Positions 1 through 64,000 of a stretch of DNA of 64,000 nt are shown in pieces (within the stretch, counting starts at the first letter, position 1; each line of letters starts with the position of its first letter). The position numbers and the translations under genes were made by a program. Below the pieces are notes generated by a model that was not told where the DNA came from, made no database searches, and saw only the letters and a list, made by a program, of their open reading frames with translations. This stretch comes from Bradyrhizobium barranii subsp. barranii (GTDB taxonomy: Bacteria > Pseudomonadota > Alphaproteobacteria > Rhizobiales > Xanthobacteraceae): contig NZ_CP086136.1 in the NCBI RefSeq assembly GCF_017565645.3, positions 6,369,501 to 6,433,500 on the forward strand, in the 5' to 3' direction.

Positions 1-4
1 GAAA

Positions 5-499
5 ATGCTCAAAGTCGGCAACGATCACTTCGAGACGACGCATCTCGAACCTAAGGTGGACGTGTGCAATCGACGCTATGTGTTCGATGCGCAAGCTCCA
101 CCAAATTCGCCGTATCCTCTCGTGTTCAGTCCCACCGATAAATGCCCCGCGTTTGTTGTGGATTCCAAAATTGCGCGGCGGGCGCTTGAGAAGCAACGTA
201 CCGACGAACTCGAGTTCGCGCGATTGCTCAATGACAACGTGCCGGCAGCCCCGATCTATAGCGGACTGGACGGCGGAATGAACGAGGCTTTTCTAGCAAA
301 GTATCTGGTCAGAGTGACGCTTGCGAAAGTGATGCCGTATGCATCTTATCTGCCGCAACTGCCGCCAATCCCCTGGGTCACCAACGATGGTTCGTTGACG
401 AGTAGATGGTTTGGCACCTCGTTCTCGAAACCGATTGCATGTGATCTGGCTCGTTCCAGCTTCCTGTCGACCGTCGTGGAAGGAGACGACGGGTGCTAG
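5..499 (+). CDS. hypothetical protein, possibly 5'-truncated by the window edge
   Basis: An open frame of 164 codons begins with ATG four bases from the window edge, so the true start may lie outside. I do not recognise the protein. It has no signal peptide, membrane segment or familiar motif. It is moderately rich in Pro and aromatic residues, with the run LPQLPPIPWV near residue 120, and it ends in an acidic EGDDGC tail. The next gene is convergent and begins beyond a 41-base gap. The frame is uninterrupted, but codon use is less GC3-biased than in most neighbours, so it could be an acquired or decaying gene. Confidence 0.4.
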   Translation: MLKVGNDHFETTHLEPKVDVCNRRYVFDAQAPPNSPYPLVFSPTDKCPAFVVDSKIARRALEKQRTDELEFARLLNDNVPAAPIYSGLDGGMNEAFLAKYLVRVTLAKVMPYASYLPQLPPIPWVTNDGSLTSRWFGTSFSKPIACDLARSSFLSTVVEGDDGC

Positions 500-540
500 A
501 GCGCCCGGTCTACTTCAGGCATGCATCCCTGCGCTCGCTA

Positions 541-897
541 TCAGCCCATGCTCCCCGGCATGAAGCAGCGCGGCTTCGGATGACCATCTAGGTAGTAAGG
601 CCAGACCATCGTACGGCCAGCGCGGTTCGGTCCATCCACGACAGCTTCGTTCGGAACATCAACCCACTCGCCATCAAGGCGTACGCGATAGTGACCGTCC
701 TTAGTTTCCCAATCGGCGTCATCAACTCGCTTCGCATCACTGCCATCGCAGCAAGGCCCTTTGCCACTGTGCAAGCTCTCATACCAGCTGTTCAACTCGG
801 GGTGCTGATAATCGTGGGCGCGAGCGTGACCGATTGTAAAGATCGGCAGCATGACAGTGAATACAGCAAGCGCTGCATGCCGAAGGTGATTGTTCAT
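541..897 (-). CDS. small secreted hypothetical protein with CCDGSD motif
   Basis: This 118-residue protein starts at ATG 897, chosen because an AGGAG ribosome site lies just upstream; an in-frame start about 31 codons earlier lacks one. Residues 1-27 form a Sec signal peptide ending in an ARA cleavage motif. The mature part carries a paired-cysteine CCDGSD motif near residues 49-54 and another Cys near residue 110, which could form a disulfide in the periplasm. Proteins of this type are common but uncharacterised in Bradyrhizobium. No partner gene is evident; an IS3-family element lies about 190 bp upstream of its start. Confidence 0.65.
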   Translation of the reverse strand: MNNHLRHAALAVFTVMLPIFTIGHARAHDYQHPELNSWYESLHSGKGPCCDGSDAKRVDDADWETKDGHYRVRLDGEWVDVPNEAVVDGPNRAGRTMVWPYYLDGHPKPRCFMPGSMG

Positions 898-1084
898 CTT
901 ACTCCTAATCCCGCAGTGGAAGTCCCACACGCCGAACACGTCAAGGCACGCCAAACTTTGGCCCGTAGTAGCCACTCCAGGGCCACACACATCGCCGCCC
1001 CGGTACCGCAGAGTTTAAGCTTGCTCACTCACCACCGGAATGAAAGGCCAACAGTGCTTGTGTTCTCTATGGAGATGGAGAATC

Positions 1085-1110
1085 AGAGCTGGCCCCGGTT
1101 GTTTGGACAG
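1085..1110 (+). repeat. left terminal inverted repeat of the IS3 element
   Basis: Starts AGAGCTGGCCCCG and ends GGACAG. It matches the reverse complement of 2423-2448 over its outer 13 and inner 6 bases. Confidence 0.85.
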
Positions 1111-1164
1111 CGCCCCGCTGGATTTAAGTGGATTCCTGCCGGGTTATGCTGAACGCGGGGCTTT

Positions 1165-1221
1165 ACGGTTTTGTCGTTGCGTCGGGAGGGCGTAGCCCGA
1201 CCAGAGCGACGACAAAACCGT
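1165..1221. terminator. large stem-loop inside the IS3 element, downstream of orfB
   Basis: A perfect 13-bp stem (1165-1177 with 1209-1221) encloses a second 6-bp stem (GTCGGG at 1181 with CCCGAC at 1196). It sits between the transposase stop codon and the IS end. There is no clear T-tract. It may end the transposase transcript or shield the element from outside transcription; that role is inferred. Confidence 0.5.
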
Positions 1222-1230
1222 CGGCGACGG

Positions 1231-2058
1231 TCATGCGGCCATCACCATAGCTTGCGTGCCGAAGTAAGCCTCGTCGGGCGTGCGCCCGTCAAGGCTCGAG
1301 TGAGGGCGTCCCTGATTGTAGAAGGCCAGATACTTGGCAATTGACGCTCGCGCCTCGGACACGCTGTCGTAGGCGCGGAGATAAACTTCTTCGTATTTGA
1401 CCGTGCGCCAGAGCCGCTCGACAAACACGTTGTCGCGCCAGGCGCCCTTGCCGTCCATGCTGATGGCGATCTTCGCGTCCAGCAGCACATCGGTGAACTC
1501 GAGGCTGGTGAACTGGCTGCCCTGATCCGTGTTGAAAATCTCGGGCCTGCCGTGCTTCGCCAACGCCTCCTGGACCGCTTCGACGCAGAAGGCCGCCTCC
1601 ATTGTGATCGAGACGCGATGGGCCAGGACCCGTCGGCTGAACACATCGACGACCGCCGCGAGATAGACGAAGCCACGCCGCATCGGAATGTAGGTGATGT
1701 CCATTGCCCACGCATGGTCGGGCCGCTCGATCTTCAATCCGCGCAACAGGTACGGGTAGATCTTGTGACCCGGAGCCGGCTTGCTCGTGTTCGGGCGACG
1801 ATAGACCGCCTCGATCCGCATGCGCTTCATCAGCGTCGCGATGTGGCGGCGACCGGCGTATACGCCCTCCCGCCGCAGCAACGATCGCAGCATACGCGCT
1901 CCCGCGAAGGGATAATCGAGATGCAGCTCATCGAGCCGACGCATCAAGGCAAGGTCCTCGGCCGAAACTGGCCGAGGTTCATAGTAGACCGTGCTGCGAG
2001 CCAGCTTCAGGACCTTCGCCTGGCGCACGATAGAAAGATCATGATCGCGGTCGATCAT
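1231..2058 (-). CDS. IS3-family transposase OrfB (DDE integrase domain)
   Basis: This 275-residue protein is the catalytic subunit of the element. It has the HTH_21-like N-terminal region and an rve integrase core. The catalytic triad is visible as D120 in WAMDITYIP, D178 in FNTDQGSQF and E214 in FVERLWRTVKYE. The last two are separated by 35 residues, the DD35E signature. The start codon overlaps the stop of orfA in an ATGA, which suggests translational coupling rather than the frameshifted fusion used by many IS3 relatives. The frame is intact, so the element could still be active. Confidence 0.93.
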   Translation of the reverse strand: MIDRDHDLSIVRQAKVLKLARSTVYYEPRPVSAEDLALMRRLDELHLDYPFAGARMLRSLLRREGVYAGRRHIATLMKRMRIEAVYRRPNTSKPAPGHKIYPYLLRGLKIERPDHAWAMDITYIPMRRGFVYLAAVVDVFSRRVLAHRVSITMEAAFCVEAVQEALAKHGRPEIFNTDQGSQFTSLEFTDVLLDAKIAISMDGKGAWRDNVFVERLWRTVKYEEVYLRAYDSVSEARASIAKYLAFYNQGRPHSSLDGRTPDEAYFGTQAMVMAA

Positions 2059-2360
2059 CGCTTTGCGCTCAGCAGGCCCGCCTTGGTGAGCGCGCCGGAC
2101 AAAAAATCGTTTTCCAACGCCAGCTCGCCGATCTTGGCATGTAACGCCTTCAAATCGACCGGCGTCTCGGCCGATGTCTTGTCATGCCCAAACACGCCGG
2201 CGGCGCCTTCCAGGAGCTGGTTTTTCCAGATCGTGATCTGGTTCGGATGAACATCAAACAGTTGCGCCAGCTCCGCCAGTGTCTTGTCGCCTTTGACCGC
2301 AGCCAAAGCAACCTTCGCCTTGAATGCCGGAGAATGCGTCCGGCGGCTCTTCTTCGTCAT
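2055..2360 (-). CDS. IS3-family transposase OrfA (helix-turn-helix)
   Basis: This 101-residue protein has the N-terminal HTH of the transposase_8 family: a basic MTKKSRRTHS start, then an AxLAQLFDVHPNQI helix-turn-helix and a C-terminal leucine-containing helix. The start at 2360 is set by an AGGAG site about 5 bases upstream; an in-frame upstream start at 2414 has none. It binds the terminal repeats in related elements. It overlaps orfB by four bases. Confidence 0.9.
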   Translation of the reverse strand: MTKKSRRTHSPAFKAKVALAAVKGDKTLAELAQLFDVHPNQITIWKNQLLEGAAGVFGHDKTSAETPVDLKALHAKIGELALENDFLSGALTKAGLLSAKR

Positions 2361-2422
2361 CTTCGCTCCTGATTCGCAGCGAGAATCCTCGCCGCTGTCA
2401 GGCAGAAAATCCACTCAAGCTA

Positions 2423-2448
2423 CTGTCCGAATTTGCGGGGCCAGCTCT
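2423..2448 (-). repeat. right terminal inverted repeat of the IS3 element
   Basis: Reverse complement begins AGAGCTGGCCCCG and ends GGACAG, pairing with 1085-1110. Confidence 0.85.
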
Positions 2449-2506
2449 CCACGAACTTTGCGCGCTGCTTATGCGGCGGCTCGTTCGGTAACGTCGGGAG
2501 AAAGCG

Positions 2507-2914
2507 ATGAGCAAGATCGATCGAAGGTCCGCACTGGGAATCGCGTTGGCAGCGGCTTCGGCTGCCATGGTCAGGCCAGCCGCCGCTCAAGCCACAGGCT
2601 ACAAGGATATGACGCCTTGGCCAGGTGTCGTGGTGCGTGAATATGAAGGCGAGACACCATCCCTGATCCCAGGTTTTAAGACCGTCTCAATGCGCGATGT
2701 CATCATGCAGCCGGGGGCGAAAACCATGGGGCCCCCGATGATGAATGCCATGATCTGCCATATCACCGAAGGGGAGCTTCGGCTTGAGCAGGACGGAAAG
2801 ACCTTTACGGGCAAGAAGAATTTTGTCTGGACCTGCAACAAGGAAACAAAAGAACAGGCGTACAACGACGGGAATGTGGTCGCGATTATGCGGATCACGG
2901 ACCTGAAAGCTTAA
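2507..2914 (+). CDS. cupin-fold secreted protein
   Basis: This 135-residue protein begins with SKIDRRSALGIAL, a twin-arginine-like signal followed by an AAA-rich hydrophobic stretch, so it is probably exported folded. The body is a short single-cupin beta-barrel: a PGAKTMGP segment and ITEGELRLEQDGKTF with the usual spacing, but the classical metal-binding His residues are mostly missing. A GGGAGAAAGCG ribosome site supports the start. It follows an IS3 element and precedes a convergent MFS gene. Its ligand and reaction are unknown. Confidence 0.7.
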   Translation: MSKIDRRSALGIALAAASAAMVRPAAAQATGYKDMTPWPGVVVREYEGETPSLIPGFKTVSMRDVIMQPGAKTMGPPMMNAMICHITEGELRLEQDGKTFTGKKNFVWTCNKETKEQAYNDGNVVAIMRITDLKA

Positions 2915-2929
2915 GGCCCATGAGGAGGA

Positions 2930-2961
2930 GCGGATGGCGCACGCGACGACGCGCCATCCGC
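2930..2961. terminator. stem-loop after the cupin gene
   Basis: An 11-bp perfect stem (GCGGATGGCGC with GCGCCATCCGC) with a 10-base loop begins 15 bases after the stop codon. No T-run follows, so it is a candidate rather than a canonical intrinsic terminator. Nothing else recognisable lies between it and 3105. Confidence 0.45.
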
Positions 2962-3105
2962 CTGCAGGATCATGGATTGTTGCAATGTCACAGCCGGAGA
3001 AAAGTTCGTCCGCGCGCCAAGCTTCGGGTCACACGCTGCCATCACGACGAAACAGCACGGCATCCGCTGCAAGCTCCCAAGCTGACGTTCGCGAGCACCG
3101 CCCCG

Positions 3106-4344
3106 CTACGCCGTCCGCAGCACCGGCGCCGGCGGCTGCGATGGCCGGATCAGCGCGAATGCGACCTGGATGATGCCGCCGGCCAGACCGAGCGCCACGC
3201 CGATGCGCCAGGCCATGGTGTAGGAGCCGAGCGTGTCGTAGAGCACCCCTCCTCCGTAGGCGCCGAGGAAGCTGCCGATCTGGTGGCTCATGAAGGCGAG
3301 GCCCTGGATCATCGCCTGCCAGCGCAGGCCGAACATTTCGGCGACGGCGCCGGCGACCAGCGGGCCGACCCCCATCCAGAGGAAGCCCATGATGGCGCCG
3401 AACAGCAGCGTCGAGGACGACGTCGCCGGCAGCGTGAAGTACCAGGCAAGCGCGAGCGACCGCAGGATGTAGATGCCGCCCAGCAGCGCCAGCTTGTTCC
3501 AGCGCTGGCCGGCCCAGCCGAAGAACAGCGAGCCCAGCACGTTGAAGCCGCCGATCATGCCGAGCGTCTGCGCACTCAGCATCGGATCGAGGCCGCAGAT
3601 CGCCAGATAGGACGGCAGATGGGTGGTGAGAAACACGAGCTGCATGCCGCAGACGAGATAGGCGCAGGTCATCACCACGAAGGACGCGTTGCCGAACGCC
3701 GTCTTCGCAGCCGTCGCGGCGGTGGCATCCCCGATGTCGTCGGCGGCCGGCTTCGGCAGCGGAATGGTGTCGATACGGCCGGCATACCAGGCCGCAGGGA
3801 TCATCAGCACCGACATGATCACGAAGCCGGCGAGCCCGACGCGCCAGCCAAATCCTTCGTTGAGCAACTGCCCGAGCGGCGCCGACAGCAGCGCGCCGAG
3901 CGAGCCCGCGCCGGAGACGATACCGAGCACGGTGGAGCGGACGGTCTCGGGCACAGCGCGCGCGGCCACCGACATCGCGATCGCCGCCGCGGTGCAGGCG
4001 AGCGAGGTGCCGATCAGCGCGCCGGCGCCGATCATGATGCTGACGAGCCCGTTCGCGGTCGCCATCAGAATGAGGCCCGCGATGTACATCAGCGCGCCCA
4101 CGATCATGATCGGGCGGAAGCCGTAGCGCACCGTCATCGCGCCGGCGAGCGGCTGGAGAAAGCCCCAGGCGAGGTTCTGCACGGCGAGCGCCAGCGTGAA
4201 ATCCGAGATCGAGATGTGGATGTCGTGCGTCAGCGGCTGCATGAAGATGCCGAGGCTCTGCCGCAGCCCCATGCTCAGCGTCAGCATGATCGAGGCGCCG
4301 ATCAGGATGGGCAATGTCGGACGCAGGACCTGCAAAAGGGGCAT
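3106..4344 (-). CDS. MFS transporter, probable drug or metabolite exporter
   Basis: This 412-residue inner-membrane protein has about 12 predicted hydrophobic segments in two six-helix halves joined by a polar loop near residues 200-220. It belongs to the major facilitator superfamily (MFS_1). The start at 4344 has a GAGGGAG site. It is divergent from a TetR regulator with a palindromic operator in the shared 129-bp gap, so it is very likely that regulator's target and is induced by the substrate. The substrate cannot be read from the sequence. Confidence 0.85.
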   Translation of the reverse strand: MPLLQVLRPTLPILIGASIMLTLSMGLRQSLGIFMQPLTHDIHISISDFTLALAVQNLAWGFLQPLAGAMTVRYGFRPIMIVGALMYIAGLILMATANGLVSIMIGAGALIGTSLACTAAAIAMSVAARAVPETVRSTVLGIVSGAGSLGALLSAPLGQLLNEGFGWRVGLAGFVIMSVLMIPAAWYAGRIDTIPLPKPAADDIGDATAATAAKTAFGNASFVVMTCAYLVCGMQLVFLTTHLPSYLAICGLDPMLSAQTLGMIGGFNVLGSLFFGWAGQRWNKLALLGGIYILRSLALAWYFTLPATSSSTLLFGAIMGFLWMGVGPLVAGAVAEMFGLRWQAMIQGLAFMSHQIGSFLGAYGGGVLYDTLGSYTMAWRIGVALGLAGGIIQVAFALIRPSQPPAPVLRTA

Positions 4345-4405
4345 ATTTTTCTCCCTCGTCGGCGCGACGCGCGTGCCGGCGTCTGCAATTCTCGATGTTT
4401 TTAGT

Positions 4406-4421
4406 TACACAGACCTGTGTA
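4406..4421. promoter_or_regulatory. palindromic operator between MFS and TetR genes
   Basis: A perfect 16-bp palindrome, TACACAG-AC-CTGTGTA, lies about midway between the divergent start codons. This is the usual place for a TetR-family operator that controls both genes. A GTG at 4417 lies inside it and is therefore an unlikely start codon. Confidence 0.75.
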
Positions 4422-4473
4422 CTTAGGCTATGAAAGGTGCACGCTGTCAAGCGAACAGGACGCACGCTGCCGC

Positions 4474-5082
4474 ATGGCTCCCCCGCCCACACCACAGACG
4501 ATGAAGGAGCGGATCCTCGAGACCGCCGACAAGCTGTTCTATCTGCAAGGCATTCGCGCCATCGGCGTCGACACCATCGCGGCTGAGATCGGCATCTCCA
4601 AGCGCACGCTCTACAACCACTTCCCTTCCAAGGACGCGCTGATCGCGGCCTATCTGGAGCGGCGCTTCGTCAAGCCGCGCCCCTCCGACAAGCCCCCGGC
4701 CGAGCAAATTCTTGGCACCTTCGATTCGCTGGAGCGGCGCTTTGCGGCCAAGGATTTTCGCGGCTGCCCGTTCGTCAATGCGGTCGCCGAGCTTGGCCCA
4801 AAGGACCGCGCCGTGAAGAAGATCGCAATCGCCTTCAAGGAAAGCCGCCGCGTCTGGTTTCGCGAGCGGTTGAACGAGCTAGGTGTTGCGGATGCGGATG
4901 CGCTCGCGACACAGCTCGTGCTCCTGGTCGACGGCTCGATCGCACAGGACCTCGTGCGCGACGACCCCGCGATGGCGCGTGCCGCGAAGGAAGCGGCGAA
5001 GGTGCTGTTGCGGAATGCGGGCGTGGATCTGGGTGATGCGGAGAAGCAAGTCGCGACGCACAGCAAGCGCACGCCGCACTAA
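4474..5082 (+). CDS. TetR/AcrR-family transcriptional repressor
   Basis: This 202-residue regulator has an N-terminal TetR DNA-binding domain: residues about 10-60 contain a TADKLFYLQGIRAIGVDTIA helix pair and the recognition helix ISKRTLYNHFPSKDAL. A variable ligand-binding domain follows. The ATG at 4474 is preferred over the in-frame GTG at 4417, because the latter lies in the operator. It faces the MFS exporter and probably represses both itself and that gene until an unknown ligand binds. A dyad repeat follows the gene. Confidence 0.88.
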   Translation: MAPPPTPQTMKERILETADKLFYLQGIRAIGVDTIAAEIGISKRTLYNHFPSKDALIAAYLERRFVKPRPSDKPPAEQILGTFDSLERRFAAKDFRGCPFVNAVAELGPKDRAVKKIAIAFKESRRVWFRERLNELGVADADALATQLVLLVDGSIAQDLVRDDPAMARAAKEAAKVLLRNAGVDLGDAEKQVATHSKRTPH

Positions 5083-5108
5083 TCACCATGGCCGTATCGT
5101 TCGGTGTC

Positions 5109-5203
5109 ATCACCCGCGAAAGCGGGTGATCCAGTATTCCAGAGGCGGTTGTGATTGAACCGAGAGGCCGCGGCGTACTGGATTCCCCGCCTTCGCGGGG
5201 AAT
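5109..5203. repeat. extragenic dyad repeat (two hairpins with shared flanks)
   Basis: Two short hairpins (5109-5130, ATCACCCGCG/CGGGTGAT; 5182-5203, ATTCCCCGCC/CGGGGAAT) are flanked internally by CCAGTA and TACTGGAT, so the unit is one larger inverted repeat. This arrangement is a familiar interspersed element in Bradyrhizobium. The rest of the 5083-5420 gap holds only a second weak repeat-like stretch and a short GCAGGCGGC hairpin (5411-5433) that overlaps the pleD stop codon. I see no gene there. Confidence 0.75.
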
Positions 5204-5420
5204 GACAGCGGAGCGTGTGGAACAGCGGAGTTTGGGGAGAGGGCTTCGCGCAACAACCGCGCCCTGCCCGATCCTATCAAAATGCTCCTGTTTTGCCCGA
5301 CGTGTCAAACGCCCGGGCAATCGGCTTAGCCCGCCTAGCTCTACCCGCATAAGCCATTGATCCGGCTAACGCCGGCTACTGTGCATGGGGTTGTTTTCGC
5401 AGTTTTTGTTGCAGGCGGCC

Positions 5421-6794
<1,374 letters not shown>

Positions 6795-6808
6795 TTTGAA
6801 CTCACTTC

Positions 6809-7174
6809 CTATCCGATAAAACGCCGGACCGTCTCAATGAATTTGCCGACCGAGATCGGCTTGGACAAATAGGCCTCGCAGCCGCCCTCGCGGATGCGCT
6901 CTTCGTCGCCCTTCATCGCGAACGCCGTGACCGCGACGACGGGAATGGCGCGCAACTCCGGATCGTCCTTGATCCAGCGCGTGACCTCGAGGCCCGAGAC
7001 CTGCGGCAATTGGATATCCATCAGCACGAGGTCGGGCCGCATCTTGCGAACGAGGTCGAGCGCCTCGTAGCCGTTGCTGGTGCCAGAGGTCTGGTAACCG
7101 TGCGCCTCCAACAGGTCGCGGAAGAGCTTCATGTTGAGCTCGTTGTCTTCCACGATCAGGACGGTCTTAGCCAT
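6809..7174 (-). CDS. divK: single-domain response regulator DivK
   Basis: This 121-residue protein is a lone receiver domain with acidic pocket residues E9-D10, phospho-acceptor D53 (VLMDIQLP), the conserved Thr in VTAFAM and the Lys in SKPIS. DivK relays signals from the DivJ and PleC kinases to the DivL-CckA branch that controls CtrA, setting cell polarity and cell-cycle progression. A GAGGGCGGG-rich leader precedes the ATG. It is the first gene of the divK-pleD operon. The 228-bp upstream gap shows no clear CtrA box. Confidence 0.97.
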
Positions 7175-7402
7175 CCCGCCCTCCTGATTGGCACGAAGCC
7201 CTATACATGTGACGCCTCAGGCGCCGCTCGCCGGCGCTTCGAAAACTGGATTCAAACTAGCCTCAGATTCGCTTGAGTTTCGTTAAACTCGAGGGCCGAC
7301 TTTCTGCGATGTGGTTTCCAGTTGCTTGTCGGCGGTCTTGAGACTCGGGCATGATGGTTTCAAAGTAGACACCGAAAGTTAACGGAAAGGCAAACCGAAC
7401 CG

Positions 7403-7714
7403 TTGAAAAAGCCTGTTCACAACCCTCGCGAAGTCGCTGAAATCGTTGCGATTCAGGCGCTCTCCTTCGTGGCCGGCGATCCGGAGCGGCTCGGCCTGTT
7501 CCTGGCTGAGACAGGCGTCGGTCCGGAGACCCTGCGCAATGCCGCCTCGGACCCGAATTTCCTCCTCAGCGTACTCGATTTCGTGATGCGCGATGACGCC
7601 ACCGTAAAGGCCTTTGCCGCGACCGCGGAGCTGCATCCGACCAACGTTGCTGCGGCGCGGCAGGTGCTGGGCGACGCGCTCGGCGACCCCTCCTGGGAGC
7701 GCGACGTGCCGTGA
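7403..7714 (+). CDS. DUF3572 family protein
   Basis: This 103-residue protein starts at TTG 7403, with GGAAAGG about a dozen bases upstream. It matches the small alphaproteobacterial DUF3572 family: all-helical, with the conserved ALSFVAGDPERLGLFL segment near residues 20-35. The function is unknown. Its stop overlaps the start of dinB by four bases (GTGA), so the two are translationally coupled. This pairing is seen widely in Rhizobiales and hints at a role near translesion synthesis. Confidence 0.85.
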   Translation: MKKPVHNPREVAEIVAIQALSFVAGDPERLGLFLAETGVGPETLRNAASDPNFLLSVLDFVMRDDATVKAFAATAELHPTNVAAARQVLGDALGDPSWERDVP

Positions 7715-9003
7715 CCGTCCCTGATACGGCCGGACCCCGCTGCTTCTGCCGGGATTGTCTGGCCGATCTGGATATGGGCGTGCGGCGCTGCTCCGCCTGC
7801 GGTTCCCCTCGCCTCGTCCGCCACCGCGCGCTCGCAGGCCTGACCATCGCCCATATCGACTGCGACGCCTTCTATGCGACGGTCGAGAAGCGCGACAACC
7901 CTGATATCGCCGACAAGCCCGTCATCATCGGCGGCGGCAAGCGCGGTGTGGTGTCGGCCGCCTGCTACATCGCGCGGACCTATGGCGTGCGCTCGGCCAT
8001 GCCGATGTATAGGGCGCTCGAGGCCTGCCCGCACGCGACCGTGATCCCGCCCGACATGGCCAAGTACGTCCGTGTCGGCCGCGAGGTGCGGCAGGCCATG
8101 CAGGCGCTGACGCCGCTGGTCGAACCGCTCTCGATCGACGAGGCCTTCCTCGATCTCTCCGGCACCGAGCGGGTGCACGGCATGGTTCCGGCCAAGGTGC
8201 TCGCGCGGTTCGCACGCAACATCGAGCGCGACATCGGCATCTCTGTCTCGGTCGGCCTGTCCTGCAACAAGTTCCTGGCCAAGATCGCCTCCGACCTCGA
8301 CAAGCCGCGCGGCTTTGCCGCGCTCGATCAGGAGGAAGCCCGTTCGATGCTGGCGGAGAAGCCGGTCGGCTTCATCTTCGGCGTCGGCCCGGCCACGCAG
8401 GAGCGCCTCGTGCAGCGCGGCTTCCGCATCATCGCCGACCTGCAAAAGGCCGACGAGATCGAGATGATCCGTCAGTTTCCGAGCGACGGCCGCAGGCTGT
8501 GGCGGCTCGCCCGCGGCATCGACGACCGCCGCGTCGAGCCCGATCGGGGCGCCAAGACGATTTCGAGCGAAACCACCTTCGAGACCGACATCCGCGATTT
8601 CGCGACGCTGGAGAAGATCCTGTGGCGCCTCTGCGAGAAGACGTCGTCGCGGCTCAAGAGCAGCGAGCTTGCCGGCTCGACCGTGACGCTGAAGCTGAAG
8701 ACCGCCGATTTCCGCCAGCGCACCCGCTCGCAGTCGATCGCAGGCCCGACGCAGCTTGCCGCCAAGATCTTCTCGATCTGCCGCGAGATGCTGGCGAAGG
8801 AGATCGACGGCACCGCCTTCCGCCTGATGGGCGCCGGCGTCAGCGCGCTGCGCGAAGGCTCGCCCGCCGACGACACCGACATGCTCGACCGCCGTGCTGC
8901 GCATGCCGAGCGCGCGGTGGACAGTCTGCGCAAGAAGTTCGGTAACTCCGCCGTCATTCGCGGCATCGCGTATGATGGCCCTGAAACAGGACAGCAGGAG
9001 TGA
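7711..9003 (+). CDS. dinB: DNA polymerase IV with N-terminal zinc-finger-like extension
   Basis: This 430-residue Y-family polymerase bypasses template lesions with low fidelity. The catalytic carboxylates are D50 and D52 in AHIDCDAFYATVE, and the SIDEAFLD motif supplies the other acidic pair. Little-finger and HhH regions follow. Residues 11-30 hold a cysteine cluster (CFCRDC with CSAC) that is absent from E. coli DinB and probably binds zinc. The start is a GTG inside the stop region of the DUF3572 gene. No LexA box was confidently seen in the operon's upstream region. Confidence 0.95.
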   Translation: MTVPDTAGPRCFCRDCLADLDMGVRRCSACGSPRLVRHRALAGLTIAHIDCDAFYATVEKRDNPDIADKPVIIGGGKRGVVSAACYIARTYGVRSAMPMYRALEACPHATVIPPDMAKYVRVGREVRQAMQALTPLVEPLSIDEAFLDLSGTERVHGMVPAKVLARFARNIERDIGISVSVGLSCNKFLAKIASDLDKPRGFAALDQEEARSMLAEKPVGFIFGVGPATQERLVQRGFRIIADLQKADEIEMIRQFPSDGRRLWRLARGIDDRRVEPDRGAKTISSETTFETDIRDFATLEKILWRLCEKTSSRLKSSELAGSTVTLKLKTADFRQRTRSQSIAGPTQLAAKIFSICREMLAKEIDGTAFRLMGAGVSALREGSPADDTDMLDRRAAHAERAVDSLRKKFGNSAVIRGIAYDGPETGQQE

Positions 9004-9019
9004 TCGAGTCCTGCTCAAT

Positions 9020-9175
9020 TCAGTCGCGTTCGAAGATCCGTGCACCCGGATAGACACGCCGGGCATACTGAATGACCAACTGCCGATCCTGACTCGCCAG
9101 GAACGGCGTTCGGATCTGACAAGACCCGACGATGAGGTGCCACAGGCCGTTGAGCTTTCCAATCATGACGTTCAT
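9020..9175 (-). CDS. small 51-residue hypothetical protein
   Basis: A short frame on the minus strand encodes 51 residues starting MNVMIGKLNGLWHLIVG and ending ARIFERD. A strong GAGGA ribosome site lies seven bases before the ATG. It is basic with a short hydrophobic N-terminal third, and it contains a YARRVYPGARIFE segment with normal amino-acid composition. Its 3' end almost touches the stop of dinB on the other strand. The function is unknown. The rest of the 9176-9377 gap shows only a partial copy of a 27-bp repeat arm. Confidence 0.6.
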   Translation of the reverse strand: MNVMIGKLNGLWHLIVGSCQIRTPFLASQDRQLVIQYARRVYPGARIFERD

Positions 9176-9324
9176 TTGAGCTTCCTCGCAGTGACCCGAG
9201 TAGACTCAAATTGTAAGAATCTCCGGCCGTCGCTCAATTGTACCAGCGTAAGGTCAGCGTATGAGAAGGATTGGAAGAGATATACAAAGGTATGTTGGCG
9301 AGGCCCCTGTCAGGTTCCGGCGTT

Positions 9325-9352
9325 GATGGGTTTCGCAAGGGCTGTACCCATC
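9325..9352. repeat. degenerate copy of the GATGGGT...ACCCATC repeat
   Basis: The sequence begins GATGGGTTTCGC and ends GTACCCATC, resembling one arm of the perfect inverted repeat at 9780-9857 with a changed middle. It lies 25 bp before the ACT-domain gene. Confidence 0.6.
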
Positions 9353-9377
9353 CGAACGCGCTGAGAGGCTGGCCATC

Positions 9378-9779
9378 GTGACAGGCGAACGCGACCTCGA
9401 CACGCTGTTGAGAAACATGAAGCCGGAGCTGCTGGACGGCACCTTCGTGTTTTGCACGATCCCACCCAGCGAGCCCGTTCCCGCAGCGGTCAACCCGCTG
9501 CTGACGTTCCGCGAGCAGGAAGGAACCACGCTGGTGATCCCGCGCGAAGAAGCCGAGGCGTCAGGCTTACGCTACGCGTTCGCCTCTCGCCTGATCACCC
9601 TGACGGTTCACTCCGCACTCGATGCGGTGGGCTTCCTGGCTGCGGTGACGGCCCGCCTGGCCGAAGCCGGCATCGGCGTGAATGCGGTTTCGGCCTTCCA
9701 CCACGATCATCTTTTCGTGCCTGCTGAGCGTGCCGATGAGGCGATGACAGTTTTGCGAGCTATGTCCGCGGCAAAGTAG
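9378..9779 (+). CDS. ACT-domain protein
   Basis: This 133-residue protein looks like a COG3602-type stand-alone ACT protein. The N-terminal half includes LLDGTFVFCTIP, and the C-terminal ACT fold contains ITLTVHSALDAVGFLAAVTARLAEAGIGVN followed by a HHDHLFVP strand. ACT domains bind amino acids or other small ligands; no enzyme domain is attached. The start is GTG 9378 with GAGAGG about 10 bases upstream. It is convergent with a RidA-family gene across a strong inverted repeat. Confidence 0.78.
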   Translation: MTGERDLDTLLRNMKPELLDGTFVFCTIPPSEPVPAAVNPLLTFREQEGTTLVIPREEAEASGLRYAFASRLITLTVHSALDAVGFLAAVTARLAEAGIGVNAVSAFHHDHLFVPAERADEAMTVLRAMSAAK

Positions 9780-9857
9780 GATGGGTAGAGCGAAGCGAAA
9801 CCCATCGAGCTCTTCCCGCGCAACAAGGGTGATGGGTTTCGCTTCGCTCTACCCATC
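9780..9857. repeat. perfect 27-bp inverted repeat between convergent genes
   Basis: Arms 9780-9806 (GATGGGTAGAGCGAAGCG...) and 9831-9857 are exact reverse complements with a 24-base spacer. The element fills the gap between the stop codons of the ACT gene and the RidA gene, so its RNA would form a long hairpin in either direction and could act as a shared terminator. A degenerate arm copy is at 9325-9352. Confidence 0.85.
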
Positions 9858-9868
9858 CTGCGGTCGTC

Positions 9869-10270
9869 TCAATCCGCGACTGCGATCGCCTCGATCTCGA
9901 TCAGCCATTCCGGCGCAGCGAGCGCGGAGACGCCGACAAGGGTGCTGGCGGGCGGCTCCATGCCCTCGAAGAAGGCCGAGCGGGCCTTGCCGATGATCGG
10001 GCGCAGCTCCGGCTTGTAGTTCACCACGAAGGTCGTGATCTTGACGATGTTGGCGTAGGTCGCGCCGGCCGCCTTCAGCGCATGGCCGAGATTCTGCATC
10101 ACCTGCGTCGTCTGCGCGGCAATATCGCCCTCGCCGACGATCCGCCCTTCCTCGTCCACCGACACTTGGCCGGAGATGTAGATGGTGCGCGCACCGGAAG
10201 CGGTGACGACGTGGGAATAGGCCGGGTTGTGATGCAGGCCGCTGGGGCGGAGATGGTCGAGCTTGGGCAT
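9869..10270 (-). CDS. RidA/YjgF-family protein lacking the conserved arginine
   Basis: This 133-residue protein has the YjgF/YER057c/UK114 fold: AYSHVVTASGARTIYISGQVS at the start and LIEIEAIAV at the end. Start 10270 is chosen for its GGGAGG site. Canonical RidA enzymes hydrolyse reactive 2-aminoacrylate with an arginine in a PARS-type motif near the C-terminus. Here the aligned segment reads EPPASTLVG, with Ser in place of Arg. Imine-deaminase activity is therefore doubtful, and it may be one of the non-canonical Rid groups. It is downstream of eipB on the same strand. Confidence 0.85.
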   Translation of the reverse strand: MPKLDHLRPSGLHHNPAYSHVVTASGARTIYISGQVSVDEEGRIVGEGDIAAQTTQVMQNLGHALKAAGATYANIVKITTFVVNYKPELRPIIGKARSAFFEGMEPPASTLVGVSALAAPEWLIEIEAIAVAD

Positions 10271-10344
10271 GGTGCTTGCCTCCCGGAAGTTTGTGGTTGG
10301 GAGGGAGCGTAGCTGGAGAGCGAGCGGAGGGCTAGCCTCGCCCC

Positions 10345-11190
10345 TCAATTACAGGGCTTGCTGTCCTTGGCGTCGAACTTGCCCATCGCGCCGGAAATCA
10401 CGAAATCGTTGTAATCGAGCACGAGCTGGCGCGAAACGCCGTTTTCGTAGAGCTCGAACGCCATCGCGTAGACCGGCGTCTGCTCGCCTTCCTTCTGCTG
10501 GGACTCGCGGTCGAAATAGCTGACGGTAACCGGCCAGCGCTTGAGCGGCTTCATGTGCTCGTCCGTGGTCGATGCATCGGGCGAAGCAGTGCGGTCGGCG
10601 GGAATCGGCTGACCGATCACGGTCAGCGTGTTGTAGACCTTCTGGCCGTCGTCGGAGCCGTCATAGACCGACAGCTCGAGCAGCGACTTGCCGTCCTTGG
10701 CGGCGGCAATGATGCGCTGGATCTGCTCGGTCGGGAACACGATCTTGCCGTCGAGCGTGAAATTCTTCGGCGCCGGCAGCTTCAGCTTGACGTTGATGTG
10801 GTCGCCGTCGCGCTCGGCCGAACCGTCGACCCGGCCGGCATCTGTCTCGTTCATCCGCGTCTCGATCTTGAAGCGGTAGCTTTTTCCCGCGGCGTCCTCC
10901 CAGGAGTTCGAGCGGAGGTCGCTCAGCGTGATCTTGCCCTCGCCGCTGTCGAGCTCGGAAACCTGGCGGAATTCGGAGGTGTAGCCCTCGCACGAACTTC
11001 CCGTGAAATTGTAGAGGATGCGGCCGCGCGCGCTGTTGATCGAATTGGAGCGCGATTTGACCAGGCTGAGGTCATAGAGCGCCTGGTGCGCAAGGAACGG
11101 ACCGCTGGCCGCCTGCGCTCCACCGCCTGCGCCGAAAGCAGCCGCCGCGAGCGCCATCACACCGATCGAAGTCCGGAAAAGGTGCACCAT
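10345..11190 (-). CDS. eipB: EipB-like cell-envelope integrity protein (DUF1849)
   Basis: This 281-residue periplasmic protein has a signal peptide over residues 1-27 ending in AQA. The body matches DUF1849/EipB: YNFTGSSCEGY with C67 and a C-terminal KPCN with C280. In Brucella EipB these two cysteines form a disulfide that locks the beta-spiral, and the protein is needed for envelope integrity under stress. The length and both cysteines fit. It precedes a RidA gene (74-bp gap) on the minus strand. The symbol is by family resemblance. Confidence 0.85.
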   Translation of the reverse strand: MVHLFRTSIGVMALAAAAFGAGGGAQAASGPFLAHQALYDLSLVKSRSNSINSARGRILYNFTGSSCEGYTSEFRQVSELDSGEGKITLSDLRSNSWEDAAGKSYRFKIETRMNETDAGRVDGSAERDGDHINVKLKLPAPKNFTLDGKIVFPTEQIQRIIAAAKDGKSLLELSVYDGSDDGQKVYNTLTVIGQPIPADRTASPDASTTDEHMKPLKRWPVTVSYFDRESQQKEGEQTPVYAMAFELYENGVSRQLVLDYNDFVISGAMGKFDAKDSKPCN

Positions 11191-11423
11191 GTGTCATCCC
11201 TGGGGAAAGCGCAGATTCGACATTTTAATGACCGTTCCATTGCGTCGCAACTGAGGCCGTTTCACGTAAAGTTGCGGCCCCCGCCTTGAACCTGCTGCCT
11301 GGCCACAACAAAATGCAGTCGCTCCGGTTGCTTGCATGTGACGGCACGATGGGCGAAACAGGGCGCGCCCGGCCTCCAAACGGACGCAGCCGGGCGGATG
11401 AAATTTGGACAACGAGGTCGAAC

Positions 11424-11891
11424 ATGGCGGGCACGGTCGAGCAGAAACTGGCGGAACAGGGCATCAAGCTGCACGAGGCCCCTACCCCTGTCGCCAATTA
11501 CGTGCCGTTCGTGCGCACCGGTAACCTGCTGTTCGTCTCCGGCCAGGTCTGTTTCGACCCCGCCGGCAAGCTGATCGCCAAGGGCAAGCTCGGTGCCGGC
11601 GTTTCGATCGAGGACGGTGCCGCGGCGGCGCGCGGCTGCGCCGTCAACCTGCTGGCCCAGGTCAAGGCGGCGCTCGGCGACCTCGACAAGGTCGTGCGCG
11701 TGGTGCGCCTCGGCGGCTTCATCAACTCGGCGCCCGACTTCCTGGACGGGCCGAAGGTGCTCAACGGCGCCTCCGACCTGATGGTTGCCGCCTTCGGTGA
11801 CAAGGGCCGCCATGCCCGCACCACCGTCGGCGTCGCCTCGCTGCCCGCGGATGCGGCGGTCGAGGTCGAAGGCGTGTTCGAGGTCGCCTGA
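11424..11891 (+). CDS. RidA-family protein (arginine retained)
   Basis: This 155-residue protein starts at ATG 11424 with an ACGAGG site; the frame is open 46 codons further upstream without a good site. It has the RidA fold with NLLFVSGQVCFDPAGK and the C-terminal HARTTVGVASLPADAAVEVEGVF, in which Arg sits where canonical imine deaminases carry their substrate-binding arginine. It is a different subgroup from the RidA paralogue at 9869-10270. A glycerophosphodiesterase gene begins 17 bp downstream, so the two are probably co-transcribed. Confidence 0.85.
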   Translation: MAGTVEQKLAEQGIKLHEAPTPVANYVPFVRTGNLLFVSGQVCFDPAGKLIAKGKLGAGVSIEDGAAAARGCAVNLLAQVKAALGDLDKVVRVVRLGGFINSAPDFLDGPKVLNGASDLMVAAFGDKGRHARTTVGVASLPADAAVEVEGVFEVA

Positions 11892-11907
11892 CACGGAGCT
11901 GACGGCG

Positions 11908-12654
11908 TTGCGCGCTCCTGATTGGCTGACAGCCCGGCCGGTCGCCCATCGCGGCCTGCATGACATTTCCCGCGGTGTCGTCGAGAACATGCCGGGCGCG
12001 ATGCAGGCGGCGATCGCAGGCAATTTCTCGATCGAGGTCGACATCCAGCTCTCCGCCGACGGCGAGGCCATGGTGCACCATGACCACGCGCTCGGCCGCC
12101 TCACCGAGGCCACCGGCGAGGTGGTCGATAAGACCGCGGCCGAGCTAAAGGCGGTCAAGTTCAAGGACACGGACGAGCGGATGATGTCGCTGTCCGATCT
12201 CTGCGCCATGGTCGCCGGGCGCGTGCCGCTGGTGATCGAGGTGAAGAGCCATTTTGGCGGCGACCGCAAGCTGGTGAAGCGGATGGCCGAGGTGCTGGCG
12301 TCCTATCAGGGGCCCGCCGTCGGCATGTCGTTCGATCCCGACCAGGTGCTGGCGCTGCGTGAGCTGTTGCCGTCCCGCCCGCGCGGCATCGTTGCGCAGC
12401 GGACCTACGAGGACGAGTACTGGGCGAAGCTGACGCAGGCGCAGCGCGACAGCATGCTGTATCTGCGCCACGGCTTTCAGACCCAGCCGCATTTCGTCGC
12501 CTTCAAGGTCGACCACCTGCCGGCCCCCGCCCCCTGGATCGCCCGCAACGTCCTCGGCTGTGCCCTGCTCGGCTGGACCGTGCGCACCCCGGAGCAGCGG
12601 ACGCGGGTCGGACAATATGCGGATCAGATGATCTTTGAGGGGTTCGTGCCGTAG
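11908..12654 (+). CDS. glycerophosphodiester phosphodiesterase
   Basis: This 248-residue GDPD TIM-barrel enzyme hydrolyses glycerophosphodiesters to glycerol 3-phosphate and an alcohol. The signature residues are present: HRGLHD near residue 16, ENMPGA, EVDIQLSADG with the metal-binding Glu and Asp, VHHDHALGR with the general-acid His, and VIEVKSH. No signal peptide is seen, so it is probably cytoplasmic. No ATG fits; the TTG at 11908 with GGAG nine bases upstream is the best start. It follows a RidA gene by 17 bp. Confidence 0.85.
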   Translation: MRAPDWLTARPVAHRGLHDISRGVVENMPGAMQAAIAGNFSIEVDIQLSADGEAMVHHDHALGRLTEATGEVVDKTAAELKAVKFKDTDERMMSLSDLCAMVAGRVPLVIEVKSHFGGDRKLVKRMAEVLASYQGPAVGMSFDPDQVLALRELLPSRPRGIVAQRTYEDEYWAKLTQAQRDSMLYLRHGFQTQPHFVAFKVDHLPAPAPWIARNVLGCALLGWTVRTPEQRTRVGQYADQMIFEGFVP

Positions 12655-12670
12655 GGCTTGCGCACGCCCG

Positions 12671-12800
12671 CTCTCGTGTCCCGGACGCGCAGCGTTGCTG
12701 TGCAGAGCCGGGACCCAGAAGGCGGCACGCTATGCGGAGAGATGGGCCCCGGCTCTGCATCGCACCGCTGCGCGCTGCGCTGCGTCCGGGGCACGAGAGA
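12671..12800. repeat. extragenic inverted repeat, family shared with 53494-53636
   Basis: The outer arms are CTCTCGTGTCCCGGAC and GTCCGGGGCACGAGAG. Inside are smaller complementary stretches around CAGAGCCGGGACCCAG and GGGCCCCGGCTCTG. The same building blocks occur at 53494-53636. It fills the gap between the phosphodiesterase and the DUF482 gene. Confidence 0.8.
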
Positions 12801-12851
12801 GCCAGTTCCCGCCTCTTGAAGTCGCTGCTGCAATGCACGATCTTGGGCACG

Positions 12852-14093
12852 ATGGCATCATCTGAAATCACACTCGAGGCTGTACCCTCGATTGGCGAGG
12901 TATCTGCCGAGGATTGGGACGCCTGTGCCAATCCCGACAAGGCTTGCAACGGGCATGGCGCGGGAACTTCATCCGGGCCTCCAGGCGATTCCCTCGGCCT
13001 CTCAAAACCCGCTTATAACCCGTTCGTCTCGCACGCGTTTTTATCCGCGATTGAGAAATCGGGTTCAGCAACCATCCGCACCGGCTGGGGGCCCCGGCAT
13101 CTGGTGGCCAAGGTCGATGGGCGCGTCGCCGGGGTCGTGCCCTGCTATCTGAAATCGCATTCCCAAGGCGAGTACGTCTTCGACCGCGGCTGGGCGGACG
13201 CCTATGAGCGCGCAGGCGGACGGTACTATCCGAAACTCCAGGTCTCGGTTCCCTTCACCCCGGCCACAGGGCCCCGGCTGCTGGTCCGCGACGGCGTCGA
13301 TCGCGAGCGCATCGCGGAGACGCTAGCGAGCGGGCTGGTGGCGCTATGCGGCGTCAGCGAGGCCTCCTCGGTGCACGTCACCTTCGCGCGCGAGGCGGAG
13401 TGGAAACTGCTCGCCGGGCACGGTTTCCTCCAGCGCACCGATCAGCAGTTCCACTGGCACAACGAGGGATTTGCGACCTTCGACGATTTCCTCACCACGC
13501 TCAATTCGCGCCACCGCAAATCGATCAAGCGCGAGCGGCGCGATGCGCTTGCCGGCGGCATCACCATCCACTGGCTCACCGGCAGCGACATCACCGAGGA
13601 TGCCTGGGACGCCTTCTTCGAATTCTACATGGAGACCGGGTCGCGCAAATGGGGCCGGCCTTATCTCACGCGCGAATTCTTCTCGCTGATCGGCGAGACC
13701 ATGAGCCAGGACGTGCTGCTGGTGATGGCCCGCCGCAACGGCCGCTGGATCGCTGGCGCGATCAACTTCATCGGCTCGGATACGCTGTTCGGCCGCAACT
13801 GGGGCGCGGTCGAGCATCATCCGTTCCTGCATTTCGAGGTTTGCTACTATCAGGCGATCGATTTCGCGATCAAACACGGCCTCGACAACGTCGAGGCCGG
13901 CGCGCAGGGCGAGCACAAGATCGCGCGCGGCTACCTGCCGCGGACGACCCATTCCGCCCACTTCATCGCCGATCCCGGCCTGCGCCGCGCCATCGACGAT
14001 TACCTCAAGCGCGAGCGCGCCTATGTCGCCGAGGCCGGACGGGAGCTGGCCGAGCTCGGCCCGTTCCGCAAAGGCGTCGACGAGGCGCCTTGA
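12852..14093 (+). CDS. DUF482/FemAB-like GNAT-fold protein
   Basis: This 413-residue protein matches the DUF482 family (COG3146, predicted N-acyltransferase). It has a conserved NPFVSHAFLSAIEKSGSA segment, a CYLKSHSQGEYVFDRGWADA motif, PKLQVSVPFTPATGPRLL, and HRKSIKRERR in the second GNAT half. The substrate is unknown; FemAB relatives transfer amino acids to cell-wall or lipid precursors. The start 12852 gives the family's usual N-terminus, although the ribosome site is weak. HIT and TrmO genes follow closely. Nothing suggests horizontal transfer. Confidence 0.85.
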   Translation: MASSEITLEAVPSIGEVSAEDWDACANPDKACNGHGAGTSSGPPGDSLGLSKPAYNPFVSHAFLSAIEKSGSATIRTGWGPRHLVAKVDGRVAGVVPCYLKSHSQGEYVFDRGWADAYERAGGRYYPKLQVSVPFTPATGPRLLVRDGVDRERIAETLASGLVALCGVSEASSVHVTFAREAEWKLLAGHGFLQRTDQQFHWHNEGFATFDDFLTTLNSRHRKSIKRERRDALAGGITIHWLTGSDITEDAWDAFFEFYMETGSRKWGRPYLTREFFSLIGETMSQDVLLVMARRNGRWIAGAINFIGSDTLFGRNWGAVEHHPFLHFEVCYYQAIDFAIKHGLDNVEAGAQGEHKIARGYLPRTTHSAHFIADPGLRRAIDDYLKRERAYVAEAGRELAELGPFRKGVDEAP

Positions 14094-14144
14094 CGGTTTG
14101 CCACGGCTGATGACAGTAAGCGCAAAATTCGAGGAGCCGCCGCC

Positions 14145-14573
14145 ATGACCGCCTACGACCCCAACAACATCTTCGCGAAGATCCTGCGCGGCGAGTTTTC
14201 CTGCCAAAAGGTCTATGAGGACGAGCATGTGTTTGCCTTCCTCGACATCATGCCGCGGGTATCGGGCCATACGCTGGTGATCCCGAAGGCCCCTGCCCGC
14301 AACATCCTCGACATCAAGCCTGACGACTACGCCCACGTCGCCCGGGGCGCGCACAAGATCGCGGCCGCTGCAATGAAGGCGTTCGAGGCCGACGGCATCA
14401 CCGTGCAGCAGTTCAACGAGCCCGCCGGCGGCCAGGTGGTGTTTCATCTCCACATGCACGTGATGCCGCGCCACGACGGCGTGGCCATGCTGCCGCCCGC
14501 CAGCCGCAAGGAAGACGTCAAGGTCCTGGAAGAGAATGCGGCCAAGCTGATCGCGGCGCTGAAGGCGGGATAG
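14145..14573 (+). CDS. HIT-family nucleotide-binding hydrolase
   Basis: This 142-residue protein has the histidine-triad signature HLHMHVMPRH near residues 103-112, and the N-terminal DPNNIFAKILRGE and FLDIMPRVSGHTLVIPK segments of bacterial HIT proteins (Hinfold). These enzymes cleave nucleotide phosphoramidates or acyl-adenylates through the middle histidine. It is cytoplasmic. A GGAGCCGCCGCC leader supports the start. It lies 51 bp after the DUF482 gene on the same strand. Confidence 0.92.
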   Translation: MTAYDPNNIFAKILRGEFSCQKVYEDEHVFAFLDIMPRVSGHTLVIPKAPARNILDIKPDDYAHVARGAHKIAAAAMKAFEADGITVQQFNEPAGGQVVFHLHMHVMPRHDGVAMLPPASRKEDVKVLEENAAKLIAALKAG

Positions 14574-14588
14574 CGCCAGATACACTCC

Positions 14589-14674
14589 GTCATTGCGAGC
14601 GCAGCGAAGCAATCCAGACTGCCTCCGCGGAAACAGTCTGGATTGCTTCGTCGCAAGAGCTCCTCGCAATGACG
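14589..14674. repeat. extragenic dyad repeat, family shared with 49982-50063
   Basis: Outer arms CGTCATTGCGAG and CTCGCAATGACG, inner arms AATCCAGACTG and CAGTCTGGATT. It sits between the convergent HIT and trmO genes. A second, more diverged copy is at 49982-50063. Confidence 0.8.
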
Positions 14675-14694
14675 AGGTCAGGGCGGCGCGCCCC

Positions 14695-15186
14695 TCACTC
14701 CGTCTGAAAATCCCCTGCCTGCGGGGCGGCCAGCGGCGTGAATTCGCAACGATCTGGCTTGATGTCGATCAGCGGCGTGTTGTCGATGCAGTCGAGCCCG
14801 CGCACCAGAATGGCATTGCCCTCGATGCCGACGAGCTTGACGATCGAGGTGCCGATCGGGTTGGGCCGGACCGGTGAGCGCAGCGAAAACGTGCCGCGGG
14901 TCTTCTCGTTGTTCTTCGGGCTTTGCAGGACGATGTCGCGGCGCGACTTGTCGAGCCAGTAGAGCACCTCGAGATTGCTGTAGAAATCGACGCCCTTGAT
15001 GGCCGGCACGAACGGCTCGAAGATCTCGAGCCGGCACACCGGGCCGTCCTGACGCCCCTGTCGCGGCGTCTCCATCCGCGAGGTCCAGGGCGTGCGGATG
15101 CGGCCGATGAAGACGAGGCCGGCATCCTCCGTCGACGGCAGCTCGATGGCGACCTCGCCCTCGCGGAGCTCGTTTTCGCGAACCAT
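14695..15186 (-). CDS. trmO: tRNA (t6A37) N6-methyltransferase TrmO
   Basis: This 163-residue protein is of the UPF0066/TsaA type, now called TrmO. It uses S-adenosylmethionine to methylate N6 of t6A37 in threonyl tRNA, improving decoding of ACY codons. The diagnostic motif SPVRPNPIGTS and the LDCIDNTPLIDIKP segment are both present. The protein lacks the C-terminal extension of E. coli TrmO, as is usual in alphaproteobacteria. The ATG at 15186 follows GGGAAAT. It is cytoplasmic and convergent with the HIT gene across a dyad repeat. Confidence 0.92.
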   Translation of the reverse strand: MVRENELREGEVAIELPSTEDAGLVFIGRIRTPWTSRMETPRQGRQDGPVCRLEIFEPFVPAIKGVDFYSNLEVLYWLDKSRRDIVLQSPKNNEKTRGTFSLRSPVRPNPIGTSIVKLVGIEGNAILVRGLDCIDNTPLIDIKPDRCEFTPLAAPQAGDFQTE

Positions 15187-15217
15187 ATTTCCCGTTCCTT
15201 GCTGTTCGCCGGTGGTT

Positions 15218-15568
15218 TTAGCCTAACCACCACTTTCCGGCCAGCATGAAGACTTCGCCTGTCACCACGCCTGCGAAGATCGAGCGGCGGGTCAGCAGGA
15301 AGGCGACGAGGCCTGCGCCGACCGCGCCATAGCGCAAGACGTCCGGCACGCTGGCGAGCGCCCCCGGCGGGTCCACCACGATCTGGGCGATGACGCCGGC
15401 CAGGATGGCGGTGGCGACCGCCCTCACCCAGACCAGCAGCTCCGAGCCCTCGTCGATGCCGCCGCCGAACCACAGGCCCAGCATGCGCCATATCTGGTTG
15501 GGAACAACGCCCGCAACGAACAGCACGACGAGTGCGTGCCAGTCGCCGATGAGCTGCGCAAAGCTCAT
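15218..15568 (-). CDS. azlD: AzlD-family branched-chain amino acid export subunit
   Basis: This 116-residue membrane protein has about four hydrophobic segments and a VVPNQIWRMLG motif at the end of the first segment. AzlD proteins act with AzlC in export of branched-chain amino acids or analogues. The ATG overlaps the azlC stop by four bases (ATGA), so translation is coupled. No other azl gene or Lrp-type regulator is adjacent. Confidence 0.88.
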   Translation of the reverse strand: MSFAQLIGDWHALVVLFVAGVVPNQIWRMLGLWFGGGIDEGSELLVWVRAVATAILAGVIAQIVVDPPGALASVPDVLRYGAVGAGLVAFLLTRRSIFAGVVTGEVFMLAGKWWLG

Positions 15569-16305
15569 GCGCGCACCTCCCGCCACCAATGCACGCCATA
15601 AGCGATCGTGCCGGCCACCAAACCGCTGACGAGAATGTCGAGCCCGGAGTTCATCTTCGCGGCCAGCGGATAGAGCAGAACCCCGAGCGTCAGCGCGACG
15701 ACGTCGGCGACCTCGCGACTGTTGCGCGCGGTCGAGAACAGGAACGACAGCGGCGTCAGCATCAGGATCGCGGCGCCGAGCGTCTGCGTCAGGTTGGCGG
15801 CAAGGAAATAGCCGACCGTGTTGGCGGTGAGACACACGGAGACCAGACCAAAACCAAGTCCGTTGACGAAGGCGATGCGCCGCTCGCGCGGCACTTGCGG
15901 CAGGAAGCGATGGCATTCGACCCACAGTGTCACCGCCGTAAGATGCGCGGCGAAGAACAGCTCGCGCCGCTTGGTCGTCGACGTGCGCATCAGGGGCAGC
16001 ACCGAGACCACCATGGGAAACAGCCGGATCGCGCTGACGGTGACCGCGATCGCCGATTGGATGATGGTCGCGCCGGAGCCGAGCGTGGTGATCAAAATGA
16101 TCTGCGCGGGGCCGGCCCAGACGAACAGCGTCGAGCAGAGCGCCCAGAGCAGGCTGAAATGGGTGTCATGGGCGAGCGCGCCGATGCCGAGATAGGTCGC
16201 GAACAGGACAAGCGTGAGGATCGTCTGCGTGATCGAACGCAGTCCCCACGCAAACGCGCGCCAGGAACTTTGCCATTGAGGGGAATCGAGCGGAGGAAGC
16301 GCCAC
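15565..16305 (-). CDS. azlC: AzlC-family branched-chain amino acid exporter
   Basis: This 246-residue protein is the large subunit of the AzlCD exporter. It has about seven hydrophobic segments and the family motif FVWAGPAQIILI near residue 63, with SAIRLFPM in the next segment. It acts in the inner membrane with AzlD, whose gene overlaps it by four bases. Related BrnFE and YgaZH pairs export valine, isoleucine, leucine and methionine; the actual substrate here is inferred only from the family. Confidence 0.9.
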   Translation of the reverse strand: MALPPLDSPQWQSSWRAFAWGLRSITQTILTLVLFATYLGIGALAHDTHFSLLWALCSTLFVWAGPAQIILITTLGSGATIIQSAIAVTVSAIRLFPMVVSVLPLMRTSTTKRRELFFAAHLTAVTLWVECHRFLPQVPRERRIAFVNGLGFGLVSVCLTANTVGYFLAANLTQTLGAAILMLTPLSFLFSTARNSREVADVVALTLGVLLYPLAAKMNSGLDILVSGLVAGTIAYGVHWWREVRA

Positions 16306-16410
16306 GGGAGTCTTTGGCCGGATTGCGGAATCGTGCCCGCATAACGGGCAATGCTGTGGCTGGCGTCAAGGAAGCGCGCGGCGGGCTGGCATGCGCGCGC
16401 GCAGACGCGC

Positions 16411-17433
16411 CTACCCGCTCACACCCCGGTTCTTCAGCACGAAGCAAGCACCGCCGGCCTTGCGGATGCGGTTGCACAGATCATCCGCCTCACTCCTCGT
16501 GTCCGCGCCGATGCGCACCTGGTAGAAGGCGCGCGTACCACGGCTGCGCATCACCGAGCTTAGCAGGCTCGGATCGCGGTCGCCGATCACGGTGTTCAGC
16601 CGCGTGACGGCGCGGGAATACATCGCCAGCGCCCTGTTGCGGTCGAAGCCGGCAGCGAGCTGTACGCCCCAGACCTTTGCGGCGGCGAGCTCCACATGCT
16701 GCTCAAGCTCGGCGACGAAGGCATTCGGCGCGCGCTTCAGAAGCGCCATGAGATCGCGGCAGCTCGTCGGCGGCGAACTCGGCGGTCCCTTGCCGGTCGC
16801 TCCCGCCTTGGCCCACGCGTCAACGCTCGTGCCGGTGATGGCATAGACGTAGTTGCGGGTCTGCTCCGGCATGCCGCCGGTGCCGGCGAGCCATTCCTGC
16901 ACCCGGCGCGGCCCGGCGTTATAGGCGGCTGCGGCCAGACCGAGATTGCCGAACTGGTTGCGCAGCTCGTTCAAAAATTCGGCCGACTTCGGCAGCGCCT
17001 GCACCGGGTTGAAGGGATTGAGCAGCCCGCGCTCGCTGGCAGTGCCCGGCATGAACTGCGCGATCCCCTGCGCATGCTCGCCGCTGCGCGTCATCGGCCC
17101 CACGGCATCGGCCTGGAATCGGCTTTCCTGCCAGATCACGCGGGCGAAGAATTCCAGCGGCAGATTGGCATCCCGTGCGGCGGCCTCGACGATCAGGCAG
17201 ATCGATTCCCGCGTATCGCTCTCGCGCGCAGCGACCGGACTCGCCGGTGGCATCGCAAGCTCCTCGACGCTGGGGACAGCAATATTGGTCTTCGCGGGCG
17301 AACTGTCCCACGCCGCCACCCGTGTCGCCGAGACGAGCAGTGCGGCGATGATGAGTGATGCAGTTCGCGTCAGCCGTGCCCAAGCATCGCTGTGGCGTGC
17401 TCCGGCGCGGCATGCAACAAGATGATCTGCCAT
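16411..17433 (-). CDS. lytic murein transglycosylase (SLT domain)
   Basis: This protein of about 340 residues cleaves the glycan strand of peptidoglycan. Residues 1-38 are a basic then hydrophobic signal region ending in a VAA site. The soluble-lytic-transglycosylase domain contains the catalytic Glu in IWQESRF, then AQGIAQFMPGTA, and AAAYNAGPRRV. The C-terminal 100 residues resemble a SPOR-like fold, with TRAFYQVRIGADTRSEADDLC. The start is uncertain: ATG 17433 is used, but ATG 17451 is possible and neither has a strong ribosome site. The interrupted dctP-type gene is divergent. Confidence 0.85.
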   Translation of the reverse strand: MADHLVACRAGARHSDAWARLTRTASLIIAALLVSATRVAAWDSSPAKTNIAVPSVEELAMPPASPVAARESDTRESICLIVEAAARDANLPLEFFARVIWQESRFQADAVGPMTRSGEHAQGIAQFMPGTASERGLLNPFNPVQALPKSAEFLNELRNQFGNLGLAAAAYNAGPRRVQEWLAGTGGMPEQTRNYVYAITGTSVDAWAKAGATGKGPPSSPPTSCRDLMALLKRAPNAFVAELEQHVELAAAKVWGVQLAAGFDRNRALAMYSRAVTRLNTVIGDRDPSLLSSVMRSRGTRAFYQVRIGADTRSEADDLCNRIRKAGGACFVLKNRGVSG

Positions 17434-17689
17434 GTTGTGGCATCGTGCCATGGTTCGACGAGTTGCCAATATATGCTGTTTGACCCGCTTCTCCCAATGC
17501 GCTGCCCCGCCCCAGGGATCCGCGCGATCCTCGTCCTCGTAGCCCTCGTCCTGTCCGCCGCGCCCGCCATGGCGCAAGTCAACTGGCGGATGACCACGGA
17601 ATATCCGCAAAACAACATTTCCGGGATCGGGCTCACCAGTTTCGCCGATCGCGTCGCGGCGCGCACAAACGGTTTCGTGACCGTAGCTA

Positions 17690-18807
17690 GTACCCACTTT
17701 TCTTGGAACGTGAGTCGTGATTCAAGGTCGGGATGATACCCGAAGCAAGAGAAGTCCACCTTTCGAGGAAAGATCGCAAGGTGCTTGAGGCGTGCTGTCG
17801 CTCACCGGTGACGTTGCAGCGCGATTTGAAGCGGGCGCGGATAGTTCTGTTGGCGGCGGATGGGCGCAGCACCCGGTCGATCGCCAAGGAAGTTGGGGTC
17901 CAGCCGCGGATTGTCAGCCTTTGGCGGCATCGCTATGCCGACCATGGCCTTGAAGGGCTGCAAGACAAGCCGCGGCCTGGCAAGCAGCCGATCTATACGA
18001 AGACGACCGACAAGCGGATTCTGAAGCTGCTGGATAAGCCGCCACCGCAAGGGTTTGCGCGCTGGACCGGCCCCCTGCTGGCCGAGGCGCTGGGCGATGT
18101 CGATGTCCAATATGTCTGGCGGTTCCTGCGCAGCCACAAGATTGACCTGGTGGCTCGCAAGTCCTGGTGCGAGAGCAACGACCCGAACTTTACGGCCAAA
18201 GCCGCCGATGTTGTCGGCCTCTATGTCGCGCCGCCGGCGAAGGCCATTGTGCTGTGCGTGGACGAGAAGCCCTCGATCCAGGCTTTGGAGCGAGCGCAGG
18301 GTTATCTGAAGTTGCCCAATGGCCGCGCCTTAACCGGCCAAAGCCACGATTACAAGCGGCATGGCACCACAACATTGTTTGCGGCGCTCGAAGTCGCCAC
18401 CGGAAAGATCATCGCGACCCATTCAAAACGCCGGCGCCGCGTCGAGTTTCTCGATTTCATGAACAGCGTCACCGCGACTTTTCCGAACCGCAAGCTTCAC
18501 GTCATCCTCGACAACCTCAACACCCATAAAAAGAACGAGGACTGGCTCAAGGCCCACCCCAACGTGCAATTTCATTTCACGCCGACAAGTGCGTCATGGC
18601 TCAATCAGGTCGAAGTATGGTTTTCCATCTTGCAGGGGCAGTCGCTCAGCGGCACCTCCTTCACGAGCCTCAAGCAGCTTCAGGAACACATCGATGCCTA
18701 CGTCAACGCATACAACGACAGAGCCGAGCCCTTCGTCTGGACCAAGAAAAAGGTCCGTCAACGCCGTTTCAAAGGCCGCCGTATCACTCAGCTCTGATTC
18801 CGGGTAC
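17690..18807 (+). mobile_element. IS630-family insertion sequence, copy 1
   Basis: The 1118-bp element begins GTACCC and ends GGGTAC and is flanked by the duplicated TA of a CTAG target (C-TA-IS-TA-G), the known preference of IS630-type elements. It carries one transposase. It differs from copy 2 at only two positions in the compared length: A18332 against G26042 (silent) and A18477 against G26187 (Thr to Ala). Confidence 0.95.
17733..18797 (+). CDS. IS630-family transposase, copy 1
   Basis: This 354-residue DDE transposase has an N-terminal helix-turn-helix region (RSIAKEVGVQPRIVSLWRHR near residue 50) and a Tc1/mariner-like catalytic core. The acidic residues are visible in LCVDEKPSIQAL, VILDNLNTH and WLNQVEVWFSIL. 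The frame is intact. It carries Thr in SVTATFPN, where copy 2 has Ala. Confidence 0.95.
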   Translation: MIPEAREVHLSRKDRKVLEACCRSPVTLQRDLKRARIVLLAADGRSTRSIAKEVGVQPRIVSLWRHRYADHGLEGLQDKPRPGKQPIYTKTTDKRILKLLDKPPPQGFARWTGPLLAEALGDVDVQYVWRFLRSHKIDLVARKSWCESNDPNFTAKAADVVGLYVAPPAKAIVLCVDEKPSIQALERAQGYLKLPNGRALTGQSHDYKRHGTTTLFAALEVATGKIIATHSKRRRRVEFLDFMNSVTATFPNRKLHVILDNLNTHKKNEDWLKAHPNVQFHFTPTSASWLNQVEVWFSILQGQSLSGTSFTSLKQLQEHIDAYVNAYNDRAEPFVWTKKKVRQRRFKGRRITQL

Positions 18808-19691
18808 TAGCGCTTTCGACAACGAGCTCAAGATCAACTCGGGCGAAATGCCGGGCGCCGCGCTGGATGGTCGCATCGCCGGCGGCGACGCCTTCGCGGG
18901 CGCGCTTTCGGGCCTCGACCCGGTGCTCGGATTGTCCACCCTGCCCTTTCTGGTGCAGTCCGTCGACCTCGCCCGCGCCACCAATCTGCGGGCGCGCCCG
19001 CTCTACGAGAAGGCGCTCGCGGCGCGCGGCCTGAAGCTGCTCTATGTCACGATCTGGCCGGCCACGGGCCTCTGGTCGGACCATGCGCTCGAAGGCGCCG
19101 ACGCCCTGCCGAAACTGAATTTGCGGGCCTACGACGCCAACTCCGGCGAGGTCATGCGCGCGGCCGGCGCGAATGCACAGTTCCTGCCGATGGACGCGGC
19201 GCTCGCTGGCCTCAGGGAGCACCGGCTGAATGCGTTCCTCACCTCCGGCGACGGCGGCGCGGGACGCAAGCTCTGGGACTTCCTGCCCTACTTTACAGCG
19301 ATCAACTACGCGATGCCGGTCTCGATCGCCTTCGTCCGCAGCGACGCATTTGCCGAACTGTCCGAGCCGATGCAGCGCGAGGTGCTGGCCGCGGCGGCCG
19401 AGACCGAGCAAAGCCAATTCGCGCTATTGACCCATCGCACCATCGAAAATTATGCGCGCATGCGCGACAACGGCGTCCGCATCGCCGAGCCGGCGCCGGC
19501 GTCCCTCGTCGCCGCGCTCCGGAAAGCGGCAACGCCCGCGATCGCCACCTGGGAGACGCAGGCGGGCGCCGATGCCGCGGCGATCGTCGAATGGGCGAGA
19601 CAGCAATAGGGCGAGCCGTGGCGGCCGCCGGCTTGCCACAGCGGTGCTGCGTTGAAATGTCCGCCAGCCCCGCCCTTCACTCGCTTCGGTC

Positions 19692-19886
19692 CTATGCCGA
19701 GGCCGGCTTTTCTGCGCTGATTGCGCGGTCCAGGGCATCGATCAGCGTTTGAAGCTCGACGAATTTGTTCCGTGCTCGCTCGGCATTGTCGCGATCAAAG
19801 GGAGCGGCCAGCACCTTCGCATGCGTGTCTCTGTCCTCGATCATGCGATCGCGGGCCTTCTTCAATATGTCCAGTCGCTCGTTCAT
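19692..19886 (-). CDS. small coiled-coil hypothetical protein
   Basis: This 64-residue, highly charged protein is almost entirely helical: it starts MNERLDILKKARDRMIEDRD and has heptad-like LQTLIDALDRAI near the end. A GGAGAGG site precedes the ATG. The function is unknown. It is the last of a run of co-directional minus-strand genes that includes GH130 and the glycosyltransferase, with a 42-bp gap to the preceding gene. Confidence 0.65.
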   Translation of the reverse strand: MNERLDILKKARDRMIEDRDTHAKVLAAPFDRDNAERARNKFVELQTLIDALDRAISAEKPASA

Positions 19887-19928
19887 CTGTGCCTCTCCGC
19901 CAATATCTGCTCGACCACGATCAGGGCC

Positions 19929-20171
19929 TCAGTCGAAACCAGCCGGAAGCTCGCCCTTTCGGAAGAACACCGTAGGCTCATCGTCATAGTCGCCCATTTC
20001 GGGATCGCCGCTGGACGAGAACGCGACGACGCCGAGTTTGCTCAAGGCCAATCTCTCTGCCGTACGTAGCGCGCCGCTTTCCGACTTGCAGACGATGGGA
20101 GAGTCGGCCTTCAGATTTCCACCCTTGCCGGCGTTGAACGCCTGCACCACGTAGGTTGTTTCGCGGACCAT
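19929..20171 (-). CDS. small hypothetical protein downstream of GH130
   Basis: This 80-residue protein starts at ATG 20171, where AGAGGTG gives a good ribosome site. It contains a strand-rich YVVQAFNAGKGG start, an SGALRTAERLAL helix and an acidic DPEMGDYDDEP loop. It resembles small proteins of the kind seen near stress genes in Bradyrhizobium but has no named domain that I recognise. It lies 59 bp downstream of the GH130 gene on the same strand. Confidence 0.65.
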   Translation of the reverse strand: MVRETTYVVQAFNAGKGGNLKADSPIVCKSESGALRTAERLALSKLGVVAFSSSGDPEMGDYDDEPTVFFRKGELPAGFD

Positions 20172-20230
20172 GACGGCACCTCTGACCTGTTGACACACGG
20201 AGTTGACGTCAACGACCGCGACAGCCGCGC

Positions 20231-21529
20231 TCAGCCGCGCATCGCTTCGATGAGCGCGGAAATCCTGATCGTTGCAAAGCTGGAGAAGGTGTCCGACACG
20301 GCATATGGCAGGATGATCTGGTCATTGTGCCTCATCGCACCGCAGGTATAGACGACGTTGGGGACATACCCTTCGCGTTCGGACGGTTCAGGCCGCAGCA
20401 GCGGCTCGGCCGAGCGAGCCAGCACCCTGGACGGGTCGCGCTTGTCGAGCAGCGCCGCTCCGATCGAGTATTTCCGGATCGGGCCGACACCGTGCGTCAG
20501 CAGCAGCCAACCTTCGTCAAGTTCGATGGGTGCCCCGCAATTGCCGATCTGGACGAACTCCCAGGGAAATTGCGGTTTCAAAAGCACCCGGCCGCCCTCC
20601 CATGTGTAGAGGTCGTCCGAATAGACCAGATACAGGTTCTCATTGTCCTGTCGCGCGATCATGGCATAGCGGCCGTCGATCTTGCGTGGGAACAGCGCCA
20701 TGCCCTTGTTGTGTGCCGCAGCCCCCCGCAAAGGCGTTAGCCGAAACGACATGAAGTCGCTGGTCTCGATCAATTCAGACCGGATCGCACGTCCGCTATA
20801 GGCCGTATAGGTCGCGTAGTAGATCGCCCGATCACCGTCGTTGAATTTGACGAAGCGCGCATCCTCAATGCCGTTAGATTGGGATTCGGTCACGGGAAAG
20901 ATGACCCGCTCGCTGAGGTCTTCCTCGGGCCTGAACACCAGTTCCACACGGTCGCCGTCCGATCCGGATACGCGATGGCTGATCCGGGGCACCGAGGCGA
21001 GGCGCGCCGTCGGATCGACGGCCAGGCTTCCGTCAGCCGCAATCGTTCCGGTTCGAAACGTCAGTGACGACACATGCCCCTCGCCGATCGCCCGGAGGCT
21101 GACGATGAATCGCGAACCTCCGTTCGGTGCTCCCGATTGATCGGGGTGCGGGACGATGCTGGGGTTGAACAAGGCAGAGGCTTCGAACGAATACTCACTG
21201 AGAAAATAGGCACCAATCAGCTGGCGCTGCGTCTTCGAGAAGACGCCATGCGTGGCGAAAGCGTCCTCCATTTCATCCGCTCGGGTCTCGAACCGCTCCA
21301 GGAGGTTACGATGTCGCCCCTGGAAATTGTCGAGCACATCCGCAAGCTGAACTGCAACGGCCTCCGAACTGAGCGCCAGAACCCGGTCGACGATATGATT
21401 TGCACGCATCTTGTCGGTCGGGTTCAGGTCGCGGGGTTCGGTTGCCGGCTTGAAGGGCCGCACGATGACTCGCGCTGGATCGGGGCGCAGATTAAGCCCC
21501 TGCCGGTTCAGGAAAGAAGCTTGTGACAC
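20231..21529 (-). CDS. GH130-family glycoside phosphorylase or hydrolase
   Basis: This 432-residue protein has the five-bladed propeller motifs of GH130: NGIEDARFVKF (with the predicted general-acid Asp), HNKGMALFPRK, GAPIELDEGWLLLTHGVG and SIGAALLDKRDPSRVLARSAEPLLRPE. GH130 enzymes mostly phosphorolyse beta-mannosides, releasing mannose 1-phosphate. No signal peptide is present, so it acts in the cytoplasm. The start is GTG with GAGGATACC upstream. It lies 34 bp after a glycosyltransferase fusion gene, so the two should act on the same glycan. Confidence 0.88.
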   Translation of the reverse strand: MSQASFLNRQGLNLRPDPARVIVRPFKPATEPRDLNPTDKMRANHIVDRVLALSSEAVAVQLADVLDNFQGRHRNLLERFETRADEMEDAFATHGVFSKTQRQLIGAYFLSEYSFEASALFNPSIVPHPDQSGAPNGGSRFIVSLRAIGEGHVSSLTFRTGTIAADGSLAVDPTARLASVPRISHRVSGSDGDRVELVFRPEEDLSERVIFPVTESQSNGIEDARFVKFNDGDRAIYYATYTAYSGRAIRSELIETSDFMSFRLTPLRGAAAHNKGMALFPRKIDGRYAMIARQDNENLYLVYSDDLYTWEGGRVLLKPQFPWEFVQIGNCGAPIELDEGWLLLTHGVGPIRKYSIGAALLDKRDPSRVLARSAEPLLRPEPSEREGYVPNVVYTCGAMRHNDQIILPYAVSDTFSSFATIRISALIEAMRG

Positions 21530-21563
21530 GGTATCCTCGGCGTGCTGAATGAAAAGATGAAGT

Positions 21564-23849
21564 TCAGGCGCTCACGGCGCGCAAGGCTGTGGGCCTCGTC
21601 AAGCTCGGGTTGACGCGCGCAAGCTGGCGCATCTCGGCAAGCCCGAGGAGATAGCAAACAACGGACTCGCCCCCGCGGTTTTCGTTGGCGCGATCAGCGT
21701 GCAAACCATCCCGGCAACTGCCAGTGAGCGGATCGACCAGCGCCACTGAGAGATCGTTGCTGCCTAGGAACCAGGCGAAGGCCCGAGTTGCCATGGCTTT
21801 CCATTCGGCATCGCCATCGGCACGCCACGCGGCGAGGCAGGCGGCGATCGTTGCCGTTGCCTCCACGGGCTGCTGATCAAATGCACGGGGATGTTGCCGC
21901 CGCTCGCCGAAGCCGGCGGTGCCGACCGGCCGGAAATGCCCTGCCGCGGTCGTCTGCTGCGTCATGAGCCAGCGGAGAGACCTCAATCCGGCATCGAGAT
22001 ATTGGGGCGCCTGCGTCGCCATGCCTGTGAGGATCAGCGCCTGCGGCAGCCGCGCGTTGTCGTAGGCCAGCCCTTCCTCGAACCACACCCAGTCCGACGT
22101 CTCGACCGACGCCAGACACGCCATCAACCTGCCGGCAAGGGAATGCCGGACGTCCCTGGCGTGGAGATCGTCCGGAGCCACAGCGCAATAGGCGTCCAAG
22201 CCCAGCAGCATGAATGCCCATGCGCGGGGCGAACGAAAGCTCGCCGCGATCGACAATGCCTGGGCGAACAAAGCAGCGGCCCACAGGCGCCGGGCCGGGC
22301 TGGCGTCTCTGCGTGCAGCCTCGCCCAAAGCCCATAGCGTCCGCCCGTGACTGTCTTCTGACCCTCTGTCCTCAAGCCAGGTCCGATTGAACCCCATGAA
22401 GTTGCGAAATTGCCCGGTGTCGGGATTCCAGGCGTGCTGCACGAATGCCGCAAACCGGCTCGTTAGGATTTCCGACAGCGGCTGTTCGCCTGGACCATTG
22501 AGGGCGCAGGCCAGCAGCAGCGCTCGGGCATTGTCGTCGACGCAATAGCCGTGCGCGCGATCCGGCACCGAATGGACCGCATGCTGGAACAGGCCGACAT
22601 CATCGCACATCGACAGGAAATGGCCGATCTGCATATCGGGCGATGCGGGGCTACGTGGCTCCGGCACATTCATGTCCGAGCCCGCGAAGAGTTTAAGCCG
22701 ATGGCCTTGCCGTACATTCTCGAAGACGGACACGTAGCGCTCGGCCACCCGTTCCCATGTCATCATCCGGCTCGCCGCATAGGCGCGCCGCGACATCGCC
22801 TGCCGGCGGGCGTCGTCGGTCAGCAGGCCTGCGATCTCGTTGCCGATCGCCGCGGCGTCGCTGAAAGGCACCAGCACGCCGCACCCGTCGGCAAGCAGCT
22901 CGCGGGCGTGCCAGTAAGGCGTCGAGACGACCGGCTTCCCCAATCCGAAGCTGTAGGCCAGGGTTCCCGAGGTCATCTGGGCCTCGTTGAGATAGGGCGT
23001 GACATAGACGTCGCACATCGAGATGAATTCGAGCAGCGTGGCGAGATCCGCGAACCGGTCGAAGAACACCACGTGGTCGTCAATTCCGAGTTCGCGCACC
23101 CGCGCCATCAGGCTCTCGCGATAGGCCTCGCCCTGGTTTCGGACTAGGTTGGGGTGCGTTGCGCCAAGCACGACATACACCGCATTCGCGCAGCGCTTCA
23201 GAATCGACGGCATGGCGTCGATCATGATTTCGATGCCCTTGTTCGGTGACAACAGGCCGAATGTCAGGATGACCGATCTTTGCTCAAATCCAAGCTTGGC
23301 CTTCGCTGCATCAGGCTCGACGAAGGCGACATCCGGAATGCCGTGGGCGATGACCTCGATCTTGTCATCGGCCACCCGGTAGACGTCGCGCAGCAGTTCG
23401 CGGCCCTTATTGGCCATCACCACGACCTTCGACGACGCCTCGACGATGCGCTCCATGACCGTCCGCTGCGCAGGTGTCGGATCGGCGAGCACGGTATGGA
23501 ACGTCGTCACCACCGGCATGGCAAGGCGGGACAACAGCACGAGGATATGGGCCCCGGCCTCACCACCGAAAATCCCGAACTCGTGCTGCAAACACACGGC
23601 ATCGAACCGGCCGGCATTGAGGAAATCCGCGGCCCGCATGTAGTCTTCGATATTGCCGTCCTTGATCTGGAACGCGACCGCCGGAGGATAATCATAGGCT
23701 TGACCGCGATCGGTCATTGCCACGATGCAGGTCTCCAGATCCTGGCGCGAAATCGATATCGCGTTCTTCAGGTCGGTCGTATAGGTCGCAATTCCGCATC
23801 GTCGAGGCAGCGAGTTGCCGATCACGGCGATACGGCGGAGCGGCGTCAT
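21564..23849 (-). CDS. GT4 glycosyltransferase fused to a C-terminal helical domain
   Basis: This 761-residue protein has two parts. Residues 1 to about 385 form a GT-B glycosyltransferase of family 4: NSLPRRCGIATYT, FGLLSPNKGIE, and the EAQMTSGTLAYSFGLGKPVVST donor-site region. Residues about 400-761 are alpha-helical and rich in Trp and Arg (HGYCVDDNARALLLA, GRTLWALGEAARR, PVEATATIAACLAAW), resembling an alpha/alpha-toroid glycosidase-like domain. Such fusions could extend and trim, or measure, the same chain. The start has AGAGGTG. The GH130 gene follows by 34 bp. The sugar donor is unknown; mannose is inferred only from GH130. Confidence 0.85.
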   Translation of the reverse strand: MTPLRRIAVIGNSLPRRCGIATYTTDLKNAISISRQDLETCIVAMTDRGQAYDYPPAVAFQIKDGNIEDYMRAADFLNAGRFDAVCLQHEFGIFGGEAGAHILVLLSRLAMPVVTTFHTVLADPTPAQRTVMERIVEASSKVVVMANKGRELLRDVYRVADDKIEVIAHGIPDVAFVEPDAAKAKLGFEQRSVILTFGLLSPNKGIEIMIDAMPSILKRCANAVYVVLGATHPNLVRNQGEAYRESLMARVRELGIDDHVVFFDRFADLATLLEFISMCDVYVTPYLNEAQMTSGTLAYSFGLGKPVVSTPYWHARELLADGCGVLVPFSDAAAIGNEIAGLLTDDARRQAMSRRAYAASRMMTWERVAERYVSVFENVRQGHRLKLFAGSDMNVPEPRSPASPDMQIGHFLSMCDDVGLFQHAVHSVPDRAHGYCVDDNARALLLACALNGPGEQPLSEILTSRFAAFVQHAWNPDTGQFRNFMGFNRTWLEDRGSEDSHGRTLWALGEAARRDASPARRLWAAALFAQALSIAASFRSPRAWAFMLLGLDAYCAVAPDDLHARDVRHSLAGRLMACLASVETSDWVWFEEGLAYDNARLPQALILTGMATQAPQYLDAGLRSLRWLMTQQTTAAGHFRPVGTAGFGERRQHPRAFDQQPVEATATIAACLAAWRADGDAEWKAMATRAFAWFLGSNDLSVALVDPLTGSCRDGLHADRANENRGGESVVCYLLGLAEMRQLARVNPSLTRPTALRAVSA

Positions 23850-23957
23850 GTCGGCACCTCTATGATTTCGCTTGATGTCGGAGCGTGCACGGCGGGCGGA
23901 CGCGCCGGCGATTTCTGTCGTCCGTCACCCCTGCCACGCGCTGCTTGATTGCAAACC

Positions 23958-24212
23958 TCAACAGCCGCGACAGATATTCTTCAGCTTCGCTGCGGTTCTG
24001 GCCTCTTCCGCAATGAAGGGGTCCTTGTAGGCAGCCCGCGCGGCGTCTTGTTCGGCAGCAGTGGGTTGCTTCGGTTTCGGCGGAAACGCAGCGTCGTAGC
24101 ATGCGAGCCGTCCGCTCGTGCTCTCGATTGCGCGGCAGTCCGGCTCTTTCTCTTTCGCGACTGCGCTTTGCACGAATGTGCCAAGCGCCAATGCGACAAT
24201 AAGCATTTTCAT
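23958..24212 (-). CDS. small secreted protein with CRAIES...RLACYDA motif
   Basis: This 84-residue protein starts at MKMLIVALALG (ATG 24212, with GAGGAACG upstream). Residues 1-19 are a signal peptide ending in VAKA-like residues. The mature part has CRAIESTSGRLACYDAAFPP, a short motif also found in several otherwise unrelated envelope proteins, and a C-terminal CRGC. Four cysteines suggest one or two disulfides in the periplasm. It is 108 bp upstream of the glycosyltransferase gene on the same strand. Confidence 0.7.
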   Translation of the reverse strand: MKMLIVALALGTFVQSAVAKEKEPDCRAIESTSGRLACYDAAFPPKPKQPTAAEQDAARAAYKDPFIAEEARTAAKLKNICRGC

Positions 24213-24268
24213 ACGGGTATCGTTCCTCGCGGAGGATCCGGGCGCGCCGTTTGACGCCCCTGCGCTCC

Positions 24269-24463
24269 TCATGCCTCGAACTGGTCGAACTCGTCAGACA
24301 GCAGAACCCGGCCCTGCGGCGTGCATATCCGCACGTCGACATAGCCTTCCTGCAACAGCTCCCTCGCCTTCCTCAGAGCGGCGGCCGTCGTGGTGCGGGC
24401 CAGGCTGACGTAGCCGCTTTGATCGCGTCCGCTCACCAGATATTGGAGCGGCGTCCTATCCAT
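24269..24463 (-). CDS. small hypothetical protein of 64 residues
   Basis: This cytoplasmic protein starts MDRTPLQYLVSGRDQSGYVS and has an ALRKARELLQEGYVDVRICTPQGRVLLSDEF body with alternating strand and helix character. I recognise it as a recurring small protein in Bradyrhizobium but know no function. Its start overlaps the end of a 32-residue membrane-protein gene by eight bases, so the two should be translated together. Confidence 0.7.
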   Translation of the reverse strand: MDRTPLQYLVSGRDQSGYVSLARTTTAAALRKARELLQEGYVDVRICTPQGRVLLSDEFDQFEA

Positions 24464-24554
24464 GCAGAAAAGCCGCAGCGGCCACCAGGAGCAACAGAAA
24501 CAGCGGGACGATCACCGGCGGCACGATCCAGTCGGCCAGATTAAAGCGAGGCAT
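24456..24554 (-). CDS. 32-residue single-span membrane protein
   Basis: A very short frame encodes MPRFNLADWIVPPVIVPLFL followed by a Leu/Val/Ala-rich run ending FLHG. It has one transmembrane helix (about residues 10-30) and a short amphipathic start. An excellent GAGGAGGAG ribosome site precedes the ATG, and the stop overlaps the next gene by eight bases, both strong signs of a real gene. It is the first of the co-directional minus-strand cluster. Its role is unknown; tiny membrane proteins often bind larger membrane complexes. Confidence 0.72.
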   Translation of the reverse strand: MPRFNLADWIVPPVIVPLFLLLLVAAAAFLHG

Positions 24555-24761
24555 GCGCGCTCCTCCTCGTTCGGCGGGAGCGCTAGTGACCCTCAGTCAC
24601 CGATGGATGCCATGGGAAGGGCGGTGATCGCAGGACCCTACGCTTATGCCCTGCCAATAGCGAGCTTAAAAACGGCACGCGACATCGACGCGGCGGCGTT
24701 GCCTTGAGCAGCCGCGTCGTTTAGGTCAAACAACGGCGGTATCAACACGGGCACGACTGGC

Positions 24762-25400
24762 ATGGCTACAATCTTCTTCGATCTCGACGGCACGCTGACC
24801 AACCCGAAGCCCGGGATCACCCGCTCAATCCAATACGCGCTGGAGCGGCTCGAACTTGCCGTGCCGAGCGAGGACGAGCTGACCTGGTGCATCGGACCGC
24901 CCCTGCACGCCAGCCTGAAGAAGCTCACCGGAAGCGACGAGCTCGCCGACCGTGCGCTACTGCTTTATCGCGAGCGATTTGCCGATATCGGCCTGTTCGA
25001 GAACGAGGCCTATGCCGGCATCATCGACACGCTGACGACGATCGCCGCAACCAGCCAGCGCATGTTCGTCGCCACCAGCAAGCCCGCGGTCTACGCCATC
25101 CGCATCGTCGATCATTTCGGCCTGAAACCGTATTTCGAGCGCATGTTCGGCTCCGAGCTCGACGGCACGCGTGTCGACAAGCGCGACCTGCTGCGCTACG
25201 CGCTCGACGAAACGAAGGTCGATCCCGGCAGCGCGATCATGATCGGCGACCGCAGCCACGACGTGATCGGGGCCCGCACCAACGGCATGACCGCGATCGG
25301 CGTGCTCTATGGCTATGGCAGCGAGGCCGAGCTGCGGGATGCCGGCGCGCATCACATCTGCGCCGCGCATCCCGAACTGCTCAGTCACTGCGCAGCCTAG
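24762..25400 (+). CDS. HAD-family phosphatase (phosphoglycolate phosphatase-like)
   Basis: This 212-residue HAD hydrolase has motif I FFDLDGTLTNPKPGI with the nucleophilic Asp, motif II VATSKP, a Lys for motif III and motif IV IMIGDRSHDVIGA. The cap (residues about 15-80) is the helical type of Gph and PpaX relatives. It removes phosphate from a small cytosolic metabolite, not identifiable here. The TAG stop codon is made of the target TA and the first base of IS630 copy 2. Before insertion the same codon was supplied by the target CTAG, so the protein is unchanged. Confidence 0.92.
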   Translation: MATIFFDLDGTLTNPKPGITRSIQYALERLELAVPSEDELTWCIGPPLHASLKKLTGSDELADRALLLYRERFADIGLFENEAYAGIIDTLTTIAATSQRMFVATSKPAVYAIRIVDHFGLKPYFERMFGSELDGTRVDKRDLLRYALDETKVDPGSAIMIGDRSHDVIGARTNGMTAIGVLYGYGSEAELRDAGAHHICAAHPELLSHCAA

Positions 25401-26517
25401 TACCCACTTTTCTTGGAACGTGAGTCGTGATTCAAGGTCGGGATGATACCCGAAGCAAGAGAAGTCCACCTTTCGAGGAAAGATCGCAAGGTGCTTGAGG
25501 CGTGCTGTCGCTCACCGGTGACGTTGCAGCGCGATTTGAAGCGGGCGCGGATAGTTCTGTTGGCGGCGGATGGGCGCAGCACCCGGTCGATCGCCAAGGA
25601 AGTTGGGGTCCAGCCGCGGATTGTCAGCCTTTGGCGGCATCGCTATGCCGACCATGGCCTTGAAGGGCTGCAAGACAAGCCGCGGCCTGGCAAGCAGCCG
25701 ATCTATACGAAGACGACCGACAAGCGGATTCTGAAGCTGCTGGATAAGCCGCCACCGCAAGGGTTTGCGCGCTGGACCGGCCCCCTGCTGGCCGAGGCGC
25801 TGGGCGATGTCGATGTCCAATATGTCTGGCGGTTCCTGCGCAGCCACAAGATTGACCTGGTGGCTCGCAAGTCCTGGTGCGAGAGCAACGACCCGAACTT
25901 TACGGCCAAAGCCGCCGATGTTGTCGGCCTCTATGTCGCGCCGCCGGCGAAGGCCATTGTGCTGTGCGTGGACGAGAAGCCCTCGATCCAGGCTTTGGAG
26001 CGAGCGCAGGGTTATCTGAAGTTGCCCAATGGCCGCGCCTTGACCGGCCAAAGCCACGATTACAAGCGGCATGGCACCACAACATTGTTTGCGGCGCTCG
26101 AAGTCGCCACCGGAAAGATCATCGCGACCCATTCAAAACGCCGGCGCCGCGTCGAGTTTCTCGATTTCATGAACAGCGTCACCGCGGCTTTTCCGAACCG
26201 CAAGCTTCACGTCATCCTCGACAACCTCAACACCCATAAAAAGAACGAGGACTGGCTCAAGGCCCACCCCAACGTGCAATTTCATTTCACGCCGACAAGT
26301 GCGTCATGGCTCAATCAGGTCGAAGTATGGTTTTCCATCTTGCAGGGGCAGTCGCTCAGCGGCACCTCCTTCACGAGCCTCAAGCAGCTTCAGGAACACA
26401 TCGATGCCTACGTCAACGCATACAACGACAGAGCCGAGCCCTTCGTCTGGACCAAGAAAAAGGTCCGTCAACGCCGTTTCAAAGGCCGCCGTATCACTCA
26501 GCTCTGATTCCGGGTAC
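25400..26517 (+). mobile_element. IS630-family insertion sequence, copy 2
   Basis: This copy is in the same orientation as copy 1 (offset exactly 7710 bp) and has the same GTACCC/GGGTAC tips and TA duplication. The target CTAG held the stop codons of both the HAD gene (plus strand) and the aldoxime dehydratase gene (minus strand). Because the IS begins with G and ends with C, a TAG stop is recreated on each side. Confidence 0.95.
25443..26507 (+). CDS. IS630-family transposase, copy 2
   Basis: This 354-residue DDE transposase is identical to copy 1 except for Ala in place of Thr in SVTAAFPN. The HTH and the three acidic catalytic positions are intact. Ala is probably the ancestral or functionally equivalent state; which copy is older cannot be decided from the window. 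Confidence 0.95.
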   Translation: MIPEAREVHLSRKDRKVLEACCRSPVTLQRDLKRARIVLLAADGRSTRSIAKEVGVQPRIVSLWRHRYADHGLEGLQDKPRPGKQPIYTKTTDKRILKLLDKPPPQGFARWTGPLLAEALGDVDVQYVWRFLRSHKIDLVARKSWCESNDPNFTAKAADVVGLYVAPPAKAIVLCVDEKPSIQALERAQGYLKLPNGRALTGQSHDYKRHGTTTLFAALEVATGKIIATHSKRRRRVEFLDFMNSVTAAFPNRKLHVILDNLNTHKKNEDWLKAHPNVQFHFTPTSASWLNQVEVWFSILQGQSLSGTSFTSLKQLQEHIDAYVNAYNDRAEPFVWTKKKVRQRRFKGRRITQL

Positions 26518-27557
26518 TAGGCGCTGACGGTCTCGACCGCCGCCAGCATGCCGGTCTTCGAATGGCAGTTCAGATATTCGAAGAACTGCTCGTCCGCGGC
26601 GGCCACCGTGACCTCGTGATAGAGCCGTAGCTTTGCCGACGGCCCGAGCGTCGACAGGTATTTCATCGCCGCGCCGAATATCTTGACGTGGGTCGGATGC
26701 GACTCCGCCCAGCGCTCAAGTGCGGCGAGGCTCTTCCACCAGCTCTGGCCGTAAGACTTTTCGCTCACGCTGCCGTCGGCGGAGAGCACCTGCATGTAGC
26801 GGTTGGCGTAGCAGCCGATGGCTAGCCCGTCGTCGCGCAGGAAATCCATGCCCTCGCGTAGCACCGGCTCGACATCGTCGAGATAGAGCTTGCGCTCCGA
26901 CGCCTCCGTATCGCTCCAGTCCTGCCCGGAGCGGATCAGGCAGAGATTGTCGTGCGCCTTCACGCGCAGCCGCGCGCCGTCGCGGATCAATTCCGGCGCG
27001 CCGCCCGGCGTCATCGGATCGGTCTGCGACAGCGGAATGCGATCGCGCATGCCGCCCCAATAGGCGTGCTCCTGCACCTCGCCGCTCATGCCGTCGGCGA
27101 TTGCGGCCACGCCCTCGGGCCGGTCCAGCGAGGAGAACAGCGTCTCGTGCCGGGCGACTGTGGGACGCAGCACCTCGATGAAGGTGCCGATGCCCTCGCG
27201 CGCCTTCACAGTCCACGCCTCGCGTGCCGGCGCGAACCATGCGTCGAAGCGCGCGACGTCGTCCCAATAGGCGACCGACACGACGGTCTCATAACCGGCG
27301 CGGTCGACGTAGCGGGCGCGGTCCCAATGCGAAGGCCGGCCCTCGGCAGCAAATCGCGCCGCGATCTCGGCGAGTGCCGCCGTCGCAGCCGCCGGCGCGG
27401 CGCCGCGATACTGCACACCGAAATAGGCCATCACGACGCGGCTCACGGCGGGCTTGTAGCGCGCCACGAACGATGGATATGGCGGCTGGTAGTCGTCCGG
27501 CACGCGCTTGTGGCGCGTGCGCTGGGTCTCGAGATGCAGAGGAATTGCGGATTCCAT
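26517..27557 (-). CDS. oxd: aldoxime dehydratase (phenylacetaldoxime dehydratase family)
   Basis: This 346-residue cytoplasmic haem enzyme dehydrates aldoximes to nitriles. The start ATG 27557 has a GGGGAGGG site. Family segments are visible: PPYPSFVARY near the start, YWGGMRDRIPLS, GCYANRYMQ, THVKIFGAAMKYL and LRLYHEVTV, the last two carrying histidines expected at the haem. Its gene lies 28 bp downstream of a nitrilase gene on the same strand, so the pair should convert aldoxime to nitrile to carboxylic acid. Its stop codon is formed at the edge of IS630 copy 2. Confidence 0.93.
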   Translation of the reverse strand: MESAIPLHLETQRTRHKRVPDDYQPPYPSFVARYKPAVSRVVMAYFGVQYRGAAPAAATAALAEIAARFAAEGRPSHWDRARYVDRAGYETVVSVAYWDDVARFDAWFAPAREAWTVKAREGIGTFIEVLRPTVARHETLFSSLDRPEGVAAIADGMSGEVQEHAYWGGMRDRIPLSQTDPMTPGGAPELIRDGARLRVKAHDNLCLIRSGQDWSDTEASERKLYLDDVEPVLREGMDFLRDDGLAIGCYANRYMQVLSADGSVSEKSYGQSWWKSLAALERWAESHPTHVKIFGAAMKYLSTLGPSAKLRLYHEVTVAAADEQFFEYLNCHSKTGMLAAVETVSA

Positions 27558-27585
27558 GATCGTACCCTCCCCTTGATCCCGGCGA

Positions 27586-28602
27586 TCAGCTCGCCGCCGC
27601 CGCGATGTCCGTGGGCTCAATGGTGTCGACCGGCAGCGCGAACTGCTCGACGCGCTGGTATCGCTTCTTGTTGAGCAGGAGCCGCGTCACGTCGGGCCGC
27701 GAATAATGTCCGGCGGGATCGGCAGCGTTCTTGGCAATACCGATGGCGCCGAGATCGATCTCGGCAATCAGCAGCCCTTCCTGGTCCGGCGCCAGCTTGT
27801 CGCCGATCTGGCTGCCGTCGGGACCGTAGATCGCGGCGAATCCGCCGCCCACATGCAGCAACGCATTCTTGTCCGGCCGGTCGCAGAGCTCATCGATCAT
27901 GGCCTGCGAGACCGTCGCGCAAGGCGCGAGCACGAAGCAGGAGCCCTCCACCGCATAGACGCGCGAGGCGGCATTGTTGACCTCGGCGCCGAGCGCCGGC
28001 GCAAAGGGATCGTAGAGCGAGAAGCTCGGCCAGGCCGCGACATGCACCTGCTCATTCTGGGCGTACATCGCGTATTTCGACAGTGGCTGGAGATGCTCCC
28101 AGCAGCACAATGCGCCGATGCGGCCGATGTCTGGTCTCGCGTGGACGGCGAGATCGCTGCCGTCACCCTCGCCATAGACCGTGCGCTCGGCATGGGTCGG
28201 CCGCAGCTTGCGGCGCTTTGCGATGGTCTCGCCGTCCGGCCCGATCAGCCATTGCGCGAGATAAAGGCTGCCGCCGTCGCGCTCGGACAGGCCGAGCACA
28301 GCGGTGAGCTTTGCCTTACGTACGGCGTCGCGCAGCCGCTCGGCCTGCGGACTATCATAGGACAGCGAGTTGTCGAAGTAGCGCTGCACGAAGCCGCGGC
28401 CGATCGCCCAGGCAGGCGAGTCCATCCAGATATGCCAGGGGTAGCCGGGGATGAAGGCCTCGGGAAAGGCGATCAGCTTGGCGCCCTTCTCGGCGGCGTC
28501 CCTGATCAGCGCGATCGACTTGTCGATCGACGCGTCGAGATCCAGCCAGGCGGGCGCCGCCTGCACAACCGCGACCTTGTATTTCGGATGTTCGATGCCC
28601 AT
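27586..28602 (-). CDS. nitrilase (arylacetonitrilase-like)
   Basis: This 338-residue carbon-nitrogen hydrolase converts nitriles to carboxylic acids and ammonia. The catalytic triad is E48 (FPEAFIPGYP), K132 (RRKLRPTHAER) and Cys 166/167 (ALCCWEH). The start ATG 28602 is chosen for the GGAGGTG directly upstream; an ATG four codons earlier is part of that site. Bradyrhizobium nitrilases of this type have been reported to act on mandelonitrile-like substrates. It is the first gene of the nitrilase-aldoxime dehydratase operon and is divergent from an AraC regulator. Confidence 0.94.
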   Translation of the reverse strand: MGIEHPKYKVAVVQAAPAWLDLDASIDKSIALIRDAAEKGAKLIAFPEAFIPGYPWHIWMDSPAWAIGRGFVQRYFDNSLSYDSPQAERLRDAVRKAKLTAVLGLSERDGGSLYLAQWLIGPDGETIAKRRKLRPTHAERTVYGEGDGSDLAVHARPDIGRIGALCCWEHLQPLSKYAMYAQNEQVHVAAWPSFSLYDPFAPALGAEVNNAASRVYAVEGSCFVLAPCATVSQAMIDELCDRPDKNALLHVGGGFAAIYGPDGSQIGDKLAPDQEGLLIAEIDLGAIGIAKNAADPAGHYSRPDVTRLLLNKKRYQRVEQFALPVDTIEPTDIAAAAS

Positions 28603-28739
28603 TGCCACCTCCATTGCCGGTTGATCGGAAGCCACGTCCGATGCAGTCTATTTGGCCAAGCCACCCGGCCGGGCGCTCGACCGCGGTGGAACAAAAACTC
28701 GACTGGCCGGGATCGCCGACGGGTACGGGACTTGCCTTC

Positions 28740-28773
28740 GGTCTGGCTGGATCTGCGGTCTGGCTGGATCTGC
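28740..28773. promoter_or_regulatory. 17-bp perfect tandem repeat, candidate AraC-type operator
   Basis: GGTCTGGCTGGATCTGC occurs twice head to tail in the 213-bp gap between the divergent nitrilase and AraC genes, 42 bp before the AraC start. AraC/XylS proteins often bind direct repeats, so this is the best candidate operator for the pathway. Confidence 0.6.
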
Positions 28774-28815
28774 GCCAACATGCGGTTTTCAGGATGTGAA
28801 AGGGAGGCTGTCCAG

Positions 28816-29772
28816 ATGCCAATCCAGTTCACGACGGACGGCAGCCCCGGCTACCGGCGGCTGGCGCTCTGGCAGGACATCGTCTGCGACGTCTTCGTCG
28901 GGCTCGACTGCAAGTCCGACCTCGGCAGCGCCTTTCGCGGCTCGGTCACGCAGGCCCCGCTCGGCAAGGCCGTGTGCTCCGAGGTCTGCTCCGACCGCCA
29001 GCACGTGTTCCGGACGCCGTCCCGCATCGCGCGTTCGGATCAGGATTTTGTCCTGGTTGCGCTCGGCAATCGCGGCGACGGAGGCGTGGTGCAGGACGGC
29101 CGCGAGACCGTGATCCATCCCGGCGAGTTCGCGCTCTACGACACGACGCGTCCCTATGAGCTGAAGTTCAACCACGCCTTCACGCAGACCATCTTCAAGG
29201 TGCCGCGCGAGATGTTGCAGCGCCGGCTCGGCGCCACCGAGACACTCACCGCGATGTCGTTCGGCGCCGATGTGCCGCTCGAACGGCTCGCCTATGATTT
29301 CATCTTCAGGCTTTGCCAGAGCGCGGACCGACTTGCCCCGGACAACGCTGCGGCGTTGTCGGAGCAGGCCGTCGATCTGCTCGCGATGGCGCTGAGCGAA
29401 CGGCTCGGCAAGACATCGCTGCCGTCCTCCACCCATCGCTCCGCCCTGCTCTATCGCTTGAAGGCCCACATCCGCGCTCATTTGGCGGATCCCGACCTCT
29501 CGCTGTCGGAGGCCGCGGCTGCACTCGGCATCTCGCCGCGCTATGTGAACGATCTCCTCGCCGACGAGGATACCTCGTTCCAGCGCCATGTGCTTGCCGA
29601 GCGTCTGGCCCAATGCCGGCGTGACCTCGCCTCGCCCGTGCTGGCCCATCGCCACGTCAGCGAGATCGCATTCGCCTGGGGCTTCAACGATCTCTCGCAT
29701 TTCGGCCGCGTTTTCCGCGAGCATTTCGGAATGTCGCCACGCGACTTCAGGCAGAGCCAGTTACGGCACTGA
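28816..29772 (+). CDS. AraC-family regulator of the aldoxime/nitrile genes
   Basis: This 318-residue regulator has an N-terminal AraC_binding_2-like domain (residues about 20-190) and a C-terminal HTH_18 domain with LSLSEAAAALGISPRYVNDLL and EIAFAWGFNDLSHFGRVFREHFGMSPRDFR. The start ATG 28816 has GGGAGG nine bases upstream; the frame is open much further upstream, but that part is antisense to the nitrilase gene. The divergent position makes it the likely aldoxime- or nitrile-responsive activator of the operon. Confidence 0.92.
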   Translation: MPIQFTTDGSPGYRRLALWQDIVCDVFVGLDCKSDLGSAFRGSVTQAPLGKAVCSEVCSDRQHVFRTPSRIARSDQDFVLVALGNRGDGGVVQDGRETVIHPGEFALYDTTRPYELKFNHAFTQTIFKVPREMLQRRLGATETLTAMSFGADVPLERLAYDFIFRLCQSADRLAPDNAAALSEQAVDLLAMALSERLGKTSLPSSTHRSALLYRLKAHIRAHLADPDLSLSEAAAALGISPRYVNDLLADEDTSFQRHVLAERLAQCRRDLASPVLAHRHVSEIAFAWGFNDLSHFGRVFREHFGMSPRDFRQSQLRH

Positions 29773-30222
29773 GATCCAGCCAGCCATCACCTCGAGCCTT
29801 CGCTGCAGGCGAAGGCAAGGCTCGTCAATTCCAGATTGCCTTGTCCGGCTGCGCGCATCAGGCTGGCGTGCATGAGGACTCACGCCACCATAAGCGGATC
29901 GGAGCTGTTGCTGGGTGTGATCGCGATCAGGCTCGCGGTGCTGGTCCCTGGTGGGCTGGGGCCTGACGCTGCTGCCGCAGGCGCGTGACGGCGAAGCCGC
30001 CTGCTTCCCCTCGCCCGCAACCAGGATCGAGGTTCAGTCATCGGTGAAGACGCCAGGCGCGCGCCTTGCCGATGCAGCATTCGATGACATGCGTCTGCAC
30101 GACTAGGCCATTCCCGAGCAAGGCCGGTATGTGAGCACGTGATAGGACGCGGCCCGCGCTTGCATTACCATCGCACCCCAAGGCCGCATCGATCAACCAG
30201 CGGCCAGCCGAGGAGCATATCA
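29773..30222. other. 450-bp intergenic region with a possible gene remnant
   Basis: No convincing complete gene is present. One frame (29921-30106, plus strand) runs 61 codons without a start and ends with a normal-looking tail (SVKTPGARLADAAFDDMRLHD), which could be the 3' end of a decayed gene. A short GCCTTCG...CGAAGGC-like hairpin follows the AraC gene. I cannot assign either. Confidence 0.4.
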
Positions 30223-31248
30223 ATGGAATACCGACGCTTGGGCCGATCCGGCCTCATGGTGCCCGCTTTGAGCCTGGGAACAGGCACCTTCGGCGGCGTC
30301 GGCCGCCTTGCTGCGTGGGGTACGACGGACGCGGCCGAGGCGCGGCGCCTTCTGGATATCTGCCTCGATGCCGGGGTGTCGATGTTCGACACCGCCAACG
30401 TCTATTCGCTCGGCGAATCCGAGCGCGTCCTCGGCGAGGCCATCAAGGGCCGCCGCGACAAGGTTCTGATCTCGACCAAGGCCACCTTCCGCTTCGGCGA
30501 TGGGCCCAACGACATCGGCTCGTCGCGGCAGCATCTGCTCGCGGCCATCGACGGTTCTCTGAGCCGGCTCGGCACCGATTACATCGACCTGTTCCAGCTT
30601 CACGGCTTCGACGCGTTCACCCCGCCTGAAGAGGTGCTTGCGACTCTCGACGTGCTCGTGCGCGCCGGCAAGATCCGCTATGTCGGCGTCTCCAACTTTT
30701 CGGGCTGGCACCTGATGAAGTCGCTCTCGGTTGCCGACAAGCATGGCTTCCCACGCTACGTCGCCAACCAGACCTACTATTCCCTGATCGGGCGCGACTA
30801 CGAATGGGAGCTGATGCCGCTCGGTCTCGACCAAGGGCTCGGCGCTGTCGTCTGGTCACCGCTCGGATGGGGACGCCTCACCGGAAAAATCCGACGGGGT
30901 CAACCGAAGCCCGAGGTCAGTCGCCTGCCCAAGACCGCCGATTTCGGCCCGCCCGTGCCCGATGAGCACGTCTATCGCGTCGTCGAGGCGATCGACGAGG
31001 TCGCCAAGGAGACGGGCAAGACCGTCTCGCAGATCGCGCTGAACTGGCTGCTCCAGCGTCCGACGGTCTCGACGCTGATCATCGGCGCGCGCAACGAGAC
31101 GCAGCTGCGCGAAAATCTCGGCGCGGTCGGCTGGACATTGACCCAGGACCAGATCGCAAAGCTCGATGCCGCGAGCAAGGTGACCTTGCCCTATCCCTAC
31201 TGGCACCAGCGCACCACCTTCACCGACCGCAATCCGCCGGCGGTGTAG
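30223..31248 (+). CDS. aldo/keto reductase
   Basis: This 341-residue NADPH-dependent oxidoreductase has the AKR barrel. Visible are the catalytic Asp and Tyr in FDTANVYSLGESE, a Lys in STKATFRFG and a His in LFQLHGFDAF. The C-terminal SQIALNWLLQRPTVSTLIIGARNETQLREN is the cofactor site. It resembles the YajO/Tas-type clade that reduces carbonyls, but the substrate is unknown. The ATG at 30223 has an AGGAG site; the frame is open 28 codons further upstream. Confidence 0.93.
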   Translation: MEYRRLGRSGLMVPALSLGTGTFGGVGRLAAWGTTDAAEARRLLDICLDAGVSMFDTANVYSLGESERVLGEAIKGRRDKVLISTKATFRFGDGPNDIGSSRQHLLAAIDGSLSRLGTDYIDLFQLHGFDAFTPPEEVLATLDVLVRAGKIRYVGVSNFSGWHLMKSLSVADKHGFPRYVANQTYYSLIGRDYEWELMPLGLDQGLGAVVWSPLGWGRLTGKIRRGQPKPEVSRLPKTADFGPPVPDEHVYRVVEAIDEVAKETGKTVSQIALNWLLQRPTVSTLIIGARNETQLRENLGAVGWTLTQDQIAKLDAASKVTLPYPYWHQRTTFTDRNPPAV

Positions 31249-31310
31249 AGACAGCCAACTGCCCGACCGCTCGGCTCCCCGAGCTCTCGCGAAAGCGGTC
31301 CCGACCCGTT

Positions 31311-31345
31311 TTCCTGTGCCGGAAGGCCGGCTTCCGGCACAGGAA
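31311..31345. terminator. 15-bp perfect stem-loop after the aldo/keto reductase
   Basis: TTCCTGTGCCGGAAG pairs with CTTCCGGCACAGGAA around a 5-base GCCGG loop, 62 bp after the stop codon. There is no T-run, so it may be a processing or termination hairpin. Confidence 0.55.
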
Positions 31346-31431
31346 CCGTCCGGGTCCTGCCGGGTTGCGATCCATCCTGCAATTTCCTAATCCGGGGATG
31401 AATCACGGCTCCAATCAGGCGCGCCTCCATC

Positions 31432-32853
31432 ATGTCGTCTGCCCCGATCGAGCATGCCGACGGCCTGCCGCAGCCGCAGCGCAACCAGGCGGTGCTGACG
31501 ATTGCGCTCGGCATCATCATGGCGGTCGTCGACAGCGCCATCGCCAACGTGGCGCTGCCGACGATCGCAGCCGACCTTGATGCGAGCCCGGCCTTCTCAA
31601 TCTGGATCGTCAATGGCTACCAGCTCGCGATCACGATCTCGCTGCTGCCGCTGGCGTCGCTCGGCGAGATCGTCGGCTATCGCCGCGTCTATCTGGCCGG
31701 GCTCGTACTGTTCACGCTCGCATCCGCGTTCTGCGCGCTGGCGCATACGCTGCCGCTGCTGACGATCGCGCGCATCATCCAGGGTTTTGGCGCGGCCGGC
31801 ATCATGAGCGTCAACGCGGCGCTGGTGCGTTTCACTTACCCGCGCAGCCAGCTCGGCCGCGGCATCGGGATCAACGCGCTCGTCGTCGCCTTCTCGGCCG
31901 CGGTCGGCCCGACGCTCGCCGCGGGCATCCTGGCGATCGGAACCTGGCCCTGGCTGTTCGCCATCAACGTCCCGCTGGGTGCGGTGACGCTGGTGCTCGG
32001 CCTGCGCAGCCTACCGCACACAAAACCCGCCGGCCATTCCTTCGACTGGCAGAGCGCAGGGCTATCCGCGATCACCTTCGGCGTCGGCATCGCGGCCGTC
32101 GACAGCGTCGGGCATGGCGAGGCCGCCATCACCTGTCTCGTTCAATTCGCCATCGCCATCGTCGCGGGCGCGCTGCTGATCTACCGCGAAACCCACATGA
32201 CCTCGCCGCTGCTGCCGGTCGACCTGTTGCGCATCCCGGTGTTCGCACTGTCGATCGCCACTTCGATCGCCTCGTTCTGCGGACAGATGCTGGCCTTCGT
32301 CGCGATCCCCTTCTACCTCCAGAGCCGCTTCGGCTATTCCGCCGTGCATATGGGGCTCCTGATCACGCCATGGCCGATCGCGGTGGCGTTCGCAGCCCCG
32401 CTCGCCGGCCGCCTGGTCGAGCATTATCCGGCCGGCCTGCTCGGCGGCATCGGGCTCACGCTGTTTGCCTGCGGCCTCGGCGCACTCGCCTTCCTGCCTG
32501 CAAGCCCGACGCCGCTCGACGTGATCTGGCGGATGGCGCTGGCGGGGGCCGGCTTCGGCCTGTTCCAGACCCCCAACAACCGCACCATGATCGCGGCCGC
32601 CCCGCGCGAGCGCGCCGGCGGCGCCAGCGGTATGCTGGGCACGGCGCGTCTGCTCGGCCAGACCACCGGCGCGGCGCTGGTGGCGCTGCTGCTCGGCCGC
32701 TATCCGACCGAGGGAACCAGGATCGCGCTCCTTGTCGGCGTCGGATTTGCGCTGTGCGGTGCAGTGCTGAGCATGCTGCGGCTCTCTCCCGCGGGCGCGC
32801 GCGGTGCCGAGCACGTCCGGGTACAGGACGACCAGCGCCTGCGCGGCGAATAG
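31432..32853 (+). CDS. DHA2-family MFS exporter (EmrB/QacA type)
   Basis: This 473-residue inner-membrane protein has about 14 hydrophobic segments, as in 14-TMS DHA2 drug exporters. Motif D1 lies in MAVVDSAIANVALPTIAADL near residue 35, GEIVGYRRVYLAG is motif A, and the antiporter motif C sits in SAAVGPTLAAGIL. It exports drugs or metabolites in exchange for protons. No periplasmic adaptor (EmrA) gene is adjacent, which is common when a single-gene system works alone. The regulator is not evident. Confidence 0.9.
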   Translation: MSSAPIEHADGLPQPQRNQAVLTIALGIIMAVVDSAIANVALPTIAADLDASPAFSIWIVNGYQLAITISLLPLASLGEIVGYRRVYLAGLVLFTLASAFCALAHTLPLLTIARIIQGFGAAGIMSVNAALVRFTYPRSQLGRGIGINALVVAFSAAVGPTLAAGILAIGTWPWLFAINVPLGAVTLVLGLRSLPHTKPAGHSFDWQSAGLSAITFGVGIAAVDSVGHGEAAITCLVQFAIAIVAGALLIYRETHMTSPLLPVDLLRIPVFALSIATSIASFCGQMLAFVAIPFYLQSRFGYSAVHMGLLITPWPIAVAFAAPLAGRLVEHYPAGLLGGIGLTLFACGLGALAFLPASPTPLDVIWRMALAGAGFGLFQTPNNRTMIAAAPRERAGGASGMLGTARLLGQTTGAALVALLLGRYPTEGTRIALLVGVGFALCGAVLSMLRLSPAGARGAEHVRVQDDQRLRGE

Positions 32854-32981
32854 CTCACGTCCAGGTTCTGCTGCTCTCGCGCGCAACTTGTGCGTGGCTT
32901 AACTATCTGGACCAATGACGTATTGCCCTCCGCTCCGGTTGCGCTTCATTGACGCGGGGAATAAGGAATAAGGGGCATTTC

Positions 32982-33440
32982 ATGCGTTCATTTGGAATTG
33001 TGGCGCTCAGCGTCATGCTGGGCGGCTGCGCGTCTGTCACGCGTGGTACGACCGAAAACATCAGCATCTCATCGACACCATCGGGCGTAGAAGCCATCGT
33101 CAGCGGAATGGAAGTTCCGACCACCTGCACGACGCCGTGCTCCGTGGTCGTCAAGCGGAACGCCGACATTTCGATCACCTTCCAGAAGGAAGGCTACGAA
33201 CCGCAGATCGTGCCGCTCAGCCGGGACATACCGACCTCCGGGGCCGCCGGCTTCGCGGGAAATCTTTTGCTCGGCGGTGTCGTCGGCATGGGCGTCGATG
33301 CTGCCACCGGGGCGGCAACCGATCACAAGCCGAATCCTGTCATCGTGACCATGCAGCCGTCAGCCCCTGCCCGCGCACGGCCACCCGCGCCGAGGAAGCC
33401 GCGGCCGCCGGCGGCGCCTGCGCCTGACACCGGCACGTAG
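32982..33440 (+). CDS. lipoprotein with PEGA-like domain
   Basis: This 152-residue protein begins MRSFGIVALSVMLGGCAS, with a lipobox LGGC, so it should be lipid-anchored at Cys 15. The body has STPSGVEAIVSG, TPCSVVVKRN and ISITFQKEGYEPQIV, typical of PEGA-type surface beta domains, followed by a Gly-rich hydrophobic patch and a Pro/Arg-rich tail. The start ATG 32982 has an AAGGGGC site. Its role in the envelope is unknown. Confidence 0.8.
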   Translation: MRSFGIVALSVMLGGCASVTRGTTENISISSTPSGVEAIVSGMEVPTTCTTPCSVVVKRNADISITFQKEGYEPQIVPLSRDIPTSGAAGFAGNLLLGGVVGMGVDAATGAATDHKPNPVIVTMQPSAPARARPPAPRKPRPPAAPAPDTGT

Positions 33441-33464
33441 CGCCCCGCAACTGCCACGCAAACA

Positions 33465-33492
33465 AAAAGGCCGGCTTTTCAGCCGGCCTTTT
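33465..33492. terminator. bidirectional rho-independent terminator (lipoprotein gene / clpA)
   Basis: AAAAGGCCGGCT pairs with AGCCGGCCTTTT around a TTTC loop. The A-run and T-run on either side let it work for both convergent genes. Confidence 0.9.
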
Positions 33493-33511
33493 CAATTCAT
33501 ATCGCTCGCAA

Positions 33512-35926
<2,415 letters not shown>

Positions 35927-36217
35927 TCGCGTCCTCTATGGCCCCCACCATCATGATCGCCATCGCCCGGTCAGGCAACAACAACCTTTGTCACATATAG
36001 TTATACAAGACCGCGGCGAAAGACCGGTTCCGCGACTCAAATGGGCATTACGCGCCCACGGCATGCTCGATGCAAAACCCGTTCCGATTTGGGCAGAACT
36101 ACCCATTTGGGCAGGATTGACGGCGCTGATTTTCGCGGGATCACGCAGCAGGATGTGCTGTCGTCACATACCGCGCGACCAGAACCGATCTAAATAACTC
36201 TGGATGTGAACGCGCAG

Positions 36218-36550
36218 TTATTTCTTTTCCATCACGCATTGCAGCGGATGCTGGTGCTTGCGGGCGAAGTCCATCACCTGCGTCACCTTGGTCTCGGCGA
36301 TCTCGTAGGTGAATACGCCGCACTCGCCGATGCCGTGATGATGGACATGCAGCATGATCTTGGTCGCGGCCTCGATGTCCTTCTGGAAGAACTTCTCCAG
36401 CACATGGACGACGAATTCCATCGGCGTGTAGTCGTCGTTCAGGATCAGCACACGATACAGGTTCGGCCGCTTGGTCTTCGGCTTGACCTTGGTGATGACA
36501 GACGTATTCGGCCCCGTCGGTCCGCCCGAACGGTTCTCGTCATTGCTCAT
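36218..36550 (-). CDS. clpS: ClpS adaptor protein
   Basis: This 110-residue adaptor brings N-end-rule substrates to ClpA. The core motif [19 protein letters not shown] near residues 37-55 forms the N-degron pocket, and [21 protein letters not shown] is the ClpA-contact region. The N-terminal tail is unstructured and Pro/Gly-rich. The ATG at 36550 gives the usual family N-terminus; an upstream in-frame ATG at 36610 is less likely, and neither has a strong ribosome site. Confidence 0.95.
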
Positions 36551-37000
36551 ACGAGGAGCGTGGGCAGCGGCTTGCGCGGACAGGTCTAGTCTGAAAGTCA
36601 GGTGCGGCATGGCTCAGGCGTTCAAATTCCCCACGGAAGCGAGTGACGGTCAGCCGCGCGGCCCCGCCCTTCAGAGCTTTGCACGGGCGCGCCGCCTTGT
36701 TGGATCACCGCTTCCAACCGGTCCGGTCAAGCCCGGCTCGATTGTAGGGAATATGGGCCCGCCCCCGGCTCGCCGCAAGCGTGCAACGGTCTGGCCAATA
36801 TGGTCGAGGCAGTCCCGATTCCCGGTCCGGCGATCCAGACCAAGGTTAGTCAATCCGGACCGATTTGACAAAAGTTTCGGCCGGCACCGTTTAGAACATC
36901 TTCACCAGGAATCCGGCCGTTAAGCGGCAGCGGCGGTTTCGCGGGATACCTCCGGTTTTCTACGGTCCAATCGAGCTGCCGTTCAATCGCGTGGCCCCTG
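36551..37000. other. intergenic region upstream of clpS with no recognisable gene
   Basis: About 450 bp separates clpS from the TadG-like remnant. I see no frame with a start, a ribosome site and sensible composition. A TTGACA (about 36863) occurs without a well-spaced -10 box. Confidence 0.5.
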
Positions 37001-37243
37001 GTGCGCATGCGCGTCGCCATGCTGCTCGACAACGCCGGCTCGATGGCCCAGGACGGCAAGATGTCGGCGATGCAGACGGCCGCGAAGAACCTGGTCGATC
37101 AGCTCAGTGGCCTCGTGCTCCTCGCCGGCGTTCTCGATGCGCAGAATCGCTGGTGGTACAGCAATGCCTCGCAGATCGACACGCGGCGGAAGAAGCTGCG
37201 CGACGACGCCAAGGTGAGCGGCATCGACACGTTCTGCCGGTGA
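37001..37243 (+). pseudogene. remnant of a TadG-like von Willebrand factor A protein
   Basis: An 80-codon frame encodes VAMLLDNAGSMAQDGKMSAMQ, then NASQIDTRRKKLRDD and GIDTFCR. These are recognisable pieces of the VWA domain in TadG-type pilus-assembly proteins, where the metal site normally reads DNTGSM. Here the middle of the domain is missing and the MIDAS Thr has become Ala. The frame ends soon after and no tad genes are nearby. It is best read as a decaying fragment. Confidence 0.7.
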
Positions 37244-37334
37244 TGTCGGCGAGTCAGACCGTGTGGGGTTGACGTCGGTACGTCGCTGTCGAAGCTGCGC
37301 GTGGCGCGCTGAACCGGATCTCTCTCGCGACAAC

Positions 37335-37365
37335 AAAAAAGCCCGGCTGAACCAGCCGGGCTTTT
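37335..37365. terminator. rho-independent terminator of the phasin gene
   Basis: AAAAAAGCCCGGCTG and CAGCCGGGCTTTT flank an AAC loop. On the minus strand the phasin mRNA ends with this hairpin and a U-run. Confidence 0.9.
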
Positions 37366-37389
37366 CGATTCCAGGAGTTCCAGAGGAAG

Positions 37390-37728
37390 TTAGTTGGCAG
37401 CCGGGGTGAACTTCGAAACGATGGTCTCGACCGGCTTGAACGCCTGCTTGGCGAGGTCGCTGTAAAGGCCGGCGATCTTCTGCGATTCCGCGACGAAGGT
37501 CTCGTAGCTGGAACGGGCGAAGTCGGTCTGCGCTTCCACGGCCTTGTCCAGCGACTTCACGCCGGAAAGCTTCTCGACGAAGGACTTGGTGTCTTCAAAC
37601 GACTTCTTGGTGTAGTCGCCATACGCGCTGGCGATCGCCTGGAGGCCATGCTGCATCGAGGTCGCGGAAGCAACGCACTGCTCGAACTGCTCTTTCCCGT
37701 AGCTCTGAAAGTCTTCAACCCTGAACAT
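37390..37728 (-). CDS. phasin family protein
   Basis: This 112-residue helical protein coats polyhydroxybutyrate granules. It starts MFRVEDFQSYGKEQFEQCV and has the phasin_2-type pattern with YGDYTKKSFEDTKSFVEKL and SSYETFVAESQKIAGLYSDL. The ATG at 37728 has an AAAAAGGA site. Two PhaR-type boxes lie 66-106 bp upstream, so it is probably repressed by PhaR until the polymer accumulates. It is followed by a strong terminator and stands alone. Confidence 0.93.
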   Translation of the reverse strand: MFRVEDFQSYGKEQFEQCVASATSMQHGLQAIASAYGDYTKKSFEDTKSFVEKLSGVKSLDKAVEAQTDFARSSYETFVAESQKIAGLYSDLAKQAFKPVETIVSKFTPAAN

Positions 37729-37793
37729 TTCGGAATCCTTTTTCCCTGGCTTTGGTCCGGAAGCCCCGGCTCCCTGACTCCGCCCAAAAATAG

Positions 37794-37805
37794 TGCAGCG
37801 CACAA
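37794..37805. promoter_or_regulatory. PhaR-type box 1 upstream of phasin
   Basis: TGCAGCGCACAA matches TGCRNYGCASMA, the PhaR consensus I recall for Bradyrhizobium diazoefficiens, at all 12 positions. The box centre is about 70 bp upstream of the phasin start. Confidence 0.75.
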
Positions 37806-37822
37806 AAAAGTCAAGAATCTTG

Positions 37823-37834
37823 TGCGGCGCACAA
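37823..37834. promoter_or_regulatory. PhaR-type box 2 upstream of phasin
   Basis: TGCGGCGCACAA also matches the consensus fully and is part of a larger near-palindrome, TTGTGCGGCGCACAA (37820-37834). Its centre is 29 bp from that of box 1. The rest of the 37729-38117 gap holds no other gene that I can see. Confidence 0.75.
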
Positions 37835-38117
37835 AATTAGATGCAAATCGCTGAGATTCCCGGGGTTTCCCGCAATGGTTCCTTAAGCTTTTGGAAACCG
37901 CGGACCCCTACCCTGATTCCCTGGACGTGTTCAGCTTCCGCGAACGGTCAAAAGCCGTTCGAGAACATCACCTTAGCCAGAACAGCGGCTCAGGCCCAAC
38001 GTTTCCCGCAGCGAACACCAGCGGAGAGACAGCCTGAGCAGGTAATGATCCCGGGTCGAGTGGGCACAATTTCGCCTCACGGGCCGGTGATCAAGTCAGA
38101 AACGGGGACGGGGTTTC

Positions 38118-39968
38118 ATGCTTCGTAAAAACTTGTCTTCCTCGCGCTTGGCGCGGGTTGGCGTTTTCGGGCTTCTTACGGTCACCGCCGTAGTCATCTT
38201 CACCGATGCTGCCGAGGCACGGCGTCACCGGCGCAATTACGCGCACCACCGGGTGCAGCGCGATGTGTCCGACAGCTCCAGCCCGAAATTCGCATCGATC
38301 ATCGTCGACGGCAATTCCGGCTCCGTGCTCCAGGCAACGAGCCCGGACGGAATCCGCCACCCCGCCTCGCTCACCAAGATCATGACGCTCTATCTGCTGT
38401 TCGAGCGCCTCGAGTCCGGCAGGATGAAGCTCGACACCGAGATGCCGGTCTCGCAGCACGCCGCCGATCAGGATCCGACCAAGCTGAACCTCCGTGCCGG
38501 CCAGACCATCCGCGTCGAGGACGCGATCAAGGGCCTCGTCACCCGCTCCGCCAACGATGCGGCCGTCGTGATCGCGGAAGCGATCGGCGGCGACGAGGAC
38601 GACTTCGCCCAGATGATGACGCGCAAGGCGCGCTCGCTCGGCATGTCCAAGACGGTCTACCGCAACGCCAACGGCCTTCCCAACGACGAGCAGGTCACGA
38701 CCGCGCGCGACCAGGCCACGCTCGGCCGCGCCATCCAGGAGCGCTTCCCGCGCTACTATCGCTATTTCGCGACCTCGACGTTCAATTGGCGCGGACAGTC
38801 GATCCGCAACCATAACCACCTGCTCGGCAGCGTCGAGGGCGTGGACGGCATCAAGACCGGCTACACCCGCGCCTCCGGCTTCAACCTCGTGACCTCGATG
38901 CGCCGCGGCAACCGCCACCTGATCGGCGTGGTGCTCGGCGGCCGCAGCGGCGGCTCGCGCGACGCCACCATGCGCAACCTGCTCGCGGAGAACCTCGAGA
39001 AGGGCGCCACCACCCACACCGTCGTCGCTGTCACCGAGCGCAACGGCGCAGATGCCAATACCGACGTCGCCGATGCATCGGAGACCGCGGCCCGCCCCGC
39101 TCCGCAGGTCCAGCAGGCTGCGGCCGCCCCTGCCCCCGAAACGGCCCCGCAGCGCCTCGCCTCGCGCCTCTCAGCGCTGGCGGCTGCGACCGCCGCGATG
39201 CCGCCGGCTCAAGCCAGGCCGGACACCAGCAAGCCCGAGGTTCGGCCGACTGAATCCAGGATCGAGCCTGCGCCGCTCACCAATGGCGTGATCTCGAGCC
39301 AGCCGCTCTCCATCATCCCCGGCTCGTCCGAGCCGATGAAGCCGGTCCGGGTGAAGACCGTTCAGGTCAAGGCCGGCACCGTGAAGGTCGCCTCCGCCGC
39401 GCCGGCTCAGGTCGCACCGCAGGTCACGAGCACGATTGCGGCCCGCTCCGACGTCGCGGAGACCTCCGGCGCCGTCGTCGCCCGCGCCGATCTCATCAAC
39501 AAGCCCGAGATGGCGAGCCAGCCGGAAGCGCCGAAGGCCGAGCTCGCCCGCACCGAGATGCCCCGTCAGCCGGCGGGCTTCGGCACCGGCAACGGCATCC
39601 TCGGCGTGCTGCCGGCCGCAACGGCCGCCGCGCCCACTCCGGCTGCTGCGAAGCTCGCTTCGGCCGATCCGGCGCCGCAGCCGATCCAGATGAGCGCCAC
39701 CACCAAGCCGGTCGTCACCCATAGCGGCTGGATCGTCCAGGTCGGCGCACTCGAGAGCGAGAACGAAGCCCAGCAGCGCATCGACGCCGCCCGCAGCTCG
39801 GCCCGCGGCCTGCTCAGCAAGGCCGACCCGTTCACCGAGCCGGTCCTCGCCAAGGACAATCGCAAGCTTTACCGGGCCCGTTTCGCCGGGCTCGAGCGGG
39901 ACCAGGCCGAAGCCGTCTGCCGCGCCCTGAAGCGCGCCGACATCTCCTGCATCACCGTCCGCAACTGA
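38118..39968 (+). CDS. D-alanyl-D-alanine carboxypeptidase with SPOR domain
   Basis: This 616-residue penicillin-binding protein trims pentapeptides in peptidoglycan. A signal region covers residues 1-34. The S11 peptidase domain has SLTK with nucleophile S84, SAN at 144-146 and KTG in VDGIKTGYTRASG. A long Ala/Pro/Lys-rich linker (about residues 310-535) follows, then a C-terminal SPOR domain (SGWIVQVGALESENEAQQRI) that binds denuded septal glycan. It resembles DacF-type septal enzymes. A terminator follows the gene directly. Confidence 0.93.
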   Translation: MLRKNLSSSRLARVGVFGLLTVTAVVIFTDAAEARRHRRNYAHHRVQRDVSDSSSPKFASIIVDGNSGSVLQATSPDGIRHPASLTKIMTLYLLFERLESGRMKLDTEMPVSQHAADQDPTKLNLRAGQTIRVEDAIKGLVTRSANDAAVVIAEAIGGDEDDFAQMMTRKARSLGMSKTVYRNANGLPNDEQVTTARDQATLGRAIQERFPRYYRYFATSTFNWRGQSIRNHNHLLGSVEGVDGIKTGYTRASGFNLVTSMRRGNRHLIGVVLGGRSGGSRDATMRNLLAENLEKGATTHTVVAVTERNGADANTDVADASETAARPAPQVQQAAAAPAPETAPQRLASRLSALAAATAAMPPAQARPDTSKPEVRPTESRIEPAPLTNGVISSQPLSIIPGSSEPMKPVRVKTVQVKAGTVKVASAAPAQVAPQVTSTIAARSDVAETSGAVVARADLINKPEMASQPEAPKAELARTEMPRQPAGFGTGNGILGVLPAATAAAPTPAAAKLASADPAPQPIQMSATTKPVVTHSGWIVQVGALESENEAQQRIDAARSSARGLLSKADPFTEPVLAKDNRKLYRARFAGLERDQAEAVCRALKRADISCITVRN

Positions 39969-39988
39969 TCTGTCTCACCGGTCCAATC

Positions 39989-40023
39989 AAAATGCCCGCG
40001 CCTTGCGCGGGCATTTTTGTTTG
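39989..40023. terminator. rho-independent terminator of the carboxypeptidase gene
   Basis: AAAATGCCCGCGC pairs with GCGCGGGCATTTT around a CTT loop and is followed by TGTTT. Confidence 0.92.
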
Positions 40024-40186
40024 GGGGATGCGGCGATGCCAGTTCCGCGACAACCTCTCGTCAAGGATTTACGGTTAAAACTTTACTCAAGGGATCGACC
40101 ACGCCGACAAAGGCGGGCATCGGGGCGACGGCAGACAGAGCAAGCGGAGCTTACGCGGTACGGGCGTTTGTAGCGTAGTGCCGGAG

Positions 40187-40912
40187 TTAGCCGTTATGCG
40201 TGCGAAGCAGAGTATCCTTGGCCTCGTTCACACGGGCAGCGAGATACGTCGAGCCCCCCTGGTCGGGATGGAGTTTCTTCATCAGGGACTTGTGCGCCCG
40301 GCTGATGTCGTCGCGCCCCGCGCCCGGCTGCAGGCCAAGGATCTGATAGGCTTCCTCCGCCGTCATTTTGCCGCTCGGCGCCGTGCGGCGCTGCCGCCCT
40401 GCCGCATCGCCCTGCGCGTTCTGACGCCAAGCGGGAAACCGGCGGTCCAGATAGCTTTCAAGTAGGGCCACGCTCTCGGCGTCGAACGCCGGAGCCATCG
40501 CCAGCAGGCCAGCGAGATCGAACTCCTGGAGATCGCGCCCGGCGTGAGGACCGGCGACGATCTGGCCGGCGAGCTGCCCCGAATCGTGGTCAAGCCGCAT
40601 GTCCAGGAATTGCGATCGTACGCGCGAGGCCTGTCCGGCCGGGCGCGTTGCGCCACCGCCGAACAGCCCGCCGATATTGCCGAAGCCGGCATTCGCCAGG
40701 GGCGTCCAGCCCAGGAGCCCGGCGCCGAAAATCCCGAGCGGGATCGCCACCGCCAGTTCGCCCCGCAGGCCAGTGAACGCTGCGACCGCGAGCGCCACCA
40801 CGCCGCCACCGAACTTGATGGTGCGCGCCAGCACCGCCGGATTGGCGGAGCGGAACATCTGGAGCAGCAGATAAATCGTGATAACGGCGACGGCGCCGGC
40901 GATCAGGGTCAT
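40187..40912 (-). CDS. membrane-anchored J-domain protein (DnaJ/TIM14-like)
   Basis: This 241-residue protein has one or two hydrophobic segments near the N-terminus (residues 1-20 and 36-70), a middle region with RLDHDSGQLAGQIVAGPHAGR, and a C-terminal J domain (about residues 183-241) with an HPDQGG tripeptide. A membrane anchor followed by a C-terminal J domain recalls mitochondrial Pam18/TIM14. It would recruit DnaK to the membrane. It lies 59 bp downstream of a VWA-protein gene on the same strand. Confidence 0.88.
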   Translation of the reverse strand: MTLIAGAVAVITIYLLLQMFRSANPAVLARTIKFGGGVVALAVAAFTGLRGELAVAIPLGIFGAGLLGWTPLANAGFGNIGGLFGGGATRPAGQASRVRSQFLDMRLDHDSGQLAGQIVAGPHAGRDLQEFDLAGLLAMAPAFDAESVALLESYLDRRFPAWRQNAQGDAAGRQRRTAPSGKMTAEEAYQILGLQPGAGRDDISRAHKSLMKKLHPDQGGSTYLAARVNEAKDTLLRTHNG

Positions 40913-40971
40913 GGCCGGAATATAGTCGCCCTCACGGCAAAATGCATGGCGTCCGTCTCCGACGCGGGCCG

Positions 40972-41715
40972 CTACTTCATCTGCCCGATCAGCTTGGCCG
41001 CACCGCTCGCGCTCTCGGCGAGTTTCAACAGCGCCTCGCGGCCACCGGCGGCATAAGCCGCGGCCGCGCGCAGCAGCTCGCGAAGCTGCGCCGCCGCGCC
41101 GGGATCGAACCGGCACCAGGCCCCGCCGGTCAGCCGCGCGATCTCGCGAAAGGCCTGCTCGGCCACGGCGTCGGCGCCTTCCTGAAACACGAACACGGGG
41201 ACCTTGAGCATGCCGAGCTCGCCGGCCTTGGCGCAGAGCTCGTCGACCTTCTCCTCCATGGCATCGCCGACGAAGACGACCGCACGCACGCCCGAAGCGA
41301 CCGCCTCGCGCCGCACGTCGCTCAGCACCTTGCCGATCTGGGTGTCGCCGCCGCGACAGTCGATCTTGCTCATCAACGTCGCGAGCTTCGCGCTGTCGGA
41401 GATCCAGCCCGTGGCGCGACACTCGTTCAAGCCGCGATAGTAGACGAGCCGGATGTCGAGGCTGCCGATCGCTGCGGCCTCGCGGAACATGTCTGCCTGG
41501 AGCGCGCAGGCCATGTCCCAGGTCGGCTGCCGGCTCATCGTCGCATCCAGCGCGAAAATCAGCCGCCCCTTCGCGCCGGGGGCATGCGGCGACAGCGCAC
41601 GCGCCTTGGCGACGAACGCGGCGATGTCCTCCGCGGTGCTGGCTTGAGGCAGCGTGCCGCCGGTTTGGCTCGAGACGGCATCACGGCCACGCGGTTTGAC
41701 GGGTTCGCCGGACAT
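40972..41715 (-). CDS. VWA-domain protein upstream of the J-protein
   Basis: This 247-residue cytoplasmic protein has a von Willebrand A-like core: LIFALDATMSRQPTWDMAC (a degenerate MIDAS), DIRLVYYRGLNECR, GGDTQIGKVL and VRAVVFVGDAMEE. The C-terminal helical part is Ala-rich. The ATG at 41715 follows a weak GAGCAGGG. VWA proteins act as protein-protein scaffolds. It is the first gene of a two-gene operon with a membrane J-protein; both are uncharacterised. Confidence 0.85.
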   Translation of the reverse strand: MSGEPVKPRGRDAVSSQTGGTLPQASTAEDIAAFVAKARALSPHAPGAKGRLIFALDATMSRQPTWDMACALQADMFREAAAIGSLDIRLVYYRGLNECRATGWISDSAKLATLMSKIDCRGGDTQIGKVLSDVRREAVASGVRAVVFVGDAMEEKVDELCAKAGELGMLKVPVFVFQEGADAVAEQAFREIARLTGGAWCRFDPGAAAQLRELLRAAAAYAAGGREALLKLAESASGAAKLIGQMK

Positions 41716-41860
41716 CCCTGCTCGCTTCTTGCGTGAGCGCCTAATGTGGATAGCGCCTGCGGCCCGGTCAATGTGCAAAGCCTCCGCGGGCGGATGCCGG
41801 CGGAGGCTTTGCAGGTCGTGCAGACGATCGGAGCGGTGTCGGTGTCAGCCTGTGTCGGTG

Positions 41861-42721
41861 TCAGCTCTTGGCAGGCGCCATCAGAGCGACCGGACCGGGC
41901 TCCAGGATATTGGGCGGGGCCGAGCGCGTATCGACGGGCGCCACGGCGCTGTCGCCGTCGCTCAGGAACTTGTCGAGCATGCTCTGGATCGAGTTCTTCG
42001 CCGCATCCGGACCGGTGTCGCGCATGTCGTTGTGCTGGAATTCGGTCTTCACGACCTGGATGCCGGCCTTCTCGCATTCCTCATCGGTCGGGATGACACC
42101 CGCGTCGGTCTTGAACTGCGGATCCTGCGAACGGAACGACAGGATCTTGAACTTGCCGGCAGTGACGAAGGGCACGCGCAGATTGTCGAGCGTGACGACC
42201 TTCTTGACCTCATCGGGATACTGCTTGGCGAAATACATCGTGATGTCGCCGCCCATGGAGTGGCCGACCATCGTCACCCTGTCGTAATCGGCGTTGGGCT
42301 GAACCTTCTTCATCTCCTGCATGGCGAGATGGATGTTGGCAACGCCGCGCAGGATCTGCGGCAGCCGGCCGACATAGAGCTCACCGGGCTTCGTCACCAT
42401 GGGAGGATCGGTCGGCAAATCATGCTGCGGGCTTACGACCATATAGCCGCGCGCCGCGAAGATGTTGGCGAGGAAGCCGTACTCGGTATTCTTGACGGTG
42501 TTGCCGTGATTGATCACGGCAACCGGCAGCGTGATCATGCCGGCATTGGCCTGCATTTCCTTGTCGCGGCGGACCGCGATATCGACAGGCACGGGACGGT
42601 TGTCGCGCGAGGCGTCGTAGAAGGTGACGGTCTCGTGCTTGATGGCCCACTTGCTCGCCGTGACATAGGCGACGCCGAAGAGGGCACTAACCGAAACCAG
42701 AACGGCAATTCCACGCTTCAT
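41861..42721 (-). CDS. secreted alpha/beta hydrolase
   Basis: This 286-residue protein has a signal peptide or membrane anchor over residues 1-22 (MKRGIAVLVSVSALFGVAY) and an alpha/beta-hydrolase fold with the nucleophile elbow VGHSMGGDI near residue 155. VINHGNTVKNTEYG suggests the oxyanion region, and FQHNDM carries a candidate His. The substrate is unknown. A candidate PhaR box lies about 155 bp upstream. The 42722-43063 gap has no gene. Confidence 0.82.
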   Translation of the reverse strand: MKRGIAVLVSVSALFGVAYVTASKWAIKHETVTFYDASRDNRPVPVDIAVRRDKEMQANAGMITLPVAVINHGNTVKNTEYGFLANIFAARGYMVVSPQHDLPTDPPMVTKPGELYVGRLPQILRGVANIHLAMQEMKKVQPNADYDRVTMVGHSMGGDITMYFAKQYPDEVKKVVTLDNLRVPFVTAGKFKILSFRSQDPQFKTDAGVIPTDEECEKAGIQVVKTEFQHNDMRDTGPDAAKNSIQSMLDKFLSDGDSAVAPVDTRSAPPNILEPGPVALMAPAKS

Positions 42722-42871
42722 TTTCGTCCTCAGCCTCAGGCTCTTGCGGCCTGAATCCCTGTTGAAAATCGTGTTCTTCCGGGGCTCTTCGGCCCCTGGT
42801 CGCCTATTCCCTAATATATGTCACAGCCGCGTGACAGGAAGCTTAAATATTGTGAACCTTCAGCCCTTTCA

Positions 42872-42883
42872 TTGTGCGGCGCA
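42872..42883. promoter_or_regulatory. candidate PhaR-type box upstream of the secreted hydrolase
   Basis: On the minus strand TGCGCCGCACAA matches TGCRNYGCASMA fully. It lies 151-162 bp before the hydrolase start. A match in a gap of this size could arise by chance. Confidence 0.4.
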
Positions 42884-43063
42884 CGCGTTTCTTGGGCATC
42901 CCGTTCTCAGGCGGCTACGTCAGGTGCAGGCTACCATCCGACGCAACCGGTCTCGATTGGCTTCAATTTCACGGTAAACACAGGGTGAAACGGCCAAGCC
43001 CGCACTCAGTTCCGGCGGGAACCGGCAGCTTCAATCGGCTGGAAGTAGCGATATACCGCCGCC

Positions 43064-43987
43064 TCAGGCGCCGAGGATGTCGTGGACCTCGAGCGGCTTG
43101 TCGACCTGGCTGAACCACTCGGCGCGATTTGCCGCACGGCGGCGGCCACGTTCGTCGAGCGGCAGCTTGAGCTGGCGGAGCAGGCCCGTCACCTCTTCCC
43201 GCGCGGTGAGATGGCCAAGGTTGGGCCGCATGCCGAGCGTGGCCTCGTCGATCTCGTCGAGCGCGGTCAGGCCGCGCGGAAAAAATTCGCGATAGACGAC
43301 GCGCTCGGCAAAGCCGTCGACGTAGCGGAAGCCGAGCCGCAGCGACAAATCCTTGAGGCCCTCGGCGACGAGCTGCTTGTTGCGGGAGCCGAGCATCGAC
43401 AGGCGGTTGCGCACGACGATCCAATCGGTGCTGGAGCCGTCGAGCTGGCGCCGCTTGCGCCTGACATCCCGCACCATCTCGGCATAGTGGCTCTCGCCAG
43501 TCACTGCGTAGTTGGCGGGATCGACGGTGCCGAGCACGTCGAAATCGAGGAAGCTGTCGTTGATCGGCGTGACCAGCGTGTCCGCCATCGAGTGCGCCAA
43601 GCGCATCAGATAGCTGTCGGTGCCGGGCGTATCGATGACGATGAAGTCGAAATTGCTCTCGACCGCCGAGACCGCCTCCATGAACTGCTGGAACTCGGAA
43701 TTCTCGTTCTCGGCGATCTGCATGGTCTCGCCGAGCTTGATGCAGCGATGCACCGGCAGCTCGAGGCCGAGGCCGGTGCGGCGCGCCCAGGCGGAACGGT
43801 TGCCGATGTAGCGGGTAAAGCTCTGCTGACGGCAGTCGAGGTCGATAGTGGCGACGCGCTGGCCGGCCTTCAGCAGCGCGACCGCGATGTGCAGGGCGGT
43901 GGTCGACTTGCCGGAGCCGCCTTTTTCGTTGCCGAGCACGACGACATGCGCCGAGCCGGATTGGCCTTGGCTAGCCTGCACAAGCAT
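43064..43987 (-). CDS. mipZ: MipZ-like ParA-family division-positioning ATPase
   Basis: This protein of about 307 residues has the deviant Walker A of ParA/MinD ATPases (LGNEKGGSGKSTTALHIAVAL), switch I DLDCRQQSFTRY and Walker B VIDTPGTDS. Length and motifs match Caulobacter MipZ, which forms a gradient from ParB at the poles and blocks FtsZ polymerisation there, placing division at midcell. The ATG at 43987 is chosen for AGGATCGCT just upstream; a GTG five codons earlier is possible. The 43988-44267 gap has no gene. Confidence 0.93.
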   Translation of the reverse strand: MLVQASQGQSGSAHVVVLGNEKGGSGKSTTALHIAVALLKAGQRVATIDLDCRQQSFTRYIGNRSAWARRTGLGLELPVHRCIKLGETMQIAENENSEFQQFMEAVSAVESNFDFIVIDTPGTDSYLMRLAHSMADTLVTPINDSFLDFDVLGTVDPANYAVTGESHYAEMVRDVRRKRRQLDGSSTDWIVVRNRLSMLGSRNKQLVAEGLKDLSLRLGFRYVDGFAERVVYREFFPRGLTALDEIDEATLGMRPNLGHLTAREEVTGLLRQLKLPLDERGRRRAANRAEWFSQVDKPLEVHDILGA

Positions 43988-44267
43988 AGCGATCCTCAAC
44001 ACCCCTGATGAATATCTTCGAGTTGGCCGCGTCTGCGGTCAAGTGAAATGCGTGACAGTAAATGCAAATCGCAGCGCGCCGTGTTCGAAATGAATCACGG
44101 CACCATCTCTCGCTTGTGATTCAGCCATGTCGCGACATCGTGCGCGGCCTCGCGCGGGATGCTGTGCCGCATCCGAATGCATGGCGTCCACGATCGGCGC
44201 TTGTTAAGGTTAGCCGGCCGGGCGCCGGGACGCGCCCGCTTCCAATTCCCAACCCTGTCGAGTCCTG

Positions 44268-45119
44268 ATGTCACGAAGCCCCTTGATCGCCCGCACGGTC
44301 CCCGCCTTGCGACGCGCCGTCGACAATCTTCGCAAGCGAAAGGCCACGATCGCGCTGGTCCCGACCATGGGGGCCCTCCATGACGGGCATGTGTCGCTGG
44401 TGCGCCTCGCCAAGCGGCGCGCGAGTCGCGTCGTGGTGTCGATCTTCGTCAACCCGACCCAGTTCGCCCCGACCGAGGACTTTGGTGCCTATCCGCGCAC
44501 CTGGAAGTCCGATCTCGCCAAGCTCGCCGCCGAGGACGTCGACGTCGTCTGGCACCCCGGCGCCGAGGCGATGTATCCGGAAGGCTTTGCGACCCGCATC
44601 GTGCCGGAGGGGCCGGCGCTGGCCGGCCTCGAGGATCGCTTCAGGCCGCACTTCTTCGGCGGCGTCGCCACCGTCGTCGGCAAGCTGTTCACGCAGTGCC
44701 GGCCGGACGTCGCGATCTTCGGCGAGAAGGACTTTCAGCAGTTGCGGGTGGTGACGCAGATGGCGCGCGACCTCGACCTCGGCGTCAAGGTGACCGGCTC
44801 CCGCACGGTCCGCGAGCGCGACGGGCTCGCGATGTCCTCGCGCAACGTCTATCTCTCGCCGGAGGAGCGGCAGACCGCGACCACGCTTTACCGCGCCATG
44901 AAGGACAGCGCCGGGCGCATCCGTGCCGGCGAAGCGATCGCATCCGCGATGGTGCGCGGCGCCGGGACGATCACGGCGGCCGGCTTCGCGCTCGACTATT
45001 TCGAGGCCCGCCATGCCGAGACGCTCGCGCCGGTCACCTCGCGCAAGGACGGCCCGTTGCGGATCCTGGTGGCGGCCAAGCTCGGCACGACCCGGCTGAT
45101 CGACAATATCGCGGTGTAA
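44268..45119 (+). CDS. panC: pantoate--beta-alanine ligase
   Basis: This 283-residue enzyme joins pantoate and beta-alanine with ATP to make pantothenate, the last step before coenzyme A. Its Rossmann-type adenylate-forming signatures are [40 protein letters not shown] and [12 protein letters not shown]. It is cytoplasmic. panB and panD are not adjacent. A possible secreted protein gene follows 76 bp downstream on the same strand. Confidence 0.97.
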
Positions 45120-45195
45120 CCGCCAGGGTCGATCTTGCGCGTTCCCTCGCCCAGATGGATGATCGGCGCGAGGAAACGAGCCGGCTGGCAGGGGC

Positions 45196-45945
45196 ATGTC
45201 ATTCATCCGCACGATGATCGTGAACGGCGTGCTGGCGCTTGTCGCCGCGACTGGCGCCCAGGCACAACAGCGCCCGCCGATCGGCCTGTACGGCTCGCCG
45301 CCGGATGCGATGATCTTCTACGTCGCCCATGGCCCCGCCGGGGCCTGCGGACCGGGCTGCTCCGACTGGATCGCCGCCGAGGGCACGGTGCAATGGGACA
45401 GCTACAAGCGGCTGATCGCGATTCTCGATCGCCAGGCGGGACACAAGCTGCCGCTCGTCATCCATAGCTGGGGCGGCTCCAACCTCAATGTTGCAGTCAG
45501 CATGGGCCGCATCCTGCGCGACCGCGGCCTGGATGCCACCGCCGGCGCGACCGAGGTCGAGGTCTGCGCCGGCAGGCCGGAGGCGGATTGTTTTGCGCTG
45601 AAGCGCCCGGGCGGACCGCTCGACGCCAAGGTATCCTTGCCGGATCCGGCGTGCGATTTCGCGTGCGTCCTCATGCTCGCCGGCGGCGTGCATCGCAGCC
45701 TCCCGCAAGGTGCGACGGTGGTGCTGACCGGCCGTTCCATCCGCAATCGCCGCGCGCCCAACGTGGCGCCCGAACAACGCGAGAGCCTGACGACGATCTT
45801 TGGCGAGCAGTATCGCAAGTACCTGCTCGAGATGGGCGTCGAGCCCCAACTGGTCAACATCATCGACGCCATCGGCGAAGGCGGACGTCCGGTCGTGATG
45901 CCGTCCTCCGACTGGGCGCGGCTGCACATCGTCACGCCGCCATGA
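45196..45945 (+). CDS. secreted ClpP/crotonase-like hypothetical protein
   Basis: This 249-residue protein has a signal peptide (residues 1-24 ending AQA) and resembles COG3904-type predicted periplasmic proteins. IHSWGGSNLNVAVSMGRILRDR and CDFACVLMLAGGVHRSLP have the crotonase/ClpP arrangement of an active-site loop and catalytic helix; His and Ser residues are present but the catalytic set cannot be assigned. Seven cysteines fit a disulfide-bonded exported protein. A GGCAGGGGC site supports ATG 45196. Confidence 0.75.
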   Translation: MSFIRTMIVNGVLALVAATGAQAQQRPPIGLYGSPPDAMIFYVAHGPAGACGPGCSDWIAAEGTVQWDSYKRLIAILDRQAGHKLPLVIHSWGGSNLNVAVSMGRILRDRGLDATAGATEVEVCAGRPEADCFALKRPGGPLDAKVSLPDPACDFACVLMLAGGVHRSLPQGATVVLTGRSIRNRRAPNVAPEQRESLTTIFGEQYRKYLLEMGVEPQLVNIIDAIGEGGRPVVMPSSDWARLHIVTPP

Positions 45946-45954
45946 GCGGCCGCG

Positions 45955-46395
45955 TCAGAGCAGTCCGAGATCGCGCAGCTCGCGCCGCATCGGCTCCGGC
46001 ATCGCCGCGATCGAGCCGGCGGCCGACTTGCCGAGATCGGGCGGCACGGAATCGTCGCTGAGGTAGCGCCAGCCCTGGAACGGCCGCATCGGCCGCGGCG
46101 ATACCGAGATCACCTTCGGCTGCATCACGATCCGGCAACGGCCGATGCCGTCCTTGTCGCGGAACGGCTCGATGCCGATGATCTTTTCACGCGCGGCGAT
46201 CTCGCCCTTGATCACCCAGTAGAGCGATCCGCCCGCCAGGATCTCGGCGTCGCGCTTGGGCACCATGCGGGTGATGTGGATGTGATGTTGCGGCAGACCC
46301 TTCTTCTTGGCGGTCTGCATCCGTTCGGCGACCCACCCCTTCAATTCCTTGACGGAGTCGCAACCGACGGCGAGCTTGATCAGATGTAGCGGCAT
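45955..46395 (-). CDS. DUF1489 family protein
   Basis: This 146-residue protein matches the alphaproteobacterial DUF1489 family. Conserved segments are LIKLAVGCDSVKEL, HITRMVPKRDAEILAGGSLYWVIKG and RPFQGWRYL. It is basic and probably nucleic-acid- or ribosome-associated, but no function is established. The ATG at 46395 gives the standard family start. It is convergent with the crotonase-like gene, with a 9-bp gap. Confidence 0.85.
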   Translation of the reverse strand: MPLHLIKLAVGCDSVKELKGWVAERMQTAKKKGLPQHHIHITRMVPKRDAEILAGGSLYWVIKGEIAAREKIIGIEPFRDKDGIGRCRIVMQPKVISVSPRPMRPFQGWRYLSDDSVPPDLGKSAAGSIAAMPEPMRRELRDLGLL

Positions 46396-46438
46396 GCGCC
46401 CAGCATTAGCCGGGCGGCCACGCATTTGGAATGCCGAA

Positions 46439-47431
46439 CTATTCGTTATCCGCAGCTGCAGGAGCCGGGGCCGGAGCCGGCGGGGCGAGCGGAACTGGTG
46501 CTGCGGCCGGCGCACGTGCGGCCTTCGGTGCCGGCGGCTTCTTCGCAGCCGGCGCCGCTGGAGCAGCGGCCTGCGCAGAGGTCGGAGCGGACGCGCGCGG
46601 CGCCGCGGCTGCGCCTCCGGCGGGCGCTGCCTGTCGCACCGCCGCCGTGGGCGGCTCCGGATTCATGATGCTCACCGGCGGCGTCGATGACGCGCTCGGG
46701 AACTCCGCATTGGTCGGCCTGCCCGTCGGCATCGATGGCGGCATCCCGGCAAGCGCCGCGGTGGCCGGCATCGCCGGGGCCGTTGCGGGCGCGTTCCAGC
46801 CCGGCGCATAGCGCGCGACCAGCGTGTCGTAGAGATGGGAATCCATGTTGGCGGCGACCCGCTGCTGATCGGTCAGCGAGCGGAAGGCGGGGCAGTCGAA
46901 CTGTGTGCAGCCGTCGCGCGCAACCAGCACCTGCGCGACGAGGCCGTAGCGGTCGCGCTCCAGCGCCTTGCGCAGCACCTTCATGTCCAGCGTCAGGCTC
47001 TTCTCGGCGGTCGCGGCATCGCCGAGCGCGGTGAGCCGGTCGATCCGTGCGGCGGTGTAGGAGACGGCCGCAGCCGCCGCGTCAGGCGAGCCGAACAGCG
47101 CCTTCTCGCAACCGATCGCCACGGCATTGCCGGCGAGATCGTCGAGACAGGATAGCGCCGGCAGGCTGGCGACAACCGCGCTCTGCGCGCGCGCCTCGCC
47201 CGGGGCTGCCTCCTCCGCCGGACCATAGACGCGCACGGTGGCAGCCACGGCGATGGCAATGGAAAGCAGCGTGATGACGGTCAGCGCGCCGTTGGCAACC
47301 GACCTTTCGGCGCGCACCAGCGTAATCAGGAGAATCAGGCCGAGGAAGCCGGCGGCTACCAGGATCATCCACATCGGAAAGGCCTGCGGGCGCGAGATTT
47401 GGTCGAACGAAGTGGCCCATGCCCAGTTCAT
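46439..47431 (-). CDS. inner-membrane hypothetical protein with Pro/Ala-rich tail
   Basis: This 330-residue protein has two transmembrane helices near the N-terminus (residues about 18-38 and 48-68), then a folded periplasmic domain with paired cysteines (LSCLDDLAG with AIGCEKALFG; DGCTQFDCPAF), and a 110-residue low-complexity Pro/Ala tail. Such tails usually span the periplasm or act as a linker. The protein is typical of Bradyrhizobiaceae and unnamed. It lies 43 bp upstream of the DUF1489 gene on the same strand. Confidence 0.78.
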   Translation of the reverse strand: MNWAWATSFDQISRPQAFPMWMILVAAGFLGLILLITLVRAERSVANGALTVITLLSIAIAVAATVRVYGPAEEAAPGEARAQSAVVASLPALSCLDDLAGNAVAIGCEKALFGSPDAAAAAVSYTAARIDRLTALGDAATAEKSLTLDMKVLRKALERDRYGLVAQVLVARDGCTQFDCPAFRSLTDQQRVAANMDSHLYDTLVARYAPGWNAPATAPAMPATAALAGMPPSMPTGRPTNAEFPSASSTPPVSIMNPEPPTAAVRQAAPAGGAAAAPRASAPTSAQAAAPAAPAAKKPPAPKAARAPAAAPVPLAPPAPAPAPAAADNE

Positions 47432-47587
47432 GCGCGACGTCCCCTCACGCGAGCAAAGAGCGAATGGTCAAAGCGAGCCCCGCGAGTCGGCAACTGCCCC
47501 CGGTTCACCATGTCGAGGCGAAGGGGGCCTTTTGACGGCGAGCGAAGCGAATTCGTCCGCGATGTCAACGCGCGGCACCGTCATCCG

Positions 47588-47779
47588 TCAGGATTGGGCG
47601 AGCTGGCTTTCCTTGGCGACGCGCTCGAACGCTTCAGTCGAACTCTTGATGCGGTACTGGCAGTCGTCGCCATCCGTCGGCAGCAGGCGGATGATCTCGT
47701 ATGAGCCACTCGCAGCCGGGCGCGCGACGTTGCTGGCAGTGAACAGTACGCGCGTTCCCACGGGGAATTTATGCTTCAA
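47588..47779 (-). CDS. small hypothetical protein of 63 residues (TTG start)
   Basis: The coding part starts with KHKFPVGTRVLFTASNVARP and continues with a DGDDCQYRIKSSTEAFERVAKESQL tail, a compact beta-barrel-like small domain. The TTG start at 47779 is chosen because GGAGATGGG lies just upstream; longer in-frame starts add an unconserved-looking basic extension. I recognise it as a recurrent Bradyrhizobium small protein of unknown function, in length and shape not unlike small SH3-type domains. Confidence 0.7.
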   Translation of the reverse strand: MKHKFPVGTRVLFTASNVARPAASGSYEIIRLLPTDGDDCQYRIKSSTEAFERVAKESQLAQS

Positions 47780-47984
47780 CGCCCATCTCCATGACTCAAA
47801 CAGCGCCGGCTGTGCCCAGGGTCCCACTGCGACGGACCGGCTGAAAACCCGGCGTGACATATAGCACGCAATGCGGCGTTTTGGCCAGCGGTATACAGGC
47901 ATGGCAAATAGGCCGATCCGGCAGTATTTTCAGGACGATAGTGCAGGAACCGGCGAGTGGAGGATACCGCTGGAACCGGCTCCC

Positions 47985-48353
47985 TCAGGCGGTGTGGGGC
48001 AGATGGCCCTCCGGGCTTGCCTGGTCCACGGCCTTGGGCAGTTCCTGGGCCAGAATCTGGCCGAGCTGGTCGACTGGGATGTTGTAGCGCGCCGCGAGCT
48101 GGCGAACGGTGTCGTTGCCGAGCACCGCGCGGAGCTGGTCGGCCGAGATCGGCAGGTTCTGGCCATTGCCGAGCCAGGATTTGACCTGCTCACCGAAACC
48201 GGACTGCTGGAGCTTGGCGACGATTGCGCTGAGGCCGCCCTGATTGTTGCTGCCGACCACCTCGTTCAGCACCGCCGGCAGGACCGCGGCGCCGAGCTGG
48301 CCGAGCGCGCTGCGAAGCGCGGGGTTGTTTTCCAGCGAGTCCAGAATTCCCAT
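47985..48353 (-). CDS. YidB-family protein (DUF937)
   Basis: This 122-residue protein matches YidB: MGILDSLENNPAL, GGLSAIVAKLQQSGFGEQVKSWLG and ISADQLRAVLG. The pattern of repeated helices with QSGFGEQVxSWLG is diagnostic. Its cellular role is unknown. A GAGGGCAGGGGC leader supports the start. It lies 89 bp downstream of a glutathione-S-transferase gene on the same strand. Confidence 0.88.
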   Translation of the reverse strand: MGILDSLENNPALRSALGQLGAAVLPAVLNEVVGSNNQGGLSAIVAKLQQSGFGEQVKSWLGNGQNLPISADQLRAVLGNDTVRQLAARYNIPVDQLGQILAQELPKAVDQASPEGHLPHTA

Positions 48354-48442
48354 GCCCCTGCCCTCTCCCAAGCGGTCCTTCCGCCGCGATTGAGCGCCGC
48401 CAGCCTGCACATCGTCAAGCGGCGCCCGATCACATTCGCGGG

Positions 48443-49105
48443 TCAGACGTTCTCGAATTTCTCGATGACGAGCGTTTCGGCGATCCCGTCGCGGGTCCAT
48501 TCCTGGAACGCTGGCAACGCCATCATCGTGTCCAAGTAGGCCCTGGTCTCCGGCGTGACCTCGATCGCGTAGGTGCGGAAACGGTGCACGACCGGGGCGT
48601 ACATCGCATCCGCCGCACCGAAGCGGCCGAACAGGAACGGTCCCTTGGCACCGTAGCGCGCCCGGCACTCCCGCCAGATCTCCTGCACGCGCGCGATGTT
48701 GGCCCTGGCGTCCGCCGACAGCGTCACGGCGCCCACGGGGCGGTGCAGGTTCATGCCGCATTCGTTGCGCAAGGCCATGAAGCCGGAATGCATCTCGGCG
48801 CACACCGAACGGGCGTGTGCGCGGGCGGCGACATCGTCGGGCCACAGCTTCGCTTCCGGATAGCACTCGGCAATGTACTCGATGATGCTGAGCGAATCCC
48901 ACACCGTGATGTCGCCGTCGACCAGCACCGGCACCTTGCCGGCACGGCTGAAGGACAGGATCTGATCCTTGTCCGCGGGATTATCCGTGTAGAGCGGAAT
49001 GACGGTCTCGACGAACGGGATGTCATTGGCGCGCAGTGCGAGCCATGGCCGCATCGACCATGACGAGTAGTTCTTGTTTCCGATCGCGAGCTTGAGCGCG
49101 GCCAT
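48443..49105 (-). CDS. glutathione S-transferase family protein
   Basis: This 220-residue protein has an N-terminal thioredoxin-like domain with KNYSSWSMRPWLAL (candidate catalytic Ser), the conserved GKVPVLVDGD cis-Pro region and WDSLSIIEYIAE glutathione-binding motif, followed by the helical C-terminal domain with PFLFGRFGAADAMYAPV. It conjugates glutathione to electrophiles or reduces substrates. It is cytoplasmic. No partner for a particular pathway is adjacent. Confidence 0.92.
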   Translation of the reverse strand: MAALKLAIGNKNYSSWSMRPWLALRANDIPFVETVIPLYTDNPADKDQILSFSRAGKVPVLVDGDITVWDSLSIIEYIAECYPEAKLWPDDVAARAHARSVCAEMHSGFMALRNECGMNLHRPVGAVTLSADARANIARVQEIWRECRARYGAKGPFLFGRFGAADAMYAPVVHRFRTYAIEVTPETRAYLDTMMALPAFQEWTRDGIAETLVIEKFENV

Positions 49106-49229
49106 GTCGCTGGTCCTTCCCTAGGTCCTCTGGATGCGGCTGCTTTTAGCGCCATCGCCTGCCGCCAATCAATCGTTGCCGCACCCGGCCGCGCGTGGCA
49201 ATCGTTGCGATCTTCGCGAGGAGTGAGAC

Positions 49230-49946
49230 ATGGGCAGGCATTGGGTCGACATCACCGCGGTCGGCTTCTTCATCATCGAATGGCTGGTCTATGCCCTGAC
49301 GCTGGAGCACTCGGCCTATGGCCGCGACAGCCTGTCGGCGCGCATGAACCGCTATCGCGAGGTCTGGGTCCGCCGCCTGCTCGACCGCGACACCCGCATG
49401 GTCGACATGCAGATCATGGCCTCGCTCCAGAACGGCACCGCCTTCTTCGCTTCCACCAGCCTGTTCGCACTCGGCGGCGCGCTGGCATTGCTGCATGCCA
49501 CCAACGACGCCATCACGATCCTGAGCAAGCTGCCGATCGACCTCAGCACCTCGCCCGCAATGTGGGAGCTGAAATGCGTCGGCCTCGTGCTGATCTGCGT
49601 CTACGCCTTCTTCAAATTTGCCTGGGCCTATCGCCTGTTCAACTATGTCGCGATCCTGTTCGGCGGCATGCCGCCGGCTGACCGGCGCGACACGCCCGAG
49701 GCCGAGGCCCACGTCATCCGCACCTCGCGCCTGTTCGAATCCGCCGGCCGCCACTTCAACCGCGGCCAGCGCGCCTTCTTCTTCGCACTCGGCTATCTCG
49801 GCTGGTTCGTCAGCCCCTGGGTGCTGTTCGTGACCACGGCGGCGGTGGTGATCGTGACCTGGCGAAGGCAGTTCGCGTCGAGCGCATGGGCGGCGATGGC
49901 GCCGGAGGAGATGGATGGTACGGAGACGCGGAAGCGCGGCTATTGA
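49230..49946 (+). CDS. DUF599 membrane protein
   Basis: This 238-residue protein has about four transmembrane helices and the DUF599 segments WVRRLLDRDTRMVDMQIMASLQNGTAFFASTS and KFAWAYRLFNYVAILFGGMP. The conserved polar residues next to the membrane (RDTRMVD) are a feature of the family. No function is known. A GCGAGGAG site precedes ATG 49230. A diverged dyad repeat follows. Confidence 0.85.
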   Translation: MGRHWVDITAVGFFIIEWLVYALTLEHSAYGRDSLSARMNRYREVWVRRLLDRDTRMVDMQIMASLQNGTAFFASTSLFALGGALALLHATNDAITILSKLPIDLSTSPAMWELKCVGLVLICVYAFFKFAWAYRLFNYVAILFGGMPPADRRDTPEAEAHVIRTSRLFESAGRHFNRGQRAFFFALGYLGWFVSPWVLFVTTAAVVIVTWRRQFASSAWAAMAPEEMDGTETRKRGY

Positions 49947-49981
49947 GGCATCTGCTGCGCGCGTGGCACGCGTTCTCCACA

Positions 49982-50063
49982 TCGTCACTGCGAGCGCAGC
50001 GAAGCACTCCCGAATCTTTTCACGGTGACAGTCTGGATTGCTTCGCTACGTTCGCAATGACGA
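49982..50063. repeat. diverged copy of the CATTGCGAG dyad repeat
   Basis: CGTCACTGCGAGCGCAGCGAAGCA at the left and TGCTTCGC...TTCGCAATGACGA at the right form imperfect arms. The family is the same as 14589-14674. Confidence 0.75.
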
Positions 50064-50120
50064 CACGACTGGCGCCGTCATCCCAAGACGCGAGGCTCGC
50101 CCACTCGGCGATATCCCGGC

Positions 50121-50315
50121 TTACTTCCTGCGCATCGTCCCGGACCGGCAATCGAATCTGGCCACAGGCCGATCCATCTGCCAGAGCTCCACGTCGCGAC
50201 CGTCGACGAGCCGCTCCGCGGAGCTGATCGCGGCTTCATCATCGATGCAATCCATGTGGATCATTCTGATGGGACGATCGTGTAGTCCCACGATCAATGC
50301 ACGATAGGCCGACAT
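50121..50315 (-). CDS. small hypothetical protein of 64 residues
   Basis: This protein starts MSAYRALIVGLHDRPIRMIH and has a strand-helix-strand pattern with DEAAISSAERLVDGRDVELW in the middle. A ribosome site AGAC is weak, but the composition and codon use fit a real gene. It is one of the recurrent small Bradyrhizobium proteins with no named domain. No neighbour is clearly linked. Confidence 0.65.
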   Translation of the reverse strand: MSAYRALIVGLHDRPIRMIHMDCIDDEAAISSAERLVDGRDVELWQMDRPVARFDCRSGTMRRK

Positions 50316-50558
50316 TTATGTCTCCAAGGCAAGGCGCGACAGCACGCGCGGACCGGAAGAATGGCGCTGACGGCATTTGAATGCGATGGGGAGCCCGTCG
50401 TCTGTTTATAAGCGCGGCATAAGTTGCCGGCAGCCCGGCCGAGGTCGGTCCTATGCCGATCCTATGCAACCGCGATCGCGCCAATCTCGAAATCATACAG
50501 CATCCGGCACCATATCCGCTCCGTCGCGCAAGCTCGCGCGGCGTAGCGAACTGGTGAA

Positions 50559-50999
50559 ATGATGTCGAATTCAGGGGTCAGCGACAGGATCATCGATCCG
50601 ATGATGGCCATCGCGAACTGCTCGACGCGGCAGCGCATCGTCGTGGTCGGCGCGAAGAGCATGGAATTGGTGATTGAGCTGCATCGTCGCGGATATCTGC
50701 TGGCGGCGGCGGCGGGTAATTGCGGCCGGCCGGCAGGTCAATATGAAGTCGCGCTCGTGGATTGGCGGCGACGCACGCTTCACGCACTCGATGCGACAGT
50801 GGATTGGCTCGACGATTTCCTGAGCCCCCGCGCCGTGCTGGTGATCTGGCTCGACGCGCAGAAGGCAGCTGCGAAGGACACTCTTCGTGCCGCAGTGACG
50901 AAGCGCGGCTTCGTCGTCCTGCAAGGCGCCGAGCATCCATGTGGCAGCGTGCTTCTGGCGCGGCGCTCGGAGGCCATCCCCCTTCGGCAGGCCGCGTGA
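50559..50999 (+). CDS. hypothetical protein with Rossmann-like start
   Basis: This 146-residue protein contains RQRIVVVGAKSMELVIELHRRG and later DWLDDFLSPRAVLVIWLDAQ, a pattern that recalls a degenerate Rossmann or methyltransferase fold without the SAM-binding glycine motif. There are two adjacent ATG codons; 50559 is used. I cannot assign a function. The next small ORF begins 30 bp downstream. Confidence 0.6.
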   Translation: MMSNSGVSDRIIDPMMAIANCSTRQRIVVVGAKSMELVIELHRRGYLLAAAAGNCGRPAGQYEVALVDWRRRTLHALDATVDWLDDFLSPRAVLVIWLDAQKAAAKDTLRAAVTKRGFVVLQGAEHPCGSVLLARRSEAIPLRQAA

Positions 51000-51029
51000 A
51001 CATCCACCCGAACTCATGGATTTGACCCG

Positions 51030-51221
51030 ATGCCAAAATCGAAAATTCGACGTGCCGTCATTCGCGAGTGGATGGCTCTCGCGCCGGCGCAGCGAGGCTC
51101 CGCCGAGCAAGCCGGCGCGTTTGCACGGCGCACCATCGAAAGACATAGCTTGCCACGCAGCCGGAGAACGCCGCAGGCCGTGATCATGGCATGGCTGAAG
51201 CCGCGAACCGGGAGGCCTTAG
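51030..51221 (+). CDS. small basic hypothetical protein of 63 residues
   Basis: This protein starts MPKSKIRRAVIREWMALAPA and is very rich in Arg and Ala, with a helical body (EQAGAFARRTIERHSLPRSRR) and a short MAWLKPRTGRP tail. It has the look of a small nucleic-acid-binding protein. There is no strong ribosome site. It may be co-transcribed with the gene upstream. The function is unknown. Confidence 0.55.
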   Translation: MPKSKIRRAVIREWMALAPAQRGSAEQAGAFARRTIERHSLPRSRRTPQAVIMAWLKPRTGRP

Positions 51222-51244
51222 CTCGCAGGATGGGTACGAGCCGC

Positions 51245-52261
51245 CTACCCTCCGCCAAAATCCCGCGGCGAGAACGGCAGGTCCAAGATCTTCCATTCAC
51301 CATACTTGTCGGGCGGCAGCATCTTGTAGGGCTGGCAGGCCTGGAGCGCGGCGGTCGCGGATTTCACGATGGCCACGCCCTTCGCGGATGGCGGAGCTTC
51401 GATCAGGATCGGCGGGCGGGCCAGCGTGCCGTCGGTGGCGAACACCGTGCGCAGCTTGATGTTGACGTTGTCGGTCGGGTCGACCCCGGCCGGCAGTTTG
51501 GCGCAGCTCTTCAGGTGGCGACGCAGCGCGGCGATGACCTCGGATGGCAGCTTGGCTGCGATCGAATCCTTGGCATCGCCGCCATCGTCCTTGGGGGCGT
51601 CTTTCGGCAGCTCCGGCGGCAATTCCGGCGGCAAGCCCAGCATGACGCCGTACTTGACGGTTACGTCAGGCTCCGGCGCCTGATAGGCCGGCGGCGCGGC
51701 TTGCGGCTGCTGCATCGCTTGTGGCGGCGGCTGTTGCGACGGCGGCTGCGGCATCGCCTGGGGCGGCGGTTGTTGCTGGGGTTGCGGAGGCGGCTGTTGC
51801 GACGGCTGCGGCTGTTGAGGCTGCGGCTGCACATTGGCCTCCCGCTGCTTCGGTGCCTGTGAGGGTTGCGGCTGCGGCTGTTTCTGCTGCGGTTCAGGCG
51901 AGGCCTGCGGCGAGGGCGCCGCCGCCTGCTGCTGGGTCGCAGGCTTCGGCGCGGGTTCCGCCTTGTCCTTGTCGGTGAAATCCAGCTTCGGCAATTTCAG
52001 GTCCGGCAGCGGCTCCGGCGGCTTCTCCTTCGCCTGCTCCTGAGCCTTCTCCTCGGCCTTGGCCTTGGCCTTGGCCTCCTCCTTCACTTGCTCCGGCGTG
52101 ACGATGTCCACCGAAACGGTCTCGGGCGCCGCGGCGTGAAACGGATGGACTTCGCTGATCAGGATGATCAGCGCCACCAGCGTCAGATGCGCGACCGCCG
52201 ACGCTGCAATGTCCGTCCGTATGATCTTCCGCAGTTCCATCGATCGATCTTGGGTTGCCAC
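51245..52261 (-). CDS. TonB/TolA-like envelope-spanning protein
   Basis: This 338-residue protein has one N-terminal transmembrane helix (about residues 17-35), a Lys/Ala/Glu-rich helical stretch, a long Pro/Gln-rich periplasm-spanning region, and a C-terminal globular domain with AALRRHLKSCAKLPAGV and VFATDGTLARPPILIEAPPSAKGVAIVKSA, typical of TolA/TonB C-terminal folds. The start is GTG 52261 with TAGGA upstream; ATG 52240 is an alternative. No exbBD/tolQR genes are adjacent, so its energising partners are elsewhere. Confidence 0.8.
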   Translation of the reverse strand: MATQDRSMELRKIIRTDIAASAVAHLTLVALIILISEVHPFHAAAPETVSVDIVTPEQVKEEAKAKAKAEEKAQEQAKEKPPEPLPDLKLPKLDFTDKDKAEPAPKPATQQQAAAPSPQASPEPQQKQPQPQPSQAPKQREANVQPQPQQPQPSQQPPPQPQQQPPPQAMPQPPSQQPPPQAMQQPQAAPPAYQAPEPDVTVKYGVMLGLPPELPPELPKDAPKDDGGDAKDSIAAKLPSEVIAALRRHLKSCAKLPAGVDPTDNVNIKLRTVFATDGTLARPPILIEAPPSAKGVAIVKSATAALQACQPYKMLPPDKYGEWKILDLPFSPRDFGGG

Positions 52262-52289
52262 GCCGGTCCTAGCATACAGCGGCCCCCTC

Positions 52290-53045
52290 TCAATCCCATT
52301 TTGGCGCGAAGCCGAAATCGGTCAGGCGGCCCTTGGGATTTGCCAGCGCGGCGATCTGGGCCATCTCGTCGTCCGAGAGCTCGAAATCGAAAATATCGAT
52401 GTTTTCCGACAGACGTTCGACGCGCGAGGTGCGCGGGATCGCAGCGACATTCTGTTGCACCAGCCAGCGCAGGCAGATTTGTGCCGGCGTCTTGCGATGC
52501 GCGCGGCCGAGCGCAGCGAGCGTCTGGTCGGCCTTGACGCGGCCCCTGGCGATCGGGCTGTAGGCGACCAGCGCGAGGCCATGCTGGTCGCAGGTTGCCC
52601 TCACCTTCGTCTGGTCGAGATAAGGATGATATTCGACCTGGTTGCAGACGAGCGGCTCCGGCGAGAGCGCCACCGCCTGCTCAATCAGCGCCACCGTGAA
52701 ATTGGAAACGCCGATGTGGCGGGTCAGGCCCATGCGCTTGGCATGCGACAGCGCACCCAGCGTCTCCTCCAGCGGCACGTGCGAATTGGGCCAGTGCAGC
52801 AGCAGGAGATCGACGGAGGAGAGCCGCATCCTGGCGAGGCTCTCCTTGACCGAGCGTTCGAGATCATGAGGCGCGAAATGGTTGGTCCAGACCTTTGTCG
52901 TGAGGAAGATGTCGTCGCGGCGCACGCCCGAGCCGCGCAGGCCGTCGCCGACCTCGCGCTCATTGTCGTAGACCTGCGCAGTGTCGCCATTATGGACCCG
53001 GCCCGTAACACTGCCAACGGACGACGCCGGCGCCGGGCCGGATAT
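52290..53045 (-). pseudogene. aldo/keto reductase gene lacking its 5' end
   Basis: The frame encodes most of an AKR barrel (LLLHWPNSHVP, GVSNFTVALIE, VEYHPYLDQ, AYSPIARG). The only usable start, GTG 52925, gives 211 residues and omits the catalytic Asp and Tyr. The frame continues upstream to code DTAQVYDNEREVG, which holds those residues, but no start codon exists before the stop at 53046-53048. The preceding residues (VTGRVHNG) no longer match the family. A 5' deletion or rearrangement is likely. A family member is normally about 270 residues. Confidence 0.75.
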
Positions 53046-53086
53046 TCAGCGCAATGCTAACGGGAGGTTCGCGCTTGGCCCTGACG

Positions 53087-53416
53087 TCAGGCTTTGGCGA
53101 GCGCCTGGAACACGGTGTCCGGCGCATGCGCAATCACGGCGAGCAGCGCGCGGGCGGGTCCTCGCGGGGCGCGCTTGCCCTGCTCCCAGTTCCGGATCGT
53201 CTCGACGGGAACGCCGAGCTTGGCGGCGAACTCCATCTGGGTGAGGCAGGCGCGACGGCGCAGAGCGCGCACGGCGAGCGAGCTGGCATCATCGCCAGGG
53301 GCGGCATTGGCCGCCGGCTGAACCGGCAACGGCTGGACTGAAAATGACTGGACCGGAAGCTCCTGCCCATCCCGCAACTCGACGACCCGTCCGTCCGCCT
53401 TCAGCCGCAACCGCAT
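53087..53416 (-). CDS. XRE-family helix-turn-helix protein
   Basis: This 109-residue DNA-binding protein has an N-terminal tail with RLKADGRVVELRDGQEL, a Pro-rich linker, and a C-terminal HTH with LTQMEFAAKLGVPVETIRNWEQGKRAPRGPARALL, like NadS/HigA antitoxins. The ATG at 53416 is used because GGGGGA lies about seven bases before it. No toxin gene is adjacent, so an antitoxin role is unproven. It lies immediately upstream of the truncated reductase on the same strand. Confidence 0.82.
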   Translation of the reverse strand: MRLRLKADGRVVELRDGQELPVQSFSVQPLPVQPAANAAPGDDASSLAVRALRRRACLTQMEFAAKLGVPVETIRNWEQGKRAPRGPARALLAVIAHAPDTVFQALAKA

Positions 53417-53493
53417 GTTCATTCCCCCAAGCACGGGCAATGATGCAGCAGGTCGCTTAAGTTCGGATTAAAGATGATGGTGGGCGAAGACGG

Positions 53494-53636
53494 TCTCGTG
53501 CCCCGGACGCAGCGCAGCGCGCAGCGGTGCGCTGCTGAGCCGGGGCCCATTTCGCCACCACGTGCCGTGCTGCTTTCTGGGTCCCAGTTCTGCGCAGCAA
53601 CGCAAAGGGCGTTGCAGCGCGCCCGGGACACGCGAG
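53494..53636. repeat. extragenic inverted repeat, same family as 12671-12800
   Basis: It begins TCTCGTGCCCCGGACGCAGC and ends GCGCCCGGGACACG; internal GAGCCGGGGCCCA and TGGGTCCCAGTTCTG pair in the same order as the first copy. It fills the gap between the XRE gene and mgtE. Confidence 0.8.
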
Positions 53637-53649
53637 GACATAGCGCGCC

Positions 53650-55071
53650 TTACCTCAACCCGAACCACAACGTCGCGATGCCGAGGAAGGAGAAGAAGCC
53701 GACGACGTCGGTCACCGTCGTGACGAACGTGCCTGACGCGACCGCCGGATCGGCCCTGACACGTTCGAGCGCCATCGGGATCAGGATGCCGCCGAGCGCG
53801 CCGGCGACGAGGTTGCAGATGATCGCAAGCCCGATGACGATGCCGAGGCCCGGGATCTTGAACCAGGCCACCGCCGCGATGCCCGTGATCAAGGCGAAGG
53901 CAAGGCCGTTGACGAGCCCGACCAGGCCTTCGCGCATCACCACGCGCCAGGCGTTGGAGGAGCCGAGCTCGCGCGTCGCAAGCGCGCGCACCGCGACCGT
54001 CATGGTCTGGGTCGCTGCATTGCCGCCCTGGCTCGCGACGATCGGCGCCAGCACCGCGAGCGCGACCATCTTCTCCAGCTGCCCCTCGAACAGGCCCAGC
54101 ACTGAGGATGCAAGAAAGGCGGTGGCGAGATTGACCAGCAGCCAGTTGAACCGCGCCCGCGCAATGGTGAACACGGTGTCGGAGAGTTCTTCGTCGCTGT
54201 TGACGCCGCCGAGCGCCTTGAGGTCCTCGTCCGCCTCCTCCTCGATCACGTCCACGACGTCGTCGACGGTGATGACGCCGACCAGGCGATCCTGGGTATC
54301 GAGCACGGGTGCCGCGACGAGATTGTACTTGCCGAACATGCGCGCCACCTCCTCCTGGTCCTCCAGGACGGAGACGCGGCGGCGATCCTCGTCGGTCAGC
54401 TCGGCAAGCGCCACCGGGCGGCGGGCGCGGAGCAGGACGTCGAGCGAGACCGCGCCCTGCCAATGCTGGTCCTTGTCCACGACGTAGATCTCGTAGAAGC
54501 GGTCGGGCAGATCCGGCGTCTCGCGCATGTAGTCGATCGCCTGCCCGACGGTGAAATCCTGCGGCACCGCGATGAACTCGGTCTGCATCCGGCGGCCGGC
54601 GGAATTTTCGGGATAAAGCAGGCTGCGCTCGAGCGCGACGCGCTCCTGCAACGGCAGCTTCTCGAGGATCTCCTCCTGCTCCGCCTCGTCCAGGGTTTCC
54701 AGCAGCTCGACCGCGTCGTCGGATTCGAGCTCGCGGACGCCTTCCGCAACGGTCTCCGGCGGCAGCTCCTCGAGGATCTCCTCGCGCACGCCCTCGTCGA
54801 GCTCGTTCAGTGCCGAGAAGTCGAAGTCGCGCCCGGTCAGCTCGACCAGGCGAACGCGGTGGTCGGGCGCGAGAGCTCCGATCAGATCGCCGAGATCGGC
54901 CTCGTGCAGCTCGGCAACGCAGGCGCGCAGCGCGGCGCTGTCGCCGGCCTCGATCGCATGGGCAATCTCCTCGACGAATTCATGACGAATTTCGCCGTCT
55001 TCATTGCGCATCGGAACGTGGTCGAGTACCGAGGCCTCGGCGGATGGGGCACCGTCCATATGTTCATCCAT
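53650..55071 (-). CDS. mgtE: magnesium transporter MgtE
   Basis: This 473-residue Mg2+ channel has the MgtE N-domain (ELHEADLGDLIGAL, LPPETVAEGVREL, LPLQERVALERSLLYPENSAGRRMQTE), two CBS repeats (AIDYMRETPDL region and VITVDDVVDVIEEEA) and a C-terminal five-helix pore domain starting FNWLLVNLAT with APIVASQGGNAATQT. The acidic cytoplasmic domains sense Mg2+ and gate the pore. The start ATG 55071 has a GAGGCGCGCC site; the frame is open 78 codons further upstream. Confidence 0.94.
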   Translation of the reverse strand: MDEHMDGAPSAEASVLDHVPMRNEDGEIRHEFVEEIAHAIEAGDSAALRACVAELHEADLGDLIGALAPDHRVRLVELTGRDFDFSALNELDEGVREEILEELPPETVAEGVRELESDDAVELLETLDEAEQEEILEKLPLQERVALERSLLYPENSAGRRMQTEFIAVPQDFTVGQAIDYMRETPDLPDRFYEIYVVDKDQHWQGAVSLDVLLRARRPVALAELTDEDRRRVSVLEDQEEVARMFGKYNLVAAPVLDTQDRLVGVITVDDVVDVIEEEADEDLKALGGVNSDEELSDTVFTIARARFNWLLVNLATAFLASSVLGLFEGQLEKMVALAVLAPIVASQGGNAATQTMTVAVRALATRELGSSNAWRVVMREGLVGLVNGLAFALITGIAAVAWFKIPGLGIVIGLAIICNLVAGALGGILIPMALERVRADPAVASGTFVTTVTDVVGFFSFLGIATLWFGLR

Positions 55072-55153
55072 GGCGCGCCTCGCCGTTTGACAGGTTGGAA
55101 CGAGCGGTCTGAGCTGACGGTCAGGCAATACCCACAAGCGAACTGCGAGCGCA

Positions 55154-55959
55154 ATGGCAAAGATGCTTCGGCTGAAATGGATGTCGATCTCGGTGGGCGC
55201 GGTCTTCGCGGGCCTCATCGGCATCGCCGCTTCGGAGGCCGCGGACTGCCCGCGCAAGGACGCGCTCGGCACCTCGCGCGTTCTGAGCGTCGACGCCAAG
55301 ACCACGCCGCGCGTGGGCCTGAAGAGCTTTCCGCAGACGCTGCCGCTCGCCGATCACGAGGTCGTGCTGACCTTCGACGATGGCCCGCATCCGCCGACGA
55401 CGTCGAAGGTGCTGGCGGCGCTGGCGCAGGAATGCGTGCGCGCGACCTTCTTCCTGATCGGCCTGCACGCCTCCGAACATCCTGACATGGTCAAGCGCAT
55501 CGCGCGCGAGGGCCACACCATCGGCCACCACACCTGGTCGCACCCGTTCATGGCACGGATCCCGTTCGAGAAGGCGAGGAGCGAGATCGACCGCGGCATC
55601 GCAGCCGACGAGACGGCGCTCAAAGGCGTGTCGACGACGACGCCCTCGACGCCGTTCTTCCGCTTCCCCTATTTCGAGGGGACGCCAGCGCAGCTCGACC
55701 TGCTCCAGTCGCGCGGCATCGTCGTGTTCGGGGCCGACCTCTGGGCCAGCGACTGGAACGAGATCACACCGGAGCAGGAATTGAGCTCGTCACCGAGCGC
55801 CTCGCCGCTGCCGGCAAGGGCATCATCCTCTTCCACGACCCCAAGGCACGCACGGCCGCGATCATGCCGGCCTTCCTGCGATACCTCAGGGACAACGGTT
55901 ATCGCGTCGTTCACGTCGTGCCGGCGGGCACATCACAGAAGAGCGCCGATGCGCATTGA
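55154..55959 (+). pseudogene. polysaccharide deacetylase gene with a single-base frameshift
   Basis: The gene encodes a secreted NodB-type deacetylase: signal peptide (residues 1-30), TFDDGPHPP with the metal-binding Asp, GHHTWSHPF. Around 55781-55786 (GAATTGAGCTC) the frame shifts; one base appears to be missing. Continuing in the next frame gives LVTERLAAAGKGIILFHDPK and a normal C-terminus ending at 55959 (268 residues if repaired). The unrepaired frame adds a Ser/Arg-rich tail. Either a recent mutation or a sequencing error is possible. A second paralogue follows. Confidence 0.85.
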
Positions 55960-56120
55960 TGCCGTAATGTCACGGCGGTGCAAAATGGGGTGATTTGGGC
56001 CCTATTAACAGTCTGTTCATGCTACGGCATGCAAGGATGTAGAGGGTATTGCGCCTGAACCGTTTCTGGGCGTCTCCGACCAATTAAGGTGGCAGTCGCG
56101 TAAGGAGGCAGACGAGGTTC

Positions 56121-57434
56121 ATGATCGGAAGTAGCGTTGTTTTTCGGACGCGATCGTGGATCGTCCTGTGTCTGGGGCTGTTGGTCGTCGGTTCACCGGC
56201 GGCCCTTGCGGCGGACTGTCCTGGCCATCCGGACGCGCTCGGGACCTCCCGCACCCTCGTGGTCGACCCGCGCGAGCATCCGCGCATCGGCACCATGCAG
56301 TACCGCGAAACGCTGCCGCTGAAAGACCATGAAGTCGTCCTGACCTTCGACGACGGTCCGCTGCCGAAATATTCGAACCAGATCCTCAAGATGCTCGACG
56401 ACGAGTGCATCAAGGCGACCTTCTTCATCATCGGCGAGCAGGCCAAGGCGAACCCGGAAGGCGTGCGCAAGCTGATTGCCGCGGGCCACACTGTCGGCAC
56501 GCACAGCATGAACCATCCGCTGACGTTCGACCGGATGCCGCTGGACAAGGCCGAGACGCAGATCAACGGCGGCATCGAGTGGACCTCGGCCGCGATGACC
56601 GATTCGTCCAAGCTCGCGCCGTTCTTCCGCATTCCCGGCCTGATGCGCGCCGAAGGCGTCGAAAACCTGCTGATCTCGCGCGGCATCCAGGTCTGGAGCG
56701 CCGACTTCCCCGCCGACGACTGGCGCCATGTGTCGTCCGACCGCGTCTACCAGCTCGCGATCCAGCGGCTGGAAGCCAAGGGCAAGGGCATCCTGCTGCT
56801 GCACGACATCCAGCCCCGTACGGTGGCGGCGCTGCCGAAGATCATCCGCGACCTCAAGGCGCGCGGCTATCGCATCGTGCATGTGGTGCCCGCGACCGCC
56901 GATCGGCCGGCAACGCCGACCACGCCGGTGGAATGGCTGCTGCATCCACCGACCGAGACCGTGCCGATCGCACGCTGGCCGTCCGTGCCGAACTTCGTGT
57001 TCGCGCAGACCCAGACGCTGCCGGCGCCCTCGCTTGCCGACCTCAACGCGCAGACCGAGCATCAGCCGCTGCTGCCGCGCAAGACGATGGCGCTGGCGAA
57101 TGTCGCGGCCACCCTGCCCGTGCCCGACCGCGATCTCTTTGCCATCCCCGAGGGCTCGGTCGAGGTCCTGCTGTCGACGACCTTGTCGCGGCGCGCCGCG
57201 ATGCGGCTGGCAATGGCGGCCGAGACGCCCCATGCGGCCAAGGGCAAGGCCGGCAAGTCGCGCGGACATCGGACCGCACATACGGCGCCGGCCGGAGCGA
57301 AGCACACCGCGCAGGCTACGGGCACCGCCCCCAAGAGCATTGCCCCCAAGAGCACGGCGCCCAAGGGCGCCACACCGCGGAGTTCCGCGACGCATCCGAC
57401 CCGCGTCGCCAGCCTGAAGAAGCGCGCGCAGTAA
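56121..57434 (+). CDS. secreted polysaccharide deacetylase with basic Ala/Pro/Lys tail
   Basis: This 437-residue protein has a signal peptide (residues 1-31) and a NodB-homology domain of carbohydrate esterase family 4: LTFDDGPLPKY, GTHSMNHPL, FFRIPGLMRAEG and GILLLHDIQ. CE4 enzymes remove acetyl groups from chitin-like or peptidoglycan glycans with a divalent metal. After residue 300 a long Pro/Ala/Lys-rich region with a repeated APKS/APKG pattern ends the protein; it may bind acidic cell-wall polymers. It is a tandem paralogue of the frameshifted gene just upstream. Confidence 0.9.
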   Translation: MIGSSVVFRTRSWIVLCLGLLVVGSPAALAADCPGHPDALGTSRTLVVDPREHPRIGTMQYRETLPLKDHEVVLTFDDGPLPKYSNQILKMLDDECIKATFFIIGEQAKANPEGVRKLIAAGHTVGTHSMNHPLTFDRMPLDKAETQINGGIEWTSAAMTDSSKLAPFFRIPGLMRAEGVENLLISRGIQVWSADFPADDWRHVSSDRVYQLAIQRLEAKGKGILLLHDIQPRTVAALPKIIRDLKARGYRIVHVVPATADRPATPTTPVEWLLHPPTETVPIARWPSVPNFVFAQTQTLPAPSLADLNAQTEHQPLLPRKTMALANVAATLPVPDRDLFAIPEGSVEVLLSTTLSRRAAMRLAMAAETPHAAKGKAGKSRGHRTAHTAPAGAKHTAQATGTAPKSIAPKSTAPKGATPRSSATHPTRVASLKKRAQ

Positions 57435-57437
57435 GCT

Positions 57438-57812
57438 CTACTGGCGCATGATGTTGGCGACACAGAGCAGCACGATCAGCGCCAGGAAGAACAGGTCCAT
57501 ATAGGACTTGAGCTCGCCGTCGCGGCGCAGCCGGCCAACGTCGGCCACGACCTGCTTGCGCGCGTTCGTTGCGCCCGAACCGTCATTGATCGGAGCCTGC
57601 AGGCGCTTGGTCTCCGCCTCGAGCTTCTCGATCTTCTGGAAGAAATAGAACGCACGCAGCGTCGAGGCCGCGCGCATGCCGGCATAGACCAGCACCAGGA
57701 TCGCGAGGATCGCCCGGTTCTGGTATTTCTCCATGAAATTCAGGCTGAAATAGACCATCGCCATGAAGGCGAAGTTCGTCACGAAGCGGTAGACGAAGCT
57801 AAGAAAGACCAT
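57438..57812 (-). CDS. small membrane protein with coiled-coil centre
   Basis: This 124-residue protein has three hydrophobic segments (residues about 3-25, 33-55 and 104-122) and a charged middle region with FFQKIEKLEAETKRLQAP that could form a coiled coil. It is a recurrent Bradyrhizobiaceae membrane protein without a name. It is convergent with the deacetylase gene, with 3 bp between the stops. Confidence 0.75.
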   Translation of the reverse strand: MVFLSFVYRFVTNFAFMAMVYFSLNFMEKYQNRAILAILVLVYAGMRAASTLRAFYFFQKIEKLEAETKRLQAPINDGSGATNARKQVVADVGRLRRDGELKSYMDLFFLALIVLLCVANIMRQ

Positions 57813-58027
57813 GCTGGCTCCAGCCCTGAGCGGTGCGATCCGTCTACGCCATCTTTATTTCGACAAAGATACGATCGCCGGCCGCCTTTTAGCCACGCGC
57901 GTTCATAATGCAAGCGAGAGTACCGGGGCCTGCCTGTTCCACGTAAACGCAAGGTTGCCAGCTGCGCGATGGAGATTCGCCGGAAGCTACGGTACATTGG
58001 CACAGCCACCGCATGTGGGGTCTGCCG

Positions 58028-58285
58028 ATGCCGAAGAAGGGAATCACGGGCCACGACGACTGGGTTCTGACCGAGGCCCTGGCGACCGCGCTCGTCGCGC
58101 TGGAGCAGCTCGAAGCAAAACACCAGCCGAGCGCGCATATGGACGACATCCGCAAGATGCTGGCAAACGGCAAGGAGCCGTCGGCGGTGAGCCTGCACCT
58201 CGCTCAGGCCAAATGCCGCCTGTTTCCGGACACGGATCCCCTCGAGATCTACCGGGAATACGGGATCGGCGACGAATATGGCTGA
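58028..58285 (+). CDS. small hypothetical protein of 85 residues
   Basis: The ATG at 58028 gives MPKKGITGHDDWVLTEALATALVALE..., an all-helical protein with QPSAHMDDIRKMLANG and AQAKCRLFPDTDPLEIYREY. I recognise no domain. A GGGG leader precedes the start; another start five codons upstream is less likely. The divergent membrane-protein gene at 57438 is not obviously related. Confidence 0.65.
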   Translation: MPKKGITGHDDWVLTEALATALVALEQLEAKHQPSAHMDDIRKMLANGKEPSAVSLHLAQAKCRLFPDTDPLEIYREYGIGDEYG

Positions 58286-58422
58286 GAGGCCCGCGCCGGT
58301 CCTTCGAGCGCGCTGCTGCCTGGAGCTGAGCGGCAGCCGATCGCTACAACGATCATCCACCTCAATGTTCGCGTGAATTTCAGCTGAGCCGCAAAACGGC
58401 TTGACGTCGGCGCCGCCAGCGA

Positions 58423-58444
58423 ATGTAATGTTATAACATTACAT
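58423..58444. promoter_or_regulatory. Zur-box palindrome upstream of the COG0523 GTPase
   Basis: ATGTAATGTTATAACATTACAT is a perfect 22-bp palindrome. Its ATGTTATAACAT core is the type bound by Zur in alphaproteobacteria. It lies 66-88 bp before the GTPase start. Confidence 0.85.
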
Positions 58445-58510
58445 ATTCGGTCCCAATGCCCATCCCCAAGCGTCACCGCCCTATCCCCTTGAAAAGGCTC
58501 TTCGATCTCC

Positions 58511-59725
58511 ATGCAAAAACTCCCCGTCACCGTCTTGTCCGGCTTCCTCGGGGCTGGAAAGACCACTTTGCTGAACCACGTCCTGAACAACCGGCACGGC
58601 CTGAAGGTGGCGGTGATCGTCAACGACATGAGCGAGGTGAACATCGATGCGGATCTGGTTCGCGATGGCGGTGCGAACCTGTCCCGGACTGACGAGAAGC
58701 TCGTCGAGATGACGAATGGCTGCATCTGCTGCACACTGCGAGACGACCTCCTGAAGGAGGTGCGCGCCCTCGCAGAAAATGACCGCTTCGATTATCTCTT
58801 GATCGAATCCACCGGCATCTCCGAACCGCTGCCGGTTGCGGCGACCTTCGATTTCCGTTCCGAAGACGGCGATAGCCTCTCCGATGTGGCGCGTCTCGAC
58901 ACCATGGTCACCGTGGTCGACGCCGTGAACCTGCTCAAAGACTATTCATCGACGGATTTTCTCGATCAGCGCGGCGAAGCGCTGGCGAACGACAAGCGCA
59001 CGCTGGTCGATCTCCTCGTCGAGCAGATCGAGTTTGCCGACGTCATCGTTCTCAACAAGGTCGATGACGCGTCGCCCGCACAACGCGAGGCAGCGCGAAA
59101 GATCATCCGCGCGCTCAATCCGGACGCGGATCTGATCGAAGCCAACCACAGCCGGGTCGCCTTCGATCGCATTCTCGACACCGGCCGGTTCGACTTCGAG
59201 CGGGCGCAGCAGCATCCGCTCTGGTTCAAGGAGCTCTACGGCTTTACCGATCACGTGCCGGAGACCGAGGAATACGGCGTGACGAACTTCGTCTATCGCG
59301 CGCGCCAGCCGTTCGATCCCGAAAAGTTCGACAAATTCGTCAGGGAGCCCTGGCCCGGCGTCATTCGCGCCAAGGGACATTTCTGGCTGGCAACGCGCCC
59401 GCAATGGCTTGGCGAGATCAGCCAGGCTGGCACGATCACGCGCACGCAGGCGCTTGGCTTCTGGTGGGCAAGCGTACCCAGGGAAAGATGGCCGGATGAT
59501 CCGTCCTGGCGGAAACAGCTGCGCGCGAACTGGAACGACATCTACGGCGATCGCCGCCAGGAAATCGTGTTCATCGGCACCAGTATGGATGAAGGTTCGC
59601 TCCGCGCCCGTCTGGATGCCTGCCTCGTCCCGGGAAAGCCGGCGATGAACGTCACGGAATGGGCGAAGCTCGCAGACCCCTTCCCGGTCTGGCGCCGCGC
59701 GGACGAAGCCGCGGAACGCAAATGA
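58511..59725 (+). CDS. COG0523 GTPase, probable zinc metallochaperone (ZigA/CobW-type)
   Basis: This 404-residue P-loop GTPase has GFLGAGKTT near residue 11, the metal-binding CICC at 71-74 (C-x-C-C), a D-x-x-G-type segment and NKVDD for guanine. A C-terminal CobW_C domain follows. The full C-x-C-C motif and the perfect Zur box upstream point to a zinc-starvation chaperone that delivers Zn to apo-enzymes rather than cobalamin synthesis. A 61-codon ORF overlaps its stop by four bases. Confidence 0.92.
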
Positions 59726-59907
59726 CCAACGTCGTTCGATTCGTTCCGAAATCCGAGCTCGAGCGGCAGCGCCTCATCCGTGAGGCGCGTGCGATCTACG
59801 ACAGCATATTCCCGCCGGTCACTTTGACCGGCGGGCAAGCTGATGATCGCTTGGACCAACAAGTACCGCGCGAGGCAGTCGGCGAAATCCAGCCAAAACA
59901 GCGATAA
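59722..59907 (+). CDS. small protein translationally coupled to the COG0523 GTPase
   Basis: This 61-residue protein starts at an ATG that overlaps the GTPase stop (ATGA). It begins [20 protein letters not shown] and has a helical body ([13 protein letters not shown]) and a Gln-rich tail. The coupling indicates stoichiometric expression under Zur. It has no cysteines, so direct metal binding is unlikely. Nothing is known of the family. Confidence 0.65.
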
Positions 59908-59952
59908 GGATGAAGGTGGTGCGCTCGGAGGGCGCACGCAGTCCTTCCCGGC

Positions 59953-61128
59953 TCAGCCGCCATATTGCTGCTTCATGTATTTCAGGTAGTTGCCGAGGTG
60001 GTGCTGCCAGAAATAGTCCAGCTTCTGGCATCCCGGCGTCCCATCGGTCGGGTTGCCGCCCGGGTTGGCGAAGAGCGGCAGCAGCGCGCCGACGTCAGCA
60101 TAGTTCAGCGAGGCCTGAAGCTGGTCGAGGATCTGTTGGATCAAGTCCGAGATCGTTGATCCCGTGATCGGTGCGGCGGTTGCCGCGACGAGATCGGCGG
60201 CGGTCAAATGGATCGTCTCGGATATCAGTCTCAGAGAAAGACTCTCGACCCGCTGCTTGAGCCGCCTCACCGCATCGTCGCGAACGCGATTGACTGCGTT
60301 CTCACCATCGGTGACCACGCTGCCGAGCGCGATCGTTGCTTCAGGATTGGGACTGCCGCCGAACCCACGCAGCGGATTTGGCGTGTTGAGGTCTGATATC
60401 CACTCCAGGGCAAACGGTGCCTGCGGCACCCAGTCCTGCGTCGACGTCACGGCCCAACCGTATCCGTCAACGGCGGCAAGCCGCGCGTAATCGTATGCGT
60501 AATGGTCGTTGCCCGCCTTGGCAGGCGCGAAGGTATAGGTCTTGTAGGCCGGCCCCTTAAAAACATCCGTCGAGTGCCGGACCAGCGAGGTCAGCAGCGT
60601 GGCGATCGAGGCACCCTGGCTGTGCCCGGTGATGTAGACGTCGTTTCCCTGCTCCGCGAGCAGCCCCAAGGTTACGAACAATGGGCTATCGGTGGTGAAC
60701 AGCATGAGCAGCAAACTCAGAGCGAAGCCCGAATGCACACCGGCTTTCACCGCACTGTCACCCTCATCGCGGGCAAGATAGAACGGCAGCGAGATCGGAC
60801 CGAGCTTCACGTCAAAGCGCGCGTTGATCAGGGGGAACAGCAAGTCGGCCAACACGCTGGCCGCACTTGCGACCGTGCCGCGCACTGCGATCGCGTATTG
60901 GGTGGTGTCACTCTGGTTCTGCCAGACCTGCCAGTAATTATCCAATAGCGTGGCACTCGTCGGGGTGAGGTCCTTGCGGATCGCCCAATTTGAGCTTGGA
61001 TCGGGCACGGAGGGCAGGCCGCAGGTTGCCACCGCTTCGGTCAGCGATGGCGTGCCGGCGTAGGCACGCTGCGCCATCTCAAGCAGAAGTTGCGCCTCCG
61101 CGAATTGGAATCCCGACTTGAGCGTCAT
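59953..61128 (-). CDS. class 3 lipase-family alpha/beta hydrolase
   Basis: This 391-residue protein has the lipase_3 signature: an IAVRGT oxyanion strand, the nucleophile elbow YITGHSQGASIATLL near residue 205 and an FAPAKAGND segment; the catalytic Asp and His are expected further on. It lacks a signal peptide. The start ATG 61128 has an AAGGAGGG site; the frame is open 31 codons further upstream. The substrate is unknown. It stands alone on the minus strand. Confidence 0.85.
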   Translation of the reverse strand: MTLKSGFQFAEAQLLLEMAQRAYAGTPSLTEAVATCGLPSVPDPSSNWAIRKDLTPTSATLLDNYWQVWQNQSDTTQYAIAVRGTVASAASVLADLLFPLINARFDVKLGPISLPFYLARDEGDSAVKAGVHSGFALSLLLMLFTTDSPLFVTLGLLAEQGNDVYITGHSQGASIATLLTSLVRHSTDVFKGPAYKTYTFAPAKAGNDHYAYDYARLAAVDGYGWAVTSTQDWVPQAPFALEWISDLNTPNPLRGFGGSPNPEATIALGSVVTDGENAVNRVRDDAVRRLKQRVESLSLRLISETIHLTAADLVAATAAPITGSTISDLIQQILDQLQASLNYADVGALLPLFANPGGNPTDGTPGCQKLDYFWQHHLGNYLKYMKQQYGG

Positions 61129-61884
61129 GCTGCCCTCCTTGCAAAGGCGCTCGACTCCAGCCGCCCGTGTTCGGACCCGGAAGCCAGCGACCGATATTTC
61201 GTGTCTCTCGGAGTTCATCAATTATAAGATGTGATATCATAGAAACGCAATAAGAAGGTGTCGATCGACCAGCGCCCCTGGCAGACTACGTCCGGGAACA
61301 ATTGCGTGAGCAGGGAGGATCCCGCGGGGTGGCCGGTGTTCCAGGCTTTGCCCGCTCCAACTCATTCCAACCGGACGCGCACTGTTCTATCGAAAGCGGC
61401 CACAGGTTTCGATGATCACGCCGGAGGAAGTCTATAATTTCAGTTTCAACACAATCGATTGGGGACCGCCGCCGCGCCAGGCTGCCGTGGTCAATCTCGG
61501 CAAATCGGATTGGCTGAATAGATTCGCTCAGACGCATCTCGTCCGATGCAGCCACTTTCGTCTGATGTTCTATGATCAGATCATCGACTTGATCAGAGAG
61601 GGCACTTCTGCAGAAACAGGCCCCTACCCCGGCTAAACGGCGCGATCCGCCGTTTGGCGCGTTCGGAGGGCGGTCGCATTTATTGAAGTTTCAATGGCTT
61701 GCGGAAATGGGCAAAGAGTTTGGGTGGATCTCCAGCTGATAGGTGCTTTTTCCAGTCGATTGACCGAGCCTCACAATAGCTTGCGGGACTTCAGCTTGCG
61801 GGACTTCGCCACGCAGCGTAACTTTCAACTCCACGTAGCTCATTCGAAAGTGATCTAACGGGTTCGGCCTAGCGGGAGATAGCG
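61129..61884. other. 756-bp region with two doubtful small ORFs and a 15-bp tandem repeat
   Basis: A 74-codon frame at 61412-61636 (plus) begins MITPEEVYNFSFNTIDWGPP and could be a fragment of a larger gene. A 50-codon frame at 61691-61843 (minus), MSYVELKVTLRGEVPQAEVP..., contains a duplicated EVPQA encoded by the 15-bp tandem repeat AGCTTGCGGGACTTC at 61778-61807. Neither has a clear ribosome site. No other feature is evident. Confidence 0.4.
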
Positions 61885-62514
61885 ATGGCAGATGTCCCAT
61901 GGCACCTTTCCGGCGACTACTTCGAGAATTGCAGTTGCAGCATCGTGTGTCCCTGCCTCGTGTCGGCGGCTCCTCCACTGACCGCGCGACCGACCGAGGG
62001 CTTTTGTAACGTACCGCTGATCTTCCACGTCGAGAGCGGCCGCTACGGCAACATCGAGCTCGATGGACTCAATGTCCTGGTCATCCTCCACGCGCCGGGG
62101 ATCATGGCAGACGGAGATTGGTCGGTGGCCGCCTATATCGACCAGCGCGCCAACGATGAGCAGACCGAGGCTCTAGCTGCGATCTTCACCGGCGGCGCCG
62201 GTGGTCCGATGGCCGCGTTCACACCGCTGATCAGCAAGAACCTGGGGGTTCGCAAGGTCCCGATCACATTCCGAATCGAGGGCAAGACGCGGTCCGCGGA
62301 AATCCCTGGCATTCTGCACATGTCCGTCGACCCGTTGCCGACCATGCATCCGAGCGGGGAAATGTGGGCCAACATCGGCCATCCAGTCAGCCCTGACAGG
62401 ATGGTGATGGCAGTCGGCGCCGCCGGTAATACGTTCAGCGACCATGGCATGCGCTGGGACAATTCCGGCAAGAACGGCCTCTATGCGCCGATCCGCTGGT
62501 CGAACCAGGCGTGA
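61885..62514 (+). CDS. DUF1326 Cys-cluster protein
   Basis: This 209-residue cytoplasmic protein matches DUF1326. Near the N-terminus C16, C18, C22 and C24 form a C-x-C-x3-C-x-C cluster (NCSCSIVCPC), and a fifth Cys is at 41. The rest is beta-rich, with an IPGILHMSVDPLPTMHPSGE segment. The cluster suggests binding of a soft metal. A GGGAGATAGCG site precedes ATG 61885. A DUF2182 gene follows 49 bp downstream; the two families commonly occur together. Confidence 0.88.
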   Translation: MADVPWHLSGDYFENCSCSIVCPCLVSAAPPLTARPTEGFCNVPLIFHVESGRYGNIELDGLNVLVILHAPGIMADGDWSVAAYIDQRANDEQTEALAAIFTGGAGGPMAAFTPLISKNLGVRKVPITFRIEGKTRSAEIPGILHMSVDPLPTMHPSGEMWANIGHPVSPDRMVMAVGAAGNTFSDHGMRWDNSGKNGLYAPIRWSNQA

Positions 62515-62527
62515 TGCAACTCCTGAC

Positions 62528-62548
62528 CCGGCCTTGCGAGAAGGCCGG
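62528..62548. terminator. stem-loop between the DUF1326 and DUF2182 genes
   Basis: CCGGCCTT pairs with AAGGCCGG around a GCGAG loop, 15 bp before the DUF2182 start. It has no T-run. It may lower read-through or affect translation. Confidence 0.4.
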
Positions 62549-62563
62549 CAACACTTATCGCAA

Positions 62564-63385
62564 ATGACCGACGGCCCCCTGGAGACCGTGCTGCGGCGCG
62601 ATCGCTGGATCGTCGGCGGCGCGATCGGGATCATTGTCGCGCTGGCATGGGGCTATGTGCTTTGGCTCGCCAAGGACATGGACATGGGCGGCATGGACAT
62701 GACCGGGTTCCGCATGATCCCGGCCGGGATCGGAATCATGTTACCGGCGAGCGAGCCATGGCGAGCGATCGAGTTCTCGTATGTGTTGCTGATGTGGGTG
62801 GTGATGATGGTCGGAATGATGGCACCCTCGGCAGCGCCCATGATCCTCATGTACGCCCGCGTGGGTCGACAGGGGAAAGCGCAGGGCAAGCCGTTCGCTG
62901 CGACCGGCTCGTTTGCGGCCGGTTATCTCCTCGCCTGGGGCGGCTTTTCGCTGGCAGCAACCCTACTCCAATGGGCGATCGAGCGGGCAGTCCTGCTGGA
63001 TTCCCGGATGACGATCGCCAGCAATCTGCTCAGTGCAATCGTGCTGATCGCGGCGGGAGTCTATCAATGGACACCGCTCAAGGACGTCTGTCTCGCCCAA
63101 TGCCAGTCGCCATTTCTGTTCCTGATGCGCCACGGTGGCTTTCGCGACGACCTGCGAGGCTGCCTGCTGCTGGGGCTCCGGCACGGAGGCTATTGTGTCG
63201 GCTGCTGCTGGGTCCTGATGGCGCTTTTGTTCGTAGGCGGGGTGATGAACGTGCTTTGGATTGCGCTTTTGGCCCTGCTCGTCCTGTTGGAGAAACTTAC
63301 GCCGATCGGACGATGGATCGCGCGCGCCGCCGGCATTGCGTGTGCGGCCGCCGGCGTCTGGCTACTGGTGTCGTTGCCGCGGTGA
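62564..63385 (+). CDS. DUF2182 predicted metal-binding integral membrane protein
   Basis: This 273-residue protein has about seven transmembrane helices. A Met/Asp-rich loop (DMDMGGMDMTGF, residues 38-49) and an MMVGMMAPSAAPMILM helix (81-96) give many possible soft-metal ligands. Six cysteines (176, 180, 200, 211, 214, 215), including CVGCC, lie near the later helices. COG5486 members are described only as predicted metal-binding membrane proteins. Together with DUF1326 it could form a copper-like import, export or assembly system. The start ATG 62564 lies just after a hairpin. Confidence 0.87.
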   Translation: MTDGPLETVLRRDRWIVGGAIGIIVALAWGYVLWLAKDMDMGGMDMTGFRMIPAGIGIMLPASEPWRAIEFSYVLLMWVVMMVGMMAPSAAPMILMYARVGRQGKAQGKPFAATGSFAAGYLLAWGGFSLAATLLQWAIERAVLLDSRMTIASNLLSAIVLIAAGVYQWTPLKDVCLAQCQSPFLFLMRHGGFRDDLRGCLLLGLRHGGYCVGCCWVLMALLFVGGVMNVLWIALLALLVLLEKLTPIGRWIARAAGIACAAAGVWLLVSLPR

Positions 63386-63589
63386 CGAGCAACCTGCGTG
63401 ATGTTCAGTTGGAGTGCCCTGTTGCAGACGGCGATCACGCCGAGCCGCCAGCCCTACACTCGAACCGTCAGGCGGGGACGGCCGAACGGCGAAGACCTGG
63501 GCTCCCTGAGCCGGTCTCTCCATCGATCGGCTTTCGAGGTTGGTGCGCTCGGAGGGAACCATTTGGCGACGTTACCTGCGGATTTCACG

Positions 63590-63646
63590 GATCGTGAGCA
63601 TCGATTTCGCGCGATCGTGAGCACTGAATTCAGACGATCGTGAGCA
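63590..63646. repeat. three GATCGTGAGCA repeats at a 23-bp period (IS21-family end)
   Basis: Copies at 63590, 63613 and 63636 are exactly 23 bp apart. Multiple transposase-binding repeats of this kind mark the ends of IS21-family elements, and the istB gene begins just inside. The exact tip of the element cannot be fixed from one end. The stretch 63386-63589 shows no convincing gene. Confidence 0.75.
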
Positions 63647-63673
63647 GCCCGCTACGGCCGATGGGAGATAGAG

Positions 63674-64000
63674 TCAGTGTTCTGGTTGGCCGTCAAGGGT
63701 GATGGTTTTGGCGCTGCGTTTTCGCATGCTTTCTCCGGTGAGCTGGAGGCGGTGGGCGTTGTGGACGAGGCGATCGAGAATGGCGTCGGCGACCGTGGGG
63801 TCCCCAATGGCTCCATGCCAGGTGTCCACGGGGAGCTGACTTGTGACGATGGTGGATGCGCGGCCATGGCGGTCCTCGAGGATTTCGAGCAGATCGCGGC
63901 GTTCCGCGGCGGTGAGCACCGATAGTCCCCAATCATCCAAAATCAGAAGCTGAGCGCGGCCGAGGCTTTTGAGGAGCCGGGCGTAACGTCCGTCTCCGCG
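63674..64000 (-). CDS. istB: IS21-family IstB ATPase, 5' part beyond the window
   Basis: The last 108 residues of an IstB helper ATPase are visible. They include Walker B LLILDDWG, LTAAERRDLLEILEDRH, TIVTSQLPVDTWHGAIGDPTVADAILDRLVHNAHR and a C-terminal SAKTITLDGQPEH. IstB regulates the IstA transposase and target choice. The Walker A region and istA lie outside the window to the right. The reading frame is intact as far as it can be read. Confidence 0.93.
   Translation of the reverse strand, partial: RGDGRYARLLKSLGRAQLLILDDWGLSVLTAAERRDLLEILEDRHGRASTIVTSQLPVDTWHGAIGDPTVADAILDRLVHNAHRLQLTGESMRKRSAKTITLDGQPEH

Follow-up and report, generated by a model that had tools for sequence, protein, structure and literature searches.

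A conserved gene pair encoding a GT4-toroid fusion and a long-form GH130 enzyme in Bradyrhizobium barranii and distant bacteria, with a possible role in intracellular mannose glycan metabolism

We analysed a window of 64,000 nucleotides from Bradyrhizobium barranii subsp. barranii (positions 6,369,501 to 6,433,500 of contig NZ_CP086136.1, assembly GCF_017565645.3). Its interval 19692-24554 harbours seven ORFs; a preliminary description of the locus had counted eight genes and had correctly placed them in a run on the minus strand. The features are listed below with their window coordinates, and occurrences are counted among 67 loci, i.e. genome contigs found with the GT4 protein as query.

21564..23849, minus strand: gene for the GT4-toroid fusion, 761 aa, matching PF13692, PF00534 and PF13439 above their cut-offs; core of the putative module
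22695..23849, minus strand: GT4 domain, residues ~1-385, with L199, K204, Q291 and Y299 placed by alignment to solved GT4 enzymes
21615..22652, minus strand: predicted C-terminal (alpha/alpha)6 toroid, residues ~400-745, from a structural model; no Pfam family
20231..21529, minus strand: long-form GH130 gene, 432 aa, PF04041 match of 126 bits for a cut-off of 26
23873..23936, minus strand: 64-bp interval with no isomerase similarity, delimited by comparison with locus L017 (968 bp including an isomerase gene)
23958..24272, minus strand: neighbour, small Cys protein of 104 aa, weakly VasI-like (PF11319, 26.2 bits); 18/67 loci
24269..24463, minus strand: neighbour, 64-aa protein with no Pfam or NCBIfam match; 15/67 loci
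24456..24554, minus strand: neighbour, 32-aa hydrophobic protein whose gene overlaps the preceding 64-aa gene; 19/67 loci, dN/dS below
19929..20198, minus strand: neighbour, 89-aa protein downstream of GH130; 19/67 loci, dN/dS below
19692..19886, minus strand: neighbour, 64-aa protein; 17/67 loci, dN/dS below

An IS630-type element, overlooked in the preliminary description, lies on either side of the locus. Scans with Rfam (gathering thresholds) and for tRNA genes gave no match, and none of the seven proteins matched a PADLOC model of anti-phage defence at an E-value of 0.01. One promoter was predicted for 1.4 expected and eight terminators for 4.6 expected, with none of either in the gap between the GT4 and GH130 genes. 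Bradyrhizobium barranii subsp. apii (L066) encodes a GT4 protein with 99% identity to that of the window.

A GH130 gene sits beside the GT4-toroid gene in 63 of the 67 loci, at a median distance of 34 bp, as in the window (range -53 to 1146, the outliers reflecting broken reading frames or uncertain starts). Three loci lack it although their sequence continues (L037, L042, L049), and in L072 the contig ends inside the GT4 gene. Among 398 Pseudomonadota genomes, a full GT4-toroid protein (E < 1e-60) was found in 19, GH130 proteins of any kind (E < 1e-10) in 36, and a long GH130 (E < 1e-100) in 17, all of which belong to the 19 and have a copy adjoining the GT4-toroid gene. A naive hypergeometric calculation for this co-occurrence gives 5e-28, a value inflated by shared ancestry. 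No adjacent GH130 gene is found in G184, at a contig edge, or in G192, which has a shorter GH130 elsewhere. G083 and G279 carry, between them, three extra long GH130 copies that are not next to a GT4-toroid gene, and pieces of long GH130 are present at contig ends in G167 and G172, with no GT4-toroid match. In G145 and G180 (L089, L090), the GH130 gene precedes the GT4-toroid gene on the same strand, and in G357 (L088) the two are convergent; GT4 identity in these loci is 45-49%. The adjacency has therefore survived changes of gene order and orientation. The preliminary description had made its case depend on the two genes co-occurring in other genomes, and they do so far beyond the genus. Within Bradyrhizobium the distribution is patchy, with full-length GT4-toroid proteins in 18 of 35 sampled genomes and fragments in two. 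Judging from these sequence comparisons, the evolutionarily kept unit is the GT4-toroid and GH130 pair.

Beyond the core genes, no neighbour family recurred in more than 8 of the 43 loci (out of 67) whose surroundings we clustered with a crude choice of ORFs, some minor families having no identification. Genes for stress-type proteins were seen anecdotally near the pair, namely Usp, BON and a P-type ATPase (L132), a ferritin-like protein (L068) and GroEL-like proteins (L039, L052, L076). We also considered a stress-regulon promoter, GGAAC-N15-18-[C/T]GTT, a pattern that we take to be EcfG-type. It was rejected: across 63 loci, the 400 bp preceding the first gene contain one match for 0.4 expected. 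In the 67 loci, six matches fall in the 600 bp ahead of the GT4 gene, and five matches lie inside the upstream gene manA (see below).

The five small genes look like local neighbours outside the module, as judged from their distribution. Each is found in 15 to 19 of the 67 loci (for the 32-aa protein, a short and hydrophobic query, some matches may be due to chance), all of them labelled Bradyrhizobium except L015, L025, L041 and L056, which are MAGs or related; L015 is labelled Frankia sp., and its GT4 protein is 93% identical. Even within the genus, the position of some small genes differs: they are found downstream, at a distance upstream or on the opposite strand (L022, L028, L062), the 64-aa gene at 24269-24463 being elsewhere or inverted in L028 and L062. 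With such near-confinement and shifting placement, the single functional cluster proposed initially, in which the Cys protein and the small proteins belong to the system or regulate it, is not supported. All seven genes look genuine, the 32-aa gene least certainly, given their dN/dS values (matches covering less than 70% of the protein left out). These are at most 0.31 in every comparison for six genes, in up to 17 Bradyrhizobium-type loci; for the 32-aa gene, with 29-34 residues, they are 0.10-0.40 in seven comparisons, with a value of 1.10 for L014 and none for L066, where dS is zero. The Cys protein scores 26.2 bits with VasI PF11319 over 54 of 184 positions, below the cut-off of 26.5. Since its relatives align from residue 20-21, its start is probably ~20 residues later than that of the annotated ORF.

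The fusion protein had been described as a glycosyltransferase joined to an alpha/alpha-toroid-like domain. The first half was confirmed and the second is supported by a model: the GT4 profiles PF13439, PF00534 and PF13692 give 39.9, 61.8 and 63.9 bits, respectively, and structure prediction for the C-terminal part yielded an (alpha/alpha)6 toroid. AGE epimerases, GH76 and GH9 were considered as possible families for this domain. Alignments of 31 toroid, 26 GH130 and 23 GT4 sequences were built from selections of the 67 loci and the window, and conservation counts omit sequences with in-frame stops (GT4 of L067, GH130 of L061). Invariant residues of the toroid are D438, D439, D499, E591, D658, D714 and E728. 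At an E-value of 1e-4, no stand-alone toroid was detected in the 398 Pseudomonadota genomes, the 19 matches being fusions in the same 19 genomes; GT4-only paralogues are present in G279 and G385. YPO2471 of Yersinia pestis (PDB 7tem), named putative exported protein, differs in that its entry has no GT4 fusion, and its name gave no match in the open-access literature searched.

The canonical GT4 donor site comprises an Arg-x4-Lys motif and an EX7E motif. The GT4-toroid proteins depart from it: L199 replaces the usual Arg and Q291 and Y/F299 the EX7E glutamates in 38/38 full-length sequences, Y299 being present in 37 and a Phe in one. A second GT4 protein encoded in such neighbourhoods retains the usual donor residues in the three cases compared. 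Together with the resemblance of the predicted toroid to hydrolase and epimerase folds, this would fit a phosphorylase- or hydrolase-like processing enzyme rather than a nucleotide-sugar transferase, both genes of the pair then remodelling a glycan made elsewhere. We nevertheless consider this unlikely, as donor-site positions vary among GT4 subfamilies, and K204, H118 and H169 are conserved in 38/38 sequences, so that the site may still accommodate a phosphorylated or activated sugar. The solved GT4 relatives are PimA and 3c4q, the latter presumably MshA, which use lipid or small acceptors. The pair might accordingly transfer alpha-mannosyl groups to a polysaccharide or lipid of the cell surface, with GH130 recycling precursors, but this appears very improbable: the recurring neighbours in the clustering of 43 loci, a general survey rather than a dedicated search, included no flippase, polymerase or ligase that we noticed.

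GH130 mannoside phosphorylases harbour three basic phosphate-binding residues, and hydrolases have a Glu. In the 432-aa protein, D223, K275, R293 and H346 match all four solved GH130 enzymes compared and are invariant in 26/26 sequences. The protein belongs to GH130 by its profile match, its invariant catalytic Asp and the five-bladed propeller of its model, which is preceded by helices at residues 37-109. No signal peptide was detected by eye. Its score with the beta-1,2-mannobiose phosphorylase profile NF052550 (159.3 bits, equivalog cut-off 450) indicates a related protein outside that equivalog group. Beta-1,2-mannoside phosphorylases are the closest solved class, the beta-1,4 enzymes scoring ~2-4 Z units lower; with so small a difference and ~22-31% identity to the nearest solved enzymes, the linkage is uncertain. 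GT108 structures are also found among the structural matches. YPO2471 of Yersinia pestis (PDB 7tem), named putative exported protein, differs in that its entry has no GT4 fusion, and its name gave no match in the open-access literature searched.

By E-value, the closest solved GH130 enzymes are two from Thermoanaerobacter sp. The corresponding report describes a 12-gene cluster, published in 2014, with GT4, two GH130 and mannose-1-phosphate guanylyltransferase genes and an ABC importer (PMC4264767). The absence of any described system, claimed in the preliminary description, does not extend to the association of GT4 with cytosolic GH130 enzymes, which that cluster has in common with our loci. 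Of the module itself, we recognised no description in the open-access literature searched, judged largely from listings and the opening lines of abstracts. Unlike in Thermoanaerobacter, no ABC importer, GH5 or guanylyltransferase gene was seen to recur beside the pair in the 43 clustered loci, some neighbours having no identification, and the GH130 enzyme here is longer, with N-terminal helices in its model. As proposed for Thermoanaerobacter, GH130 might phosphorolyse imported beta-mannosides to alpha-mannose-1-phosphate (Man1P), then used as a source of GDP-mannose for GT4. The sequence similarity to the Thermoanaerobacter enzymes and the make-up of their cluster favour such a salvage route, as does a TRAP solute-binding gene adjoining in 10/67 loci, which could mean import. 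However, this gene is restricted to Bradyrhizobium-type loci, lies on the opposite strand and is disrupted in the window, and in the 43 clustered loci no neighbour family outside the core genes recurs in more than 8, making salvage an unlikely explanation.

A further gene, overlooked in the preliminary description, precedes the pair in most relatives. It codes for a divergent class I mannose-6-phosphate isomerase (manA) and is found directly upstream of the GT4-toroid gene in 49/63 testable loci and absent in 14/63. This count omits L056, L071, L073 and L077, whose contigs begin inside or at GT4, and supersedes that of the 43-locus clustering (22 loci); in 15 of these 22, the manA ORF overlaps the GT4 start by 4 bp. 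Three of the proteins score 43-60 bits with TIGR00218, below its cut-off of 116.2, one of the three is just below the cut-off of PF20511, and the isomerase of L022 matches PDB 1qwr at 8e-19. By these similarities, the partner is a divergent relative of class I mannose-6-phosphate isomerases.

In the window, 64 bp take the place of the 968 bp that carry the isomerase gene in L017, and no similarity remains. Eight of the 14 loci devoid of manA (L014, L015, L016, L019, L020, L026, L034, L066) are close relatives of the window, with GT4 identities of 88-99%, while L017, L018, L059 and L070 retain the gene at 89-90%. Loss is therefore the simpler reading, and manA was apparently lost in the Bradyrhizobium clade of the window. 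No replacement was detected in the genome of the window, either as a relative of the L022 isomerase (a search run with no positive control) or as a PF20511 match (a profile that detects the gene in 7/14 control genomes). A PF01050 protein encoded in a 502-aa frame of that genome may provide a substitute isomerase activity. In two distant families, the pair is joined by a GT4 fused to PF01050, the other isomerase type, and by a second, short GH130. All four genes (GT4-PF01050, short GH130, long GH130 and GT4-toroid) are present in L137 and three of them in L136; L138 has GT4-PF01050, short GH130 and long GH130 before the contig ends. The presence of two isomerase types beside the pair is the best hint of a mannose-handling pathway, and it fits the mannose-type chemistry suggested initially.

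GT4 enzymes are retaining and make alpha-linked products. GH130 enzymes are inverting and act on beta-mannosides (PMC4599007). A single bond made by GT4 and phosphorolysed by GH130, as first envisaged, is thus at odds with the stereochemistry. A glycan with both linkages remains viable since the products of the mixed-linkage mannoside synthase Uhgb_MS, a GH130 enzyme (PDB 9erg), include beta-mannosyl-(1-2)-alpha-1,2-mannotriose (PMC8950772). The same paper describes the turnover of mannogen in Leishmania by GT108 enzymes, with which our system would share an internal beta-1,2-mannan, propeller enzymes and Man1P.

Our preferred reading, with a probability of about one half, is a mannose glycan inside the cell that has both alpha and beta linkages, in a system related to the GH130 cluster of Thermoanaerobacter and to the mannogen of Leishmania. 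The ancestral module would have the conserved order manA, GT4-toroid, GH130 and function inside the cell. From its presumed donor and acceptor, the GT4 half would build an alpha-linked part of the glycan, either its backbone or a primer. The toroid fused to it would provide a second active site, for binding, trimming or other processing of the GT4 product. GH130 would act in the cytosol as a reversible phosphorylase/synthase of beta-mannosides (probably beta-1,2), interconverting beta-linked mannose and alpha-mannose-1-phosphate, in whichever direction prevails in the cell, and the isomerase would link mannose phosphates to fructose-6-phosphate. There is an even chance that the tasks are so divided, with an alpha-linked product of GT4-toroid extended, capped or discharged by GH130 via Man1P and tied to central metabolism by the isomerase. 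The cell would build up and draw down a small internal product, a mannoside or mannan; a cytosolic storage glycan is possible, and it might also have a protective role. Quite unlikely in its complete form is a true bacterial counterpart of mannogen. Here an internal mannan of mixed alpha/beta linkage would be the product of a GT4 that bypasses the standard nucleotide-sugar site and shares its polypeptide with a new family of catalytic toroids, and the long-form GH130 would charge and discharge this mannan via mannose-1-phosphate.

Biochemical work would be worthwhile on the GT4-toroid and GH130 pair, on the isomerases that accompany it, on the toroid as an orphan domain and on the modified donor site of GT4. 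If our reading is correct, soil and root bacteria hold an internal mannose-glycan pathway for which we found no description in the literature searched, and whose GT4 has an unusual donor site and is fused to a domain without a Pfam family. The toroid would then represent a possible new enzyme family, and the pathway a bacterial parallel to Leishmania mannogen.

The region carrying the GT4-toroid and GH130 genes lies between two IS630-type copies, which share 99.7% identity over 1129 bp.

17690-18807: IS630-type element, left copy, same orientation as the right copy
18790-19609: flank with the TRAP-type and HAD genes
25400-26517: IS630-type element, right copy, same orientation as the left copy

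Both copies are absent from L066, the locus of Bradyrhizobium barranii subsp. apii, where the region itself is present, and movement of the block as a composite element is therefore not obvious. At the left element, approximately 1.6 kb of the L066 sequence is missing from the window. Beyond the right copy, two minus-strand genes (26517-28635) code for putative aldoxime dehydratase-like and nitrilase-like proteins; the gene of AraC type that accompanies them is encoded on the opposite strand.

In 10 of the 67 loci collected with the GT4 protein (L014-L018, L020, L026, L034, L059 and L066), the module is flanked both by a gene for a TRAP-type solute-binding protein, which runs on the opposite strand, and by a gene for a HAD phosphatase. 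In nine of the 67 (L022, L079, L043, L045, L047, L053, L060, L074 and L080), genes for a GH13 enzyme and for another GT4, this one canonical, come approximately 1.4-4 kb after the GH130 gene. L049, which has the GT4-toroid gene without GH130, codes for a GH94 glycoside phosphorylase (PF17167, 1.5e-116; 16091-18271) about 6 kb away. At L132 (5999-14402), a long GH130 gene is found amid Usp, BON and P-type ATPase genes, together with a paralogue of the fusion that has the GT4 part only.

In two distant families, the module comprises a GT4 fused to PF01050, a short GH130, a long GH130 and the GT4-toroid.

L137, 5014-11272: distant-family module
L138, 5892-9002: distant-family module, cut by the contig end
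L136, 1-4649: distant-family module, cut by the contig end

The genes for the 32- and 64-residue proteins of the window overlap (24269-24554); they also occur together in L028, and in inverted arrangement in L062. This pair may represent a separate small system of its own.
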